Origin: Sporocytophaga myxococcoides DSM 11118 | GTDB taxonomy: Bacteria > Bacteroidota > Bacteroidia > Cytophagales > Cytophagaceae | Reading direction: 5' to 3' | DNA: 64,000 nt | Assembly: GCF_000426725.1 (NCBI RefSeq) | Contig: NZ_AUFX01000014.1 | Location: forward strand, 1-64,000 | Shown here: positions 1-64,000 of the stretch, piece after piece | How the letters are laid out: each line of letters starts with the position of its first letter | Position numbering within the stretch: the first letter of the stretch is position 1 | Program-made: the position numbers and the translations under genes | The notes under the pieces: generated by a model | The model's input: only the letters and a program-made list of their open reading frames with translations | What the model was told of the DNA's origin: nothing | Database searches by the model: none

Positions 1-1112
1 CCGTCATTACCACCATTACATTTAACATTTGTTACAGAAGGAGTGATTACAGCATTATTTGGTTGACTAATTGTAAAGGAACTATTCTTTGAGCATCCTT
101 TAGCGTCTGTCACAGTAACAGAATAAGTATTTGCAGGAACTCCTGAAATATTTTGAGTAGTAGCCCCATTAGACCAAAGAAAAGTATAAGGCGCCGTGCC
201 ACCAGACACAGAAATATTTACAGCTCCATTATTAGTTGCATTACAATCTGTATTAATTACTGATCCGGTAACATTGATTAATGATGGATCTGTAATTGAG
301 AATGATGAAGTTTGTGTACAGCCATTTGCATCTGTTATTTGAACTGAATAGCTTCCTGATGGTACTCCAGATAAATTTTGTGAAGTTGAACCGTTAGACC
401 AAAGGAATGTATATGGCGGTGTAGCACCTGATAATGAAATGTTAACAGCTCCGTCATTTCCTCCATTACAGGAAGGCGAAATTGGTGTACCCGTTAATGC
501 AAAATTACTCGGTTCAGTTACCGAGTATGAAGCTGTTTTTTTACAATTTTTACTGTCTGTAATTGTGACTGAATAATTACCTGCCGAGACCCCTGTAAGA
601 TTTTGATTAGTGGATCCATCACTCCATAAATAGGAATATGGAGGAGTGCCTCCGGTCACATTTAAATTAACTCCACCATCATTAGTACCTTTGCATTTAG
701 GAGGGATTAATGTCCCTGTCATTACAATGTTTGTAGGAGCTGTTATTTTAATGCTGGGATATGCACAGGTTATTGTCGTATCGCCATCTTCATTAAGCTC
801 AGGTAGTATAAATTGAATAACTACAAAATATGTTGTTCCTGCTGCGAGGTTAGAAAATGTATATTGGTTAGATGTTGAAGATGCTGTAATAGGAAGTGGT
901 AACGGTCCTCCTAATAATGTGTATATATAACCAGGATAGCCAGGGGCACCTGATACAGTTATAGATCCAGTTTTTGAACCAAAACAGTCTATATTCTGTT
1001 TGGTAATGACCACCGATTCACATTGAGAATAAGATTTAATACTTATTAAAGTGAATAAAAAAACTATCCAGATCCTGATATTTTTAATAAATGTTCCCAT
1101 TGGTAGTCTCAT
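1..1112 (-). CDS. SprB-repeat surface adhesin, N-terminal part (runs off the left edge)
   Basis: Reading from the ATG at 1112-1110 gives an uninterrupted frame to the window edge (about 370 residues seen). A signal peptide (hydrophobic stretch near residues 10-28, ending SYSQC) is followed by a less regular domain of about 120 residues and then at least three full 75-residue repeats. Each repeat has a C-x-G-x-N-D/N-G start, a PPY core, LWS(D/N)G, and Y-S-V-x-I/V-T-D. This is the SprB repeat known from gliding adhesins secreted by type IX systems. The C-terminus, where a sorting domain or gliding-associated domain would be expected, lies outside the window. Its start codon overlaps the stop of the upstream small gene in an ATGA, so the two are probably co-translated. 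Confidence 0.85.
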   Translation of the reverse strand, partial: MRLPMGTFIKNIRIWIVFLFTLISIKSYSQCESVVITKQNIDCFGSKTGSITVSGAPGYPGYIYTLLGGPLPLPITASSTSNQYTFSNLAAGTTYFVVIQFILPELNEDGDTTITCAYPSIKITAPTNIVMTGTLIPPKCKGTNDGGVNLNVTGGTPPYSYLWSDGSTNQNLTGVSAGNYSVTITDSKNCKKTASYSVTEPSNFALTGTPISPSCNGGNDGAVNISLSGATPPYTFLWSNGSTSQNLSGVPSGSYSVQITDANGCTQTSSFSITDPSLINVTGSVINTDCNATNNGAVNISVSGGTAPYTFLWSNGATTQNISGVPANTYSVTVTDAKGCSKNSSFTISQPNNAVITPSVTNVKCNGGND

Positions 1113-1459
1113 TTATTGTACGAAATTCTAACTGATTGCTGAGTGATATTTTCAGTACTATCCTTTATTACAAATAAGAAAGAACCAGGACGTAAATCTT
1201 TTAATTCTAGATTATAAATATTCTCTTTGAATTCTTGAATAAGTGGATCTCTAAAAATGCTAACATCATAGGGAGGTACACCACCCGTAATGCTTAGTTG
1301 TATATAACCATCACTAGCATCTTTAGCAGACGCATCTTTTGTTTTTACAGAAACGGACAAATCCGATTGGTCTTTAGAAACTACCTGAGCAGAAGCCTTA
1401 TTGAGGCAGGCAAATGCACTAGTTAGTGTAAAAATCATGTAAAAATAAAAGCGTAACAT
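1109..1459 (-). CDS. Small secreted protein with one SprB-like repeat
   Basis: This 116-residue protein has a signal peptide (residues 1-24, ending in a SAQ-type site) and a single domain with the half-conserved SprB signature (DGYIQLSITGG, then VPPYDV). It lies directly upstream of the SprB-repeat adhesin with an ATGA stop/start overlap. The arrangement suggests a small companion or a detached repeat made together with the adhesin. Whether it binds the adhesin or is simply a relic unit cannot be told from sequence. It has no cysteine after the signal peptide and no lipobox. Confidence 0.7.
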   Translation of the reverse strand: MLRFYFYMIFTLTSAFACLNKASAQVVSKDQSDLSVSVKTKDASAKDASDGYIQLSITGGVPPYDVSIFRDPLIQEFKENIYNLELKDLRPGSFLFVIKDSTENITQQSVRISYNK

Positions 1460-1686
1460 GTTTAGAGTATATCTTAGTATTAGTGTGTTTATTTCTCTCT
1501 TTTACGCTACTGATTAATATAGGGTTTGATTTTTTAGCACTTTTGGGGGGAATTGTTCGTAACTTTTAATTTTACGCGTGGAATATAAAACTGGGTAATA
1601 ATTCGTTAGGGCGTGATCAAAATTTAATGGATTTTTCAATAATTAATTACTCTATGTTTATATAGGGGTTTTTTGGTATTATTCTT

Positions 1687-1794
1687 TTTGTAAATTTGTC
1701 TTAACAGGGTGGCCAAGCAAGATGCAACTGCCCAGATTATATTTTGCAATTCATGCAGGTTGGTAAAGAATAAGGTGGTATTGCCAGCGACTGT
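1687..1794 (+). pseudogene. Decayed fragment of an AcnA-type aconitase
   Basis: Inside the 373-bp gap before acnB, about 105 bp translate to pieces RVAKQDATAQ and KNKVVLPATV. They match, with the same total spacing, the segment [10 protein letters not shown]...[10 protein letters not shown] of the AcnA-type aconitase encoded at 4783-7056 (nucleotides about 4950-5060). The match continues upstream as FVNLS against YVDFA. At least two small indels put pieces out of frame, and a stop follows. Differences are concentrated at third codon positions, so the copy evolved as coding DNA before it decayed. The rest of the gap (1460-1686) is AT-rich and shows nothing else that I can name; it presumably holds the promoters of acnB and of the minus-strand adhesin genes. 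Confidence 0.7.
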
Positions 1795-1832
1795 TTTATA
1801 AATCCGCCTTTAACATTGAAAATACTTCTATT

Positions 1833-4604
1833 ATGAACACTTATAAGGATTACATCAAGGAGATCGAAGAAAGAAAAGGTCAGGGACTTCATCCGAAGCC
1901 GATTGATGGTGCTGAATTACTTAGCGAAATCATTGCACAAATTAAAGATTCAGGTAACGTATATCGGGAAGATTCTCTTAAATTCTTTATTTACAATGTT
2001 TTACCTGGTACTACAAGTGCTGCTGGTGTGAAAGCTAAGTTTTTAAAGGAAATTATTCTTGGTAAATCCTTAGTAAAAGAGATCACACCTGCTTTTGCCT
2101 TTGAGCTATTATCCCACATGAAAGGTGGACCTTCAATTGAGGTTCTGCTTGATCTGGCCTTGGGTAATGATGACTCAATTGCGAAAGAAGCTGCAAACGT
2201 TCTAAAGACACAGGTTTTTCTATACGAGGCTGATACAGACCGTCTAAAGGAATCATTCAAAAGCGGTAACAAAATAGCTAAAGATATTATTGAAAGTTAC
2301 GCAAAGGCTGAATTTTTCACTAAACTACCAGAAGTACCAGAAGAAATTAAAGTAGTTACTTTTATTGCTGGTGAAGGTGATATTTCGACTGACTTACTTT
2401 CTCCGGGCAATCAGGCTCACTCACGTTCAGACCGTGAACTTCACGGCAAATGTATGATTTCTCCTCAGGCACAAGAGGAAATCAAGGCATTGCAAGCAAA
2501 ACACCCAGACAAAAGTGTGATGTTAATTGCTGAGAAGGGCACCATGGGAGTGGGTTCATCAAGAATGTCAGGTGTAAACAACGTGGCTCTTTGGACTGGT
2601 AAACAAGCAAGCCCATACGTTCCATTTGTTAATATTGCTCCGATCGTTGGAGGTACAAATGGTATTTCTCCTATTTTCCTCACAACTGTTGACGTTACTG
2701 GTGGTATTGGAATTGACCTAAAAAACTGGGTGAAAAAGCTGGATGCAAATGGTAAGCCTGTTCTCAATGAAAATGGTGAGCCGGTTCTCGAGCAAGCATA
2801 CTCTGTAGCTACTGGTACTGTTCTTACGATCAATACGAAAAAGAAGAAACTTTATAATGGCGACAAAGAGCTGATTGACATTTCTAAGGCATTCACTCCT
2901 CAGAAAATGGAATTTATAAAGGCAGGAGGGTCATACGCAATTGTATTCGGTAAAAAGATCCAGACATTCGCCGCAAAGATACTAGGTGTCTCTATTCCTC
3001 CTGTATTTGCTCCATCAAAAGAGGTTTCTAATGAAGGACAAGGTCTTACTGCAGTAGAGAAAATATTCAATAGAAATGCTGTTGGTACGACTCCTGGGAA
3101 AGTATTGCATGCTGGTTCAGACGTTCGTGTAACAGTTAACATCGTAGGATCTCAAGACACGACTGGTCTTATGACTGCTCAGGAATTGGAATCTATGGCT
3201 GCTACAGTAATTTCTCCAATCGTTGATGGTGCATACCAATCAGGCTGTCATACGGCTTCAGTTTGGGATAAAAAAGCTCAGGCAAACATTCCAAAACTAA
3301 TGAAGTTTATGAACGAATTCGGTCTAATCACTGCCCGTGATCCGAAAGGCGTTTATCATTCAATGACTGATGTAATTCACAAGGTTCTTAACGATATTAC
3401 AGTGGATGAGTGGGCTATCATCATCGGTGGTGACTCGCATACAAGAATGTCTAAAGGTGTTGCTTTCGGTGCTGACTCAGGCACTGTTGCTCTTGCATTA
3501 GCTACAGGTGAAGCTTCAATGCCAATTCCTGAATCAGTGAAGGTAACATTCAAAGGAAACATGAAGGGGTATATGGATTTTCGTGATGTAGTTCATGCTA
3601 CACAAGCCCAGATGCTTCAGAAGTTTGCCGGAGAAAACGTATTCCAAGGCAGAGTTATTGAAGTTCATATTGGAACTCTTACCGCTGACCAGGCATTTAC
3701 ATTTACAGACTGGACTGCAGAGATGAAAGCAAAAGCTTCTATCTGTATTTCTGAGGATGCTACATTAATTGAATCACTGGAGATCGCTAAGAGCAGAATC
3801 CAAATCATGATCGACAAGGGCATGGATAACAAGAACCAAGTTCTTCAGGGGTTGATTGATAAAGCTAATAAGAGAATCGCTGAGATTAAATCAGGTGAGA
3901 AACCAGCATTAACTCCGGATGCAAATGCTAAGTATTATGCTGAAGTTGTTGTTGATCTTGATCTGATCTCAGAGCCAATGATCGCTGACCCTGATGTTAA
4001 TAACGCAGATGTTTCTAAACGTTATACTCACGATACAATCAGACCTCTATCATTCTATGGAGGAGATAAAAAAGTAGATCTTGGATTTATAGGTTCCTGC
4101 ATGGTTCACAAAGGCGATATGAAAATTCTTGCCCAAATGCTAAAGAACTTAGAAGCACTAAAAGGTAAAGTTGAGTTTCAGGCACCCCTTGTTGTTGCTC
4201 CTCCTACTTATAACATTGTAGATGAATTGAAGGCTGAAGGTGATTGGGAAGTATTGCAGAAATACTCCGGTTTTGAATTTGATGATAATGCTCCTAAATC
4301 TGCTGCACGTACAAAATACGAGAATATGTTGTATCTAGAGCGTCCGGGATGTAACCTATGTATGGGTAACCAGGAAAAAGCAGAAAAAGGAGATACTGTA
4401 ATGGCAACTTCTACTCGTCTTTTCCAAGGAAGGGTGGTTGAAGATGCTGATGGCAAGAAAGGTGAATCCTTGCTTTCGTCTACGCCTGTTGTAGTGCTTT
4501 CTACAGTTCTTGGTAGAACTCCTACAATTGATGAATATAAAGCCGCAGTGCAAGGAATCAATCTGACTAAATTTGCACCATCTAATAAGCAGTTAGTAAA
4601 CTAG
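1833..4604 (+). CDS. acnB: Aconitate hydratase B (bifunctional aconitase/2-methylisocitrate dehydratase)
   Basis: This 923-residue protein isomerises citrate to isocitrate in the TCA cycle and can act in the methylcitrate cycle; it is cytosolic and carries a [4Fe-4S] cluster. It begins with the AcnB-specific HEAT-like domain (about residues 1-160), followed by the swivel domain placed before the catalytic domains, which is the B-type order. The cluster cysteines are visible: GSCMVHKGD and ERPGCNLCMGNQ near the C-terminus. GGDSHTRM is the conserved active-site loop. Length and start (MNTYKDYIKEIEERK) are typical of the family. A strong terminator follows, so it is transcribed separately from the second aconitase. 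Confidence 0.97.
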   Translation: MNTYKDYIKEIEERKGQGLHPKPIDGAELLSEIIAQIKDSGNVYREDSLKFFIYNVLPGTTSAAGVKAKFLKEIILGKSLVKEITPAFAFELLSHMKGGPSIEVLLDLALGNDDSIAKEAANVLKTQVFLYEADTDRLKESFKSGNKIAKDIIESYAKAEFFTKLPEVPEEIKVVTFIAGEGDISTDLLSPGNQAHSRSDRELHGKCMISPQAQEEIKALQAKHPDKSVMLIAEKGTMGVGSSRMSGVNNVALWTGKQASPYVPFVNIAPIVGGTNGISPIFLTTVDVTGGIGIDLKNWVKKLDANGKPVLNENGEPVLEQAYSVATGTVLTINTKKKKLYNGDKELIDISKAFTPQKMEFIKAGGSYAIVFGKKIQTFAAKILGVSIPPVFAPSKEVSNEGQGLTAVEKIFNRNAVGTTPGKVLHAGSDVRVTVNIVGSQDTTGLMTAQELESMAATVISPIVDGAYQSGCHTASVWDKKAQANIPKLMKFMNEFGLITARDPKGVYHSMTDVIHKVLNDITVDEWAIIIGGDSHTRMSKGVAFGADSGTVALALATGEASMPIPESVKVTFKGNMKGYMDFRDVVHATQAQMLQKFAGENVFQGRVIEVHIGTLTADQAFTFTDWTAEMKAKASICISEDATLIESLEIAKSRIQIMIDKGMDNKNQVLQGLIDKANKRIAEIKSGEKPALTPDANAKYYAEVVVDLDLISEPMIADPDVNNADVSKRYTHDTIRPLSFYGGDKKVDLGFIGSCMVHKGDMKILAQMLKNLEALKGKVEFQAPLVVAPPTYNIVDELKAEGDWEVLQKYSGFEFDDNAPKSAARTKYENMLYLERPGCNLCMGNQEKAEKGDTVMATSTRLFQGRVVEDADGKKGESLLSSTPVVVLSTVLGRTPTIDEYKAAVQGINLTKFAPSNKQLVN

Positions 4605-4631
4605 TTTTTACCAACTACCTTTAATAAAAAC

Positions 4632-4668
4632 AAAAAACCATCCTGCAAAACAGGATGGTTTTTTGTTT
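4632..4668 (+). terminator. Intrinsic terminator after acnB
   Basis: A 14-bp perfect stem (arms 4632-4645 and 4651-4664, core ACCATCCTG/CAGGATGGT) encloses a 5-nt loop. The 3' arm ends in a T run. The A-rich 5' arm makes it usable in both directions. Confidence 0.9.
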
Positions 4669-4782
4669 ATAGCATATCTTACTTCAAAATTTTGCTATAA
4701 GATTGTTGTTTTTAATAACTCTGTTTTAGTATTTTAACTTTTAGTGTGTTCAATTGTTAACCCTATTAGATATACGGAAATT

Positions 4783-7056
4783 ATGGCTTTCGATTTAGAA
4801 ATGATTAAAGCTGTTTACGCTCGTTTTGAAGAACGTATTGAAGCAGCAAAAAAGGTTGTAGGCAGACCACTCACATTGACAGAGAAAATTCTATATTCTC
4901 ACCTTTATGACGGTAAAGCAGGTCAAGCTTTTGAAAGGGGGAAATCTTATGTAGATTTTGCTCCAGACCGCGTAGCGATGCAAGATGCTACAGCTCAGAT
5001 GGCATTGCTTCAATTTATGTCTGCAGGTAAAAAGAAAGTCGCAGTTCCTTCAACTGTTCACTGTGATCACCTAATCCAGGCTGAAATAGGAGCTAAGAAG
5101 GATCTTGAAACTGCCAATAAAGTCAATAAGGAAGTTTATGATTTCCTTGCATCAGTTTCTAATAAATATGGAATTGGATTTTGGAAACCGGGTGCTGGTA
5201 TTATTCATCAGGTTGTAATCGAAAATTATGCATTTCCCGGTGGAATGATGATAGGAACGGATTCTCATACTCCGAATGCGGGAGGACTAGGGATGATAGC
5301 AATCGGAGTCGGGGGAGCAGATGCTGTAGATGTTATGGCTGGTATGCCATGGGAACTGAAATTTCCTAAATTAATAGGAGTGAAGCTTACCGGAAAACTT
5401 AATGGTTGGACTTCTGCAAAAGACGTAATTCTTAAAGTTGCCGGTATTCTTACTGTAAGTGGTGGTACAGGTGCAATTCTTGAATATTTCGGAGAAGGTG
5501 CTGAAAGCTTAAGCTGTACAGGTAAAGGTACTATCTGTAATATGGGTGCTGAAATAGGAGCGACTACTTCTGTTTTTGGTTATGATGGAAAAATGAAAGC
5601 ATATCTTGAGGCTACCGGTAGAAAAGATATAGCTTCGGAAGCTGATAAAATTGCGAAATATTTAAGAGCTGATGACGAAGTTTATCAAAATCCTTCAAAA
5701 TTCTTTGATCAACTAATTGAAATCAATCTTTCAGAATTGGAGCCACATGTGAACGGTCCTTTCACCCCCGATTTAGCATGGCCACTTTCTAAATTCTCTG
5801 AAGCTGTTAAAGAAAAAGGATGGCCTGCGAAATTAGATGTAGGTTTGATAGGTAGCTGCACAAATTCTTCTTATGAAGATATTACCAGGGCAGCTTCTAT
5901 TGCAAAACAGGCCGCTACCAAAAAATTGAAAACTAAATCTGAATACACTGTGACGCCTGGTTCTGAGTTGGTTAGGTATACCACTGAAAGAGATGGCCTC
6001 CTTAAAGTATTTGAAGATATAGGAGGTGTTGTATTGGCAAATGCTTGCGGCCCTTGTATCGGACAATGGGCAAGACATACCAATGATCCTAACAAGAAAA
6101 ACTCTATCATTACTTCTTTCAACAGAAATTTTGCTAAGAGAAATGACGGAAACCCCAATACTCACGCATTTGTCGCATCTCCTGAAATTGTTACAGCACT
6201 TGCAATTGCAGGTGATCTTACTTTCAATCCCTTGAAAGATAAGTTGAAAAATGAAAATGGTGAAGAGGTAATGCTTGACGAGCCGCAAGGAATTGAACTT
6301 CCTATTAAAGGTTTTGCTGTTGAAGATGCCGGTTATATTGCTCCAGCATCTGATGGAGATAAAGTTCAAGTAATTGTTGATCCAAAATCTGACCGTCTTC
6401 AACTTCTTGATCCATTCTCAGCATGGGAAGGAACCGATCTTAAAGGATTGAAACTTCTTATTAAAGCAAAAGGAAAATGTACTACTGACCATATCTCTAT
6501 GGCAGGTCCTTGGTTAAAATACAGAGGTCATTTAGATAATATATCCAATAACATGCTTATTGGAGCACTTAACTTTTTCAATGAAGCAACCAATAAAGTT
6601 AAAAATCAGTTAACTGGTCAATTTGGAGAGGTTCCCGCAACAGCTAGAGCATATAAAGCAAAAGGAATTGGTTCAATAGTAATTGGCGATAATAATTATG
6701 GTGAAGGTTCATCCAGAGAACATGCTGCAATGGAGCCACGTTTTCTTGGTGTTCGTGCAATCCTTGTAAAATCATTTGCCAGAATTCACGAAACAAACCT
6801 TAAAAAGCAAGGAATGCTAGGTTTGACTTTTGCAAATTCTGCAGATTATGATAAGGTCAGAGAAGATGATAACATTGATATTCTAGGATTACAAACATTT
6901 ACTCCAGGAGTGCCTTTGACAATTGTATTAAATCACTCTGATGGTACAAAAGACGAATTTAAAGTTAACCATACTTATAATGAATCTCAGATCGAGTGGT
7001 TCAAAGCTGGTTCAGCATTAAATCTTATCGGTTTGAAAGAGAAAAGTGGTAAATAA
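4783..7056 (+). CDS. acnA: Aconitate hydratase, mitochondrial/AcnA type
   Basis: This second aconitase is 757 residues long if translation begins at the ATG at 4783 ([15 protein letters not shown]). A GTG at 4744 would add 13 residues that look unlike the family. The cluster cysteines are [10 protein letters not shown] and [23 protein letters not shown] and [11 protein letters not shown] are substrate and active-site motifs, and the C-terminal swivel domain has [10 protein letters not shown]. It catalyses the same citrate/isocitrate reaction as AcnB but belongs to the eukaryotic-mitochondrial branch. It has its own leader after the acnB terminator, so the two isozymes can be regulated independently. 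In other bacteria the pair differs in oxidant stability; whether that applies here is inference. Confidence 0.95.
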
Positions 7057-7076
7057 TTTCTGGAACGAAATAAATT

Positions 7077-7112
7077 AAAAGAGGCAATTCTTAGGAATGG
7101 CCTCTTTTGTAT
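7077..7112. terminator. Terminator between acnA and the convergent DUF58 gene
   Basis: A 9-bp stem AAAAGAGGC/GCCTCTTTT (7077-7085 with 7100-7108) carries a smaller inner stem (ATTC/GAAT) and is followed by T-rich sequence. The symmetrical A/T flanks mean it can serve both strands. Confidence 0.85.
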
Positions 7113-7149
7113 AATTATTGATTTAGTTGAATAACTGCAAAAGGAGCAA

Positions 7150-8055
7150 CTATTTCATTTTATTCCGCTTAATAAGATAATTAATTAAAATCTGATCAAA
7201 GCCATTATTGATATCAGCTTTTATAAAATCAATTTTATACTGTCCTGCTTTTAATTTTATATCTTCAAAATATTGCTTAGTAGCTGAAAGATAAGCATCC
7301 TTAACTTGCGACGGATTGATTTTTATTTTTTGCCCTTTTTCAATATCTATAAACTCATATGGCCTTTCTTCAAAGTTAAATTCTTCTTCTGTTTTTGAAT
7401 CAATTACATGGAAAAGTAAAACCTCATGATTGTTGTGTTTTAAATGTTGCAGAGCAGGGAAGATGCTATCTTTATCCTCTCTGTTTTCCAGCATATCGCT
7501 GAATATTATTACCAAAGATCTCTTGTTAATTTTATCAGCTATCTGGTGGACTACATTAGCCACTCCTGATTTTTTTTCATTGCGATTTTCCTTCAGAAGG
7601 TTTTCTAATTGAAGGAAGATAGAGTGAAGGTGACTAGGGGTTGATTTTATTGGGGTTAGAATTTCTATGTCTTCAGAAAAGGTACAAAGGCCTACCGCGT
7701 CTCTTTGATTTTGAAGTAAATACGCAAGGCAGGCTGCGGCCATAGTACTAAAAGTGATTTTACCTAAGTTTTTCTCTGGGTAAAACATTGAGGAAGATGT
7801 ATCAATTAAGAGAAGACATCTTAAATTGGTCTCTTCTTCATATCTTTTTGTATATAAACGGTCTGTTTTTCCATAGACTTTCCAGTCGATATGTCGGGTG
7901 CTTTCTCCAGTATTATATAGTCTGTGTTCTGCAAATTCAACTGAAAAACCATGATAAGGAGATTTGTGTAAGCCAGTAATAAACCCTTCAACCATCTGTT
8001 TAGCCAGGAACTCAATATTCCCAAATTGCCTTATTGCATTTAAATCTAACTTCAT
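7150..8055 (-). CDS. DUF58 domain protein with vWA-like fold
   Basis: This 301-residue cytosolic protein has the DUF58 core, including HIDWKVYGKTDRLYTK, followed by a metal-ion-adhesion-like motif LLIDTSSSM (D-x-S-x-S type, near residue 95). DUF58 proteins usually accompany a MoxR AAA+ ATPase and membrane vWA proteins (Bat system). No MoxR gene is next to this one, so its partner must be encoded elsewhere. It is transcribed behind rlpA with only 3 bp between them, so the two probably form an operon. Confidence 0.85.
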   Translation of the reverse strand: MKLDLNAIRQFGNIEFLAKQMVEGFITGLHKSPYHGFSVEFAEHRLYNTGESTRHIDWKVYGKTDRLYTKRYEEETNLRCLLLIDTSSSMFYPEKNLGKITFSTMAAACLAYLLQNQRDAVGLCTFSEDIEILTPIKSTPSHLHSIFLQLENLLKENRNEKKSGVANVVHQIADKINKRSLVIIFSDMLENREDKDSIFPALQHLKHNNHEVLLFHVIDSKTEEEFNFEERPYEFIDIEKGQKIKINPSQVKDAYLSATKQYFEDIKLKAGQYKIDFIKADINNGFDQILINYLIKRNKMK

Positions 8056-8058
8056 TTA

Positions 8059-8763
8059 TTAATAACTTTTTAAAAATCCCGAGATCCCATTTTTCTGAAG
8101 CGCAGCTATTTCAGCTTCTCCCTTCTTTTTTTCGTAAGGACCTATAAGTAGTCTGTTTATAATAGTGTTTTTGACTTTAATAACTTCAATATAAATATTA
8201 TTTGGATCAATTTTTTCCTGAAGCCGGTTAATTTCTTCCGATAAAACTTCGGAATCTTTGTAGGCTCCTGTTTGAATATAATATCCCTTTAATTCAGTTT
8301 TATTAAAGTTAAAATCATATGATCCAGGAGAAGAAGGAATCGCCTTTTCAGCTTTATCTAGGATAGCTGTATTAGATTTAGAAACTGTATCCTGAATAAT
8401 TAAACTGTCACTCAATATTTCAATTTTTACCTTAGTTACACCTTTTTTGATAAAATTTAGCTCCTTAGCAGCACAATAAGAAAGATCAATTATTTTTCCT
8501 TTCCCATAAGGTCCCCTATCATTAATGGTGACAATTACTGAACTGTCGTTAGATAGGTTTGTTACTTTAACTTTGGTGTGAAAGGGGAGGGTTCTGTGAG
8601 CTGCTGTAAGTTTATTTTTGTGATATTTATCTCCCGAAGCTGTCCTTCGACCATGAAATTTGTCAGCATAATAGCTGGCTAATCCTTCTTCAGAAGAATT
8701 AGTTTGGGCAAACAATACTACTTTCCAAGTGAAAAACAGAAAAAAGAAGAGTCGTTTTTTCAT
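8059..8763 (-). CDS. rlpA: RlpA-like lytic transglycosylase with SPOR domain
   Basis: The protein is 234 residues from the ATG at 8763, which starts a clean signal peptide ([11 protein letters not shown], cleavage near FAQ). An upstream in-frame codon at 8838 would add 25 implausible residues. Residues about 28-120 form the double-psi beta-barrel typical of RlpA ([18 protein letters not shown], then [15 protein letters not shown] with the catalytic-type Asp). The last 75 residues form a SPOR domain ([12 protein letters not shown]...LLIGPY), which in other bacteria binds denuded septal glycan. Expected role: peptidoglycan remodelling at division sites in the periplasm. Confidence 0.88.
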
Positions 8764-8906
8764 ACAGCGGTTATAACGATCTGTTCTGTTAAAAATATAC
8801 AAAAAAATAATAATGTAATTTTTTTTGTAGAATTTCACTTTTTTTTTTGAAAGAAAAGGAAAGTTTTATATTTTTACTTGTAAGTAAACAAAATTATCCA
8901 AGGACT

Positions 8907-9257
8907 GTGGAAGAGAATAAGGATCAAGAAAAAGTAGAAATTTACTCTCAGAGAGTAAGAGCAGGGAAAAGAACGTATTTCTTTGACATTAAGTCAACAC
9001 GTTCAAACGATTATTATCTTACAATCACTGAGAGTAAGAGGAGGTTTAAAGATGATGGGTATTTTTATGAGAAACACAAAATTTTCCTTTACAAAGAAGA
9101 TTTTGATAAGTTTCTTGAAGCTTTAAAAGGTACCATTGATCATGTGAAAACTGAATTAATGCCTGATGTGGATTTTTCAAAATTCGAAGATAACGGAGAG
9201 AGAGACAGGGACGAGGAAGGATCTACTCCTCCAAGTGATGAATTAACTTGGGATTAA
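8907..9257 (+). CDS. DUF3276 PUR-domain nucleic-acid-binding protein
   Basis: The conserved family core EKVEIYSQRVRAGKRTYFFD, then NDYYLTITESKRRFK and YEKHKIFLYKEDFDKF, is immediately recognisable. It is the Bacteroidota/spirochaete PUR-alpha-like fold, which binds single-stranded nucleic acid. Homologues start with M-E-E-N, so I place the start at the GTG at 8907 (116 residues). A TTG at 8847 would add 20 residues translated from the T-rich leader. The acidic C-terminal tail is normal for the family. The gene diverges from rlpA and ends in its own terminator. Confidence 0.88.
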   Translation: MEENKDQEKVEIYSQRVRAGKRTYFFDIKSTRSNDYYLTITESKRRFKDDGYFYEKHKIFLYKEDFDKFLEALKGTIDHVKTELMPDVDFSKFEDNGERDRDEEGSTPPSDELTWD

Positions 9258-9280
9258 ATTAAAAGCTAAAACGATATTTT

Positions 9281-9314
9281 AGCTCCTTAATTATAAATTA
9301 AGGAGCTTTTTTTG
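9281..9314 (+). terminator. Intrinsic terminator after the DUF3276 gene
   Basis: A perfect 12-bp stem AGCTCCTTAATT/AATTAAGGAGCT (9281-9292 and 9296-9307) has a 3-nt loop and is followed by seven Ts. Confidence 0.92.
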
Positions 9315-9346
9315 TTTTTGGAACCTCCAAAAATGCATTTTGTTTA

Positions 9347-9354
9347 TATATTTG
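9347..9354 (+). promoter_or_regulatory. Candidate -7 box of the ychF promoter
   Basis: TATATTTG fits the Bacteroidota -7 consensus TAnnTTTG and lies 19 bp before the ychF start codon. The nearest upstream TTG is farther away than usual, so this is a tentative call. Confidence 0.35.
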
Positions 9355-9373
9355 CAATAAAAATAAATTTAAG

Positions 9374-10474
9374 ATGGGACTTCAGTGTGGTATTGTAGGA
9401 TTGCCCAATGTAGGGAAATCAACTTTGTTCAACGCACTTTCAAATGCTAAAGCAGAAGCGGCTAATTATCCTTTTTGTACAATTGAGCCAAATGTTGGGG
9501 TGATTACTGTTCCTGATGAACGTTTAATTGCGCTGGAACAACTAGTCAATCCGGAAAAGGTATTACCAACAGTAATAGAGTTTGTTGATATTGCAGGTCT
9601 TGTGAAAGGTGCAAGCAAAGGAGAGGGGTTGGGAAATAAATTTCTTGCCAATATCAGAGAGGTTGATGCTATTATTCACGTTGTCAGATGTTTTGAAGAT
9701 GAGAACATAGTGCACGTTGGTGGTAAAGTGGATCCAATTTCTGATAAAGAAATTATAGATACAGAGCTTCAACTTAAAGATCTGGAATCGGTAGATAAAA
9801 AAATCCTTAAAGTAGAAAAAATAGCTAAAGCTGGTGATGCAAAAGCTAAAAAAGAATTAGCTATCCTAAATCTATTTAAACAAACTCTGGAGAGCGGAAA
9901 AAATGCAAGAAGTCTCCAATTAAACAGTGAAGATGAGCTAGAGGCCGTTGCTGATTTGCATTTGCTGACGATTAAGCCTGTTATTTATGTTGCAAATGTA
10001 GATGAGGGGTCTGTTATCAAAGGCAATAAATTTGTGGATACATTAAAAAATGGCGTAGCTGAAGAAAATGCTCAGGTAATCGTTGTTTGTGCAGCTATTG
10101 AATCTCAAATTGCTGAATTACAGGAAGCTGAAGAAAAGCAGATGTTTCTTCAGGAATATGGTCTTGATGAATCAGGTTTGAATAAACTAATTAAAGCTTC
10201 TTATAAATTACTCAATTTAATTACCTATTTTACAGCGGGTGTAAAAGAAGTGAGGGCTTGGACGATAAAGAGTGGTTGGAAAGCTCCTCAGGCAGCGGGT
10301 GTTATCCACTCTGATTTTGAAAAAGGATTTATTAAGGCTGAAGTAATTAAAATGTCTGATTACGAGAAGTTTAAAACGGAGTTGGCGTGTAAAGAAGCAG
10401 GTAAAATTTCAATTGAAGGAAAAGAATATGTGGTCGAAGACGGTGATATTATGCACTTCCGATTTAATGTTTAA
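9374..10474 (+). CDS. ychF: Ribosome-binding GTPase/ATPase YchF (OLA1 family)
   Basis: This 366-residue protein opens with the Obg-type P-loop GLPNVGKSTLFNAL. It then has DIAGLVKGASKGEGLGNKFL (switch/G3 region with the hydrophobic replacement typical of YchF), a helical insert near residues 140-200, and a C-terminal TGS domain ending VEDGDIMHFRFNV. YchF binds ribosomes and hydrolyses ATP in many bacteria. The downstream Cas6-like gene is 80 bp away on the same strand with no visible terminator, so read-through is possible. Confidence 0.96.
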   Translation: MGLQCGIVGLPNVGKSTLFNALSNAKAEAANYPFCTIEPNVGVITVPDERLIALEQLVNPEKVLPTVIEFVDIAGLVKGASKGEGLGNKFLANIREVDAIIHVVRCFEDENIVHVGGKVDPISDKEIIDTELQLKDLESVDKKILKVEKIAKAGDAKAKKELAILNLFKQTLESGKNARSLQLNSEDELEAVADLHLLTIKPVIYVANVDEGSVIKGNKFVDTLKNGVAEENAQVIVVCAAIESQIAELQEAEEKQMFLQEYGLDESGLNKLIKASYKLLNLITYFTAGVKEVRAWTIKSGWKAPQAAGVIHSDFEKGFIKAEVIKMSDYEKFKTELACKEAGKISIEGKEYVVEDGDIMHFRFNV

Positions 10475-10554
10475 AACAATTTTCCTTAACTTAGTGTTGT
10501 ATCCAGGTAAAATAAAAAGTTTTTTATTAAACGATTTTTTAAAATTATTAAGAT

Positions 10555-11352
10555 TTGAGAGTAAGAATAGTTTTCGGCTTAACAAACAAAGGGGCTTCGG
10601 TACCCTTTCACCATCAGTTTTTACTATCCGGGTTAGTAAATTCTGTGATGGACAGACACAGGATTGAGTTTCCTGATTTCGACTTATATAATTTCTCGGG
10701 CTTAAAAGGACAAACTAAAGTTGGTAAAGAAGGCTTGCACTTCTATTCTAACAAAGTGACTCTTGTCTTTTCAAGTCCAAATGAAAAATATATAGATGTT
10801 TTCGTCAAGGCGTTATTTAAAATGCCTCAGGTTGAAATCGGTAAGTTATTACTCGTTCCTCTCACCGTAGAAAGAGAAGCAGAACCTCAGCTTAGCACAG
10901 AGGTGAAGTTTATCTGTATTTCTCCATTGGTAATTATCAATCCGGAGGAAAAAGGAAGTGATCCTAAAAAATTCATTAGTCCTTCTACAGATATGTTTTC
11001 TGATATGCTTTATGAAAGTACGATGAGTAGAATGGAAAAATCTAAAAGATTTACTCCTGAAGAAATAGCGTCTTTCTACAAATTCCAGATTGTTCCAGAT
11101 AAAGACTATCTTACAAAGATAAGAGAGGAAGAAAAGAAATTTGCACGTATTTTCCCTGTTTTTCATAAAGCTGAAAAATACGAAGTAAGAGGATATACGT
11201 TCCCTTTTACGTTATATGCAGATCCTAAAGTACAGCAGTTTGTATTTGATTGCGGTTTAGGATTCTATGCCTTTAAGGGCTTTGGAATGTTGGATATCGC
11301 TAATGCAGATCCGAACCAAAGAACTACTCCCTTCAATGTTAGTAATGATTAG
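10555..11352 (+). CDS. cas6: Cas6-like CRISPR endoribonuclease, orphan
   Basis: This 265-residue protein resembles Cas6 from end to end. It has an N-terminal ferredoxin-like strand MRVRIVFGL followed by FHHQFLLSGLV (the usual site of the catalytic His), DFDLYNFSGLKG (the family's F-K-L-F-T-F-S-x-L-x-G), and a C-terminal glycine-rich loop GLGFYAFKGFGMLDI. Cas6 cuts CRISPR precursor RNA within the repeat. No other cas gene and no array occur in the window, so its substrate lies elsewhere or is not CRISPR RNA. Translation must start at the TTG at 10555; the first ATG is 30 codons in and would remove the N-terminal strand. It follows ychF and ends in a bidirectional hairpin. Confidence 0.8.
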   Translation: MRVRIVFGLTNKGASVPFHHQFLLSGLVNSVMDRHRIEFPDFDLYNFSGLKGQTKVGKEGLHFYSNKVTLVFSSPNEKYIDVFVKALFKMPQVEIGKLLLVPLTVEREAEPQLSTEVKFICISPLVIINPEEKGSDPKKFISPSTDMFSDMLYESTMSRMEKSKRFTPEEIASFYKFQIVPDKDYLTKIREEEKKFARIFPVFHKAEKYEVRGYTFPFTLYADPKVQQFVFDCGLGFYAFKGFGMLDIANADPNQRTTPFNVSND

Positions 11353-11392
11353 TAATATAAACGGGAGAAATTACTTTCTTCCGTTTATATTA
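11353..11392. terminator. Long bidirectional hairpin between the cas6-like and DUF5103 genes
   Basis: The arms 11353-11370 and 11375-11392 form an 18-bp stem with a single G-T pair and a 4-nt loop. The stem begins right after the cas6-like stop codon, and the loop contains the stop codon of the convergent gene. Confidence 0.88.
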
Positions 11393-12684
11393 ATTGATTT
11401 ATAACCTACCACAACATCAGATCTCGCTCCCGGTGGTCTATAATAGACTATAAAATCGTACAAATTCTGGGTCGCGAAATGAGATCCTTCAAAAAAAACT
11501 TCATCACTGATTTTGCTTCCTTGTGGTACAAAAGCATATCTGTAATTGTAATAGCCTTGTTTTAATAAGGTTTTCAATTGATATGTGTTTGTTTCACTAT
11601 TAAATAATAATTCAGAACCAGGCCCTAAGTCATAATTATTAAATGATCCTACCACAAATACCTTACCCGGTACAGGTTCTTTGGTATCCAGTAAGAAATT
11701 TGTAAATATATAATCAGGTTCCACTTCTTTTGTCTTTGTTTCGTAAAGCTCCACAACAAAACGCCCGTCAATATCAGGATAAAGTGCGTAAGCTTGGTTA
11801 TTTGTGCTAAGATCTCTCTTTAAAAAAGCTTCCGCAAAATCTGGCTGAATAGATATTTTATCTACATTAATATCATTAAACTTTACACTCCTAGTACTGA
11901 ATGTCCTGAATTCGTTTCCGCCAGGAAAATTATTTTCTAGGTTAAAGAAATTGTAATCAAGTTTATGGATATCCTCTTGGACATATAAGGGTTGCAAATT
12001 GTCTATTACTTTATCCCATCTATTGTTTTGCCGAATAACTACTTTTACAGAACCTCTGGGATTTATAATTTCCATATTAGGGTACAATATATTAAAATCC
12101 AGTTGTTGGTGGGTGAAGCGTTGATTAATTCCTGTAGAAGGTTTTTGCTCAGCTACTATAGCTACTTTGCTATCAAAAACAATAAACCTCTTGGTTAAAA
12201 TTAAATCTGATTCATCACCACTTCTATAGATGACCGCAAGGTAATTGCCTGTTACTTTTACTTTAGGTAACGTTGTTTTGTAATGAGTATAAGGAATTCG
12301 TGTTCCTATTGATGACTTTCTATCCTCAATAAAATTTTCATTGTAGCCATCAAGGTATTGAACTGTGCTAAGGCTAGAGATCGTCCAGTCTGCATTGCAG
12401 TGAATGATTTTCAGGTATAAGCTCGATGTATTTTCTCCTAATTCATCAAATTCTAAAATCAGCGGCACATTCTGAATTAAAGGTACTATGGGAGTATTCA
12501 ATTCATCATTGGTTCCTGAATTAGCAGGATATAGCAATACCGTTTTAAACGTTTCTTCATATACACAATCACGTGTAACTAGGGCTTTGTCTTGTGATTT
12601 TAAATTACTACTAAAAATCAGTTGGATAATGCCCGAAATAAATAGGAGACTAGAAAGTCTCCTTAAAAATTTAGATTTTATCAT
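11371..12684 (-). CDS. DUF5103 protein, type IX secretion system plug-type
   Basis: This 437-residue protein starts at the ATG at 12684 (MIKSKFLRRLSSLLFISG), which begins a signal peptide. A longer frame upstream only reads through the end of the neighbouring ABC-F gene. It shows the DUF5103 pattern: an N-terminal beta domain with LKIIHCNADW, and a C-terminal immunoglobulin-like glycogen-binding-type fold with FVVGSFNNYD. Proteins of this family are annotated as the T9SS plug that closes the SprA translocon from the periplasmic side. The start lies 1 bp after the ABC-F stop, so the two are likely co-transcribed, though the functional link is unclear. Confidence 0.82.
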   Translation of the reverse strand: MIKSKFLRRLSSLLFISGIIQLIFSSNLKSQDKALVTRDCVYEETFKTVLLYPANSGTNDELNTPIVPLIQNVPLILEFDELGENTSSLYLKIIHCNADWTISSLSTVQYLDGYNENFIEDRKSSIGTRIPYTHYKTTLPKVKVTGNYLAVIYRSGDESDLILTKRFIVFDSKVAIVAEQKPSTGINQRFTHQQLDFNILYPNMEIINPRGSVKVVIRQNNRWDKVIDNLQPLYVQEDIHKLDYNFFNLENNFPGGNEFRTFSTRSVKFNDINVDKISIQPDFAEAFLKRDLSTNNQAYALYPDIDGRFVVELYETKTKEVEPDYIFTNFLLDTKEPVPGKVFVVGSFNNYDLGPGSELLFNSETNTYQLKTLLKQGYYNYRYAFVPQGSKISDEVFFEGSHFATQNLYDFIVYYRPPGARSDVVVGYKSININGRK

Positions 12685-12685
12685 A

Positions 12686-14611
12686 TTATTTTTTCTCTTC
12701 AAGCTCTTGGATTTTTTCTGCATATGCATCCCATTTCTGCTGTTCTTCTTCCAGTTGCTGACGAAGCTGCTCATATTTAGAGTTAATATCTGCAAGTTTT
12801 TGAACATTACTATAAACGTCAGGCTTTGCCAATTCTTCTTCTACTTTTACTTTTTTATTTTCCAGTTCCGTTATTCTTGCTTCAGTTTTATCCAGTTGAT
12901 TTTGGAGGCTCTTTAGTTCTTTTTGGATATCCTTTCCTGGTTCAATATTATTTTTAACAGGCTTTTCTTCAGATTTCTTAGGTGAAGGGCTTGCAGGTGC
13001 AGCTGTCGGATTTTTAACTCTTTGTTCCTGCCAGTAACAGTATTCTTCGTAGGTTCCGGGATACTCTTTTATTTCATTGTCTTCTATAAACCAGATTTTA
13101 TTAGCTACCTGAGACACAAAATGTCTGTCGTGCGAAATTACAATATAGGTTCCTTCATATTGTTGAAGAGCCTGTATCAGAATATTCACAGAGACAATAT
13201 CCAGGTGGTTTGTTGGCTCATCCAGCAACAGAAAATTGGCTTCTGAAATCAGTGTTTTGGCAAGTGCTACTCTTGATTTTTCTCCTCCTGATAATACTTT
13301 GATTTTTTTGAAAACATCATCATTTGAAAAGAGGAAACAGCCCAGTACTGAGCGAAGCTCTAACTCTGATTTGTCGCTGCCAGCTTCTTTAAGCTCATCC
13401 AGCATAGAGTTGTTAACGTTTAGAGATTCAAGCTGGTGCTGTGCAAAAAATCCTTGAAGAACATTGTGTCCTTCTGTTCTTTCTCCTTCTATATTTTCAG
13501 TACCTGCTATGATTCTTAAAAGAGTAGATTTTCCTTTACCATTCGCGCCAATCAGGGCTATTTTATCTCCTCTTTCAATGATTGCATGTGTATTCCTTAA
13601 AATATTAAGGTCTGCATAAGACTTTGAAATATTTTTTAACGAGAGAATTGTTCTTCCTGGATTTTTGCTAAACTTAAATCTGAAGTTAACCCTTGCATTT
13701 TCCTCCACTACATCCTCAATCATATCCATACGTTCTAAAGATTTTACACGTGATTGGACTTGGCGTGCTTTAGATGCTTTTGCTTTGAAACGGTCTATAA
13801 AACGCTCCGTTTGGCGGATTTTGGATTGCTGATTTTCAAAGGCTCCTTTCTGAATCTCGGCCCTAAGGGCCTTTTCTTCAAGGTAAAATTGATAGTTACC
13901 AGCATATATGTGAAGATTCTGCTGAGTTACTTCCACAACCGTTTTTACAGTATTATCAAGAAAATACCGGTCGTGAGAAACTACAATAATAGCACCTTCA
14001 TAACTTTCTAGATATTTCTCTATCCATTGAATGGATGGAAGGTCAAGGTGGTTGGTAGGCTCATCAAGAAGAAGGAGCGATGGTTTTGCTAAAAGGAGTT
14101 TAGCAAGCATCACCCGCATTCTCCATCCTCCGGAAAATGTTTTTAAAGGTTTCTCCAGATCTCTAGTGGAAAAGCCAAGTCCCTCTAGTATTTCTTCTGC
14201 TTTGGATTGAATCGAATAACCATCCAATGCTTCAAATCTTTCTTGTAGTTTAGTTAGTTTGTCAACTAGTGAGTCTTTATAATCGACCTCCATTTCTTTT
14301 AGAACTTCATCGATTTTCTTTTGAAGGGCCATTGCTTCTTCAAAAGCCTGCATCGCTACATGGAGTATGCTCTCCTGAGAATCATAGGAGAGAAGATCCT
14401 GATTAAGAAAACCAATAGTACATTCTCCGCTTCTGGAAATATCTCCTTTGTCTGGCTTATACTCTCCTGTAATAAGGCGAAGCAGCGTTGATTTGCCTGT
14501 TCCATTGGCACCTATTAGTCCAATTCTGTCTTTAGGCTTTATATGTAGGGAAACATCTTCGTAAAGTGGACGACTACCAAAATAGAAAGACAGATTGTTT
14601 ATTGAGAGCAT
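12686..14611 (-). CDS. ABC-F family ATPase (Uup/EttA-like translation factor)
   Basis: This 641-residue soluble protein has two ABC domains and no membrane segment. Walker A motifs are GANGTGKST (near residue 35) and GANGKGKST (near 350). The signatures are FSGGWRMR and LSGGEKSR, and each Walker B ends in LLLDEPTNHLD. A charged linker separates the domains, and the C-terminus (about 545-641) is a coiled coil rich in Glu/Lys as in Uup. ABC-F proteins bind the ribosomal E site or act in ribosome/DNA repair. The subfamily cannot be fixed by eye. Confidence 0.93.
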   Translation of the reverse strand: MLSINNLSFYFGSRPLYEDVSLHIKPKDRIGLIGANGTGKSTLLRLITGEYKPDKGDISRSGECTIGFLNQDLLSYDSQESILHVAMQAFEEAMALQKKIDEVLKEMEVDYKDSLVDKLTKLQERFEALDGYSIQSKAEEILEGLGFSTRDLEKPLKTFSGGWRMRVMLAKLLLAKPSLLLLDEPTNHLDLPSIQWIEKYLESYEGAIIVVSHDRYFLDNTVKTVVEVTQQNLHIYAGNYQFYLEEKALRAEIQKGAFENQQSKIRQTERFIDRFKAKASKARQVQSRVKSLERMDMIEDVVEENARVNFRFKFSKNPGRTILSLKNISKSYADLNILRNTHAIIERGDKIALIGANGKGKSTLLRIIAGTENIEGERTEGHNVLQGFFAQHQLESLNVNNSMLDELKEAGSDKSELELRSVLGCFLFSNDDVFKKIKVLSGGEKSRVALAKTLISEANFLLLDEPTNHLDIVSVNILIQALQQYEGTYIVISHDRHFVSQVANKIWFIEDNEIKEYPGTYEEYCYWQEQRVKNPTAAPASPSPKKSEEKPVKNNIEPGKDIQKELKSLQNQLDKTEARITELENKKVKVEEELAKPDVYSNVQKLADINSKYEQLRQQLEEEQQKWDAYAEKIQELEEKK

Positions 14612-14741
14612 AATTTTAGAATAATAAAATAAAAGGCAAATTTAACCAATTAAGAGGAGTATGGAAAGTTTTATCAAATAATGAAGGCCAGGGAGTAAAA
14701 GTTCAATGCTATTTAATTAATTTTGGGTTAAAAATACTCCT

Positions 14742-15236
14742 ATGCATAAACCCGCTTTTGATGATATTTATATGGAACTGGCTGTAAATCTTTCCAAAAG
14801 ATCTCACTGTGTAAAAAGACAAGTAGGAGCAGTACTTACCAAAGATACCAGAATTATTTCAATTGGTTATAATGGACCTCCTGCTGGTACTCATAATTGC
14901 GATGAAGAATGGCCAGGAGAGGGGTGCCCGCGGGATTCAAAAGGAAGCTGTTCTCTTGCCTTGCATGCTGAACAAAATGCCATTATCTATGCAATAGATA
15001 ATGGTGCAATAATTAAGGGATCAACTATATATGTTACACTCTCCCCCTGTATTGCCTGCGCCAGAGTTATTTTCAGTCTTGGAATTTCAAAAGTAATTTT
15101 CCTTCATTCATATGCTGAATATAAAGGTATTGCGAGTGATGAAGGCGTAGACTTTTTAAGGAAGTTTGGTGTCGAAGTTGAAAAATACAAGGGTGAGTTA
15201 CCTCATTTTACCCCTAATGATGTAAGTCGAGGTTAA
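14742..15236 (+). CDS. Deoxycytidylate (dCMP) deaminase
   Basis: This 164-residue zinc enzyme has the deaminase motifs HAEQNAI (zinc-binding His and catalytic Glu) and SPCIACAR (PCxxC zinc ligands). The N-terminal SKRSHCVKRQVGAVLTKD and the GYNGPPAGTHNCDE loop are characteristic of dCMP deaminase/ComEB. It makes dUMP for thymidylate synthesis. It converges on murB with 2 bp between stop codons and shares a hairpin with it. Confidence 0.93.
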   Translation: MHKPAFDDIYMELAVNLSKRSHCVKRQVGAVLTKDTRIISIGYNGPPAGTHNCDEEWPGEGCPRDSKGSCSLALHAEQNAIIYAIDNGAIIKGSTIYVTLSPCIACARVIFSLGISKVIFLHSYAEYKGIASDEGVDFLRKFGVEVEKYKGELPHFTPNDVSRG

Positions 15237-15256
15237 TATTATAAAATATTAACCTC
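15229..15256. terminator. Shared hairpin over the dCMP deaminase and murB stop codons
   Basis: A perfect 12-bp stem GAGGTTAATATT/AATATTAACCTC (15229-15240 and 15245-15256) has a 4-nt loop. Both convergent genes have their stop codon inside the structure. Confidence 0.82.
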
Positions 15257-16255
15257 TGTTTCCAGCTCAATCCCGAATTTTTCAGTTACGGATTTTTTAA
15301 TTTCTAAAGAAAGATTTTTGATTTCTTCTCCACTGGCTTTACCACAATTAATTAAAACCAGGGCCTGATTTTTATGAACACCTGCATTGCCGATAACTTT
15401 TCCTTTCCAGCCACACTGTTCATTTAACCAACCTGCCGGAACCTTTACCTTTCCAGGTTCGCAGGGGAAAAAAGGTATAGTCGGGTATTGAAGCTTTAGT
15501 TTTGCAAATTGCTCTTCCGGAATTTCAGGATTTTTAAAGAAACTTCCTGCGTTGCCAATTACCGAAGGATCAGGAAGTTTTGATTTTCTGATATGAATAA
15601 CAGCATCACTTACATCTTTAACGGTTGGTTTAAATACATTCATCTCTTTTAATGTATCTGTAATAGCTCCATAGGAAATATTGAGATGAGGGTTTTTTTC
15701 CAGTTTAAAAAATACATTGGTGATGACAAATTTTCCTTTAAAGTGCTGTTTAAAAATGCTGTCTCTGTATCCGAATAAACAATCTTGGTTTGTAAATACA
15801 GCCTTATCACCAGTTGCAATATGGATAGCTTCAAGGCTTTCCATGCAATCTTTAATTTCTACTCCATAAGCTCCTATATTTTGGACTGGGGCAGCACCTA
15901 CAGAACCGGGAATTAGAGATAAATTTTCTAACCCTCCAAAACCTCGAGTTACTGTATACAATACAAGATCATGCCATAGCTCTCCTGCACCTGCTTTGAT
16001 GTAGACAGAAGTGTCATTTTGTCCAATAATTTCAATACCTTTTATTTGGTTATGCATGACAAGCCCATCAAAATCTTTTGTAAATAGGATGTTGCTGCCG
16101 CCACCAAGCACTAGTTTGGGTAAATTTTTATATTCTTCATTATTCAATATTTCTAATAACTCGCTCTCATTTTTAAACTGAGTATACCCTTTTGTATTGA
16201 CATCTATCCCAAAAGTGTTGTATTTCTTTAAACTTACGTCTGATTTAATTTCCAT
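15239..16255 (-). CDS. murB: UDP-N-acetylenolpyruvoylglucosamine reductase
   Basis: This 338-residue flavoenzyme catalyses the second step of UDP-MurNAc synthesis. It shows the FAD-binding segment LVLGGGSNILF (residues about 48-58), IPGSVGAAPVQNIGAYG, the catalytic Ser region GSFFKNP, and a C-terminal VGIELETEV-like end. The length matches the long type I MurB of E. coli. It is transcribed away from the respiratory operon, and the start MEIKSDVSLKKYNTFGI is standard. Confidence 0.95.
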   Translation of the reverse strand: MEIKSDVSLKKYNTFGIDVNTKGYTQFKNESELLEILNNEEYKNLPKLVLGGGSNILFTKDFDGLVMHNQIKGIEIIGQNDTSVYIKAGAGELWHDLVLYTVTRGFGGLENLSLIPGSVGAAPVQNIGAYGVEIKDCMESLEAIHIATGDKAVFTNQDCLFGYRDSIFKQHFKGKFVITNVFFKLEKNPHLNISYGAITDTLKEMNVFKPTVKDVSDAVIHIRKSKLPDPSVIGNAGSFFKNPEIPEEQFAKLKLQYPTIPFFPCEPGKVKVPAGWLNEQCGWKGKVIGNAGVHKNQALVLINCGKASGEEIKNLSLEIKKSVTEKFGIELETEVNIL

Positions 16256-16741
16256 TTAATATAAAAATTCTCCTATAAAAACCCCAAGTATTTTAATTCT
16301 GTTCAAAGTTAACTTTTCAAAAAAAGAAAAAGATGACGAAGATCAAATTTTACATTTTGAGCTAAAAAAACTTATTCACATTTTTTTAGAATCATGTAAG
16401 GAATAGGTAAGATTTTGAAGATGTTAACATCTGAAGTTAAAAATCATAATAGGTTGAAATCATGAGGTTTAGTTATTAAAAGTACTTGTTTTGGGGTAAT
16501 TATTTGATTTATAAACTTTTAAAATGAATTGTCCACAAAGTTTAGTATTTTTTGTGGAAAAAAGTTATTTAAAATCATTCTAAATTATGACCATTTTTTG
16601 GGTTTTTAAAATGTAATTAATTGATATTCAGTGGTATTTTATTGGAAAGCTTGGTAAGGTTATATTTTCCCTAAAATTGCTCTAAAAACATTTTTGATAA
16701 ATTCAATTCCCATACTAGATTTGTGCGACTTTATAAAGAGT
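16256..16741. other. Gene-free divergent promoter region of murB and the respiratory operon
   Basis: This stretch of nearly 500 bp is strongly AT-rich and has no credible ORF. It must carry the promoters of both divergent units. No hairpin or clear operator stands out. Confidence 0.5.
16642..16668 (+). promoter_or_regulatory. Candidate promoter of the ACIII/oxidase operon
   Basis: TTG at 16642-16644 and TATATTTT at 16661-16668 resemble the Bacteroidota -33/-7 pair (TTG and TAnnTTTG), spaced 16 bp. The last base of the -7 box deviates and the spacer is at the short limit. Confidence 0.3.
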
Positions 16742-16774
16742 ATGCCCAAATTAACGGATAAAACTAATTTTAAC

Positions 16775-18040
16775 ATGTCCTTAACCAATACCATCAATCG
16801 CTCGGCGATTACTTTGTTATTACTTTTTCTTTCACTTTTTGTCAGTTTGCCATCGAATGGTCAGGAGAAACCGGCTGCGGGCGCAGCAGGAGCCGATCCA
16901 GCAAAGGTAGCTGAAGGTGCAAAGTTGTTTGAAGCAAATTGTAAGGCTTGTCACGCTGTCAATGACGTAGTTGTTGGGCCTGCGCTGAAAGATGTGAACA
17001 AAAGAAGACCAATCGCCTGGATTGTAAACTTCGTTCACAATTCACAGAAAGTAATTGCAAGTGGAGATCCGTATGCTGTTGAGCTTTTCAACAAATACAA
17101 CAAAACTGAAATGAAATCTTTCCCTGAACTTTCAGAGGATCAGATTAAAAGTATTGTAGCATATATTGTAGATGAAGGTGGAAAAGCTAAAGTTACCCCT
17201 GGGCCAACGACAACTACAGATCCAAATCAGCCAGAGGATAAATCTAAAGGAGAAGGCGAATATTCTGGCATAATCCTTATCCTTATCATCATCGTTCTAG
17301 TTCTAGTTCTTGTAATGTTAGTTGTATTTCTTTCGGTATTGAAAAGATACCTGAAAGACAAAGAAGAAAAACTTGCAGAATCTGACAGAGAAATAGTAAA
17401 TCAAAAATTTGATATACTAAAAGTAATAAAAAGCAAAGGATTCCTTTCTATAGTAGGTATCATCTTTGTTTCCTTAGCACTCAGAGCTTGCTGGAACAAC
17501 ATGTTCTATGTAGGTGTAGATCAAGGCTATGCTCCAATACAGCCAATACCATTCTCTCATAAACTTCACGCTGGTCAGTACAAAATCGATTGTAACTATT
17601 GCCACACTGGAGTAACTAAAGGTAAACAAGCAAACATCCCATCTTTGAATATCTGTATGAACTGCCACTCTCAAATTAAGAGCGGTCCAAGATTCGGTCA
17701 GGATGGAATTGCAAAAGTTATTGACGCTTACAATTCAAATAAGCCTGTGAAATGGGTAAGAGTACACAACCTTCCTGATCTTGCTTACTTCAACCATGCC
17801 CAACACGTGAAAGTGGGTGGTATAGAATGTAAGACATGTCACGGTCAGATCGATACCATGGAAGTTGTAAGACAGCACTCACCTTTAACAATGGGATGGT
17901 GCATCAATTGCCACAGAGAGACTGCGGTGAACGGAAAAGACAATGCTTATTATGACAAGCTCCTTGAGCTTCATTCTAAGAAAGGTCCGTTGAAAGTTGC
18001 TGAAAACGGAGGTCTTGAGTGTGCAAAATGTCACTATTAA
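16775..18040 (+). CDS. actA: Alternative complex III subunit A, multihaem cytochrome c
   Basis: The protein is 421 residues from the ATG at 16775. In-frame starts at 16742 and 16694 would lengthen the signal peptide unusually. It has six CxxCH haem sites: one (CKACH) in an N-terminal monohaem cytochrome c domain near residue 56, then a membrane segment (about 165-190), a second hydrophobic segment near 230, and five sites (CNYCH, CMNCH, CKTCH, CINCH, CAKCH) in the pentahaem domain. The pentahaem part is the canonical ActA that passes electrons from ActB towards the oxidase; the fused monohaem domain is common in Bacteroidota. It is the first gene of the respiratory operon. Confidence 0.9.
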   Translation: MSLTNTINRSAITLLLLFLSLFVSLPSNGQEKPAAGAAGADPAKVAEGAKLFEANCKACHAVNDVVVGPALKDVNKRRPIAWIVNFVHNSQKVIASGDPYAVELFNKYNKTEMKSFPELSEDQIKSIVAYIVDEGGKAKVTPGPTTTTDPNQPEDKSKGEGEYSGIILILIIIVLVLVLVMLVVFLSVLKRYLKDKEEKLAESDREIVNQKFDILKVIKSKGFLSIVGIIFVSLALRACWNNMFYVGVDQGYAPIQPIPFSHKLHAGQYKIDCNYCHTGVTKGKQANIPSLNICMNCHSQIKSGPRFGQDGIAKVIDAYNSNKPVKWVRVHNLPDLAYFNHAQHVKVGGIECKTCHGQIDTMEVVRQHSPLTMGWCINCHRETAVNGKDNAYYDKLLELHSKKGPLKVAENGGLECAKCHY

Positions 18041-18077
18041 TCAATTTAGAAGCCTAATTCATTTTATATAGATTCTT

Positions 18078-21000
18078 ATGAAAGATAACAATAAAAAATA
18101 CTGGAAAGGAATTGAGGAATTATCCAACGATCCAGAATTTTTAAAGCATGCGCATAATGAGTTCCCTGAATTTTTATCTGTAAAGGAAAAAGGAAGCAGT
18201 GATGCTTCTGATGCTCCTGACAGAAGAGATTTTTTGAAACTATTAGGCTTTAGTGTTGCTGCAGTTTCCCTTGCTGCTTGCGAGGCTCCTGTAAAAAAAG
18301 TTATTCCATATGTAAATAAGCCTGTTGACGTTGATCCAGGAATAGCAAACTGGTATGCTTCTACATACCAAGAAGGTGGCGAATATTGCAGCATCTTAGT
18401 AAAAACAAGAGAAGGCAGACCTATTAAAATTGAAGGAAACAAACTTTCTCCAGTTACAATGGGCGGAACAAGTGCCAGAGTACAGGCTTCTGTTCTAAGT
18501 TTATACGATACTGAAAGATTAGAATTCTTTGTTGAGAATGGCAAAGCTGTAAAAGTTAAGTCTATAGCAGAATATGCTCCTCTTGACAGAAAAATAAAAG
18601 ATAAATTAGCTGCAGCTCAGGCTTCAGGTAAATCAATTAAAATTGTATCTCAGACAATTTTAAGCCCTACAACTAAAAAAGTAATCGAAGAATTTAAGGC
18701 AAAATACCCTGCAACTGAACATGTTATGTATGATGTTCTTTCTGCAGAAGGTATCCTTAAAGCAAATGAAATATCTCTTGGTCAGAGAATAATCCCTTCT
18801 TATAATTTTGCTGCGGCAGATGTAATAGTAAGCTTTGGCGCCGATTTCCTTGGATCATGGATTTCTCCGATAGAATATGCTAAGCAATATTCTAAAACAA
18901 GAAAATTAAGTGCTCATAAGAAAACAATGAGTAAGCATTATCAAATCGAAAGCAATTTATCGCTTACCGGTTGTAATGCTGATACAAGATTACCTATCAA
19001 ACCTTCTGAAGAAGGACTATATGTTGCAGCTTTATACAATGCACTTGGATTTGGTGGATTAAGCACTAAAGCTCCAAACCATGAAGTAATTAAAAAAGCA
19101 GCGGCAGATCTTTTAAAGGCAAAAGGAAAATCATTAGTTGTAAGCGGATCAAACGATCCATATGTGCAGCTTTTGGTAAATAAAATCAATAGTGAATTAG
19201 GCAATTACGGTAAAACTATTGATGTAACTACTCCATCTTTCCAAAAACAAGGAAGCGATGAAGCAATCCTTAAGTTTATTGATGATGCTAAATCAGGTCA
19301 AGTTGGAGCAGTTATTTTCTATGGAGCTAACCCTGTTTATGATCATCCAAAAGGAGAGGAGCTAAAAGAAGCATTAAAGAAAATTTCATTGAAAATTTCT
19401 TTTAATGATCGTATGGATGAGACTTCATCTGAAGTTGACTACGTTTGTCCAGATCTTCATTTCCTTGAGTCATGGAATGATGCTGAACCTAAAAAAGGAT
19501 TTTTTAGCTTGACTCAGCCTACAATTACTCCGATATTCAAAGGTAACAGAGCTGCTCAGGAGTCGCTTCTGATCTGGTCAGGTAACAAAACGGATTACTA
19601 TACTTACCTTGAAAATAGCTGGAAATCAAGATTAACAGGAGGCAACTTCCAGGAATTGTGGGATAAAACCTTACATGATGGTTTATATTCTGCAGGAAAA
19701 ACTTCTGAATTGCATGTTACACCTGGTCATAGTGAAACAGAAGCTTATGCAGCTATCTCTGATACTGCAGCTGTCGGAGCATTTCACACAGGAGGATCAT
19801 CTACTCCTAATGTTAATCTCAGTGAAGTAGAAGATAATATCAACAGAACTTATAAAACTAATTCAGGCATAGAGCTTAGTCTTTATTATAAAGTAGGATT
19901 AGGATCAGGTTCACTCTCAGCAGGAAATAATCCATGGCTACATGAATTACCGGATCCTGTTTCTAAAGCAACTTGGGATAACTATCTAGCCATTCCTAAA
20001 AAGATGGCTAACGAGATGGATATTACTCAAGGCGATGTAGTCGCACTTACAGTTGATGGAAAGAATACAGGAATTGAAGTTCCAGTATTGATTCAACCAG
20101 GTCAGGCAAACAATACTGCTTCTTTAGCTCTGGGATATGGAAGAACTAAAGCTGGAAAATGTGGAAACGAAGTAGGAAAGAATGCTTATCCTTTAATTAA
20201 AGTTAAAGGTGGCAGACTTGATTTGAATGCAGGTGTAGTAACATTCGCTAAAACCGGTGATGAGAGAAAAATAGCTCAAACCCAGACTCACCATACAGTT
20301 ATGGCCCGTCCAATTATTCAGGACGCTAGCTTAGCTGAATATCAAAAAGATGCTGGTGCGGGAAGATTCAAGCCGATGATTCATACAAACCTGTATGGAG
20401 AAAAGAAACCTACCGAAATTACTACATGGTATGAGCATGAGAAGCCTAACCATTTATGGGGAATGAGTATTGACCTCAACTCATGTATTGGTTGTGGAGC
20501 TTGCGTTGTAGCTTGTCAGTCTGAAAATAACGTTCCTGTAGTTGGTAGAAAAGAGGTGTTGAACAGGAGAGAGATGCACTGGATTCGTATCGATCGTTAC
20601 TACAGCAGTGATGCAGAAACAGATAAAACAGGTGAGTATTTTGAAAGTGAATCAGGAGTTAAAGACCTTGAAATAGCTGCCGAGAATCCGACTGTAACAT
20701 TCCAGCCAATGTTATGTCAGCAGTGTAACCACGCACCTTGCGAGTCAGTTTGCCCTGTTGCTGCAACAACCCACAGCAGCGAAGGTCTGAATCAAATGAC
20801 CTACAACAGATGTATCGGAACCAGATACTGTGCAAATAACTGCCCATATAAAGTAAGAAGATTTAACTGGTTTAAATATTTTGAAAACGAGGATTTTGAC
20901 AAGAACGTCAGCATGAACAACTTCCTTGGTAGAATGGTGTTGAATCCTGATGTAACTGTAAGATCAAGAGGAGTTATGGAAAAATGCTCTTTCTGTGTAC

Positions 21001-21245
21001 AGAGAATTCAAGAAGGAAAGCTTAAAGCTAAGATGGAGAAGAGAAGACCAATTGATGGAGAAATCGTTACTGCTTGTGCTTCAGCATGTCCTACAGATGC
21101 AATTATATTTGGAGACAGAAATGATTCTGAAAGCAGACTTCACAAAGACAATGTTGTGGAGAATGCAGAAAGATCATATGCAGTCCTTGAAGAGCTTAAT
21201 GTTCAACCCAACATTTTGTATCTAACTAAAATCAGAAACTCTTAA
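18078..21245 (+). CDS. actB: Alternative complex III subunit B, molybdopterin-oxidoreductase-like Fe-S protein
   Basis: This 1055-residue protein has an N-terminal cytoplasmic-type extension, then an internal Tat-like signal DRRDFLKLLGF (near residue 50) leading to SLAAC, a lipobox that probably anchors it as a lipoprotein. The middle part is a molybdopterin-oxidoreductase fold that in ACIII carries no molybdenum cofactor. The C-terminal third has NrfC-like ferredoxin motifs: CIGCGACVVAC (about 802), CQQCNHAPCESVCP (about 880), CIGTRYCANNCP and CSFC...CASACP. It relays electrons in the periplasmic arm of ACIII. The gene starts 37 bp after actA. Confidence 0.95.
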   Translation: MKDNNKKYWKGIEELSNDPEFLKHAHNEFPEFLSVKEKGSSDASDAPDRRDFLKLLGFSVAAVSLAACEAPVKKVIPYVNKPVDVDPGIANWYASTYQEGGEYCSILVKTREGRPIKIEGNKLSPVTMGGTSARVQASVLSLYDTERLEFFVENGKAVKVKSIAEYAPLDRKIKDKLAAAQASGKSIKIVSQTILSPTTKKVIEEFKAKYPATEHVMYDVLSAEGILKANEISLGQRIIPSYNFAAADVIVSFGADFLGSWISPIEYAKQYSKTRKLSAHKKTMSKHYQIESNLSLTGCNADTRLPIKPSEEGLYVAALYNALGFGGLSTKAPNHEVIKKAAADLLKAKGKSLVVSGSNDPYVQLLVNKINSELGNYGKTIDVTTPSFQKQGSDEAILKFIDDAKSGQVGAVIFYGANPVYDHPKGEELKEALKKISLKISFNDRMDETSSEVDYVCPDLHFLESWNDAEPKKGFFSLTQPTITPIFKGNRAAQESLLIWSGNKTDYYTYLENSWKSRLTGGNFQELWDKTLHDGLYSAGKTSELHVTPGHSETEAYAAISDTAAVGAFHTGGSSTPNVNLSEVEDNINRTYKTNSGIELSLYYKVGLGSGSLSAGNNPWLHELPDPVSKATWDNYLAIPKKMANEMDITQGDVVALTVDGKNTGIEVPVLIQPGQANNTASLALGYGRTKAGKCGNEVGKNAYPLIKVKGGRLDLNAGVVTFAKTGDERKIAQTQTHHTVMARPIIQDASLAEYQKDAGAGRFKPMIHTNLYGEKKPTEITTWYEHEKPNHLWGMSIDLNSCIGCGACVVACQSENNVPVVGRKEVLNRREMHWIRIDRYYSSDAETDKTGEYFESESGVKDLEIAAENPTVTFQPMLCQQCNHAPCESVCPVAATTHSSEGLNQMTYNRCIGTRYCANNCPYKVRRFNWFKYFENEDFDKNVSMNNFLGRMVLNPDVTVRSRGVMEKCSFCVQRIQEGKLKAKMEKRRPIDGEIVTACASACPTDAIIFGDRNDSESRLHKDNVVENAERSYAVLEELNVQPNILYLTKIRNS

Positions 21246-21280
21246 TTTAGAACCTATTACAGATTTTTAATATAAAAAAT

Positions 21281-22648
21281 ATGCAAGTTACTTCGCCCGT
21301 AAGACCGCCTCTGGTAACAGGGGGCAAAACTGTCTCTGATGTTACTCAGGATATAAGCAGGCACGTAGAAAATAAACCTACAAAATTGTGGATCATGGCG
21401 TTCACACTTTCTGTTATCACACTTTGTTATGGTTCATATTGTTTATGGACGACCTGGTATGAAGGAATTGGAATGTGGGGATTGAACAAAACTATTGGTT
21501 GGGCTTGGGATATCACCAACTTCGTATGGTGGGTTGGTATTGGTCACGCAGGAACATTGATTTCCGCGATCCTTTTGTTATTCAGACAAAAATGGAGAAC
21601 CTCAATTAACAGAGCAGCAGAAGCTATGACAATTTTTGCAGTTATTTGTGCTGCAAGTTTTATTGTAGCGCACATGGGTAGACCATGGCTTGCATATTGG
21701 GCACTTCCTCTGCCTAATGCTTTTGGATCACTATGGGTAAACTTTAACTCACCACTTGTATGGGACGTGTTTGCAATCAGTACATATTTCACTGTTTCGC
21801 TTGTATTCTGGTACATCGGTCTGGTTCCTGATTTTGCTACAATCAGAGAAAGAGCAACAGGAGTTAGAAGAGTTGCTTATGGTGCTCTAAGTTTAGGATG
21901 GGACGGTTCTGCAAAAGCATGGCAAAGATATGAGGCTGTCAGCTTAGTGCTTGCAGGTTGTTCTACTCCGCTTGTATTATCGGTTCACACAATCGTTAGT
22001 ATGGACTTTGCAACTTCAGTAATACCTGGTTGGCACGCAACAATTTTCCCTCCTTACTTCGTTGCTGGTGCAATCTTTTCAGGATTTGCAATGGTATTGA
22101 CCCTTATGTTAATTACAAGAGTGGTATTCAGACTTGAAGATTACATTACTGTTGAGCATATGGAGTCAATGAATAAAGTTATTGTATTGACTGGATCAAT
22201 CGTGGGTATTGCATATTTATCTGAGTTTTTTATTGCATGGTATTCTCACGTTCCATACGAAAGTTATACATTCATCAACAGAGCGTTCGGGGATGACTAT
22301 TGGTGGGCATACTGGTCAATGATGACTTGTAACGTAATTTCTCCTCAGCTTTTCTGGTTCAGAACAGTAAGAAGAAGTATCGCATGGACATTCCTTCTCT
22401 CAATAGTAGTAAATATTGGAATGTGGTTCGAGCGTTTTGTAATCATAGCGACTTCACTCTCAAGAGACTTCATACCTTCTAGCTGGGCATATTTTTCACC
22501 TACTCTTTATGATATCGGTGATTACTTGTTCACTTTTGGTCTGTTCTTTACACTCTTCTTGTTATTTGCTAAGTTTTTCCCTGTTGTAAACATGGCTGAG
22601 GTAAAGGCAATAATTAAATCATCATCTGCAAAAAAAGATACTAAATAA
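21281..22648 (+). CDS. actC: Alternative complex III subunit C, NrfD/PsrC-like quinol-binding membrane protein
   Basis: This 455-residue polytopic protein has about ten membrane helices and the NrfD family look (for example [19 protein letters not shown] and [18 protein letters not shown]). ActC oxidises menaquinol in the membrane and gives electrons to the Fe-S clusters of ActB. It lies between actB and actD as in all ACIII operons. Confidence 0.93.
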
Positions 22649-22653
22649 GGAAT

Positions 22654-23190
22654 ATGTCAAAAAGCACAAACTATATAATAGGAGTATTTAACGACGAGGA
22701 TGTACTGATGGATGCGGTTGGCACATTAAGATCATCTGGAGTTAAAATTCAGGAGGCTTATACACCATTTCCTGTACACGGTTTGGATGATGCTTTAGGT
22801 TATAAGCCATCTAACCTTCCGATTGCAGCGTTTCTATTTGGATTAACCGGAACAATCTGCGCTTTATTACTAACTATTGGAACTATGGGCTATGACTGGC
22901 CTATGGATATCGGAGGTAAACCATATATTCCACTTCCTCACTTTATACCAGTTACTTTTGAGCTAACAATACTTTTAGCATCATTAGGAATGGTAGCAAC
23001 TTTCTTGATTATCAGCAATCTTAAACCTTGGGGGCATGACCCGTTCATGTTTGACGGAAGAAGTACAGATGATAAATTTCTTATTGTTATTGATCTGGAT
23101 AAAAATAAGATGGATAAAGTCGCTCTTACCAATTTATTCAAACAGACAGGAGCATCTGAAGTAAATTCTAAAATTGTTGAAAATCATTAA
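22654..23190 (+). CDS. actD: Alternative complex III subunit D (DUF3341)
   Basis: This 178-residue protein begins with a soluble alpha-beta part (YIIGVFNDEDVLMDAVGTLRSSG), followed by two membrane helices (about 50-75 and 95-120) and a short soluble tail. This is the DUF3341 organisation of ActD, a structural subunit without cofactors. The start is 5 bp after actC. Confidence 0.92.
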   Translation: MSKSTNYIIGVFNDEDVLMDAVGTLRSSGVKIQEAYTPFPVHGLDDALGYKPSNLPIAAFLFGLTGTICALLLTIGTMGYDWPMDIGGKPYIPLPHFIPVTFELTILLASLGMVATFLIISNLKPWGHDPFMFDGRSTDDKFLIVIDLDKNKMDKVALTNLFKQTGASEVNSKIVENH

Positions 23191-23204
23191 TATTATTTTC
23201 GGAC

Positions 23205-23867
23205 ATGAGAAACGCTTATAAATACACATATATATTTTTAATTCTTACTGTTATCTTCTCTTCTTGCGTTGATCAGAAGAAGTTTGAGAACATAGGAACG
23301 CATGAGAAACCCAATGTTGAGTTTGCACCAAACATGTATCATTCACTTGCTTATGAACCATTAACTCAGATCACTGATACCGAGGCTGGTTTATGGTTAA
23401 ACTCTAATGATAGTGATACAGGAGAGTTTTTTAACTCTAACCCTTATAATCCTCATAAAATGAACATGAGAGACCCAGCTGCTCATACAGTTAGGTTTAA
23501 TAATGATGGTTTTTTACCGTATCGTCTTCCTAAAGATTGTCTTGATTATGCTGCAAGGACACTTGTGAATCCATTAAAGGTTAATGATAAAACAATTGAA
23601 GACGGAAAAATTCTTTACGCTAAATTTTGCGCTCACTGTCATGGAGAAACAGGGCAGGGGGATGGACCTGTAAATGATGCTTTCAAAGGTGTAGCTAATT
23701 TAACTACGGGGTCTGTAAAGGATGCAACTCCAGGACACATTTTCCATGTGATCACTTGGGGTAAAGGTAGAATGGGAGCTCACGGTAGTCAGTTAAACCA
23801 GGAAGAACGTTGGAAAATTGTTTCTTACGTAAAAGAAAATTTACAAAAAGCTGAAGCGCAACAATAA
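23205..23867 (+). CDS. actE: Alternative complex III subunit E, monohaem cytochrome c lipoprotein
   Basis: This 220-residue protein has a lipoprotein signal (hydrophobic segment ending FSSC near residue 21) and one CxxCH haem site (CAHCHGETGQGDG, near 142), with a candidate distal Met in GRMGAHG. It is the monohaem c subunit anchored on the outer face of the inner membrane that can pass electrons from ActA to the oxidase. Confidence 0.92.
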   Translation: MRNAYKYTYIFLILTVIFSSCVDQKKFENIGTHEKPNVEFAPNMYHSLAYEPLTQITDTEAGLWLNSNDSDTGEFFNSNPYNPHKMNMRDPAAHTVRFNNDGFLPYRLPKDCLDYAARTLVNPLKVNDKTIEDGKILYAKFCAHCHGETGQGDGPVNDAFKGVANLTTGSVKDATPGHIFHVITWGKGRMGAHGSQLNQEERWKIVSYVKENLQKAEAQQ

Positions 23868-23887
23868 ACACATTAAATTTTTAACTC

Positions 23888-25291
23888 ATGGTAGTCGAAG
23901 AAAAATTTGAATTTACAAGCGGGGCTAAAAAGAAAATTATAACAACCTTTGTGGTCGGTCTTGTATTGGCCCTAATAGGAATATTTGTAATAGGCTCAAG
24001 AAATCACGGGCATGAAGAAGCTCATGGAGCCAATCATTCTAAAGAAACAGTAGCAGCTTCAGCTCAACAGCATGGTGGACATGAAGCAACTGCACATGAC
24101 CAAGCAGGAGCTGAGCATCATGAAGGTGGCGAGCATGCAGAAGGTGGACATCACGGTGCAACTGGTATTGCATTAAGAGTAATTAAAAACCTTTGGCATA
24201 ACAGTGTTTTCTTTACTGGTATCGCTGTTATAGGTGTATTCTTTATCGCATTTAATTATATAGCTCAGGCGGGCTGGTCTGCAGCAATAAAGAGGGTTCC
24301 AGAGGCATTCGGATATTATATTCCATTTGCTGCAATATCTACAATTACTCTTTTCTTTTTATTCAAACAAGACTTGTTTCACTGGTATCATGATGGATTG
24401 TATAATCCTTTTTTAGCAGATGGTAAGACTCCAAATCCAGAGTATGATCCTATCATTGCAAGTAAAACCTGGTATTTAGGAAAAGGATTTTATATTTTCA
24501 GATTATTCGCATACTTCATTCTTTGGTTTTTAGTATGGTTTAAATTAAGAACTAATTCTTTAAATGAAGATTTAAATGCTGATTTGAAATATCATGACAG
24601 CAGTATATTCTGGTCTGCAATATTCCTTATCATCTGGGGAGTAACTTCATCAACTTCTGCTTGGGATTGGGTTATGTCTGCTGATCCTCACTTCTTCAGC
24701 ACAATGTTTGGATGGTATGTACTTGCCAGCTGGTTTGTGACAGGTCTTGCCTTCATTACCTACATTACTGTATCGCTTAAAGAAGCGGGTTACCTATCAT
24801 TCGTAAATGAAAATCATTTCCATGATTTAGGTAAGTTCATGTTTGCTTTCAGTATTTTCTGGACATATATCTGGTTCGCTCAGTTCTTGCTCATTTATTA
24901 TGCAAACATTCCAGAAGAATCATATTATTATGTTGAAAGATTAAAGAATGATATTTATAGTCCTATATTCTTTATCAATTTAATAGTTAATTTCCTTTTC
25001 CCTTTCCTTGTTTTAATGACGAGAGATGCAAAAAGACAAAGGATAATACTAAAGGTAGTTGCAGTAGCAATTATTATAGGTCATTGGTTGGATTTCTATA
25101 TAATGTTAACTCCTCCAATTTTAAAACATGAGGGTGGTTTGGATGCAAATTTCTTGTTTATAGAATTAGGATTGGCATTAGTATTCGGAAGTATATTTAT
25201 TTTCTTGATAATGACTGGATTGTCAAAAGCATCGTTAGTTGCCAAAAACCATCCAATGCTTGAAGAAAGTATTCACCATCACGTAGTTTAA
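23888..25291 (+). CDS. actF: Alternative complex III subunit F, NrfD-like membrane protein with His-rich segment
   Basis: This 467-residue protein has a first membrane helix near residues 15-36, then an unusual hydrophilic stretch (about 37-95) with 12 histidines, followed by nine or so further helices. ActF is the second NrfD-type subunit and has been proposed to contribute to proton translocation. The C-terminus ends HHHVV. The His-rich insert lies on one side of the membrane between helices 1 and 2 and could bind metal; that is inference. Confidence 0.9.
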   Translation: MVVEEKFEFTSGAKKKIITTFVVGLVLALIGIFVIGSRNHGHEEAHGANHSKETVAASAQQHGGHEATAHDQAGAEHHEGGEHAEGGHHGATGIALRVIKNLWHNSVFFTGIAVIGVFFIAFNYIAQAGWSAAIKRVPEAFGYYIPFAAISTITLFFLFKQDLFHWYHDGLYNPFLADGKTPNPEYDPIIASKTWYLGKGFYIFRLFAYFILWFLVWFKLRTNSLNEDLNADLKYHDSSIFWSAIFLIIWGVTSSTSAWDWVMSADPHFFSTMFGWYVLASWFVTGLAFITYITVSLKEAGYLSFVNENHFHDLGKFMFAFSIFWTYIWFAQFLLIYYANIPEESYYYVERLKNDIYSPIFFINLIVNFLFPFLVLMTRDAKRQRIILKVVAVAIIIGHWLDFYIMLTPPILKHEGGLDANFLFIELGLALVFGSIFIFLIMTGLSKASLVAKNHPMLEESIHHHVV

Positions 25292-25327
25292 TTAGGAATT
25301 TAACTGTAATTAATAAATTAAGATAAA

Positions 25328-26452
25328 ATGTTAGGATTATATATAAGCATAGCTGCGGTTCTTATCCTTGCTATTCTTTTCCTGGTCTTCAGGATTCAGA
25401 CCTTCATTGATATTGTCAGGGGAGCTAATTCCAGGAGAGTAGGAACAAGCAATAAAGTTAATGCATTTTTACTACTTGCTTTCTTCGTGGTTTCTACAGC
25501 ATTGTTTATCTGGTATTCTGTACCAGCATCAAAGTTCTTCCTTCCAAAGGCAGTTTCTGAACATGGTGTAAGAACAGACCAAATGTTCTGGATTACAATG
25601 GCTATTCTGATAATTGCTTTTATTGGTACAAATATTTTCTTGTTTTCTTTTGTATTTAAATACCAATTCAAAGAAGAGAGAAAAGCATATTTCTATCCAG
25701 ATAATCACAAATTAGAAATTATTTGGACTGTAATTCCTGCTATAGTAATGGCTATCCTGGTTTATTTTGGATGGAAAGAGTGGTCTTCAATTACAAGACC
25801 TGCACCTGAAAATGCAGAGGTGGTTGAAATCATGGGAAAACAATTTGCATGGCAAGTAAGGTATCCTGGTAAGGATAAAAAGTTTGGGGGTTACAATTTT
25901 AAATTAATAGATGCTACCAATGAAATGGGAATGAATTTGAATGATCCTAATACAAAGGATGATTTTTTACCGAGTGAAATTCATATTCCAAAAGGACAGC
26001 CAGTATTGTTTAAAATTAGAGCAAGAGATGTTATTCATAGTGTTTTTGCTCCACACTTTAGATTAAAAATGGATGCTGTTCCAGGGCTTCCGACTAAATT
26101 TTGGTTCACTCCAACTAAAACAACTCAGGAAATGAGGGATGAGCTTGGAAACCCTAAATTCAATTATGAAATCGCATGTACTGAGGTATGTGGAAGAGGC
26201 CACTTTGCAATGAGATATATTATTGTTGTAGAGGAGCCTGAGGAATATGAGACATGGTTTGCAGCTCAGAAGCCATGGTCTGAATCTAATCTTGAGTATA
26301 TTTTAACCAAGGTTGATGAAAAAAGCAAAGGATTATATCCTGCACCTCCAGTACCTGCTGCTGCACCAAAAGCAGATACCACCTCTACTCCAGCTCCAGC
26401 TGCAGCAGATACAGTATCTAACAATACTAGCGTTTCATTAAATTCTCACTAA
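25328..26452 (+). CDS. coxB: Cytochrome c oxidase subunit II
   Basis: This 374-residue protein has three hydrophobic segments (residues about 1-20, 40-60 and 75-105) and a fourth near 135-155 before the periplasmic cupredoxin domain. CuA ligands are visible: the His in IHSVFAPHFRLKMD and the CTEVCGRGHFAM cluster. The aromatic-rich FAWQVRYPG is the electron-entry region. There is no fused cytochrome c, unlike caa3 subunit II; the c-haem input here would come from ActA/ActE. The tail is rich in Ala/Pro/Thr. Confidence 0.95.
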   Translation: MLGLYISIAAVLILAILFLVFRIQTFIDIVRGANSRRVGTSNKVNAFLLLAFFVVSTALFIWYSVPASKFFLPKAVSEHGVRTDQMFWITMAILIIAFIGTNIFLFSFVFKYQFKEERKAYFYPDNHKLEIIWTVIPAIVMAILVYFGWKEWSSITRPAPENAEVVEIMGKQFAWQVRYPGKDKKFGGYNFKLIDATNEMGMNLNDPNTKDDFLPSEIHIPKGQPVLFKIRARDVIHSVFAPHFRLKMDAVPGLPTKFWFTPTKTTQEMRDELGNPKFNYEIACTEVCGRGHFAMRYIIVVEEPEEYETWFAAQKPWSESNLEYILTKVDEKSKGLYPAPPVPAAAPKADTTSTPAPAAADTVSNNTSVSLNSH

Positions 26453-26476
26453 AATCGAAAAATATTTTCTAATAAT

Positions 26477-28324
26477 ATGTCTGTAGCCGAAAGTCATTTG
26501 CACGACCATCATGATGATCACGAACATGATCACCATGATTTACCTTGGATTAAAAAGTATGTATTTAGCGAAGATCACAAGGTTATTGCCAAACAATATC
26601 TGATTTCAGGTATTATCTGGGCAATTATCGGAGGCGGTTTATCATTACTTTTCAGACTTCAGTTAGCTTATCCGGATGCTAATTTTGACTGGTTGAAGCC
26701 TTTATTGGGCGGATGGATCCAAAATGGAAAATTAGACCCTGAATTCTACCTGGCACTTGTTACAATGCACGGAACTATAATGGTATTCTTTGTATTGACT
26801 GCAGGTTTGAGTGGTACTTTCAGTAACTTCCTTATTCCATTACAAATAGGAGCAAGAGATATGGCTTCAGGATTCCTGAACATGTTATCTTACTGGTTCT
26901 TCTTTGTTTCTGGTGTTATAATGTTGCTAAGTTTATTTATAGAAACTGGTCCTGCTGGTGGAGGATGGACTGTATATCCTCCTTTGAGTGCATTACCTCA
27001 GGCAATTTCTGGTTCTGGGCTTGGTATGACAATGTGGTTGATCAGTATGGCATTGTTTATAGTTTCAACTTTATTAGGAGGTTTGAACTATATCACAACT
27101 GTCATTAACTTAAGAACTAATGGTATGTCATTTTTAAGAATGCCGCTTACTATCTGGGCATTTTTCATTACTGCAATCATTGGTTTGTTATCTTTTCCTG
27201 TATTATTTTCTGCAGCTTTATTATTGATTTTCGATAGAACTTTCGGTACAAGCTTCTTCCTTTCTGATATTTATATTGCCGGTCAGGCTTTGTCTTTTGA
27301 AGGTGGTAGTCCTGTATTGTTCCAGCATTTATTCTGGTTCCTAGGTCACCCTGAAGTTTATATAGTATTGCTTCCGGCACTTGGTATCACTTCTGAGATT
27401 GTAGCTACAAATTCTAGAAAACCAATTTTCGGATATAAAGCTATGATTGGTTCTATGTTGGCTATCGCCTTCTTATCATTCATCGTTTGGGCACACCACA
27501 TGTTTATTTCAGGTATGAATCCATTCCTGGGATCAATATTCATGTTCCTTACACTGATTATTGCAGTTCCTTCTGCAGTAAAGGCTTTTAACTATATTAC
27601 AACACTTTGGAGAGGTAATATCATATTCACTCCTGCAATGTTGTTCTCAATTGGTCTGGTGTCATTCTTTATTTCCGGAGGTTTGACTGGTATTGTTTTA
27701 GGTAACTCTGCAGCAGATATTCAATTACACGATACTTATTTCGTAGTAGCTCACTTTCACATTGTAATGGGTAGCGCTTCTTTCTTTGGTATGCTAGCTG
27801 GTGTTTATCACTGGTTCCCTAAAATGTTCGGAAGAATGATGGATGAGAAACTAGGATATGTGCATTTCTGGATTACATTTATTGGTGTTTACATGGTGTT
27901 TTTCCCAATGCACTACATTGGTATTGCAGGTTTCCCAAGAAGATACTATTCATTCACTGGATTTGATTTTACTCAGAGCTTTACTGACTTGACTCAGATT
28001 ATTACTATTGCTGCAATTGTAACTTTTGCGGCTCAGTTTATATTCTTATTCAATTTCTTCTTCAGCATATTCAAAGGTAGAAGAGCCACTGAAAATCCTT
28101 GGAGATCTAATACGCTTGAGTGGACTACACCGGTTGAACCAGGTCACGGTAACTGGCCAGGGGCTATACCTACAGTTTACAGATGGGCATACGATTATAG
28201 TAAGCCTGGAGCTGAAGATGATTTCATACCTCAGAACGTGCCATTCTCAGAAACAAAGGGATCTAATTTCCCTCATGAGAATGAGCAAATGGTAGCTGAG
28301 GCTGGGATTACCCATGGAAAATAA
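26477..28324 (+). CDS. coxA: Cytochrome c oxidase subunit I (aa3-type, haem-copper)
   Basis: This 615-residue subunit has twelve predicted helices and carries low-spin haem, haem a3 and CuB. It shows HPEVYIVLLPALG (CuB His and the cross-linked Tyr), WAHHMF (the other two CuB His residues), and HDTYFVVAHFHIVMG (haem ligands). HGTIMVFF near residue 95 includes the first low-spin haem ligand. The N-terminus has eight His in about 20 residues (HLHDHHDDHEHDHH), a likely metal-binding tail. Its last 11 bp overlap the start of ctaA. Confidence 0.97.
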   Translation: MSVAESHLHDHHDDHEHDHHDLPWIKKYVFSEDHKVIAKQYLISGIIWAIIGGGLSLLFRLQLAYPDANFDWLKPLLGGWIQNGKLDPEFYLALVTMHGTIMVFFVLTAGLSGTFSNFLIPLQIGARDMASGFLNMLSYWFFFVSGVIMLLSLFIETGPAGGGWTVYPPLSALPQAISGSGLGMTMWLISMALFIVSTLLGGLNYITTVINLRTNGMSFLRMPLTIWAFFITAIIGLLSFPVLFSAALLLIFDRTFGTSFFLSDIYIAGQALSFEGGSPVLFQHLFWFLGHPEVYIVLLPALGITSEIVATNSRKPIFGYKAMIGSMLAIAFLSFIVWAHHMFISGMNPFLGSIFMFLTLIIAVPSAVKAFNYITTLWRGNIIFTPAMLFSIGLVSFFISGGLTGIVLGNSAADIQLHDTYFVVAHFHIVMGSASFFGMLAGVYHWFPKMFGRMMDEKLGYVHFWITFIGVYMVFFPMHYIGIAGFPRRYYSFTGFDFTQSFTDLTQIITIAAIVTFAAQFIFLFNFFFSIFKGRRATENPWRSNTLEWTTPVEPGHGNWPGAIPTVYRWAYDYSKPGAEDDFIPQNVPFSETKGSNFPHENEQMVAEAGITHGK

Positions 28325-29300
28325 TTCAGATTATAAAAGATTCGGTAAGGTAACTTTGGTTACTTTAATCTCGGTCTATTTATTGATATTGGCTGGAGGA
28401 ATAGTGAGAAGTACAGGTTCAGGTATGGGATGTCCCGACTGGCCCAAATGTTTTGGAAATTATATTCCTCCAACCCATATCAGTGAACTTCCCTTAGATT
28501 ATAAGGAGCGTTATAAAGTTCACGGTTTTGAAGCAGAGTTTAATCCGGTTAAAACCTGGATTGAGTATATAAATAGGCTAATGGGTGCTGTAGTTGGCTT
28601 TTTGATGCTGTTGGTTGTTAGCTTTTCTGTTCCATTGATAAAAAAAGACTGGAGCCTGTTTGCATTAAGTTTGTTGACCCTATTTCTGATCGGTTTCGAA
28701 GCCTGGCTCGGAAAGATGGTAGTATCATCAAATTTAGCTCCGATAATGGTTACAATACATATGGGCGGTTCTTTGATTATTGTAGGCTTACTGATTTGGA
28801 TTTTAATAAAAACATTTCCACAACGCTTTACCTACTTTAAAGGTCCTGTACATTCCAAATTTAATTTTCTGGTTGTGTTTCTTTTGATTTTGACATTCCT
28901 ACAGATTTCAGTAGGTACTCAGGTTAGAGAAGAAATTGATCTGATTATTGTGAAAAATAACAATTCGAATAGAGAACTTTGGATTGATAGTTTAGGGAAG
29001 GTGTTTTTGTTCCATAGAGTCATCGGTTATGTATTATTGCTCTTGTCAGCATATTTGTTCTTTGGATTTAAAAAGATTATTGAGAATAAAGTGATTATTA
29101 AGTCTGTGTCTGTGGTATTCTACTGTTTACTGGTAGAGACACTTGCAGGTATAGCATTAGCTGTTTTCAGCTTACCACCATACCTTCAACCATTACATTT
29201 ATTATTAGCGACAATAGTTTTCGGTATACTGTTTTTCGTATTTACAATAATAAATGTGAATCTGGAAGGTTTTAAGATGAAAACGAAATTGAATTATTAA
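28314..29300 (+). CDS. ctaA: Haem A synthase (COX15/CtaA)
   Basis: This 328-residue protein has eight membrane helices. GGIVRSTGSGMGCPDWPKCFG is the start of the first half-bundle; conserved His residues occur in VTIHMGGSL, LFHRVIGY and PLHLLLAT. It oxidises the haem O methyl to haem A. It overlaps coxA by 11 bp, which suggests translational coupling of oxidase and cofactor production. Confidence 0.92.
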   Translation: MENNSDYKRFGKVTLVTLISVYLLILAGGIVRSTGSGMGCPDWPKCFGNYIPPTHISELPLDYKERYKVHGFEAEFNPVKTWIEYINRLMGAVVGFLMLLVVSFSVPLIKKDWSLFALSLLTLFLIGFEAWLGKMVVSSNLAPIMVTIHMGGSLIIVGLLIWILIKTFPQRFTYFKGPVHSKFNFLVVFLLILTFLQISVGTQVREEIDLIIVKNNNSNRELWIDSLGKVFLFHRVIGYVLLLLSAYLFFGFKKIIENKVIIKSVSVVFYCLLVETLAGIALAVFSLPPYLQPLHLLLATIVFGILFFVFTIINVNLEGFKMKTKLNY

Positions 29301-29301
29301 A

Positions 29302-30195
29302 ATGCAGTCAGTAAGTAGATTAAATATTCTTCACCTGGTGGGATTTAAGTCTAAAGAATATTTTAGATTATTAAAATTCCGTCTTTCCCTTACAGTAGTT
29401 TTTTCTGCTGGTATGGGGTACATATTGGGTGGAGGAAAATCGATCGATTGGTCATTATTTGGGATATTTGCCCTTGCAGGAATGTGTCTTACAGGAGCAA
29501 GTAATATTCTGAATCAGGTCTATGAGAAGGACTCTGACAAATTAATGGATCGTACCAAAAGTCGTCCAGTCCCTACTGGTAATGTAAGTGTTCCTGAAGC
29601 AATATTTCTAGCATCAGTTTTGGGTGCCTTGTCAATTTTCCTCTTTAGTGAATTCTTCAATTTTAAAACCGCTATTTTAGGTTTTTCTTCATTAGTATTA
29701 TATGCCTTTGCTTATACTCCTTTAAAAACTAAAACCCCACTTGCTGTTTTTGTTGGTGCCATTCCTGGAGCATTGCCTCCAATGATTGGCTGGATTGCAG
29801 CAACGGATAAGTTTGGTTGGGAGCCAGGCATCTTATTTGGAATTCAGTTTTTCTGGCAACTTCCACATTACTGGGCCATTGCCTGGGTTTTGGATGAAGA
29901 TTATCAGAAAGCAGGTATCAGATTATTACCAAATGCAGGAGGAAGAACATCCGAGACTGCATTTCAAATAATGATTTATACTTTATTCTTAATCCCGTTA
30001 GGGTTTATGCCTTATTTTTTAGGTATGACTGGAATAACTTCAGCAATTGTAACTTTAATTGCGGGAATCTTATTTCTGGCTCAAACCTTTTATTTAATGA
30101 AGGAGTGTACCAAAAAAGCAGCATTGCTGATTATGTTTGGATCTTTCCTTTATTTGCCAATAGTACAAATTGCTTTTGTTTTGGATAAGGTATAG
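29302..30195 (+). CDS. ctaB: Protohaem IX farnesyltransferase (haem O synthase)
   Basis: This 297-residue UbiA-family prenyltransferase has the Asp-rich motif NQVYEKDSDKLMDRTKSRP and the second conserved loop YTPLKTKTPLAVFVGAIPGA. It has about nine helices. It makes haem O from haem B for the aa3 oxidase. It begins 1 bp after ctaA. Confidence 0.95.
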   Translation: MQSVSRLNILHLVGFKSKEYFRLLKFRLSLTVVFSAGMGYILGGGKSIDWSLFGIFALAGMCLTGASNILNQVYEKDSDKLMDRTKSRPVPTGNVSVPEAIFLASVLGALSIFLFSEFFNFKTAILGFSSLVLYAFAYTPLKTKTPLAVFVGAIPGALPPMIGWIAATDKFGWEPGILFGIQFFWQLPHYWAIAWVLDEDYQKAGIRLLPNAGGRTSETAFQIMIYTLFLIPLGFMPYFLGMTGITSAIVTLIAGILFLAQTFYLMKECTKKAALLIMFGSFLYLPIVQIAFVLDKV

Positions 30196-30203
30196 TTAAA
30201 AAT

Positions 30204-30800
30204 ATGAGTCAACACGAATTAAATTTACAATCGAGCGAGCCTCAGAAGCCGCTGTCAATGAATCCGAAAAAGTTCGCTTTCTGGCTTTTCCTTGTGACGG
30301 TATTGATGATATTCGCTGCATTAACAAGCGCGTATATTGTGAGGAGGGCAGATGGAGGTTGGTTGGAGTTTCAACTCCCTTCAATTTTCTGGCTTAACTC
30401 TGTTATTATAGTAGTTAGTTCAATAACAATGCAGTTTGCATATTTTGCTGCTAAAAAAGATAGCCTTGAGAATACTAAGTTATACTTGTTAATTACCAGT
30501 CTTTTAGGATTAGCCTTTTTGGTAGGCCAGTTTTATGCCTGGGGAGATCTAGTAGAAATTAATGTTTTCTTCGGAGGAAAGGGCAGTAACCCTTCTGGTT
30601 CATTTCTGTATGTATTGACAGGTTTGCATGGTTTGCACCTGATTTCTGCAGTAATCTTCCTTTGGGTTGTGTTTGCTCAAAGTTTCAAATATAAAGTTCA
30701 TTCAAAGAGCATGCTTGTAATAGAATGCTGTACAACGTATTGGCATTTCCTTGGTGGACTTTGGATATATTTGTTTGGATTTTTATTACTTAACCATTAA
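30204..30800 (+). CDS. coxC: Cytochrome c oxidase subunit III-like protein, first copy
   Basis: This 198-residue protein has five predicted helices, fitting the short bacterial subunit III (CyoC/CtaE fold): FAFWLFLVTVLMIFAALTSAYIV at the start, GLHGLHLISAVIFL in the middle and TYWHFLGGLWIYLF at the end. Two subunit III genes follow one another here, which is usual in Bacteroidota. Confidence 0.88.
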   Translation: MSQHELNLQSSEPQKPLSMNPKKFAFWLFLVTVLMIFAALTSAYIVRRADGGWLEFQLPSIFWLNSVIIVVSSITMQFAYFAAKKDSLENTKLYLLITSLLGLAFLVGQFYAWGDLVEINVFFGGKGSNPSGSFLYVLTGLHGLHLISAVIFLWVVFAQSFKYKVHSKSMLVIECCTTYWHFLGGLWIYLFGFLLLNH

Positions 30801-30820
30801 TTTTTCATAAAAATAACAAC

Positions 30821-31564
30821 ATGGCAACAACAGCAGTCATTGACGAAAAAGAAAAAAGAAGTTTGTGGGGTGGAGGTGCTGAACCCCTTAGAGCAAGTTA
30901 CGGAAAGCTGATGATGTGGTTTTTCCTCCTTTCTGATGCTTTAAGCTTTTCAGGATTATTAATTACTTACGGTTTAAGTAGGTTTGCACATAATGCTTAT
31001 ACTGGGAAAATAGCTGATTTCGTACCATCAGGAAGTTATTGGCCAGTACCTGAAAAAGTGTTTACGCACATTCCTTTTACTCATAATCCATATCCTCTAG
31101 TATTTGTGGGAATTATGACATTTATCCTCATCATGAGTAGTGTTACAATGGTTCTTGCTGTTGAAGCTGGTCATAGAATGGATAAAGAAGAAGTATTAAA
31201 ATGGATGCTTTGGACAATTATAGGTGGTGCTGCCTTTTTAGGTTGCCAGGCTTGGGAGTGGACAATTTTCATAGTTGGTGACAAAGGTAGAATGTTAGCA
31301 GACGGAACTACGTTCTTCGGAGCTAATCTTCACCATAACGAATATGGCCCTACTTTATTCGCTGATTTATTCTTCTTTATTACAGGCTTCCACGGTACTC
31401 ACGTATTGAGCGGTGTTATCATCAATATGATAGTATTCTATAATGTGGCTATTGGAACTTATGAAAGAGTTGGACATTACGAAATGGTTGAGAAAGTTGG
31501 TCTTTACTGGCACTTTGTAGACCTTGTTTGGGTGTTTGTATTTACTTTCTTCTATCTGGTTTAA
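30821..31564 (+). CDS. Cytochrome c oxidase subunit III, second copy
   Basis: This 247-residue paralogue of the preceding gene has a longer loop after helix 1. KLMMWFFLLSDALSFSGLL, GFHGTHVLSGVIINM and GLYWHFVDLVWVFVFTFFYL are the family signatures. It supports the oxygen and proton channels of subunit I. Confidence 0.9.
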   Translation: MATTAVIDEKEKRSLWGGGAEPLRASYGKLMMWFFLLSDALSFSGLLITYGLSRFAHNAYTGKIADFVPSGSYWPVPEKVFTHIPFTHNPYPLVFVGIMTFILIMSSVTMVLAVEAGHRMDKEEVLKWMLWTIIGGAAFLGCQAWEWTIFIVGDKGRMLADGTTFFGANLHHNEYGPTLFADLFFFITGFHGTHVLSGVIINMIVFYNVAIGTYERVGHYEMVEKVGLYWHFVDLVWVFVFTFFYLV

Positions 31565-31591
31565 TTTAAATATTTAAGTTGATATAAAATT

Positions 31592-31957
31592 ATGGGACAC
31601 GGTCATCATACTACAGCACATGCTCCTCAGGTTCTTCCAAAGGATAAAGAGAAAATCAAGAAAATCTGGATGACGGCTCTTATCCTTGCGGTTGTAACGG
31701 CTATAGAATTCTTACTGGCATTTACAATGGAAAGAGGTTCATTGCTTACTTCAATATTCGTTCTATTAACATTCGTAAAATCTTTCTACATCGTAGGAGA
31801 ATTTATGCACCTTAAATATGAAGCGAAAACTTTAATCTGGTCAATTGTAATACCAACGCTTTTTATCGTTTGGTTAGTAGTAGCTCTATTAGTTGAAGGA
31901 AATGCAATATTGTATTTCAGAAATCTTTGGCAATGGTACGCTGGTTTAGCTAAATAA
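31592..31957 (+). CDS. coxD: Cytochrome c oxidase subunit IV family protein
   Basis: This 121-residue protein has three helices and the pattern of bacterial subunit IV (TALILAVVTAIEFLLAF, VLLTFVKSFYIVGEFMHLKYE). Its N-terminus MGHGHHTTAH is His-rich, the third such tail in this operon. Confidence 0.85.
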   Translation: MGHGHHTTAHAPQVLPKDKEKIKKIWMTALILAVVTAIEFLLAFTMERGSLLTSIFVLLTFVKSFYIVGEFMHLKYEAKTLIWSIVIPTLFIVWLVVALLVEGNAILYFRNLWQWYAGLAK

Positions 31958-31964
31958 TCAGATA

Positions 31965-32627
31965 ATGAATAAAATTATTAAAACCGGTATACTAGTTTTA
32001 CTTCTGGTAATACCGGTTTTTCTTTTTCAGTATTTTAAGTTCTTTGGGAAAAATCATTATAAACTACCTGTTTTTTTTGCAACAGACTCTGTTTTAAATG
32101 ATAAAGGACAATATACTATAACAGAAGCGCATGAAATTCCTGATTTTTCATTTAGAAATCAGGATGGAGTGGAAATTAAAAGAGAGAAATTCAAAGGAAA
32201 GATTCTTGTTGTGGATTTTTTCTTTTCAAGGTGCCCTGGAATTTGCCCTCAAATGACCAACCAGTTGATCAGGGTTCAGGAAAAATTTAAACAAGAACCT
32301 CAATTTCAGATTCTATCCCTTACTGTAGATCCTGAATATGATACTGTATCTGTATTGAAGTCTTATGCACTGAAATATGGAGCAATTCCTGAAAAATGGA
32401 ATTTCCTTACCGGACGTAAAGATTCTATTTATGCACTCGCTCAAAAGGGCTTTTTCATTACGGCTATGGAAGACCGAGACAGACCTCTTGAATTTATTCA
32501 CAGTGAGAAACTCGTGCTGGTAGATAAAGATGGAAGGATCAGGGGCTATTATGATGGAACGGATTCTGAAGAAGTTGACCGCTTAATTACTGAAATACAA
32601 GTTCTGCAATATGAATACTCAAATTAA
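31965..32627 (+). CDS. SCO1/SenC-type copper chaperone
   Basis: This 220-residue protein has an N-terminal membrane anchor and a thioredoxin-like domain. The copper ligands are visible: FSRCPGICPQMT (CxxxC) and the distal His in FIHSEKLVLVD. SCO proteins deliver copper to the CuA site of CoxB. Its last 17 bp overlap the next gene. Confidence 0.93.
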   Translation: MNKIIKTGILVLLLVIPVFLFQYFKFFGKNHYKLPVFFATDSVLNDKGQYTITEAHEIPDFSFRNQDGVEIKREKFKGKILVVDFFFSRCPGICPQMTNQLIRVQEKFKQEPQFQILSLTVDPEYDTVSVLKSYALKYGAIPEKWNFLTGRKDSIYALAQKGFFITAMEDRDRPLEFIHSEKLVLVDKDGRIRGYYDGTDSEEVDRLITEIQVLQYEYSN

Positions 32628-33213
32628 TCCAGTTATTGAAAAAAAAGATAATCTCTATTTGATTATCATAGGCATATTGTCAGTAGCCGTACCTGTATTG
32701 GTTTCTGTGCTATTTTACCTACCCCAAACAGGTAAGCTGGGAGATTTGGATGTTTCTTTTTTACCCCACCTTAATGCAGTTTTAAACACTTGCACCACTA
32801 TTGCTCTCTTATCAGGGTTTTACTTTATCAAATTTAAAAAAGATGCAAGGCTACACAGAATGGCGATGATGGTGGCATTTTGTCTTTCAAGTCTTTTTCT
32901 TATTTCGTATGTAATTTATCATTACCAAGGGCCTCATACTATTTATGGAGATATTAACCATGATGGTGTTTTGGATATTGCTGAAAAGTCTGCTGTAGGT
33001 ATTTGGAGAACTATTTATATACTGATTCTTGTTCCTCATATTATATTGGCAGCTGTAGTTGTGCCCTTTGTTTTATTTGCTATATACTTTGGAATATCCA
33101 ATCAGTTTTCAAAACATGTGAAAGTTGTAAAATGGACATTTCCAATCTGGTTGTATGTAGCAGTTACTGGGGTTATAGTTTATTTAATGATTAGTCCTTA
33201 TTATGGAGCTTAA
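32611..33213 (+). CDS. DUF420 family membrane protein
   Basis: This 200-residue protein has five predicted helices. It shows the DUF420 features LPHLNAVLNTCTTIALLSGF and RLHRMAMMVAF with conserved His residues, plus a third His in the helix around VPHIILAAVVVP. The CtaM/YozB-type branch is needed for assembly of haem-copper oxidases in Firmicutes. Position at the end of the oxidase operon and the overlap with SCO fit an assembly role. Confidence 0.87.
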   Translation: MNTQINPVIEKKDNLYLIIIGILSVAVPVLVSVLFYLPQTGKLGDLDVSFLPHLNAVLNTCTTIALLSGFYFIKFKKDARLHRMAMMVAFCLSSLFLISYVIYHYQGPHTIYGDINHDGVLDIAEKSAVGIWRTIYILILVPHIILAAVVVPFVLFAIYFGISNQFSKHVKVVKWTFPIWLYVAVTGVIVYLMISPYYGA

Positions 33214-33226
33214 TAATTCTGTCAAT

Positions 33227-33505
33227 ATGAAAAAGGTGATCTTTGTTTTGATGCTTGTTTTTGTAGTAATAATGGCCGGATCAACTGATCTATTGGCTCA
33301 ATGTGCTATGTGTAAAGCTACAATTAAAGATAATGTGGAATCCGGACAAGGGATAGGGCAGGGATTGAATAAAGGAATTTTATACCTGATGAGTGTTCCA
33401 TACATTATCGGAAGTTTTATCGCTTTTTTCTGGTATAAAAACAGCAAAAAGAATAGCGAAAAGCAGCAGTTACTTGACAAAATCAAATCAAAATTTGCCA
33501 AATAA
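33227..33505 (+). CDS. Small membrane protein with CxxC at the end of the oxidase operon
   Basis: The protein is 92 residues from the ATG at 33227. The ATG at 33203 overlaps the DUF420 stop and would spoil the signal peptide. It has a signal peptide (MKKVIFVLMLVF...LLAQ), then a CAMCK motif right at the mature N-terminus, a second membrane helix (about 48-65) and a Lys-rich tail. I know of similar short proteins in Bacteroidota oxidase loci but no assigned function. The CxxC could bind copper or haem precursor; that is inference. Confidence 0.75.
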   Translation: MKKVIFVLMLVFVVIMAGSTDLLAQCAMCKATIKDNVESGQGIGQGLNKGILYLMSVPYIIGSFIAFFWYKNSKKNSEKQQLLDKIKSKFAK

Positions 33506-33545
33506 ATCTTCGTTATTTTAATGTATACCTCTTACGATTGATACC

Positions 33546-36500
33546 TTGAAAAATCTTTTAAGAAAGAACATATTTCTATTTTTATCCCTCCTGTTTTTTC
33601 TATTATCATTAGTAACCTGGAATTTTTTTAACAATAGCAGTGAAACAATCAACAAAAAGAAGATTGTAAAAGCTATTTCCGGACAAATTGATCTTTTCCT
33701 ACAGAAGAACCAAAAATCATCAGAGCTGCTATTTAAAACACTTGAGAATAAGTCGAGATATTCATTTTCGAGCTTAAATATACCATCTGATTACCCTTAT
33801 TACATTTTCAAAAATAAGCAACTTATTTACTGGTCTGACTTTAGGTTTGTTCCTGAATATGATCACGTGAAAGGGGAGTATTCGGAAAAAGTGTTATTTC
33901 AAAAGACAGGGAAATACCTTGTCTCACAAAAGAAATTAGTAACGGAAAAGGATGTTTTTGAAGTTTATTTTTTAACTCCTGTAAGGGCATATATCAATCA
34001 ACCGGCGACATTCAATGATATGGTTGCATTTAAACCTATCATCAATGATAATAATGTCCGTGTTCTCGCAAATCCTGCCAGCGACCCTGATCTGAATATA
34101 CATTCTCCTCAGAAAGAATTCCTGTTTTCTATTGAGTTTTTTGAAATCAATAAAATCAAGAGTAGTTCACTTTTATTTACGTATATAGTCCTTAGCTTTC
34201 TGGCTTTGGCTTCGCTTGTTACTGCCATTTACCGGGTGGCATTAAAAATTTCGGAAAAAAATTTTGATATTGCTACGATAATTCTTGTCTTCAACCTATT
34301 GGTGATAAGAATTGCAATGCTATTCTTAAATTATCCTTCATTTTTGTCGGATTTTGGCCTGTTCAATCCAAAGTACTTCGCTTCATCTATTTTGTCTCCT
34401 TCACTTGGTGACTTATTGCTGAATTTTATTTTCCTTTTTCTGACCGGGCTTTTTGTATTTATAAACTACCATCGTTCAAGATTTTTACAAAAGGCAAATA
34501 ACCTTTCCGGAATTTTCAGAAAAGCATTTTCAGTAATATTAATCTTTATTGCATTATTGATTCAGCATCAGTTTTTTTTCATTTTAAGAGCAATATCATT
34601 GAACTCAACATGGTCGATTGATATTACTACAGATATTAATTTTGGCTTTTTCAGGATATCATCGATAGTTGCTTTCGTTTTTGCTTCGATAAACCTGTTT
34701 TTATTGCTGCATTTGCTTGTAAGGATATTACAGTTCTTCTGCGATAATCAGCTTTTGAAAATTATATGGGCTAGTATCATTGCCTGGGTTCTATTTTCAG
34801 TATTTTCCTATTTCATTCTTGGTGGGGTTTCTATATCGGTAAGCCTTGCTTGTCTAGTCTATATATTAGTTATTTCATTCCTTAAGTTACCAAGGCAATT
34901 TATCAGATTCCGTTACGGAACTTATATCTATCTGATATTTGCCGGATTGCTGTCTGCCTTTACTGCTGCAGTTTCTATCTATGTGACTCAGGAAGAGAAA
35001 GAGGTAATAAGAAAACAGAAATTTGCATCCCAGTTGGTCATAGATAATGATGTATTGGGTGAGTACCTTTTGTCAGATGCATCTAAAAAAATAAAGGAAG
35101 ATATCTTTATCAAAAGCAGGCTTGTTACCCCTTTTTCCTCTAAAGAAATTATTGAGCAAAAGATCAAGAAGATCTACCTGTCCAATTATTTTGATAAATA
35201 TGATGTATCAGTTTCTGTATTCGATGCGTCCGGCGACGTCTTTGAGAAAAAATCATATTATGCCAACTACTTTGAAGTGTTATCCGAATTGAAAAAAGGT
35301 CAGCACCGAACAGAGTACAAGAATATTTATTTTCAAAAGGAAAATCTGAAGGATGGGTTCAGAAGGTATATATGCTTTAATGAAATTGAGAAAAATGATA
35401 TCATCATTGGGTATATCATTATTGAATTAAAGCACAGAAGGATCATTCCCAATAGCGTGTATCCTGAGCTTTTCCTTGACAAAAAAGTCTTTGAAAACTT
35501 TGATAACAAGAACTATCATTATGCGGTATTTTCTGACAGTGCCTTGTTATATAGTTCCGGTAATTTTAATTATGATAAAAACCTCTCTGTAATTAACCTT
35601 TCGAATAAAAGAATTTATAACGAGGGTGTTAAGCTAAAAGGCTTCCACCATTTGGCGTTCAGGCCGGGTAACGGAAAGATCATAGTGGTCTCTTCTCCGG
35701 AATATGCATATGCAGATATATTCTCTAATTTTTCATTTCTGTTCCTTACGCTTATTGTAAGTATACTTCTATTTATAGTGGGATATGCTGTTCTGTTCAG
35801 GTTTAAGAAAGATACCATGAGTTTATCGGCAAAAATCCAGATTTACCTGAATATTGCCTTTTTCCTGCCACTGTTTATTGTGAGTGTTATTACACTGAGT
35901 ATTATCAGTAATACCTACAGAGAAAATCTTAATAAAGCTTTTATCAAAAAAGCTGAAAGCATAAGTGGTAATATTTCAGTTTACCTAGAGGGGTATAAAA
36001 AGGATATTTCAAAAAAGGAAAAACTGGAGAGTACTGTGCTACAGGTAGGTCAGTTTACTGAGTCTGATATCAATATTTTTAATAACGGGGGAAAATTACT
36101 TATATCCAGTCAGCCCGCTATCTATAATGCCGGAATTGTTTCTGAAATGATGAATCCGAAAGCGTATTCAGGAATCATAGAAACCAGGAAAAATGTGGTA
36201 ATGCTTACTGAATCCGTCGGAAAGCTTAACTATAAAAATGTATATGTAGCTATCCGTTCTTTTGAAACCGGAAATTTATTGGGAATTCTGAGTATACCTT
36301 TCTTTGAATCAAAAGCAGAGTTAGAGAAGCAGGTAATTGAAGTATTGACAACTACTATCAACATATTTGTTACAATCTTTATTGTCTTTATTGCATTATC
36401 CTATTTCGTAAGCCACATTCTGACAAATCCTTTGAAAATTATTACGCACAGAATTCGTCGTACATCTTTTGGTGAAGAAAATGAACCTCTGGAATGGAAA

Positions 36501-37259
36501 TCCAAGGATGAAATTGGTCTCCTGGTTGGTGAGTATAATGAAATGCTAGTAAAGCTGGAAGACAGTAAACGTTTACTTTCCAGAAGTGAAAAAGAGTCTG
36601 CCTGGAGAGAAATGGCAAAGCAGGTTGCACATGAAATTAAAAATCCGCTTACTCCAATGAAGCTTACGATTCAGCATCTTCAAAGGATGCTGAAGGATGA
36701 GGCGGATAATGGGAAGGCTGTTACACAGAAAAGTCTAAACACCCTTTTGGATCAGATAAACAATCTGAATGAAATAGCTACTTCATTTTCTTCATTTGCT
36801 AAAATGCCTAATCCTAAATCAGAAAGGATTGAAGTGTTCGGAATTGCAGAAAGTGTGGTAAACCTGTACAACAATAGCAAAGATGCCGTCGTTGAAATTT
36901 TTAAGGAGGCAGGGAAATACTATGTCATAGGTGATGAACAGGCAATGAATAGTATTTTTACTAACTTGATTCTGAATGGAATTCAGTCTGTGCCTTATGA
37001 GCGTAAACCTCATATTAAAGTGATTTTCAGTGAGGAGGATTCAAATCTTTTAATTGAAATCCGTGATAACGGTTCCGGAATTCCTGAATCTGTGAGAAGT
37101 AAAGTATTTATACCTAACTTTAGCACTAAATTCAGTGGATCGGGTATCGGTCTTGCGGTTGCAAAAAAAGGAGTCGAACATGCAGGAGGCAAAATCTGGT
37201 TTACAACTGAGGACGGAGTCGGGACTTCATTTTTTATTGAATTGCCATTAATTCATTGA
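33546..37259 (+). CDS. Giant multi-pass sensor histidine kinase, NtrY-like transmitter
   Basis: This 1237-residue protein starts at a TTG (33546). An N-terminal helix and an extracytoplasmic region of about 180 residues are followed by a block of eight or so helices (about 205-485), a second extracytoplasmic region (about 490-735), more helices (near 740 and 775), a third sensor region, a helix near 945 and a HAMP-like linker. The transmitter has the NtrY-type H-box VAHEIKNPLTPMKLT with His near residue 1029, the N-box LILNGIQS (N-x-x-x-N-like), DNGSGIP and GSGIGLAVAKK. No receiver domain or response-regulator gene is adjacent. It follows the oxidase operon by 40 bp with no terminator seen, so it may monitor respiration or envelope state. 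Confidence 0.88.
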   Translation: MKNLLRKNIFLFLSLLFFLLSLVTWNFFNNSSETINKKKIVKAISGQIDLFLQKNQKSSELLFKTLENKSRYSFSSLNIPSDYPYYIFKNKQLIYWSDFRFVPEYDHVKGEYSEKVLFQKTGKYLVSQKKLVTEKDVFEVYFLTPVRAYINQPATFNDMVAFKPIINDNNVRVLANPASDPDLNIHSPQKEFLFSIEFFEINKIKSSSLLFTYIVLSFLALASLVTAIYRVALKISEKNFDIATIILVFNLLVIRIAMLFLNYPSFLSDFGLFNPKYFASSILSPSLGDLLLNFIFLFLTGLFVFINYHRSRFLQKANNLSGIFRKAFSVILIFIALLIQHQFFFILRAISLNSTWSIDITTDINFGFFRISSIVAFVFASINLFLLLHLLVRILQFFCDNQLLKIIWASIIAWVLFSVFSYFILGGVSISVSLACLVYILVISFLKLPRQFIRFRYGTYIYLIFAGLLSAFTAAVSIYVTQEEKEVIRKQKFASQLVIDNDVLGEYLLSDASKKIKEDIFIKSRLVTPFSSKEIIEQKIKKIYLSNYFDKYDVSVSVFDASGDVFEKKSYYANYFEVLSELKKGQHRTEYKNIYFQKENLKDGFRRYICFNEIEKNDIIIGYIIIELKHRRIIPNSVYPELFLDKKVFENFDNKNYHYAVFSDSALLYSSGNFNYDKNLSVINLSNKRIYNEGVKLKGFHHLAFRPGNGKIIVVSSPEYAYADIFSNFSFLFLTLIVSILLFIVGYAVLFRFKKDTMSLSAKIQIYLNIAFFLPLFIVSVITLSIISNTYRENLNKAFIKKAESISGNISVYLEGYKKDISKKEKLESTVLQVGQFTESDINIFNNGGKLLISSQPAIYNAGIVSEMMNPKAYSGIIETRKNVVMLTESVGKLNYKNVYVAIRSFETGNLLGILSIPFFESKAELEKQVIEVLTTTINIFVTIFIVFIALSYFVSHILTNPLKIITHRIRRTSFGEENEPLEWKSKDEIGLLVGEYNEMLVKLEDSKRLLSRSEKESAWREMAKQVAHEIKNPLTPMKLTIQHLQRMLKDEADNGKAVTQKSLNTLLDQINNLNEIATSFSSFAKMPNPKSERIEVFGIAESVVNLYNNSKDAVVEIFKEAGKYYVIGDEQAMNSIFTNLILNGIQSVPYERKPHIKVIFSEEDSNLLIEIRDNGSGIPESVRSKVFIPNFSTKFSGSGIGLAVAKKGVEHAGGKIWFTTEDGVGTSFFIELPLIH

Positions 37260-37370
37260 TCTGAAATTTTCAAGAGCATAGCTAACATGTTAATCAGTTT
37301 TGTAAGTTTGGTTAACTTTACATCAAGGTATATTCATTTGTCTCAAACATCATTTGAATAGCCAGGTGGA

Positions 37371-40300
37371 ATGAATTATCAATACAGGATACTGGTACTT
37401 TATTTTTTTTTACTGTCAACTTCTGCTTTTAGTCAAATAGATAACAAAAGGTGCAAGTGGATCAAGTTCACGTCAGATCCTTTTGTGCTGGATTCATCAG
37501 CAATTTTTCCCGGATCGTTAAGAGTCGTTTATCCGGCAACCGGAACTGTCATAAGTTCGGAAGGGGAGGCTGTAAAGCTGCGATCGGACAATGCTCCCGA
37601 CTCTGTATACATTTGTTATCAGATTTTTCCTTTCAGCATTAATAAGCCAGCATATAAAAGAGATCGAAACACATATGATTCGGGACTTTATTATCGGGAA
37701 GATTTTACCTATAAATATGGTGCCCCTCAGACAAAAGAAGAATTATTCTCATCTCCAGGTCTGAATAAATCCGGTAATATTAGCAGGGGGATATCTTTCG
37801 GAAATAATCAGAGTGTTTTTGTAAATTCTGTTTTGAACCTTCAGCTCGAAGGAAAGCTTTCTGAAGATGTATCTATCACAGCTGTGATATCGGATCAGAA
37901 TATACCTTTTCAGCCAGATGGTAATACTCAGCAGATTCAGGAGTTCGACAAGGTGTATGTTCAACTTCAAAGCAAAAACGCCTCTCTCATTGCCGGTGAT
38001 GTGGTAATGAAAAATAAAAATTCCAATTTCTTGCGGTACTACAGAAACGTACAGGGTGTGCAGGGAGATCTGTTTTATAAAAAGGATTCCACAAGTTCTT
38101 CGGTCACTTCTGTTGGGGCTGCACTTTCCAAAGGAAAGTTTGCCAGTATGCAGTTTGGTTATGGCTTGCCCAATGAGCTTTTGGAAGGAGTTCAGGGACC
38201 TTACAGGTTAAGAGGTCCCAATGGAGAAAGGTTCATTGTAATTATGGCCAACTCTGAAAGGATTTATCTGGATGGTAAATTACTTACCAGAGGGTTTGAT
38301 TTCGATTATATCATAGATTATAATCAGGCTGAAATCACTTTTACCAATAACATTCTTATTACAAAGTTTTCGCGCATCAGGGTTGACTTTGAGTATTCTG
38401 ATAAAAACTATTCCAGAAGTATCATCAATGCCAGCCACCATCAAACTTACAAGAAGGCTGATGTTTACTTTAATTTTTATCAGGAAAAAGACAATCCTCA
38501 AAAGCCGATCAATTATGAACTCTCTAATCAGGATAAATACTTTCTAAGTTTGATTGGCGATTCAATCAATAAATCCTTTATTCCAGGAGTAGATACTGTC
38601 TCTGAGTTCAGCACAACTAAAGTACTCTATAAAAATATAGGCACCCAGACTAATCCTGTTTATGCCTATAGCACAAATCCAGACAGTGCATTGTATCAGT
38701 TGAGTTTTACACAGGTGCCTACCGGTGCTGGTAGCTATGTGCAGGACATCAATACGGTAAATGGCAGAGTTTATAAGTATGTTGGAGTGGGCAATGGTAC
38801 TTATGAACCTGTTTTATTGGTTGTAACTCCCAAGTTGAAGAATATGGCTACTATTGGTGGTGGTTATGCTATAACTAAAACGGATTATGTCTTCGGTGAG
38901 ATTGGTTTTTCGAAAAGTGATCTTAATTTATATTCTCCATTGAATAGTGAAGATGATAAAGGAAAAGCCTACAAGATAGGCTATATCAATAAAGGCAGGA
39001 CTTTTTCCGGATTACCATCCTACAAGCTTTCCGGAACAATAGATTACGAATATGATGAACAAGACTTCGCATTCATAGATAGAGTCAGAACAACAGATTT
39101 TGACAGGGACTGGAATGCTAATTCAGATCTGAAATCTTCAGATCATATATTCAACACTTTCTGGTCTTTGGCCAAAGATCCTGCAAATGCATTTACCTAT
39201 AAATTCAGTCATAGAGACAGAGGGGGAGATGTAAAGGGAAGTCAGCATACAGCATCGGCAAACAAATCTTTTGGAAAACTGCAGCTGATGTCCAATGTCT
39301 TTTATATGAATAACAATACGGCTTCAAAAGAAGCTAATTGGAGAAGATTTAATCTGAATACTTTCTACACAACCAAATATTTTGTTCCTGGAATTTCCTA
39401 TACAGAAGACAAGAATATCATTAAAGATACTACGGGCAGAATTATAGCTTCCAACATGTATTACGATGAACTGAAGATGTATGTTAAAAGCAGTGATACA
39501 ACAAAGGTTACCTACTATGTTGATTATAGCGTCCGTAATAATGAAAGAAATTCAGACGGGCAACTTTACAGGGATAGTAAGTCTCAGACTACTAATGCGG
39601 GCCTTTCAGCAAGAATCAATGATAACAATCAGGTAAATCTTGTTTCTACATACAGGTATCTGAACAACTACATGGTAAGTGGTGTCAGGCTTCCTAATGA
39701 AGAAACGGTAATGGGCAGGCTAGACTGGAACTCTGATATATTGCAAAGACACATTCGTTCCGAACTGACTATTACCACTGGTACAGGACGGGAATTAAAA
39801 AGAGAGATAGCCTTTATTCCGGTTGTAACAGGGCAAGGAACACATGTTTGGGTAGATTTGAACAGCGATAAAATTCAGGATCTGAATGAGTTTTTTGAAA
39901 AGAAGTTTGATGATCCAAATGGAGAATTTATCAAGACTTTTGTACCTACAGATGAATATATAAAAGCTTATACCAATACATTCAACTATCGCCTTGATGC
40001 CAGTGCTCCAAGGAAATGGGCATCTAATCCCCATAAAGTAAAACAGTTTTTCTCCAGGTTCTCAAGCTTTTCCTCCTGGACTGTCAATAAAAAAATAACT
40101 GATGGTGATTTGATGAGAAGGTTCATTCCTGTAAGCAATAACATAGAGGATCAGAATATACTGAGTATCCAGGAAGCTATCCGCTCTACGTTGTTTTATA
40201 ACAGATCGAATCCCAAATATGGTTTGGACCTGAGTTATCTCGTCAATGATAACAAACAATTTTTAGTGCAGGGTTTTGAACGTAAACAAAACTATGAATT

Positions 40301-40826
40301 GAAATTTGGTTCAAGAGTAAACATCAACAGTTTCTCAAGCTTTAAAATGCAGGCTGGATATGGTTTAAAGAAAAACAATTCAGATTTTCTCGCAAATAGA
40401 AATTATGAAATTCAGTCTTTCAAGATCAGTCCGGAAGCAGCTTATCAGCCTAAGAATAGTCTAAGGCTAACCGCTCTTTTGGGGTATACAAATAAAATGA
40501 ACGTATTCTCTGAATCTCCGGGAGAAAATGTGCTGATCTATGAATCAGGTCTGGATGTCAGGTTTAACAAGGTATCCAAAAGGACTATCAATGCAGTGGT
40601 TAAATATCTGAATATAAAGAGTGATTTTAAATCCACAACAATGAATTCTCCATTGGGGTATGAAATGCTGGAGGCTTTGCAACCCGGAAATAACTTTACC
40701 TGGACTTTCAATTGGCAGGAACGTCTGGCAAATGGATTGCAACTATCTTTTAACTATGAGGGAAGAAAGGCAGGAGAAAATAAAATGGTACATATAGGCA
40801 GAATGCAGATTTCTGCCTTGTTTTGA
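37371..40826 (+). CDS. Very large outer-membrane-type protein of unknown function
   Basis: This 1151-residue protein has a signal peptide (residues 1-21, cleaved near AFSQ) and no cytosolic-type domain. Residues about 130-330 contain GNISRGISFGNNQSVFVNS, DVSITAVISDQNIPFQPDG and LIAGDVVMKNKNS. These recall segments of SprA-like translocon proteins and a conserved family of Cytophagales envelope proteins. The remainder is rich in alternating hydrophobic/aromatic strands with YG and N-rich turns, as in large beta-barrels, and ends on a Phe (SALF), as many barrels do. I cannot name the family with certainty. It stands alone and ends at a bidirectional terminator. Confidence 0.75.
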   Translation: MNYQYRILVLYFFLLSTSAFSQIDNKRCKWIKFTSDPFVLDSSAIFPGSLRVVYPATGTVISSEGEAVKLRSDNAPDSVYICYQIFPFSINKPAYKRDRNTYDSGLYYREDFTYKYGAPQTKEELFSSPGLNKSGNISRGISFGNNQSVFVNSVLNLQLEGKLSEDVSITAVISDQNIPFQPDGNTQQIQEFDKVYVQLQSKNASLIAGDVVMKNKNSNFLRYYRNVQGVQGDLFYKKDSTSSSVTSVGAALSKGKFASMQFGYGLPNELLEGVQGPYRLRGPNGERFIVIMANSERIYLDGKLLTRGFDFDYIIDYNQAEITFTNNILITKFSRIRVDFEYSDKNYSRSIINASHHQTYKKADVYFNFYQEKDNPQKPINYELSNQDKYFLSLIGDSINKSFIPGVDTVSEFSTTKVLYKNIGTQTNPVYAYSTNPDSALYQLSFTQVPTGAGSYVQDINTVNGRVYKYVGVGNGTYEPVLLVVTPKLKNMATIGGGYAITKTDYVFGEIGFSKSDLNLYSPLNSEDDKGKAYKIGYINKGRTFSGLPSYKLSGTIDYEYDEQDFAFIDRVRTTDFDRDWNANSDLKSSDHIFNTFWSLAKDPANAFTYKFSHRDRGGDVKGSQHTASANKSFGKLQLMSNVFYMNNNTASKEANWRRFNLNTFYTTKYFVPGISYTEDKNIIKDTTGRIIASNMYYDELKMYVKSSDTTKVTYYVDYSVRNNERNSDGQLYRDSKSQTTNAGLSARINDNNQVNLVSTYRYLNNYMVSGVRLPNEETVMGRLDWNSDILQRHIRSELTITTGTGRELKREIAFIPVVTGQGTHVWVDLNSDKIQDLNEFFEKKFDDPNGEFIKTFVPTDEYIKAYTNTFNYRLDASAPRKWASNPHKVKQFFSRFSSFSSWTVNKKITDGDLMRRFIPVSNNIEDQNILSIQEAIRSTLFYNRSNPKYGLDLSYLVNDNKQFLVQGFERKQNYELKFGSRVNINSFSSFKMQAGYGLKKNNSDFLANRNYEIQSFKISPEAAYQPKNSLRLTALLGYTNKMNVFSESPGENVLIYESGLDVRFNKVSKRTINAVVKYLNIKSDFKSTTMNSPLGYEMLEALQPGNNFTWTFNWQERLANGLQLSFNYEGRKAGENKMVHIGRMQISALF

Positions 40827-40829
40827 TTT

Positions 40830-40854
40830 GAAGAAAGACTATTTGTCTTTCTTC
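40830..40854. terminator. Bidirectional hairpin over the mlaF stop codon
   Basis: A perfect 10-bp stem GAAGAAAGAC/GTCTTTCTTC (40830-40839 and 40845-40854) has a 5-nt loop. It lies just after the large outer-membrane gene and includes the stop codon and last codons of mlaF on the other strand. Confidence 0.8.
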
Positions 40855-41597
40855 GCTTTCATATCTCTGATCAGTTTATTCGCAAAAATAAAATCCTGAA
40901 GTTCTTTTACTTCTGTGTCCAGAATATCTTTATTGCTTCCTTCCCAAATTTTCTGCCCTTTGTAAATGAACATAATACGTTCACCTATTTCAAGTACAGA
41001 GTTCATATCATGGGTTACAACAACTGTGGTGGTGTTATATTCTTCAGTAATATCTTTAATCAGGTTGTCAATCTTAATGCTGGTCTGAGGGTCAAGACCA
41101 GAATTTGGTTCATCACAAAAAAGGTATCTTGAGTTCATCACAATAGCTCTCGCGATCCCCACTCTTTTTTGCATTCCTCCGCTTATTTCTGATGGAAACA
41201 GTTTGTTTGCATTTTCCAGGCCCACTCTTTTAAGACATTCATTTGCCCTGTCCAGCTTTTCGTCACGTCTCATAGTAGTAAGCATGTCAAGGGGAAACAT
41301 GACATTTTCCTCCACGGTTTTAGAATCAAACAGAGCACTTCCCTGAAAAAGCATTCCTATTTCTCTTCTTATGGATTGCTTTAATTCTGAGTCTGCCTGA
41401 GTAAAATCACGTCCGTCAAAAGCAATACTTCCTTCATCCGGTTTTACCAACCCAACTATACATTTAAGCAAAACGCTTTTACCCGTACCACTGGCTCCGA
41501 TAATAAGATTGGTTTTACCCTTTTCGAATTGCCCGTTGACATCAAGAAGAACCTGTTTGTTATTAAAGGACTTTGATATATTATTTATTTCAATCAT
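40839..41597 (-). CDS. mlaF: ABC transporter ATP-binding protein, MlaF-type
   Basis: This 252-residue ATPase has Walker A GASGTGKSV, signature ISGGMQKRVGIARAI, and Walker B LFCDEPNSGLDP, then THDMNSV. The sequence is of the Mla/phospholipid-transport type rather than a drug or amino-acid importer. It is 3 bp downstream of mlaE. Together they would move phospholipids between the two membranes. No MlaD-type MCE protein is next to them, so that part is encoded elsewhere. Confidence 0.9.
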   Translation of the reverse strand: MIEINNISKSFNNKQVLLDVNGQFEKGKTNLIIGASGTGKSVLLKCIVGLVKPDEGSIAFDGRDFTQADSELKQSIRREIGMLFQGSALFDSKTVEENVMFPLDMLTTMRRDEKLDRANECLKRVGLENANKLFPSEISGGMQKRVGIARAIVMNSRYLFCDEPNSGLDPQTSIKIDNLIKDITEEYNTTTVVVTHDMNSVLEIGERIMFIYKGQKIWEGSNKDILDTEVKELQDFIFANKLIRDMKAKKDK

Positions 41598-41600
41598 GAT

Positions 41601-42329
41601 TTAAAGTAAAAGTTGAGCAAGAAGATAATCAGCACAAAGGACGGCAATACAGCTGTTTGTTACGGCTTCCGTGCTGGATTGTCCTACTTCCAGTGCTCCA
41701 CCTTTGGTAAAGAATCCCTGATAAGATGAAATTGATGAGATTAGAAATGCAAATACCAATGATTTGATAATTGCAAAGGTGATGTTGTATCCGGAAAACT
41801 GATAACGAATTCCGTAGATATATTCTTTTTCGGTGATTACACCTGTTAGTACACCTGCAAGGTATCCTCCATATATGGATAGGAAGGCTGCCATAATCAC
41901 CAGTAAAGGAAAGGTTAATATAGCAGCAATGATTTTAGGGAGAATTAGGTAAGAGGCTGAATTAATTCCCATAACCTCTAAAGCGTCCACTTGCTCAGTG
42001 ATTCTCATTGTTCCCAATCCGCCTGCAATATTGGATCCCACTTTCCCGGCCAGAACCACGCATGTGATAGTAGGTGCCAGTTCAAGAACTGTCATGTCTC
42101 TAACGATAGTTCCGATAATATAAAGTGGAATAAGTGGGCTAACGAGATTGTAAGCAGTCTGAACCGCGGTAACTGCACCAATGAAAGTGGAGACAATTAC
42201 GACTATAAATACAGAATCAATACCGATGAGAATGGCCTCATCTACAATTCTTTTAACATAAACATTAAAGCGCTCCCGGTTTACTAAAAGAGTGCTCAAT
42301 AAAATAAGGTATTTGCCGAAGCTTTTCAT
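41601..42329 (-). CDS. mlaE: MlaE-type phospholipid transport permease
   Basis: This 242-residue membrane protein has an N-terminal amphipathic stretch and five helices. The MlaE family core is clear: VSTFIGAVTAVQTAYN, ELAPTITCVVLAGKVGSN, MRITEQVDALEVMGI and the C-terminal GAxxVGxSxTxAVV-like GALEVGQSSTEAVTNS. It is the permease partner of MlaF. Confidence 0.92.
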   Translation of the reverse strand: MKSFGKYLILLSTLLVNRERFNVYVKRIVDEAILIGIDSVFIVVIVSTFIGAVTAVQTAYNLVSPLIPLYIIGTIVRDMTVLELAPTITCVVLAGKVGSNIAGGLGTMRITEQVDALEVMGINSASYLILPKIIAAILTFPLLVIMAAFLSIYGGYLAGVLTGVITEKEYIYGIRYQFSGYNITFAIIKSLVFAFLISSISSYQGFFTKGGALEVGQSSTEAVTNSCIAVLCADYLLAQLLL

Positions 42330-42411
42330 CAGAAGCTTAATTTAGCCACGAAATTAATTATATTTCAAAAAAATAGTATAAAAAGCATAATTATAATATA
42401 AGTTGGATTAT

Positions 42412-43122
42412 ATGAAAAAGGTTATTGTGGTCTCTGGCGGGACCCGGGGAATAGGAAAAGCGATCGTTTTCAAATTTGCAGAAGAGGGGTTTGATGTCAT
42501 TACTTGTTCACGTAAAGCAGATCAGCTTCAAACACTTGAAGCTGAGTTTGTAAAGAAATTTCCGGGTAGCAAATTGACTGGAGTACAAGCTGATTTATCT
42601 AAAAAAGAAGATGTGACTTCTTTTGTCAAAAAGATTAACGAAGTAACTAAAAGATTTGATGTACTCGTCAATAATACCGGCGTATTTCTTCCAGGACAAA
42701 TACACAAGGAAGAAGAAGGAGCTCTTGAATTTCAGATTGAAACGAACCTTTATAGTGCCTATAACCTGACTCGAGGTCTTGTTCAGCGAATGATCAATGA
42801 AAAAAGTGGCTATATTTTTAATATTTGCTCCACTGCAAGTATCACAGCATATACAAATGGAGGTTCTTATTGCATTTCAAAATTTGCTATGTATGGAATG
42901 ACAAAAGTGCTGAGAGAGGAAATGAAACCATACGGTATTAAAGTTACTGCTGTGTTGCCTGGAGCGACATTAACTTCCAGTTGGGAAGGAGCAGGGCTAC
43001 CTGATGAACGTTTTATGAAACCAGAGGATGTTGCTGATGCGATCTTTTCAACCTACAGTTTATCGAAAAATACAGTAGTGGAAGAAATTCTTTTACGCCC
43101 TCAGGAAGGTGATATTGGATAG
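42412..43122 (+). CDS. Short-chain dehydrogenase/reductase
   Basis: The protein is 236 residues from the ATG at 42412; the TTG three codons earlier is less likely. The Rossmann motif is SGGTRGIGKAI. NNTG is the substrate-side Asn motif, and the catalytic residues are Ser in CSTAS and YCISK (YxxxK). It reduces or oxidises an unknown substrate with NAD(P). Closest in style to 3-oxoacyl-ACP reductase-like or sepiapterin-reductase-like SDRs; substrate not assignable. It diverges from mlaE. Confidence 0.9.
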   Translation: MKKVIVVSGGTRGIGKAIVFKFAEEGFDVITCSRKADQLQTLEAEFVKKFPGSKLTGVQADLSKKEDVTSFVKKINEVTKRFDVLVNNTGVFLPGQIHKEEEGALEFQIETNLYSAYNLTRGLVQRMINEKSGYIFNICSTASITAYTNGGSYCISKFAMYGMTKVLREEMKPYGIKVTAVLPGATLTSSWEGAGLPDERFMKPEDVADAIFSTYSLSKNTVVEEILLRPQEGDIG

Positions 43123-43124
43123 TA

Positions 43125-43361
43125 ATTTACGATTGTAAATCTTTCTTTAATTTTATTTAGGGGAATAGTGATCTGAAATCAGATAGTTATTCCCCTTTAC
43201 TTTTTACCTGTTTAAAATTGTAAATTCATTAAAGTAGATGAAGGATGGATTGTTTATTAATATATTGATTAACAGGTTAAATGTCAGATTTAGTTAACTT
43301 GCTCAAGAAGATAGTTTACAATTCTGAATAGGTGACATTTGTAAATCTTTACAATTGTAAA
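43125..43361. promoter_or_regulatory. Cluster of four TTTACAATTGTAAA-like palindromes
   Basis: One perfect palindrome TTTACAATTGTAAA is at 43348-43361. Close variants are ATTTACGATTGTAAAT at 43125-43140, TTTAAAATTGTAAA at 43211-43224 and the half-site TTTACAATTCTGAA at 43315-43328. A further GTAAA half-site occurs at 43341-43345. Four related dyads in 240 bp of non-coding DNA look like operator sites for a dimeric regulator. A TACTTTTG at 43391-43398 downstream fits the -7 consensus TAnnTTTG. No gene follows until ispG at 44165. Confidence 0.5.
43159..43205 (+). terminator. Terminator after the SDR gene
   Basis: AGGGGAATA (43159-43167) pairs with TATTCCCCT (43188-43196). An inner stem ATCTGA/TCAGAT closes the loop, and T-rich sequence follows. 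Confidence 0.85.
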
Positions 43362-43419
43362 TCGTGATAGTATTTAAATTATCCAATTATTACTTTTGAA
43401 CTGGGATTTATGGGATTAG

Positions 43420-43459
43420 AGGATAGACAGAATTATCTTCCATTAATCCAGTCTATCCT
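43420..43459. other. Stem-loop in the gene-free region
   Basis: AGGATAGAC (43420-43428) is perfectly complementary to GTCTATCCT (43451-43459). It lies 20 bp after the candidate -7 box and before the 21-bp repeats, so it would be near the 5' end of any transcript made there. Confidence 0.45.
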
Positions 43460-43627
43460 AAACCTCGATTCTTACTTTTTCTATGAAGGATAATTCCTAA
43501 GGTTAGGTAACTATTTTTTATATTTGTCTTAAGCCGAAAACTGAATACGAAAAGCTTAAAGAAAAAAGTTTAAAGAGTAGACTTTTTGGAGTGAAATAGG
43601 CTGCGATAATTTTCCTGAGCTTGCGAA

Positions 43628-43986
43628 GGAAAATTGGAGTTCTGAACTCGAAAATTGGAGTTCTGAACTCGAAAATTGGAGTTCTGAACTCGAAAATTGG
43701 AGTTCTGAACTCGAAAATTGGAGTTCTGAACTCGAAAATTGGAGTTCTGAACTCGAAAATTGGAGTTCTGAACTCGAAAATTGGAGTTCTGAACTCGAAA
43801 ATATAAACTCAAAGCACGGAAGCTTGAGCAAAAAGCTCGGAGGATTGAGCAAAAAGCTCGGAAGTTTAAGTTAATAGCTCGGGGATTTGAGTCAAAAGCT
43901 CGGATGGTCGAGATAAGAAGCTCGGAGGTTTGAGCAAAAAGCTCGAAGGTTTGAGCTAAAGAGCTCGGAAGTTTGAGTTGAAAGCT
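43628..43986. repeat. Array of seventeen 21-bp tandem units, eight identical and nine diverged
   Basis: Units 1-8 (43628-43795) are identical apart from one base in the first; each contains AATTGGAGTTCTGAACT. Unit 9 (43796-43816) is degenerate. Units 10-17 (43817-43986) are a diverged form of type CGGAGGTTTGAGCAAAAAGC, six of 21 bp and two of 22 bp. Both forms carry an inverted repeat spanning the unit boundary: GAGTTC-T-GAACTC in the first, GAGC-aaaaa-GCTC in the second, and GAGCT-aaag-AGCTC in one unit. A 9-bp stem (43608-43616 with 43627-43635) precedes the array. There are no unique spacers, so it is not a CRISPR. The unit length equals two DNA helical turns and seven codons. Confidence 0.9.
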
Positions 43987-44011
43987 TCAAAATTGGAGAT
44001 CCGCTCCCCGG

Positions 44012-44130
44012 CCTGTGTCTCACAGGACGGAATCTTTATAAGAGAGCGAGAAAGAAATTTTCAGAATAAAAATTAAATAAAACCACCGCCCCCAAGTCCT
44101 TCTCCTTCAGGAGAAGGATTTAGGATGAGG
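44012..44130. repeat. REP-like hairpins in the ispG leader
   Basis: A small hairpin CCTGTG-tct-CACAGG is at 44012-44026. At 44097-44118 there is a perfect 9-bp stem TCCTTCTCC/GGAGAAGGA with a TTCA loop, flanked by CCGCCCCCAAG and TTTAGGATGAGG. The latter resembles an intergenic repeat I recognise from many Bacteroidota genomes. Only one copy is in this window, so its dispersed nature is from memory, not seen here. Confidence 0.5.
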
Positions 44131-44164
44131 TAAAAATCATAAAAAATAAACATACATTCTCTCA

Positions 44165-46174
44165 ATGGGATCAATTGCTCCTTTAATTAAAGCCGGTTCT
44201 TACAAATACAATGACAATCTGACCCAGTATTCGCGTCGAAAAACTATCGAGGTGAATATTGGCGATGTCCCGATGGGGGGAAACAACCCTATCCGAATCC
44301 AATCCATGACGACAGTCGATACAATGGATACTATGGGTTCGGTAGAACAGGCCATCCGAATGATCAACTCAGGATGTGAATACATCCGGATTACCGCTCC
44401 AAGCGTGAAGGAAGCCCAGAACCTGGAAAATATCAAAAAGGAGTTGAACCGCAGAGGATTTTTTGCGCCCATCGTTGCTGACATCCACTTTACTCCGAAT
44501 GCAGCAGAACTAGCTGCCCGCATTGTAGAAAAGGTAAGGATCAACCCGGGTAATTATGCTGATAAAAAGAAGTTTGAGACTATCGAGTACAGCGAGACTT
44601 CTTACCAGGCAGAACTGGAGAGAATCAGAGAAAAATTCATTCCCCTTGTAAATATCTGCAAAGAGTATGGAACTGCTATGAGAGTTGGTACGAATCACGG
44701 TTCTCTTTCAGACAGAATCCTAAGCCGTTACGGAGATACCCCTCTGGGAATGGTGGAATCTGCTCTTGAGTTTGTGAGAATTTGCGAAGAGTTAAACTAT
44801 TATAATATCGTCCTGTCCATGAAGGCCAGCAACACTCAGGTAATGGTGCAGGCGTATCGCCTTCTGGTGCAGAAGTTGAATGAAGAAGGTCTGAAACCTT
44901 ACCCGCTTCATCTTGGAGTAACGGAAGCAGGTGAAGGAGAAGATGGAAGAATAAAATCTGCTGTTGGAATCGGTACATTGTTGGAAGATGGACTAGGAGA
45001 CACTGTCAGAGTTTCTCTTACTGAAGATCCTGAATTTGAGGCACCAGTTGCCAAAATGCTTGTTGACCGATACAATATCAGAGCAGGACACAATTCGATT
45101 AAGCCGATTGCGCATGATGAAAGTCCTGTCAATCCATACATGTATCAGAGAAGAGATACAAGGGAAGTGATGAACATCGGTGGTGGCAATGTGCCAAGAG
45201 TGATCATTGATTTCAGCAAAGTCTCTGACAAGAAAATGGATGATTTAAAATCCATCGGGCATTTTTATATGCCTTTGCTGGATAAATGGAATATGAATGA
45301 TCAGGGTGCAGATTTCATTTATACAGGAAATAACAAAGTGCCATTCATGCTGCCTAACGGTCTGAAAGAAATCCTGAACCACTCTGTATGGTTGAGAATG
45401 GACGACAGAACGAATATATTCCCGTTGATCACGTTGAAGGATTACTTCTCAGCAAAGCCAAAACATAAAACGCTGAATTTTATTCAGCTTACCATAGAAG
45501 ACCTTGACGATGAGGTGATGGATAAACTGCGAGATGACCTTACTGCTGTTCTGATCATTGATACATTTAACCTCCACGCCCTTCCTGAGCAAAGAAGAGC
45601 CATATTCGAACTGATGATCAATGAGGTACCGGTGCCTGTGATCATTATGAGAAAATATCCATCTATGGAAGATGAGCAGTTGCAGTTATATGCAGCAACA
45701 GACTGCGGCGGATTATTGATCGATGGTCTTGGTGACGGAATTTTATTGAGTACAGAACTTGTTAATGTAAAGAGCAAGGATCTGCATCTGAAGCTTCTTA
45801 AAACACTTAATACTACTTCTTTCGGAATTCTTCAGGCGGCAAGAACCAGAATGTCGAAGACGGAATACATTTCTTGTCCATCTTGCGGAAGAACGCTTTT
45901 TGACCTTCAGGAAACAACAGCAATGATCCGTAAAAGAACAGATCACCTTAAAGGAATCAAGATCGGAATCATGGGCTGTATTGTAAATGGTCCTGGTGAA
46001 ATGGCGGATGCAGATTACGGTTATGTAGGAGTAGGGAAAGGCAAGATCGCCTTGTACAGAGGACAAAATGTAATCAAGAAATCTGTGCCTTCTGAAAATG
46101 CAGTAGACGAGCTTATTGAATTGATCAGAGAAGATGGAAAATGGCTTGAGCCAAACGCAACAATATTAGAGTAG
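44165..46174 (+). CDS. ispG: 4-hydroxy-3-methylbut-2-enyl-diphosphate synthase, long form
   Basis: This 669-residue enzyme carries out the penultimate step of the MEP isoprenoid pathway with a [4Fe-4S] cluster. The TIM-barrel part begins with IEVNIGDVPMGGNNPIRIQSMTTVDT. The cluster ligands are CPSCGRTLFDLQ and GIMGCIVNGPGEMADADYG at the C-terminus. About 250 extra residues in the middle (roughly 300-540) form the insert domain known from plants, Chlamydiae and Bacteroidota. The gene has a leader of 1 kb after the SDR gene and is followed by a small membrane-protein gene 4 bp away. Confidence 0.96.
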   Translation: MGSIAPLIKAGSYKYNDNLTQYSRRKTIEVNIGDVPMGGNNPIRIQSMTTVDTMDTMGSVEQAIRMINSGCEYIRITAPSVKEAQNLENIKKELNRRGFFAPIVADIHFTPNAAELAARIVEKVRINPGNYADKKKFETIEYSETSYQAELERIREKFIPLVNICKEYGTAMRVGTNHGSLSDRILSRYGDTPLGMVESALEFVRICEELNYYNIVLSMKASNTQVMVQAYRLLVQKLNEEGLKPYPLHLGVTEAGEGEDGRIKSAVGIGTLLEDGLGDTVRVSLTEDPEFEAPVAKMLVDRYNIRAGHNSIKPIAHDESPVNPYMYQRRDTREVMNIGGGNVPRVIIDFSKVSDKKMDDLKSIGHFYMPLLDKWNMNDQGADFIYTGNNKVPFMLPNGLKEILNHSVWLRMDDRTNIFPLITLKDYFSAKPKHKTLNFIQLTIEDLDDEVMDKLRDDLTAVLIIDTFNLHALPEQRRAIFELMINEVPVPVIIMRKYPSMEDEQLQLYAATDCGGLLIDGLGDGILLSTELVNVKSKDLHLKLLKTLNTTSFGILQAARTRMSKTEYISCPSCGRTLFDLQETTAMIRKRTDHLKGIKIGIMGCIVNGPGEMADADYGYVGVGKGKIALYRGQNVIKKSVPSENAVDELIELIREDGKWLEPNATILE

Positions 46175-46178
46175 AATC

Positions 46179-46358
46179 ATGAAATTAAAAGACTATTTTG
46201 CTTTGGGAGCAGTGTTTGGATATTTCTTCAGAAAGAAAGATCCGAACCGTCCGAAGAACTTCAACATAAAAGCAATGCATGCCGTCAACAGACTGGCCAT
46301 GCTGATGTTCCTCATTTGTGTGATTGTAATTATCTGGAGAGCTTTATTCAGACAATAA
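46179..46358 (+). CDS. Small single-pass membrane protein (59 residues)
   Basis: This gene is short but convincing. It starts 4 bp after the ispG stop and its TAA is followed directly by the GTG of the YjbR gene. The sequence has a soluble, basic N-terminal half with FGYFFRKKDPNRPKNF and a membrane helix at about residues 38-53. I recall similar conserved small Bacteroidota proteins but cannot confirm a family name. Tight packing between two well-kept genes supports it being real. Confidence 0.72.
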   Translation: MKLKDYFALGAVFGYFFRKKDPNRPKNFNIKAMHAVNRLAMLMFLICVIVIIWRALFRQ

Positions 46359-46712
46359 GTGAATATAGAAGATTTCAGATCGTATTGCCTTGCCAAGAAA
46401 GGCGTCACAGAAGAGTTTCCTTTTGGGGGAGAGACGTTGGTATTTAAGGTAATGGGCAAAATGTTTGCTTTGACAGACGTAGATCTTTTTGCAGGTGTGA
46501 ATCTGAAATGCGATCCTGAAGAGGCAGAGCAATTGAGAGAATCATATCCTGCCATTCAGCCGGGTTATCATATGAATAAAAAACATTGGAACACAGTAGA
46601 CATGGATGGATCACTGGATGATAAATTCATATGCGGACTGATAGACCAATCCTACGACCTGGTGGTAAAAGGCCTTACCAAAACTCAGAAAGAATTATTA
46701 ACTAAGCTTTGA
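46359..46712 (+). CDS. MmcQ/YjbR family protein
   Basis: This 117-residue protein has the YjbR (double-wing, DUF419) pattern: LAKKGVTEEFPFGGETLVFKV, KMFALTD and NKKHWNTVDMDG. It starts at GTG right after the previous stop codon. Members are described as DNA-binding-like or of unknown role. A second, diverged YjbR gene is at 59586-59939. Confidence 0.88.
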   Translation: MNIEDFRSYCLAKKGVTEEFPFGGETLVFKVMGKMFALTDVDLFAGVNLKCDPEEAEQLRESYPAIQPGYHMNKKHWNTVDMDGSLDDKFICGLIDQSYDLVVKGLTKTQKELLTKL

Positions 46713-46725
46713 TAAATTTTAAGAA

Positions 46726-47886
46726 ATGAAGAGAAGTACTCTTTTTTTAGCTGTTGGACTGCTTTTTTCACTTGCTGGCAACGCTCAACCGATTCCATTT
46801 AAACAAGGAGATAAATACGGATACAAAAATAAAGCAACTGGTCAGGTGGTGATCAATCCTATTTACGACAGGGTAGTGCCATTTTCAGAAGACAGAGCTT
46901 TGGTAAGAAGACAAAGCAAAAACTACTTCATAGATCAGGATGGTAAAATCAAAATTGTATTGGAGTATGATTCTGTACTTTCATTTTCTGAAGGCTTTGC
47001 AGCTGTAAAGAAAAATGGTACTTGGGGATATATAGATAAACTTGGTTTGGTGAAAATCAAATTGGAGTTTCCGGAAGCATCATCCTTCAGTCAGGGAATG
47101 GCAGTTGTGAAAAAGGAAGGCAGATACGGATATATTGACAAAACAGGAAAAGTTGTAATCGCTCCTGAATATGGCAATGCATTTGAATTCTCTAATGATC
47201 TCGCAGCTGTAAGTAAAGATGGCAAGTTCGGCTACATCAATCAGAAAGGAAAAGTGGTAATACCATATGCTTATCAGGAAGCCGGTAACTTTATGGAAGG
47301 TGCTGCTATAGTTAAGAAAGGCGATGCTTACGGAATGATTGATAAGACTGGGAAAACAATATTACCAGTAGAATACGAATGGGCTTCTGTATTCTCAGAC
47401 GGATTGGTAAGAGTGCAGAAAAACAAGAAGTGGGGTTTTGCTGATAAGACTGGCTCAGTAGTAATTCCTCTGAACTTTGATTGGGCATCTGACTTCACAG
47501 ACGGACTCGCTAAAGTGAAAGTCGGCAACAAATACGGCTTCATTAACAAAACCGGAGCAGAAGTGATCAAGCCAATCTATGATTGGGCGGAAGACTTTGA
47601 TGGTAATGTAGTGATGGTGGTAAAGAACGGAACCTGGGGCGCACTGAATAAAACAGGAGAGACAGTATCTCCATTCAAATACAGAATTGTAAGACCATTC
47701 TCTGAAGAAAGAGCCATCGTTATTGAAGGTGGTAAATATGGTTATATAGACAACAAAGGAAAGCTTGTTATTCCTGCGGAGTATGACTATGCTTATGACT
47801 TTGTAAATGGTTGGGCAGAGGTAGTAAAAGATGGTAAGTCGACCTTCATAGATTTGAAGGGTACTTGTGTGAAGTATTGTAAGTAA
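46726..47886 (+). CDS. WG-repeat secreted protein
   Basis: This 386-residue protein has a signal peptide (MKRSTLFLAVGLLFSLAG, cleavage near NAQ) and then about ten WG/KWG repeats of roughly 34 residues, with motifs such as GTWGYIDK, GRYGYIDKTGKVVI and KKWGFADKTG. WG repeats form a beta-propeller-like or solenoid fold with no fixed function. The exported location suggests the periplasm or outer surface. It ends in a strong terminator. Confidence 0.9.
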   Translation: MKRSTLFLAVGLLFSLAGNAQPIPFKQGDKYGYKNKATGQVVINPIYDRVVPFSEDRALVRRQSKNYFIDQDGKIKIVLEYDSVLSFSEGFAAVKKNGTWGYIDKLGLVKIKLEFPEASSFSQGMAVVKKEGRYGYIDKTGKVVIAPEYGNAFEFSNDLAAVSKDGKFGYINQKGKVVIPYAYQEAGNFMEGAAIVKKGDAYGMIDKTGKTILPVEYEWASVFSDGLVRVQKNKKWGFADKTGSVVIPLNFDWASDFTDGLAKVKVGNKYGFINKTGAEVIKPIYDWAEDFDGNVVMVVKNGTWGALNKTGETVSPFKYRIVRPFSEERAIVIEGGKYGYIDNKGKLVIPAEYDYAYDFVNGWAEVVKDGKSTFIDLKGTCVKYCK

Positions 47887-47904
47887 GTTTAAAGTTAAAA
47901 GTAG

Positions 47905-47953
47905 AAAGCTCAAAGTTTTTTTAAAGATAGAAAGGCTTTGGGCTTTTTTTTAT
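47905..47953 (+). terminator. Terminator after the WG-repeat gene
   Basis: AAAGCTCAAAG (47905-47915) pairs with CTTTGGGCTTT (47936-47946), 11 bp with one G-T pair, followed by a run of Ts. Confidence 0.88.
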
Positions 47954-47975
47954 ATAATAAAAGTTCTTTAAAAGA

Positions 47976-48506
47976 ATGCAACAGTTTAAATCGCAATATT
48001 TTGAGAAGAGTTTCTTTCCCTTTTTACTCAAAGCATGGAGATGGAGATTGCTACTGATGGCAATATTATCAGTTATTTTTGTTGCTGGCTTTGTTAGTAA
48101 GTCGGGGAGAAAAGGATTTTGGTTGAATGGATTAAAGGGATTGGAGAACTATGGAATTACTCAGTTCTTCATTTCTCTTTTAGTATTCATAGTAATATGT
48201 TTTATTGCTTATACCATATTATACTATGATCAAAGAAGTCAGAAGGTGCTGGTAGGGATTGAAATAGATGAGAAGAAAGGAGTAGTAAAGTTTATAAGCA
48301 AGGATCTGTCAGATAAAAAATATATGAAAACTTCAAGGTTTTCTGATTTAGTATTGGAAGCAGAAGTTCAAAAAGATGTAATGTTGGAAAAAGAATTTGA
48401 ATGTTATGTTTTCAAACGAAAAGGTGAAGATATAGGACGCTTTTTTCGTAATCATTTTACATGGGAAAATGAGGAAGCAATTAATGAAATTCGAAAAAGA
48501 GTTTAG
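47976..48506 (+). CDS. Hypothetical protein with two membrane helices
   Basis: This 176-residue protein has a basic N-terminus, helices at about 24-44 and 62-84, and a soluble C-terminal domain with short beta strands (VLVGIEIDEKKGVVKFIS). The layout resembles small membrane proteins with a PH-like domain, but I do not recognise the family. It follows the WG-repeat terminator and stands alone before the repeat-rich region. Confidence 0.65.
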   Translation: MQQFKSQYFEKSFFPFLLKAWRWRLLLMAILSVIFVAGFVSKSGRKGFWLNGLKGLENYGITQFFISLLVFIVICFIAYTILYYDQRSQKVLVGIEIDEKKGVVKFISKDLSDKKYMKTSRFSDLVLEAEVQKDVMLEKEFECYVFKRKGEDIGRFFRNHFTWENEEAINEIRKRV

Positions 48507-48549
48507 GTGTAAGCTTTAATCGCATGGCAGGACTGTCGATTTTTCCTTG

Positions 48550-48616
48550 GTGTCAGGTCTTTCGACTTGACACAATAGCTCTTAAAACATGTCGGGTTGA
48601 AAGGCCCGAGACCCCA
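48550..48616. repeat. Full copy of a two-hairpin interspersed repeat (BIME-like)
   Basis: The first hairpin at 48550-48573 is GTGTCA-g-GTC-tttc-GAC-t-TGACAC. After a spacer with CTCTTAAAA, a second hairpin of the opposite type is at 48591-48612 (GTCGGG...CCCGAGAC). A second full copy is at 50848-50940 and partial copies are at 50147-50193, 50592-50627 and 53820-53843. The remainder of the gap to 48706 shows nothing. Confidence 0.7.
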
Positions 48617-48706
48617 GAAAATTCAATTAAATTATAGCCTAGCTTAAAATGACTATATGCTTGTTTTAATATTTTTACCTTATTTAACTTAGTTGTTTAC
48701 GGACTC

Positions 48707-48988
48707 TTGTCGTTGAAATTTTTAAACAGATATAAATGGACTTTTTATTTTATTTACCCGATTAGATTGATTTATCCATTTGTTCGAGATCTAACCATGA
48801 GGACTTCTGAATGTATTCGTACTGATTATGTTGAGTCAACTTGTGGATGTGCTTGGGATGTAACTTATTTTATTTATGACTTATACATATTAGCTATTGT
48901 ATTAATCATTCAGGCTTTATTCAATAACTATTTGGGTAGGTTTATAAATGGAATAATCAGTAGATTACGTTACGATGGTCTTACTTGA
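48707..48988 (+). CDS. Small hypothetical membrane protein
   Basis: The frame encodes 93 residues from a TTG at 48707, or 91 from the TTG at 48713. Two hydrophobic segments (about 12-28 and 52-72) flank a Cys-rich loop SECIRTDYVESTCGCAW. There is no ATG near the start and I know no homologue, so it could be spurious. The Cys-rich loop between helices argues mildly for a real protein. Confidence 0.4.
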   Translation: MSLKFLNRYKWTFYFIYPIRLIYPFVRDLTMRTSECIRTDYVESTCGCAWDVTYFIYDLYILAIVLIIQALFNNYLGRFINGIISRLRYDGLT

Positions 48989-49026
48989 AATTCTCTAGTG
49001 TAAGACTGTAATTAAAAATTAAAAAA

Positions 49027-49275
49027 ATGCTCATCAAAGTTTTTCATTTTTTCATAGGTGTAATATTATCAATTGTTATCATAATTGGTGGTTTATTATT
49101 AACCAAATTGATTGAACATGGAGTAGGTATATTCATTTCAATTGTATTGGTTCCTATTATTGGATATTTGTTTTATATCGATAACTATAAAGCTATCGGG
49201 CTTGGAATGTTTATCAGTACAGTACCAATTATCATTGCTGGTATACTTTTTATGATATTGAGTAGTTTGCATTAA
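49027..49275 (+). CDS. Small hypothetical membrane protein
   Basis: The 82 residues are mostly three hydrophobic helices with short polar turns. The ATG is 38 bp after the previous gene, which has a similar character, so the two may form a pair. No function can be assigned. Confidence 0.45.
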   Translation: MLIKVFHFFIGVILSIVIIIGGLLLTKLIEHGVGIFISIVLVPIIGYLFYIDNYKAIGLGMFISTVPIIIAGILFMILSSLH

Positions 49276-49334
49276 AATCAATGCACCTTTGATATTTGAA
49301 GTTATTTTCCACAAACAAGTTAAGAATATAATAT

Positions 49335-49865
49335 ATGGCCGCTTATGCAAGTTATTTCATTCACTTTAAAAACGGAGCACCTTCTTTTAAAGAGATTCAG
49401 TCCCGATTTTTTGATCAAACAGGTTTATGGATGACTATATCTGCAACATTAAATATTAATAGGATAGATCAGCCTTATGAACAGATGATTTCCCAAATTT
49501 TTCATGATGCAAAGCAATATTCAAATCTTGCTACTGAGTATAGGGCTTTATCTGACATTTATGCCAGAAAACACAGAAAGGAAGTGGATGAGATGCTTCA
49601 ACAGATTCAAGAGAAGCAGGAGAATTTGAATCATATTGCTGAAATAAGATTTAGCATTGTAGGATTTTATGAAATTGAGATCGACTTCGGGTGTGAATTC
49701 ATTGAAATTTTAGATCGCCCCGGATATTATGGCGTAAATTCTTTGATAAAGACTCTTATAGACTTAGGAGGTGAGTTCGAAGATGATAAAAAAAAGTATT
49801 CAGAAGAGTGGAAAGGATTGAAACATTGGCATAGCTATAAATGGTATAACAGGCCAAGGAAATGA
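49335..49865 (+). CDS. Hypothetical cytosolic protein
   Basis: This 176-residue protein has no signal peptide or membrane helix. It has an alpha-beta start (YASYFIHFKNGAPSFKEIQSRF), a long charged helix around residues 68-98 (EMLQQIQEKQENLNHIAE) and a Trp-rich end. Composition and codon use look genuine. I do not recognise the family; the position in a repeat-rich accessory stretch suggests an acquired gene. Confidence 0.62.
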   Translation: MAAYASYFIHFKNGAPSFKEIQSRFFDQTGLWMTISATLNINRIDQPYEQMISQIFHDAKQYSNLATEYRALSDIYARKHRKEVDEMLQQIQEKQENLNHIAEIRFSIVGFYEIEIDFGCEFIEILDRPGYYGVNSLIKTLIDLGGEFEDDKKKYSEEWKGLKHWHSYKWYNRPRK

Positions 49866-49905
49866 GAGTGAAAAGGCTTCCTAATATCGAGATCAGCGAG
49901 TCTTA

Positions 49906-49916
49906 CGTTTGTAACG
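49906..49916. repeat. Short TGT-loop hairpin
   Basis: CGTT-TGT-AACG is preceded by GCGAGTCTTA. It shares the TGT triloop of the hairpins at 50204-50218 and 50279-50293 and may be a worn copy of the same repeat. Confidence 0.35.
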
Positions 49917-49962
49917 CAATTTAATTGTGATAGACAGATATGAAATGACCAAATAAAACAAT

Positions 49963-50148
49963 ATGTCAAATATTAACTTAATTATATTTATCCTCTTGTT
50001 ACCCTTTTCTCCAAATGTAATCGAAACGTATACAGGCAATATAATTGAGTTTGAATACGGATCAGATATTTTAACTCAAGAAAGCAAAGTCACACTGGAT
50101 AGTATTGTTAGTTGGTTAAATAAGAATCCAAAAGAGCACTCCATTTAA
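49963..50148 (+). pseudogene. Truncated OmpA-type peptidoglycan-binding domain
   Basis: The 61-residue frame has a signal-like hydrophobic start and then IEFEYGSDILTQESKVTLDS and WLNKNPKEHSI, which is the first half of an OmpA C-terminal domain (beta strand, then helix 1). The expected continuation with the GHTD motif and the second half is missing. The frame stops at TAA 50146-50148, and those bases match the beginning of the interspersed repeat copy that follows (compare 50848-50859). The domain therefore appears to be cut by the repeat; the remaining half was not found downstream. Confidence 0.65.
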
Positions 50149-50193
50149 CCAGCTTGGCTGCGTTTGCTTGTTGTGTCAGGTCTTTCCTAACAC
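50146..50193. repeat. Left half of the BIME-like repeat
   Basis: This stretch matches 50848-50895 almost base for base (TAACCAGCTTGGCTGCG and onward) and includes the hairpin GTGTCAGG-tcttt-CCTAACAC. The right half is not adjacent; a matching right half lies at 50592-50627. Confidence 0.8.
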
Positions 50194-50198
50194 TGGGC

Positions 50199-50440
50199 TA
50201 TCGCGCGATTGTATCGCGTGAAATCTGTGATAGAGGAACTATTTAGATTGTTTAGATGCATGTTGTATAAAGCGCATTCGCATTTGTAATGCGAGTGTTT
50301 GAGAAAAGATATAGAAGTAGCCAGTTATTGGAGGAGCAGGCTATTTTTTTAAATAATATGAGTAATGAGGGTTGTTGTAGAAGACAGTGCAGTGGGACAC
50401 GCGTTTTGAAAACGCGCGCCAGCCAGTTATCTGGCTCTAT
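50199..50440. repeat. Cluster of short GC-rich hairpins
   Basis: CGCGAT-TGT-ATCGCG is at 50204-50218. CATTCGCATT-TGT-AATGCGAGTG is at 50275-50297. CGCGTTTT-g-AAAACGCG is at 50400-50416, and AGCCAG-TTAT-CTGGCT at 50421-50436. They are much richer in GC than the surroundings. The first two share a TGT triloop with different, fully compensated stems. A 96-codon frame across them (50289-50579) is probably not a gene. Confidence 0.6.
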
Positions 50441-50591
50441 GATGACAATCTTAGGTCTAGTTGTCAGGATAGCGAGTCTGGTAAAATTACCTGAAGAATA
50501 TTCTTATTCAAGCGCTATGTTTTATAACTGTAATAAACAACCTGGACTAACAATTTCTGATTATAAGATTTATTTTTAGTCAAGAGGTAAT

Positions 50592-50627
50592 ATAAAATGT
50601 GTCGGGTCGAAAGACACGACACCACAT
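50592..50627. repeat. Right half of the BIME-like repeat
   Basis: GTGTCG-gg-TC-GAAA-GA-ca-CGACAC at 50599-50622 is followed by CACA. It matches the right hairpin of the full copy at 50911-50934, with changes in the bulge and the stem preserved. Confidence 0.7.
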
Positions 50628-50642
50628 AAAATCTAGTTTCTT

Positions 50643-50840
50643 ATGAGTAAATGTTTAATATCGCTTATTGTAGCATTTTCGACAATAATAATACCCGCCA
50701 TTTTATTGGCGACATCTATGAAAAGGTATAAATGTGACGGTAATTCTTATTCTTTATATAGAGCAAAGAAATCTGTAATTTTAATAATTGGAGGAATTAT
50801 AATTTTGTTATGTATGTGGTTGGGAGTTTGGGATGTCTAG
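50643..50840 (+). CDS. Small hypothetical membrane protein
   Basis: The 65 residues form two helices (about 5-24 and 44-62) separated by a short basic loop. It is enclosed between two repeat copies (50592-50627 and 50848-50940). There is no known family. It may be real or a chance frame. Confidence 0.4.
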   Translation: MSKCLISLIVAFSTIIIPAILLATSMKRYKCDGNSYSLYRAKKSVILIIGGIIILLCMWLGVWDV

Positions 50841-50847
50841 GTTTAGA

Positions 50848-50940
50848 TAACCAGCTTGGCTGCGTTTGCTCGTTGTGTCAGGTCTTTCCTGACACTCTAT
50901 CTCTTAAAAAGTGTCGTGTCGAAAGATCCGACACCACAGG
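50848..50940. repeat. Full copy of the BIME-like repeat
   Basis: A left part with CCAGCTTGGCTGCG leads to hairpin 1, GTGTCAGG-tcttt-CCTGACAC (50875-50895). The spacer contains CTCTTAAAAA. Hairpin 2 at 50911-50934 is GTGTCG-tg-TC-GAAA-GA-tc-CGACAC, with a GAAA tetraloop, followed by CCACAGG. The two hairpins have opposite polarity (TCTTTC against GAAAGA), as in paired REP elements. Confidence 0.8.
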
Positions 50941-51036
50941 AATTGTCCAGTAAACCTTCCCTCCATTTTTACCCCATTTCCTTATTTATCTTTAAGTTTT
51001 TTAATAAATTCATGTTTATTAATTGAATTCAGTATT

Positions 51037-51900
51037 TTGAAAACTAGCCTAGAACACCTGCCGGAGCACAAAAGAGAAGAGTTAAAGCTCATCACGGATC
51101 ATATTGCAGCGCAAATGCAGCCTGATTATGTTTTGCTGTTTGGCTCATATGCCCGTGGTAACTGGGTAGAGGATGAGTATACAGAAGATGGTATTCTTTA
51201 TGGATATAAGAGTGACTATGATATTCTTGTCATAACTGAAACCAAGCTTGATAATGCCTTGTCGAATAAGTGGAGAGAGCTTGAAAAATATGTTGCTCAG
51301 TTACATACTACTGCTCCTGTAAATCTTATTCAGCATAGTTGGGGATATCTCAAAAGTGAACTTGCTCACGGAAGCTATTTTTTTACAGATGTTGTGAAAG
51401 ATGGTGTCATCCTATATGATAACGGAAGAAATGTTGATTATCCCATAGCCGTTCCCGAGTTTATTGATCCTGAAAAAGTAAAGGCAAGAGCTAAGGAAGA
51501 GTATGATTTGTGGTTTGAAAGTGCCAATGATTTTTTGGAGACATTTAGATTCAATTTTGAAAAAGAGAAATATAAAATAGCTGCATTTCAGCTCCATCAG
51601 GCAACAGAAAGATATTATACTGCTCTGTTATTAGTCTTCACAGGATACAAAGAAAAGATTCACGACATAGAAGAACTCGGCAGTCAGGTAGAAGCTATAA
51701 ATGCTGACTTTAAGAAAGTATTTCCTCGTCAATCACCTGAACAAGATGAACGATTTAAACTGCTCAAGAAAGCTTACATAGATGCCAGATATAAAAAGAC
51801 ATTTTCGATAAGCAAAGAAGACCTGGAGTATTTGAGTGAAAGAGTAGAGATGTTGCGAGATATGGTGAAGACAAAATGTGAGGAGAGGATTGGGGAGTAA
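51037..51900 (+). CDS. Fused MNT nucleotidyltransferase and HEPN domain protein
   Basis: This 287-residue protein starts at the TTG at 51037 (KTSLEHLPEHKREEL). A longer frame back to 50911 would read through the upstream repeat. The N-terminal half is a minimal nucleotidyltransferase with LLFGSYARGNW (GS motif) and SDYDILVI (catalytic Asp pair). The C-terminal half is a HEPN domain (AAFQLHQATERYYTALLLVF, then KEKIHDIEEL). Separate MNT and HEPN genes form toxin-antitoxin pairs in which the MNT modifies the HEPN RNase; here both are in one chain. I see no clear R-x4-6-H RNase motif, so it may not be a toxin. Confidence 0.85.
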   Translation: MKTSLEHLPEHKREELKLITDHIAAQMQPDYVLLFGSYARGNWVEDEYTEDGILYGYKSDYDILVITETKLDNALSNKWRELEKYVAQLHTTAPVNLIQHSWGYLKSELAHGSYFFTDVVKDGVILYDNGRNVDYPIAVPEFIDPEKVKARAKEEYDLWFESANDFLETFRFNFEKEKYKIAAFQLHQATERYYTALLLVFTGYKEKIHDIEELGSQVEAINADFKKVFPRQSPEQDERFKLLKKAYIDARYKKTFSISKEDLEYLSERVEMLRDMVKTKCEERIGE

Positions 51901-52057
51901 AGAGTTAATGGAATGGTGGAATGTATTATAAACTGCATATAAGGAGGATATTATTGAGTTCGATAGCTTCATGCTATATTGTAACAGATCCTGTTATGAA
52001 CTCTTTCAGAATGATTAATTTAATACACCAAAGTTTTGGCCAAAAAGCAAGTTTAAA

Positions 52058-52624
52058 ATGATTGAAGTACTACTGGACCATATAAGTAAATATACTAAAC
52101 TCAACAACGAAGCTACAGAGGAGATTGCGAAGTCGTTTGGTACATTTGAGCTACATAAAAGAAGACTTATACTTTCAGAAGGAGAATTGTGTTCCCGCAT
52201 TTATTTTGTTGCAAAAGGATGTTTACGAATGTTTTATTTGGATGAAAAAGGAACAGAACAAACTATCCAATTTGCTCTTGAAAATTGGTGGATGACTGAT
52301 ATAGATGCTTTTAACAGAAAAGGCATTGCGACTTTTTCTATTCAGGCCGTGGAAAACACTACAGTATTGGGTATAAATAAAGATGATTGGGATTTATTAC
52401 TGGAAAAGCATCCTGGTTTAGAAAAATATTTTCGGATTATCTACGAGAGAGCTTATGCTGCTTCATTGACCCGAATGAAGTTTTTTAGATTACCCAAAGA
52501 CGAATTCTATAAGTTTTTTAGTTTGAAATATCCAGCATTTATTCAAAGAATACCTCAGAAGTTATTGGCTTCCTTTTTAGGTTTTACTCCGGAATATTTG
52601 AGTGAATTGCGGAAGAAGAAATAG
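52058..52624 (+). CDS. Crp/Fnr-family regulator, first paralogue
   Basis: This 188-residue protein has an N-terminal cyclic-nucleotide-binding-like beta roll (SEGELCSRIYFVAKGCLRMFY) and a C-terminal winged helix (RIPQKLLASFLGFTPEYLSELRKKK). The effector-binding residues of true Crp (R-S-A type) are absent, as usual in this Bacteroidota subgroup. It is 24 bp upstream of a paralogue and probably in one operon with it and the AhpD-like gene. Confidence 0.88.
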   Translation: MIEVLLDHISKYTKLNNEATEEIAKSFGTFELHKRRLILSEGELCSRIYFVAKGCLRMFYLDEKGTEQTIQFALENWWMTDIDAFNRKGIATFSIQAVENTTVLGINKDDWDLLLEKHPGLEKYFRIIYERAYAASLTRMKFFRLPKDEFYKFFSLKYPAFIQRIPQKLLASFLGFTPEYLSELRKKK

Positions 52625-52648
52625 CAGAAAAATTATAGTTACTTAAAT

Positions 52649-53224
52649 ATGGCAGATCAATTACTCAATCATATTATCAAACTAGTTCCTTCGTTTGAAA
52701 ACGAGGTTAAAGGAGTACTTAGCTATTTTGAAAAGAAAAGATATCCTAAAGGTCACAATTTAATAGTTGAACAAACCTCAATAGACAGTTTTTATTTTGT
52801 CAATACCGGTTGTCTCCATCTTTATTATACAGATGAATCAGGCGGTCAGCATACCATTCATTTTGCTTTAGAAAATTGGTGGATTACTGAGTATAACTCT
52901 TTTTTGGGGCGTTCCTCTGCTCAGTTTGGTATAACTTCTTTGGAAGAAACAGAAGTTATGGTCATTAGTAAAACACAATTTGATAGATTGTTACTGGAAT
53001 ACCCTTTTATGGGAATATATTATAACTTGATTCATATGAAGGCATATGGAGCATCTTTGCTAAAGCAGAAAACATTTGCAACAATAAGTAAAAGAGACTT
53101 TTATAGTTATTTCACAAAGCAATATCCGGAATTGATAAAGCGAATTCCACATCAGATTTTAGCTTCTTATATTGGGGTTTCACCTGAAGAGCTCACTTTT
53201 TTCAAAGAACAAATACTTTCTTAA
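52649..53224 (+). CDS. Crp/Fnr-family regulator, second paralogue
   Basis: This 191-residue protein aligns with its neighbour over the whole length (FALENWWITEYNSF against FALENWWMTDIDAF). The recognition-helix region reads SPEELTFFKEQILS, without the usual S-x-x-R-x-K pattern seen in the first copy, so DNA binding may be altered or lost. Likely a tandem duplication. Confidence 0.87.
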   Translation: MADQLLNHIIKLVPSFENEVKGVLSYFEKKRYPKGHNLIVEQTSIDSFYFVNTGCLHLYYTDESGGQHTIHFALENWWITEYNSFLGRSSAQFGITSLEETEVMVISKTQFDRLLLEYPFMGIYYNLIHMKAYGASLLKQKTFATISKRDFYSYFTKQYPELIKRIPHQILASYIGVSPEELTFFKEQILS

Positions 53225-53302
53225 GCCAGCTTAAGTTTTTTTGACTGTACAATCCTGAATTTTGTAGTGTAGTTATTTTATAAAACTTTAAAATTCAGAG
53301 AA

Positions 53303-53743
53303 ATGGGAAATCGAATTAAAATTCAGGATGTACAACCTGCTGCATGGAAAGCAATGTATAATTTGTCAGGATATCTTGGCAGCACTCAATTGACAAAATC
53401 TCAAATGGAGTTGATTAAAATCAGAGCTTCTCAAATCAATGGCTGTGCTTTTTGTATCGATATGCATACAAAGGATGCCTTAAAAAGCGGTGAAACAGGT
53501 CAACGCATATTTTTATTAAATGCCTGGAGAGAAACAGATATATTTTCAGAAGAAGAGAAAGTTCTATTGGCCATTACCGAAGAGATTACCTTAATAAGTC
53601 AACATGGTTTAACAGACGCAACTTATAAAAAAGCGAAAAACTTCTTTTCTGAAGAATTAATTGCTCAGGCAATTATGGCAGTTGTGATTATCAATGCCTG
53701 GAACCGTATCGCTATCAGCACTCAGATGCCTGTGGCCGGATAG
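53303..53743 (+). CDS. AhpD-like carboxymuconolactone decarboxylase family protein
   Basis: This 146-residue all-helical protein has the AhpD-type redox motif CAFCIDMHTKDA near residue 50. Such proteins act as alkylhydroperoxidase-like disulfide reductases. It follows the two Crp-like genes by about 80 bp, so it is a likely target of them. Regulatory genes of this subgroup often sit next to CMD genes in Bacteroidota. Confidence 0.92.
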   Translation: MGNRIKIQDVQPAAWKAMYNLSGYLGSTQLTKSQMELIKIRASQINGCAFCIDMHTKDALKSGETGQRIFLLNAWRETDIFSEEEKVLLAITEEITLISQHGLTDATYKKAKNFFSEELIAQAIMAVVIINAWNRIAISTQMPVAG

Positions 53744-53785
53744 TTTTAAGAGAGATAGAGGTAATGTAATTTTAAATCCCTTGTA

Positions 53786-53815
53786 GAGACGCCATGCATG
53801 GCGTCTCCTTTTTTA
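53786..53815. terminator. Palindromic hairpin after the AhpD-like gene
   Basis: GAGACGCCATGCATGGCGTCTC at 53786-53807 is a perfect 22-bp palindrome followed by T-rich sequence, so it can terminate. With the preceding TTGTA it resembles an interspersed GTAGAGACG-type repeat known from many genomes, so it may be a mobile-repeat copy adopted as a terminator. Confidence 0.65.
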
Positions 53816-53819
53816 TAAT

Positions 53820-53843
53820 GTGTCAGAAAGACCTGACCACCAC
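53820..53843. repeat. Worn partial copy of the BIME-like repeat
   Basis: GTGTCAG-aaagac-CTGAC followed by CACCAC matches the right-half hairpin of the copies near 50.6 and 50.9 kb in a shortened form. Confidence 0.5.
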
Positions 53844-53860
53844 TATAAAATTGAAGCAGT

Positions 53861-54793
53861 TTATTTACTTGCCAACTCAAGCAAAACACCTGTTTCAAGT
53901 CCTATTCGATTGCTTTTAATATTATTACCAATCGTATAGGTAGAAGCTATGTTCTGAGAAAAACTTCCGCATATAAATACATTCAAAGATTTATTTAATG
54001 CATAGGATGCTCTTGTTTCGAAGATCAATATACCCTTAATCGACTTTAGCTGATTCTTACTTAATATGTTTAATTTACCTTCCTTCGAAATTGTTGCCCC
54101 TTCTGCTTTCAAAGGAATGGCAATGGAGTAGCTTACAATTGGAGTTAATGACCACTTTTTAAATTTAAAAGCATAACCCAATTTTAATCCGGCTTGCGTG
54201 TAGAGAATTTTATTGGTGAAATTGCCAGGTGTATAAGAAAAAGAAGTGTCAGATTCATTAATGATACGTTCTTTAATAACATATTTTGGCTCGGGAATTC
54301 CTGTGGTTTCATTTTCTATGAAATAGATATCAACCGTGTCCTTTTTGGTAATCTGATAAGTCTTTATTTGTAGGTCTGAAGCAGTATACCGGTATTTTTG
54401 TTTCAGATAAATCATTCCTGCATTAATCCCCCAAAGCCATTTATTGTTCTCCCTTTCTAATAGAATATGAAATGAAGTGGCGGGAGAGATTCGTGATTCT
54501 ACTTCATGCATTTTTTCGGAGGGGATCTCGTTCACCAATGCAAGGCCATATCCGGCGCTGCCTCCAAGTTTATAACTTATGGACCTTTTAATGGGAGAGG
54601 GTGTTATAAAATATTCTTTACGAACTACATTTACTTTCCTATAGGTAATGATGGTATCCATCAATGAAGGATCAAGTTCATTTGGTTTATATATTGTATC
54701 CACCTTGTACTCCATTGATGTTTGTTTGTCACCTTGGGCATACAGAAATGAAGAAAGAATTAAACTGTAAAATAAAAAAATGAATCTCAACAT
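53861..54793 (-). CDS. Predicted outer-membrane beta-barrel protein of the sigma-factor operon
   Basis: This 310-residue protein has a signal peptide (residues 1-20, ending LYAQ). The second half alternates polar and aromatic residues as in small barrels (KWLWGINAGMIYLKQKYRY, LKLGYAFKFKKWSLTPIVSYS) and it has a terminal LLELASK. It is the last gene of a four-gene minus-strand operon with a sigma factor. It may be the surface sensor or target; function unknown. Confidence 0.75.
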   Translation of the reverse strand: MLRFIFLFYSLILSSFLYAQGDKQTSMEYKVDTIYKPNELDPSLMDTIITYRKVNVVRKEYFITPSPIKRSISYKLGGSAGYGLALVNEIPSEKMHEVESRISPATSFHILLERENNKWLWGINAGMIYLKQKYRYTASDLQIKTYQITKKDTVDIYFIENETTGIPEPKYVIKERIINESDTSFSYTPGNFTNKILYTQAGLKLGYAFKFKKWSLTPIVSYSIAIPLKAEGATISKEGKLNILSKNQLKSIKGILIFETRASYALNKSLNVFICGSFSQNIASTYTIGNNIKSNRIGLETGVLLELASK

Positions 54794-54796
54794 TTC

Positions 54797-55405
54797 TTAT
54801 CTCTTATTTTTTTTAGGCTTTTTGTTTGTTCGGATAGTATCTACTACGGTTACAACAGTATCGTCTGCAAAGATAATAATTTTTTTTCCTGATGGTTCTT
54901 TCACCACCTTTTGTTCAGGTGGCTTGATATGAGTAGCAGTTGTATCTGTTATCATACTTACAGAGTCTGCTTTATCGACGTTAGTATATATGTTATTATT
55001 ATTGTTAAAATCATTGGTATTATTTGATGATGAATTTGCAATAGCCGGCTCATGACTGTCTGGTATTATTGTAGAATTATCTGAATTTACTGGTATTTGG
55101 TTTTGGTCCTTTCTAAGCTGTACATCTGCTGTATTAGTGAATTGGGTTGAAGGAGAATCAACCCTTTGTTCTTTTATTACCTGAGGGGAAGATGAAGATG
55201 TATCGTAGAATAGAAATAAGACAATTCCAGCCGCAATGATAGCTGAAAAGGTTAAATAAAAGACATTCCAATGAGACCAGCTAAATTTCCAAAAGCTTTT
55301 CACAAGCTTTACAGAAAGCACTTCCCAGGAAGTTTGAACAGGTGCTTCTGCCTGGCTCAGCCCTTCAAATAACTGGGTTAGTTGTTTTTCTTCTGAATCT
55401 TTCAT
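54797..55405 (-). CDS. Single-pass membrane protein, possible anti-sigma factor
   Basis: This 202-residue protein has a cytosolic N-terminus of about 45 residues, one membrane helix (about 46-66) and a low-complexity Asn/Ser/Thr-rich periplasmic region. It lies between a sigma factor and an outer-membrane protein with 3-10 bp spacing. Topology and position fit an anti-sigma factor, but I see no zinc anti-sigma motif. Several Bacteroidota ECF loci have proteins of this shape. Confidence 0.7.
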   Translation of the reverse strand: MKDSEEKQLTQLFEGLSQAEAPVQTSWEVLSVKLVKSFWKFSWSHWNVFYLTFSAIIAAGIVLFLFYDTSSSSPQVIKEQRVDSPSTQFTNTADVQLRKDQNQIPVNSDNSTIIPDSHEPAIANSSSNNTNDFNNNNNIYTNVDKADSVSMITDTTATHIKPPEQKVVKEPSGKKIIIFADDTVVTVVDTIRTNKKPKKNKR

Positions 55406-55415
55406 TTTAGAAAAT

Positions 55416-56030
55416 TTATTGACTTACTTTTTTAATACTTCTTTTATATAGTTCGGCCTGAATTTTTTTTCGGGCTCTTAGTAATCGCGTTCTCGAAGTG
55501 TTTTCATCGATTTGCAACATGGAGGCAATTTCAGCATGCTTAAAGTTGTCTATGAAATACAGGTTAAAGATTACCCTGAAGATTTCGTCCAGAGAAGAAA
55601 CACAGGACAAAAGTTCTTCCTGGGTAAAATCTGCTTTTAAGATAATGTTGAAATCAATTTTATCCGGATTAATATCAGAGTAATCGATTTCTTCTTCCAC
55701 CGGATGATCTTCATCTGCACACAAGTCTTCATGAATCGTGCTCATAGGAGAATTTTCATTTTTTCTCTTTTTCTCACGCAAAGCCATCAGTGCTATATTT
55801 ACAAATATTCTCCTTATCCATCCATCAAATACTCCCCGTGCTTCATAAGTGTCGATACTTGCAAATACTTTAATAAATCCTTCCTGAACTGCATCTTCCG
55901 CATCTTCATTGCTGGAAAGATAGCGCAGGCAAACATATTTCATTTTGCCTGCGTAAAGATTGAAAAGCATCTTCTGATATTTTATATCTTTTTGCTTACA
56001 ACCTTTTATTATTTTTTCTAACTCAGTCAA
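55416..56030 (-). CDS. ECF-type RNA polymerase sigma factor
   Basis: This 204-residue sigma-70-family protein has region 2 (SSNEDAEDAVQEGFIKVF, FDGWIRRIFVNIALMALR), an acidic linker of about 45 residues and region 4 (NLYFIDNFKHAEIASMLQI, then SRTRLLRARKKIQAEL). It starts 12 bp after the secreted T9SS protein gene and is followed by the possible anti-sigma gene. It probably directs transcription of envelope genes, including its own operon. Confidence 0.93.
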   Translation of the reverse strand: MTELEKIIKGCKQKDIKYQKMLFNLYAGKMKYVCLRYLSSNEDAEDAVQEGFIKVFASIDTYEARGVFDGWIRRIFVNIALMALREKKRKNENSPMSTIHEDLCADEDHPVEEEIDYSDINPDKIDFNIILKADFTQEELLSCVSSLDEIFRVIFNLYFIDNFKHAEIASMLQIDENTSRTRLLRARKKIQAELYKRSIKKVSQ

Positions 56031-56042
56031 GTTGTTATTTTT

Positions 56043-58388
56043 TTAATATTTAATAATCTTGAGAGTCTTGTCTCCCTTGGTGTTGAGAAGGTAGATGCCG
56101 GAGTCAAGATGTTCCAGGTTAATTTCATTTTTCCCCTTAGAGAGTGTGAATTCATCAACCTTTTGTCCGATAAAATTATATAGTTCTGCCTGAAAATCAA
56201 ATTGACAATCTATGATTATCTCTTGTTGAAATGGATTAGGATATACCTTGTATTCCACCTCTTCAGCTGGCGCAATCCCGGTTAGTAAAAAATTATTTGT
56301 TAATTCATCAGGGACACGTCCGAAGCTTGCTATTAAGAGCTGCTCATTTCCCGGGTCAGAAAAAGTATAATTATTATTCGCATCCATTTTTGTCCAGTCC
56401 ACTATTTCGCCTCTATTATTGGTGAGAAAAATAATGGAAGGGAGAGTACCATGGAAAGATTCGAACAATGACTGATATTGAAGGGTCTTGCTGTCTTTTG
56501 GGAAAGATCCGTTTATCACTGAAGCAGGCGGCATAACTGAACGGCTATCAAGCATAAAATTTATTCCGGTTACATTTCCTGTTACAGGGATAGTATTCGC
56601 ATTCGTCCTTAAACCTTCATCAAAATAATAAGCGGCTTTATAGGCTGATGTTGAAGGAATACCCAAAAGGACATAATTACCTTTTGCAAGATTTTCTATT
56701 TTGAATGAACCATTAGCATCTACAGTGTCTCTTCCTGCAGGATAGTAATTACCATCTTTGATAAGATAAGCGATAACTTCTCCATTAATACCTTTTCTTA
56801 AATCGTTTTCAAGAACTCCGGAAATAGAATAGAGACTTTCAGGAGAAACAGTTATCGTTGAGCAAGCTTTAGAGAAACATTCTTCTGTTCCACGAATCTG
56901 AAGACATATTTCCTGATTAGAACCTGGACCGTTATGACTGATGACAGGGTTCATCTCATTACTTGTAAGTGGGTTTAAAATACCATAGGTCCAGGTATAC
57001 TTGCTGTTGGCAGATGAGTTATCAGGTTGAAGCTGATAAACCATAGGTATTCCTGGTACATCGTTTACGGTAAAGGTAGCATCTTCGGTATAAACCTCTC
57101 CAGGATATGCCAACTGTCTATTGCGATTATGAGTGGCGACAACAGCAGATCTCCCTTTTTTAAGTATTCTAAAATGTAAGAAATATAATGTGTCTCCAGG
57201 TTCATAAACGTTTTGATTGAGAACATTGTCTGATGCATACAATGTATTCATATTCTGTATTTGTACGGAAAATGCTTCCACTTTTTTACCTGGAATAACT
57301 TGTATAGGGAATAAAATTGTACTGTCAAAATTAATGAGACTAGCATAATTAGTCATATTATACTCGTTTGTAAGACCTTTAAATGTCGCTGGGAGAATAA
57401 CTGTATCGCCTACACATCCTTGTACGGATCCGATTGATATACCTTCTTCATTTTTAACAGTGAATGTCCCTGATAACGGAATGATTCTTCCGTCGTGAAG
57501 GAATACCCTGCATTGACGTGTATAGGTTCCCGGAACTGTAAATCCGTAAGTTGAACCAGATTGATAGTAATTTCCATTATACCATGTGTATATTTCTGTA
57601 TCCGTTTTCCATTCAGTGCCAAAGAATGGGGAATTAGGTTCATCTGTTTTCCATTGAACGCTGTCGAGCTGTTCCTGACCAGGCAATACAAATTCATAAA
57701 ACTGAGAATCGTTATAGGCATATACAGAATTCAATATAACCATACCTTGTGCAGAAGAAGGAGCAACTTCAATATTACGGGTAAGGGAAGAAATAAATTT
57801 TCTATTCTGGTCTTTTAATGTAAATGTTACCTGGTATTTCCCCGGAGTAGATGCTTCAAGTGAATACGTTACTCTATCAGCATGGCTTACCTCTTTGACA
57901 AAAGAAGATGCCGAGCCTGAAATTTCAACCATATATCCTGAAAGGCTTTGGCTATTGTCTCCCAAAATTTCCAAAGTTTTTGGTTTGGTGGCAAATGCGT
58001 GGAGAGTTACTTCTTTTGTGTTTACAAGCATCGGGACTATATCGGTTTGGACGATATGCTGTTGAAGTATAATGCTAGTGCCATTTGCATCTGTAATCTT
58101 ACAGAATATCTCAAATTCTTGTGAAGTAGCCGCTGTGCTTTTTACCAGAAGATAGCTATTAGATCTTGTCAGGTTTATATCAGAAGGAATGCTATACCAG
58201 CTGTAGGTATAGCCACTTGCTGGTTTTATACCTCCAAAGGCAACAGGTCTCAAAGTTCTGGTTTCTCCCTTTTCTAGAAAAATGGTGTCTCCTCCAGGTA
58301 TAAAGCCTGATAGCGGAGTTTGTGCTATTGCTTTTAGATTTATAAGCAATAAGAGTAAAAAAAACAGGTATAATGGAGTCTTTTTCAT
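56043..58388 (-). CDS. Type IX-secreted protein with cohesin-like and carboxypeptidase-regulatory-like domains
   Basis: The protein is 781 residues from the ATG at 58388 (MKKTPLYLFFLLLLL), a clean signal peptide. An ATG 30 bp upstream only adds residues to it. Ig-like modules occupy about 25-320. Residues about 330-455 look like a cohesin domain (GCVGDTVILPATFKG...NFDSTILFP...YFLHFRI). A SdrD/carboxypeptidase-regulatory-like domain follows (YSISGVLEND...ANGSFKIENLAKGNYVL). The end is a type A T9SS sorting domain (VYPNPFQQEI...SGIYLL...LKIIKY). It is the first gene of an operon with a sigma factor. Confidence 0.88.
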   Translation of the reverse strand: MKKTPLYLFFLLLLLINLKAIAQTPLSGFIPGGDTIFLEKGETRTLRPVAFGGIKPASGYTYSWYSIPSDINLTRSNSYLLVKSTAATSQEFEIFCKITDANGTSIILQQHIVQTDIVPMLVNTKEVTLHAFATKPKTLEILGDNSQSLSGYMVEISGSASSFVKEVSHADRVTYSLEASTPGKYQVTFTLKDQNRKFISSLTRNIEVAPSSAQGMVILNSVYAYNDSQFYEFVLPGQEQLDSVQWKTDEPNSPFFGTEWKTDTEIYTWYNGNYYQSGSTYGFTVPGTYTRQCRVFLHDGRIIPLSGTFTVKNEEGISIGSVQGCVGDTVILPATFKGLTNEYNMTNYASLINFDSTILFPIQVIPGKKVEAFSVQIQNMNTLYASDNVLNQNVYEPGDTLYFLHFRILKKGRSAVVATHNRNRQLAYPGEVYTEDATFTVNDVPGIPMVYQLQPDNSSANSKYTWTYGILNPLTSNEMNPVISHNGPGSNQEICLQIRGTEECFSKACSTITVSPESLYSISGVLENDLRKGINGEVIAYLIKDGNYYPAGRDTVDANGSFKIENLAKGNYVLLGIPSTSAYKAAYYFDEGLRTNANTIPVTGNVTGINFMLDSRSVMPPASVINGSFPKDSKTLQYQSLFESFHGTLPSIIFLTNNRGEIVDWTKMDANNNYTFSDPGNEQLLIASFGRVPDELTNNFLLTGIAPAEEVEYKVYPNPFQQEIIIDCQFDFQAELYNFIGQKVDEFTLSKGKNEINLEHLDSGIYLLNTKGDKTLKIIKY

Positions 58389-58626
58389 ATATAAGTTGGT
58401 AAAGTTAAACATTACCAAGGCGCCTTGTTGCTCTATAGATGCAGAATTCTTAAAACGTTCCCCAGGTTTTTAAAAGATTTTATAAATTTAATTTTGTCAA
58501 CATTATGTTCTGTGAGCCACATTTTATCTTCTGCTAATGAGCTTTTTCTCTAAGCCAACTTCCTTTTTCCCTAAATCAAACTCCCTCTTCACTAAGTTGA
58601 CCTTTTCCTGTCTGTATCTTTTTTCA

Positions 58627-58655
58627 ATAATGGTATTATGATATTATACCATTAT
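58627..58655. promoter_or_regulatory. Inverted repeat before the possible NlpC/P60-like gene
   Basis: ATAATGGTAT (58627-58636) and ATACCATTAT (58646-58655) form a perfect 10-bp inverted repeat with a 9-nt centre, 10 bp before the ATG at 58665. It could be an operator or an initiation-blocking hairpin. Confidence 0.45.
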
Positions 58656-58664
58656 ATCCTTCGT

Positions 58665-59360
58665 ATGAATAAATTCGTAATTTTCTCTATACTGTTTTTT
58701 TTATGTTCCTTTTCTGGTCATGAAAATTCTCCTCTTGATATGAAGATGTATGATACAGTAAAAACAAATGTTCAGTCTCAAAGAAAGAAATTTAAAGCAC
58801 GATATGAAGCGGTTACTTTGGCAGAAAAGAAGAAGGTACTTTCTGAAGCTGGAAAATATTTGCATAAAAGTTTAACGGATACTATTTTTTACTATTGGTA
58901 TGGCACCAAATGGGATTTTAATGGCTACACTGATAAACCCGGAGAGGGCATTATTGCTTGTGGATATTTTGTGTCTACTCCGCTTAAGCATTGCGGATTT
59001 AATTTAAACCGGTTTAAGCTTGCTCAGCAATATTCTTTGGAGATTGTAAAGAGAATAAGTAGTGGCGATTCTGTTCTGACTTATAGAGGAATGAATGCGC
59101 AGCAATTTCTTCAGAGTACTAAAGGAAAAATAAAAGAGGGACTATATGTTGTAGGCCTCGACAACCATGTTGGATTTCTGAACTACGATGGTCTGGAAGT
59201 TTATTTTATTCATTCCAGTTATTTTGATCCTGGAACTGTTGTGCGCGAAAAAGCATCTGAATCAAAAGCCCTTGCAACCTCAAGGACGTTTGTGATGTGT
59301 AACATCAGCAGCAATGAAAAGCTTATAAAAAAATGGATATTGGGAGAGGAGATAGGTTAA
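58665..59360 (+). CDS. Exported protein, possible NlpC/P60-like peptidase
   Basis: The protein is 231 residues from the ATG at 58665, which begins a signal peptide (MNKFVIFSILFFLCSFSG). The longer frame from 58638 is unlikely. The segment KPGEGIIACGYFVSTPLKH and later DNHVGFLNYDG have the Cys and His placed as in NlpC/P60 or CHAP peptidases; a second polar residue would be the His of FIHSSY. The lack of the usual D-C-S-G makes this uncertain. It would act on peptidoglycan or another peptide in the periplasm. It diverges from the T9SS operon. Confidence 0.7.
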   Translation: MNKFVIFSILFFLCSFSGHENSPLDMKMYDTVKTNVQSQRKKFKARYEAVTLAEKKKVLSEAGKYLHKSLTDTIFYYWYGTKWDFNGYTDKPGEGIIACGYFVSTPLKHCGFNLNRFKLAQQYSLEIVKRISSGDSVLTYRGMNAQQFLQSTKGKIKEGLYVVGLDNHVGFLNYDGLEVYFIHSSYFDPGTVVREKASESKALATSRTFVMCNISSNEKLIKKWILGEEIG

Positions 59361-59420
59361 ATAATATCATTAAATCTACCAGATTCTTGAAATAATCTAT
59401 TTCAATCGATCTTTGTAAAG

Positions 59421-59450
59421 AGGTTGCCATAAAAGCAACCTTTTTTTATT
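59421..59450 (+). terminator. Terminator after the possible NlpC/P60-like gene
   Basis: AGGTTGC (59421-59427) pairs with GCAACCT (59435-59441) around a 7-nt loop and is followed by seven Ts. Confidence 0.88.
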
Positions 59451-59585
59451 TTTATAGGGTAGAAGTATTGTTATAATAAACCTGAGTTCACAAGCCTGTT
59501 TAGGATAGATGGAGCTACAAAGCTTGTCAAAAATGTGAGTAGTATTTTAGAACTAAAGAAAATTTTAACCATCTGAAAAAATACA

Positions 59586-59939
59586 ATGGTAACTATAAAT
59601 GCTTTCAGAAAGTTAGCTCTTTCGTTTCCGGAGGTTACAGAAGAACCGCACTTTGAGAAAACATCTTTCAGAATTAAAAAGAAAATTTTTGCAACGTTTG
59701 ATGAAAGAAATAAAAGAGCGATTATCAAATTATCGGAAATTGACCAGAATGTTTTTTCTACAGCTGCCAAATCCATAATCTATCCTGTTGACAATAAATG
59801 GGGCAAGCAAGGCTGGACTATTATTGAAATGGAAAAAGTAAACAGAAAATTATTTGATGATGCTTTGACTGTAGCTTATTGTACTGTTGCTCCTCAAAAA
59901 CTTGCAGAGTTAGTAAATCGAAATAATAAAGATTATTAA
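59586..59939 (+). CDS. MmcQ/YjbR family protein, second copy
   Basis: This 117-residue protein has the same length as the gene at 46359 and the YjbR pattern LALSFPEVTEEPHFEKTSFRI, KKIFATFDE and WGKQGWTIIEME. The two share little identity, so they are old paralogues, not a recent duplication. It stands alone between the possible NlpC/P60-like gene and the pseudouridine synthase. Confidence 0.87.
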   Translation: MVTINAFRKLALSFPEVTEEPHFEKTSFRIKKKIFATFDERNKRAIIKLSEIDQNVFSTAAKSIIYPVDNKWGKQGWTIIEMEKVNRKLFDDALTVAYCTVAPQKLAELVNRNNKDY

Positions 59940-60184
59940 AAAAGAATTTCATTTACTAAAAATCTAGATACTATTGTCCAAATTAAGATTTTTTTTGAAT
60001 TGTAATTGCACATTCCTTTAAATTGTAACATAAAATAGGACAATACAAAATGCATTTATAAAATAGATTGAATGCGAGACCTTTCCATAGCTTTACAAAA
60101 TATCCTAAATTAGGAGAAAAAATAGCCTATCCGGAGAGGTTCATGGAGTGCAAACATCTCCAACTTCCATTATTTAACCTTCAA

Positions 60185-61129
60185 ATGAAAAATAAAAAGA
60201 CATCAAATTATCAGACTAAACCAGTTAAATCATTAGCATTTAAGGTAACAGCGGAAACCGAACTTATGAAGTTCCTGATTGAAATGTTACCACATAAAAG
60301 CAGAACACACATCAAATCTTTGTTAACGCACAAACAGGTTTTTATTGATGGAAAGCCGGTAAGCCAGTTTAATAAGTCTTTAACTATCGGTCAGGAGGTA
60401 ACCATTGGCAAGGGAAATAACAGAACAGAGGTCGATCTTCCAGGTATAAAAATTATGTATGAAGACAAAGACCTTATAGTAATCAATAAAGCAGAAGGAC
60501 TTTTATCGATAGCTACGGAAAACGGCACTGATGATACTGCCTATAGTTTATTAAGCAAATACTTGAAGGCGCAGCATTACAGCAATCGTATTTTTGTGGT
60601 ACATCGTCTTGATCGTGATACTTCAGGAGTAATGATGTATGCCAAAAGTCAGCAAGTACAGGAGCTGTTGCAGGAAGCCTGGAACACCAATGTAACAGAA
60701 CGAACCTATCTTGCCATTGTGCATGGGGTTCCTGAAAAAGAAAAGGATACAATAAGCTCCTATTTGAGAGAAAGCAAAGCATATAAGGTTCACTCAAGCA
60801 AAGTTTCTGTTCCTGGTGGGGAAAAGGCTGTCACACACTATGAGACACTTATGAGTACAGCGGATTATAGCCTGGTTAAAGTGAATCTGGAAACAGGTAA
60901 AAAGAATCAAATCAGAGTCCATTTGCAGGATATTGGTCATCCTATTATAGGAGATAAAAAATATGGCTCAACTCTAAACCCAATCAAGCGGTTGGGGCTT
61001 CATGCATGGGTGCTGGCTTTTACTCATCCGATTACAAAAAAGGAATTGAGGTTTCAAACAGAACTTCCGGGAAAGTTTAGAAAAATTTTCCCAAATGCAT
61101 TGAAAGATCAGGATCAACCCAAGGAGTAA
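60185..61129 (+). CDS. RluA-family pseudouridine synthase
   Basis: The protein is 314 residues from the ATG at 60185. An ATG at 60143 and a TTG at 60068 are also in frame and the start is not certain. An S4 RNA-binding domain (about residues 15-80: MKFLIEMLPHKSRTHIKSLL, VFIDGKPV) precedes the catalytic domain with VVHRLDRDTSGVMMYAK (catalytic Asp in HRLDRDTSG) and TGKKNQIRVHLQDIGHPIIGDKKYG. It modifies rRNA or tRNA; the exact target cannot be told. Confidence 0.93.
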   Translation: MKNKKTSNYQTKPVKSLAFKVTAETELMKFLIEMLPHKSRTHIKSLLTHKQVFIDGKPVSQFNKSLTIGQEVTIGKGNNRTEVDLPGIKIMYEDKDLIVINKAEGLLSIATENGTDDTAYSLLSKYLKAQHYSNRIFVVHRLDRDTSGVMMYAKSQQVQELLQEAWNTNVTERTYLAIVHGVPEKEKDTISSYLRESKAYKVHSSKVSVPGGEKAVTHYETLMSTADYSLVKVNLETGKKNQIRVHLQDIGHPIIGDKKYGSTLNPIKRLGLHAWVLAFTHPITKKELRFQTELPGKFRKIFPNALKDQDQPKE

Positions 61130-61152
61130 GGTCTTAATAACTCAGGCGGGGC

Positions 61153-61175
61153 GGGGCCTATAGTCAGGCCCCTTG
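61153..61175 (+). terminator. Hairpin after the pseudouridine synthase gene
   Basis: GGGGCCT (61153-61159) pairs with AGGCCCC (61166-61172) around a 6-nt loop; no clear T run follows. It sits in a short GC-rich island and may be a repeat rather than a terminator. Confidence 0.5.
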
Positions 61176-61336
61176 ACTTAATAAAATTTAAGGATTCCTG
61201 CTACATTCTGTAAAAGAATGTCTGATAATTTTTTATAAAGTTAGAGCGCCATTTTACTTTTATTTATAGGAAATCAATTACTTAGATAATAAATGATAGA
61301 GGCTTCTTTTTATAAAAAAATCACAGTCGTTTAATT

Positions 61337-61618
61337 TTATGCTATACCTGGTGTCAAAGGATTTAAATATTTTCTTAACTCTTCTTCTATTATGCTGCAA
61401 GGCACAAAAAATGGCTTATCTGTTATTTCAAAAACCACAGCTCCTGTAATTACTTTATAGTTACCTTCTATTGCTCCTAACTTTGTTTGTATAGCGTAAC
61501 TTCCACTCAATGTATCACCTGTAAATGTTCCCCCTTTTGCTGTAATACCCGTCCTTGCTTTTTCTATCAGACCTTCAATCAGTTCATTGAATTCAATATT
61601 AAAATTACACTTTGCCAT
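61337..61618 (-). CDS. Small conserved-looking hypothetical protein
   Basis: This 93-residue soluble protein begins MAKCNFNIEFNELIEGLIEK, with a helix and several beta strands (GGTFTGDTLSGSYAIQT, IEGNYKVITGAVVFEITDKP). The pattern suggests a START-like or SCP-like small fold, but I do not recognise it. It has isolated promoters on both sides. Confidence 0.65.
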   Translation of the reverse strand: MAKCNFNIEFNELIEGLIEKARTGITAKGGTFTGDTLSGSYAIQTKLGAIEGNYKVITGAVVFEITDKPFFVPCSIIEEELRKYLNPLTPGIA

Positions 61619-62252
61619 GTTTTAATCTTTATAGTTTAGCCTTTACTAAAACATTCATGAATATGTCGAATGTTTTTACAAATTTAAGTATCTCTTTCTT
61701 TTTTGTATTATTTAAGTTGAAAATCAATAAAGTATCTTTCACAATTTAAAATTCTTTCAAAAGACTAAAAGACCTATAATTTTTGAATGAAGACAGAAGT
61801 ATAATACTTCAATTACAAAACAAAGTTATTAGGGGGATTGGATGGAAATGGATAAATCACTTTATCGTACAACTATTTCAAAAGGATCATTAGCACTTTA
61901 ATCATACAGATCTGTAGAAAAAGAGTGTAAATCCGAGAAGGGTTAAATAAAAAAGAAAATGATTCAACAAGTCTTGGTAATACCGGATCGAGTTAATCGC
62001 TTGAGAAAGCAGAGGCCCAAGAATTTGAACTTACAGTCTTATATCCATATACTTACTTAAAAATTTAATCAGTAAAAGGTCTCTAAACTTATTTTATTGT
62101 GGTTGTAAGGTTAAGAAAAAAATTAAGGGAAAATGACTTTCTGGAGGGGTAAAATACACTAATTCCCAAATACAAAGGTTATATTGTGGTAATTTTGTAA
62201 TCCAAAGACTGAGAGGGTAAATTTTTTCAAGGTCTTTTTAAAAAAAATATTC
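61619..62252. other. Gene-free region before the desaturase
   Basis: About 630 bp with no ORF, tRNA or clear hairpin. A TAATTTTG at 62190-62197 fits the -7 consensus TAnnTTTG and is well placed for a desaturase promoter, but no TTG at the right distance is seen. Confidence 0.5.
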
Positions 62253-63350
62253 ATGGTAAATGTAGAAACTCCAAAAGCTGTCAGCAAGGAAAAATTGTGT
62301 TTTAGTAATATTTCGCGACCGGTTTTATTGGAGCTCAGAAAACAAACAAAGGGATACTTTGATGAAACAGGTAAGGAAACGACAGGCAATTCTGGATTAT
62401 ATTTAAAAGCCTTTTCATTTCTTGCAGTCTTTTTTATTTGCTATTTAACTATACTTTTCAGATCCAATTCATTTGGAGTAGCTCTATCCCTTTATGCAAT
62501 AATGGGTTTTGCAGCCGCTGCTCTTGGTTTTAATCTCATGCATGATGGTGCACATGGAAGCTTCTCAAAAAAGAAATGGCTGAATACTCTTGCTGCTTAT
62601 AGTATAAATCTTCTGGGAGGAGACGCTGTGCTATGGAAAAATAAACACAATATGATCCATCATACTTATACAAACATTGAAGGGTATGATCAGGATATTG
62701 CACAGATGCCAGTTTTCAGATTGAATACATTACAGAAAAAATCATACCTTCACAGATTTCAGCATTGGTATAGTTTTTTTATCTACGGACTTTCTTCTCT
62801 GCTTTGGGTATTCCTGCTTGATTATCAAAAATATTTTAGTGGTAAAATTGGTAATCTGAAAATCAGCAATTTTAAAACATCAGATCACATTGTTTTCTGG
62901 ATTACAAAGGTGGGTTATTTAGTTGCGTACTTAATTGTACCTGCTATTTTTAATGGCTGGTTAATGACTCTGACAGGCTTTTTGGTATTTCATTTTGTGC
63001 TGGGTTTGGTGCTTTCAGTTGTATTTCAGTTAGCGCATGTAGTTGAAAACACTGAATTTTCAGAGCCTCCTACAGAAGGTAAAGTTGAAGATGAATGGGC
63101 AGTTCACCAATTAAAAACAACCTCTAACTTTGCAACCCGCAATAAATTTGTTACCTGGTATACCGGTGGTTTAAATTTCCAGGTAGAACATCATCTTTTT
63201 CCAAACATTAGCCATGTCCATTATCCGGAATTGAATAAAATTGTTAAGCGTGTCTGTTTTGAGCTTGATGTGCCTTATAATGAATTCCCATCTTTCTCAT
63301 CAGCATTAGGATCTCATCTAGCGCATCTTAAAGAGACAGGCAGAGCATAA
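62253..63350 (+). CDS. Membrane fatty-acid desaturase (acyl-CoA/linoleoyl-CoA type)
   Basis: This 365-residue di-iron membrane enzyme has the three His boxes HDGAHG (about 101), HNMIHHT (about 132) and the front-end type QVEHHLF (about 309). Four or so helices fall in two pairs. The third box with Q instead of H is typical of delta-6-type desaturases. It lacks a fused cytochrome b5. It introduces double bonds into membrane lipids, often in response to cold. Confidence 0.94.
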   Translation: MVNVETPKAVSKEKLCFSNISRPVLLELRKQTKGYFDETGKETTGNSGLYLKAFSFLAVFFICYLTILFRSNSFGVALSLYAIMGFAAAALGFNLMHDGAHGSFSKKKWLNTLAAYSINLLGGDAVLWKNKHNMIHHTYTNIEGYDQDIAQMPVFRLNTLQKKSYLHRFQHWYSFFIYGLSSLLWVFLLDYQKYFSGKIGNLKISNFKTSDHIVFWITKVGYLVAYLIVPAIFNGWLMTLTGFLVFHFVLGLVLSVVFQLAHVVENTEFSEPPTEGKVEDEWAVHQLKTTSNFATRNKFVTWYTGGLNFQVEHHLFPNISHVHYPELNKIVKRVCFELDVPYNEFPSFSSALGSHLAHLKETGRA

Positions 63351-63422
63351 CAGCCTGTCGGTAATGCATGATGATGATGGCAATTACTGCAAAGAAGAAA
63401 TAGTATAAGAAATAAAAAGTTT

Positions 63423-63460
63423 AAAAGCCCGGAGGTAAGTAATACCTTCGGGCTTTTTTG
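63423..63460 (+). terminator. Terminator after the desaturase gene
   Basis: A 15-bp stem (63423-63437 with 63443-63457, core AAGCCCGGAGG/CCTTCGGGCTT, one G-T pair) encloses a 5-nt loop and ends in T6. The remaining bases up to 63709 hold no gene and presumably the next promoter. Confidence 0.92.
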
Positions 63461-63709
63461 TTTTGTTGGAACGGTTTGAATGTCAGTTTGAAAAGTAAAC
63501 TGTGGTTTACCATGGCAATGTACTATCATGCATTTGTTAATGGGCGATCAAGCTATCTTCAAAACCACCTGAAAGAATAAAAATTTCACTTTTTAACCTT
63601 ATTAAAGATTTGTGACCCATAGAAATGGAAAATCTGTAAACAACAAGAAGAAAACATTGTGTTTCGCCACCGGTTAATTAAGGGCACTTTGTACTTAAAT
63701 GAAAAGTCC

Positions 63710-64000
63710 ATGAAGAAATTTTACAATTTCAATTATCTGCCCATTTTAATATCTACTGTTTTATTTTTTCTTATTCTACCCGATAGTAAAGCGCAGTCTC
63801 CAATAAATGATGATTGCTCTGGTGCAATTAATCTTACAGTTGATGCACCTTTTGTAAGCGGCAATGTTCAGGGGGCCACTCAATCAATGTCGGGTTGCGT
63901 TGCTACTGCTGGACAGGCTGGTGGAAGCGCTAATGATGATGTATGGTATAAATTTCAGGCTCCCTCTCCATACCTTGTCATAGCAGCACAGGGATCAGAA
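63710..64000 (+). CDS. Secreted surface protein, N-terminal part (runs off the right edge)
   Basis: The ATG at 63710 opens a frame with a signal peptide (MKKFYNFNYLPILISTVLF, cleavage near KAQ). It continues INDDCSGAINLTVDAPFVSG and ANDDVWYKFQAP. The N-D-D-C-x-x-A start and D-D-V-W-Y-x-F are seen at the N-termini of many large T9SS-secreted adhesins and enzymes in Bacteroidota. 97 codons are seen without a stop. Type and length cannot be judged. Confidence 0.8.
   Translation, partial: MKKFYNFNYLPILISTVLFFLILPDSKAQSPINDDCSGAINLTVDAPFVSGNVQGATQSMSGCVATAGQAGGSANDDVWYKFQAPSPYLVIAAQGSE

Follow-up and report, generated by a model that had tools for sequence, protein, structure and literature searches.

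Layers of the gap before ispG in Sporocytophaga myxococcoides: a conserved block of dyads and promoter-like boxes, dispersed repeats and a species-variable 21-bp array

Heptameric long simple sequence repeats such as GGGAATC of Xanthomonas and GGGGA(C/T)T of Nostoc are described in the available text of PMC4692102, and TAACTGA is given as a heptameric repeat of Beggiatoaceae and some Bacteroidetes in that of PMC4679880. The Xanthomonas heptamers are located mostly in the same gene gaps of two related species, with large variation in length and sequence (PMC4692102, available text), and polymerase slippage has been suggested as the origin of heptamer repeats, after an earlier study, in the accessible parts of both papers (PMC4692102, PMC4679880). 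BrickBuilt of Porphyromonas gingivalis is a minisatellite-MITE which has units of 23 nt and occupies 19 places in one genome, according to the available part of PMC4596501.

Here we analyzed the gap between an SDR-family oxidoreductase gene and ispG in a window of 64,000 nucleotides (the whole stretch of DNA under analysis) from Sporocytophaga myxococcoides DSM 11118, whose genome is called the own genome below. The gap holds an array of 21-bp units, and arrays of this kind resemble the heptameric repeats, as far as the available descriptions of these go, in being largely intergenic, in having a base period of 7 bp and in their variable length in matching gaps. They differ in that the heptads are degenerate and the faithful unit is made of three (21 bp) or six (42 bp) heptads; they have no single heptamer sequence and are not of the G-rich type. 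With BrickBuilt, as it is described in the available part of its source, they share the occurrence in Bacteroidota, the intergenic position and the dispersed tandem units of similar length, but their period is 21, and no leader, tail or terminal inverted repeat common to them was found.

Layers of the gap before ispG

Both genes are on the plus strand, and the gap was aligned among four Sporocytophaga genomes (the own genome, G001, G002 and G003). The alignment gave layers with differing histories, and the gap is a composite in which a conserved control block precedes dispersed repeats, with copies throughout the genome, and an array of 21-bp units that varies among the species. The control block contains a terminator-like hairpin of the SDR gene, four TTTACAATTGTAAA-like sites and two boxes of the form TAnnTTTG, which we take to be the Bacteroidetes -7 box. 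The ispG protein of the window has 99% identity with its counterpart in a Sporocytophaga MAG (JANQAB010000006.1). The features are listed here by position.

42412..43122, plus strand: SDR-family oxidoreductase gene upstream of the gap (adh_short, E 2.9e-46)
43126..43139, no strand given: dyad 1, TTTACGATTGTAAA, identical in four of four genomes
43159..43196, plus strand: terminator-like hairpin after the SDR gene, then an imperfect T run (-19.8 kcal/mol, z -5.0)
43211..43224, no strand given: dyad 2, TTTAAAATTGTAAA (site search and four-genome alignment)
43315..43328, no strand given: dyad 3, TTTACAATTCTGAA, two mismatches (site search and four-genome alignment)
43348..43361, no strand given: dyad 4, a perfect TTTACAATTGTAAA inside TTTGTAAATCTTTACAATTGTAAA (site search and four-genome alignment)
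43391..43398, plus strand: -7-like box P1, TACTTTTG, as TA[CA]TTTTG in three of four genomes and lost in G002
43394..43459, plus strand: dispersed repeat GGGATTTATGGGATTAGAGGATAGACAG with its second arm (arms 43420-43435 and 43444-43459)
43519..43526, plus strand: -7-like box P2, TATATTTG, conserved in four of four genomes
43608..43637, plus strand: stem AATTTTCCT/AGGAAAATT and seed CTGAGCTTGCGAAGGAAAATTG, the seed being in four of four genomes and single in G003
43629..43802, plus strand: array 1, 8.3 perfect copies of GAAAATTGGAGTTCTGAACTC (TRF, 100% matches)
43811..43977, plus strand: array 2, 7.9 diverged copies of AAAGCTCGGAGGTTTGAGCAA (TRF, 76% matches; segmentation calls units to 44000)
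44008..44030, plus strand: small hairpin CGGCCTGTGTCTCACAGGACGG (z -2.2), missing in G002
44091..44124, plus strand: dispersed inverted repeat AAGTCCTTCTCCTTCAGGAGAAGGATTTAGG (z -3.7)
44165..46174, plus strand: ispG (gcpE), 669 aa (GcpE, E 1.4e-121; ispG_gcpE above cut-off)

An earlier note made from the letters had described four palindromic dyads, a -7-like box at 43391, two stems and seventeen 21-bp units in a stretch where nothing codes. All four dyads were recovered, those at 43126, 43211 and 43348 with at most one mismatch to TTTACAATTGTAAA and that at 43315 with two, and they are conserved in four of four genomes in the alignment. The box was found at 43391-43398, and nothing recognisable codes in the stretch, as the note had it; the frames open across the array are translations of the repeat. 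The SDR hairpin and box P2 had been overlooked; P2 is likely the promoter nearest to ispG. Both arms of the SDR hairpin are altered between species (alignment by eye). This hairpin (43159-43196) is absent from the output of the consensus terminator scan, which gave two terminator-like sites against 0.6 expected, both within the array. The consensus scan for promoters, which is not designed for those of Bacteroidetes, gave four sigma-70-like sites against 2.9 expected.

The two stems are present in the letters. The stem at 43420-43459 has two 16-nt arms of 88% complementarity, and folding of 43398-43480 is weak, with a z of -1.8 and 7 of 200 shuffles equally good; for the stem at 43608-43635 the z is -1.2 with 24 of 200 shuffles equally good, and in G001 both of its sides are changed (alignment by eye). 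The GGGATTTATGGGATT element has 11 other matches in the genome at E <= 1.2e-4, which cover 43394-43449, and the inverted repeat CCTTCTCC..GGAGAAGGATTTAGG has 50 further matches at E <= 1 in about 46 distinct places.

Among the roughly 46 other genome places of the CCTTCTCCTTCAGGAGAAGGATTTAGGATGAGG repeat (44091-44124), seven are perfect across 38 or 39 bases. It was also observed that 43529-43579 of the window, AAGCCGAAAACTGAATACGAAAAGCTTAAAG, has a heptad-like look and that BLAST matches it weakly at many other points of the genome.

The dyad sites and the pst genes

The genome-wide search for the palindrome, which the earlier note had proposed as a check, was done against a reversed control. 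In the own genome TTTACAATTGTAAA with at most one mismatch was found at 24 places against 6 for the control, and the corresponding numbers in G001, G002 and G003 are 21 against 4, 23 against 3 and 19 against 5; over the four Sporocytophaga genomes the palindrome thus exceeds its control by a factor of 3.8 to 7.7, and the two are not equally frequent. The neighbourhoods of all 24 own sites were inspected, together with those of the sites in the other genomes (63 in number) for which locus sequence was available. Among the 24 own sites only two gaps hold two or more dyads within 500 bp, one being the SDR-ispG gap and the other the gap before a pstS-like gene which is followed by pstC. The best NCBIfam match of the pstS-like gene is the PstS family with 125.7 bits, below the cut-off of 206.6, and pstC has 267.6 bits, above the cut-off of 196.5. 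Both clusters recur in G001, G002 and G003, and sites before pst genes are conserved in four of four genomes. Of the lone own sites, 12 of 18 lie within called frames.

In G001 an additional pair of TTAACAATTGTAAA-type sites was seen 512 bp apart, one member of which is in a frame. The dyad cluster before the pstS-like gene and pstC, at C20:176.1-176.5 kb of the own genome (L187:2101-2502), is rich in TTTACA and was seen in the four Sporocytophaga genomes.

The suggestion of regulator sites beside a promoter-like box is supported, with the dyads kept in four of four genomes, box P1 in three of four, the palindrome above its control and a second cluster before the pst genes. This second cluster is a candidate phosphate regulon motif, and the dyads may bind one regulator common to ispG and the pst genes. 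The regulator is perhaps of the phosphate (PhoB) type, a guess made because dyad clusters occur in the own genome only before ispG and pst and both are kept in four of four genomes, with the pst gap as the single other locus behind the phosphate link. Known Pho boxes have a direct-repeat layout, whereas the site here is a 14-bp palindrome; the likeness to PhoB/PhoP boxes lies in the dyad cluster ahead of the pstS-like gene and pstC, which matches the one before ispG. Among the papers listed, the literature search showed none on a Bacteroidetes Pho box, and the available text of PMC8115612 does not contain the terms 'motif' or 'Pho box'.

The 21-bp arrays and their heptads

By segmentation the array before ispG has 17 units of 21 bp, the number given in the earlier note, and it is found in the own genome, G001 and G002 with 17, 8 and 8 units. 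It is missing in G003 (0 units), where the seed GAGCTTGGGAAGGAAAAATTG is present once without an array and the dyads and the box are retained. A coding repeat was considered and rejected: 34 of 241 units are not of 21 bp, the frames open across the array are translated repeat and none runs into a gene, and the longest stop-to-stop frame has 138 codons. A coding origin is further disfavoured because 7 bp is not a codon multiple.

A DNA search of the own genome with the array gave 17 further matches at E <= 1, several of them within the same array. The sequence-only profile R1, which was made from 35 of 68 three-unit stretches, found arrays in four of four Sporocytophaga genomes among the matches listed. 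The scan of fetched loci gave at least 12 own loci with three or more units, all of them intergenic and with 154 units in total, as a lower bound. In the 18 segmented arrays, a set which contains orthologues and whose members are not independent, 207 of 241 units are of 21 bp and the consensus is MAAAGCTCGRARWTTTGAGYT. When frames inside the arrays are disregarded, every array falls between called frames, and the gaps concerned are of tandem, divergent and convergent orientation.

The copy number at matching places in the relatives ranges from 0 to 19 units. In the order own, G001, G002 and G003, there are 19, 7, 12 and 4 units at C4_300k and 12, 0, 2 and 0 at C4_164k. C10_128k has 13 own units and no two-unit chain in the other three genomes; C20_460k has 7 own units and none in the two genomes where the flank was located, the flank being unmatched in G003. 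At C2_647k there are 16 and 12 units, and G001 and G003 give scores for a single unit that exceed those of shuffles; at C7_144k there are 19 and 11 units with the flank unmatched in G001 and G003. C11_17k has 3 own units and 10 in G002, whereas G003 has one hairpin-like unit there and G001 has none. The flank of C6_196k was unmatched in all three other Sporocytophaga genomes. An array signal is present in four of four genomes at three places (C4_227k, C4_300k and C5_257k), that of G001 at C4_227k and C5_257k coming solely from the R1 profile (best E 2e-8 and 8e-4). As in heptameric repeats, the same gaps are occupied in related species with variable length, and some places are private to one genome.

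A coordinate comparison gave no dyad (at most one mismatch) within 14 kb of the 11 other array places, and no shared sequence was found by blastn-short at E 0.01 among the 22 flanks (about 150 bases each) of 11 own arrays. The constraint on the columns is uneven over the 18 array majorities, where columns 4, 6, 11, 14 and 18 never leave the consensus and columns 10, 12 and 13 leave it in 10 to 12 of them. Among the papers listed, judged by title and start of abstract, none treats these 21-bp arrays, which is weak evidence of novelty as subscription journals are poorly covered.

At the C11_17k place of G003 (L278:1250-1560) a lone strong hairpin CCGAGCTTTT..AAAAGCTCGG was seen where two relatives carry arrays. 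Several arrays seem to stand beside terminator-like hairpins, which is an uncounted impression, and the C16 array of G002 (L117, about 1610-1848) is broken by an N run, so that its recorded length may differ from the true length.

Each 21-bp unit is made of three degenerate 7-bp repeats, a sub-period which the earlier note had overlooked. The mean self-match over the 18 arrays is 0.40 at lags 7 and 14, against 0.14-0.29 for the remaining lags between 2 and 19. In 17 of 18 arrays lag 7 scores highest among lags 2-13, the exception being C10_128k, where lag 11 is higher. On permutation of the consensus columns (20000 trials) the shift-7 value was reached in 0.05%, and at any shift from 1 to 10 in 0.12%. 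Columns 4, 11 and 18 carry A and columns 7, 14 and 21 carry T in 72-95% of 174 units. The level at lag 7 is uninformative by itself because the AT-rich non-array flank of the window, with self-matches of 0.24-0.39, reaches 0.37 at this lag, and the case for heptads therefore rests on the contrast within the arrays. A 7-bp base period is thus present, and perfect or near-perfect copies of one heptamer are not, the lag-7 match being 0.33-0.48 and the faithful period 21 or 42. Because of this lack of a single heptamer the arrays are not classed as members of the heptameric repeats, and are described as derived from them or working like them. A 10.5-bp letter periodicity within the unit was rejected, as lags 10 and 11 average 0.18, with C10_128k excepted.

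The R1 search at the level of the order gave hits at E <= 1e-3 in 19 of 291 genomes. Among the 15 hit genomes outside the genus, 21-bp arrays were found in five (G190, G076, G051, G172 and G246) and heptamer arrays in another five (G266, G251, G037, G029 and G201); the hits in G150 (L154), G143 (L159) and G071 (L163) were set aside as probably coding, by eye, and those in G042 and G122 were assessed for open frames only and are unclassified. None of the 15 genomes of the same family outside the genus is among the R1 hits. A sample of the phylum had hits at E <= 1e-4 in 5 of 395 genomes, of which three are new, with 21-bp arrays in G423 and G359 and a heptamer array in G373. Similar arrays are found, then, in other Bacteroidota families. 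In eight non-genus arrays the lag-7 match is 0.31-0.49, lag 8 being equally high in G172 and in one G076 array; these arrays were chosen by R1 similarity, so their heptads are no independent test. G359 is in an in-between state with near-equal self-match at 7, 14, 21, 28 and 35 (0.37-0.40). In a 21-bp array of Reichenbachiella, found by TRF alone, lag 7 does not stand out clearly (0.29, against 0.36-0.37 for lags 10 and 11). Of 44 TRF rows in 80 ispG loci, overlaps included, 21 have periods divisible by 7 (7, 14, 21, 28, 42 and 84).

In G150 (L154:60-190), apparently coding 21-bp repeats with ELSAQNS-like heptads were seen by eye to resemble the array unit in DNA. The likeness is likely a coincidence, and a link between coiled-coil repeats and the arrays is possible.

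Weighing the explanations

The explanation that we favour, and consider probable with a good share of doubt, is that of a conserved control block and, outside it, a member of a 21-bp minisatellite family which is derived from heptamers and has grown by slippage. The dyad-bound regulator would act on transcription towards ispG. The small hairpin may provide the seed, as the single units at ispG and C11_17k in G003 suggest, and slippage during replication, or else unequal recombination, would copy the seed 21 or 42 bp at a time, to which the lags 21 and 42 point. Lying between P2 and the start codon, the array would add about 370 nt to the ispG leader; its effect, if any, may come through spacing, bending or leader length rather than through a dedicated RNA, and its function is unproven. 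Counted against this explanation are the uneven column constraint, which plain slippage does not predict, the array signal in four of four genomes at three places, and the curvature (16 of 18 arrays, one model) and folding (12 of 18, plus strand) above permuted controls.

The curvature bears on the idea of a selected bent-DNA module, in which the 21-bp period (two helical turns) and the base order would make an intrinsically curved scaffold that serves a nucleoid protein or the ends of supercoil loops and is retained in the spacers between transcription units; we hold it to be unlikely. Curvature was predicted by Bolshoy-type wedges and De Santis-type angles, and both parameter sets are provisional, which counts against the module. 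In the first model, each of the 20 Sporocytophaga arrays that have at least five units and are long enough reaches at least the 99.96th percentile of 24562 local windows; in the second, each reaches at least the 97.2nd, although array 1 of the window alone is at the 90th. For six 21-bp arrays from other genomes the percentiles are 97.3-100 and 89.5-100 in the two models, against 15 and 29 for a pure heptamer array, that of G037. Compared with permuted columns, the real column order has the higher predicted curvature at 0.05 in 16 of 18 arrays (Bolshoy-type) and 9 of 18 (De Santis-type), C11_17k failing this control under both models, and the presence of arrays in tandem, divergent and convergent gaps also agrees with a scaffold. 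When the differences from the consensus were relocated to random columns, however, retention of the bend was backed by the first model (mean rank 0.11) and not clearly by the second (mean rank 0.39). An average letter periodicity at 10 or 11 bp was not found, and Cytophaga hutchinsonii, a relative, is listed among genomes with suppressed DNA bends in the available part of PMC4060949; both points count against the module. The predicted curvature of the arrays is high but model-dependent, and selection for bending is taken as a possibility, since the parameters are provisional and a period of 21 bp is in itself enough to add up bends in phase. The wider idea that helically phased 21-bp arrays with three ANNT heptads per two turns form a widespread class in Bacteroidota, selected as intrinsically bent docking arrays for a nucleoid protein and arising anew from heptamer seeds at the ends of genes, is in our judgement improbable.

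The folding bears on the readings that involve RNA. The window array folds better than dinucleotide shuffles, with a z of about -10 and about equally on both strands, as palindromic repeats do. Against column-permuted copies the plus-strand z lies between -4.9 and -0.3; the 0.05 level is reached by 12 of 18 arrays on this strand and by 10 on the other. The palindromic order therefore exceeds chance and the layout is taken as real, while its use as RNA is unproven. The units can form the small hairpins ascribed to them in the earlier note, but compensatory changes were not seen in their stems, none of 8 arm pairs covarying above shuffles over 174 units (distinct within each array), and RNA hairpins were rejected as the conserved feature. 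No Rfam match at gathering score was found in the 64 kb window. A cis-acting leader, in which the array would lie in the 5' leader of the ispG mRNA from P2 and tune ispG expression by its copy number or structure, agrees with the conserved P2 upstream of the array and with the folding (plus-strand z -2.4 in the own genome and -4.9 in G002 for the array at ispG); it seems quite doubtful in view of the missing array of G003, the z of only -0.5 in G001, the equal folding of the strands, the arms without covariation and the other own arrays, which adjoin other genes. The reading of the earlier note was that dyads, promoter and hairpin array form one unit, a regulated non-coding RNA or a protein-binding decoy. 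The parts are in the order described, and the dyads and P1 are conserved, but G003 keeps the dyads and box without the array, the other array places are free of dyads inside 14 kb, the unit number varies from 0 to 19 in gaps of mixed orientation, and the Rfam and covariation results are negative; such a unit is very unlikely. Equally slight is the chance that the arrays are the bodies of a BrickBuilt-like miniature transposable element. Dispersed intergenic arrays sharing one skeleton would fit it, but no carrier element is seen because the 22 flanks of 11 own arrays share no homology, and at some places one or two units stand with a seed that matches locally. A MITE as such was rejected, a shared leader and tail with inverted-repeat ends not being found among the 11 arrays.

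The gap before ispG shows that what looks like one designed unit can consist of layers that differ in age. Two leads come from it, namely the conserved cluster of dyads, by which ispG, and with it isoprenoid synthesis, is linked to pst genes, and a class of heptamer-built 21-bp arrays which recurs in several Bacteroidota families. If selection does bend these arrays, they would offer a handle on nucleoid organisation in Bacteroidota; if it does not, they would be a clear case of stepwise growth from a heptamer to a 21-mer.
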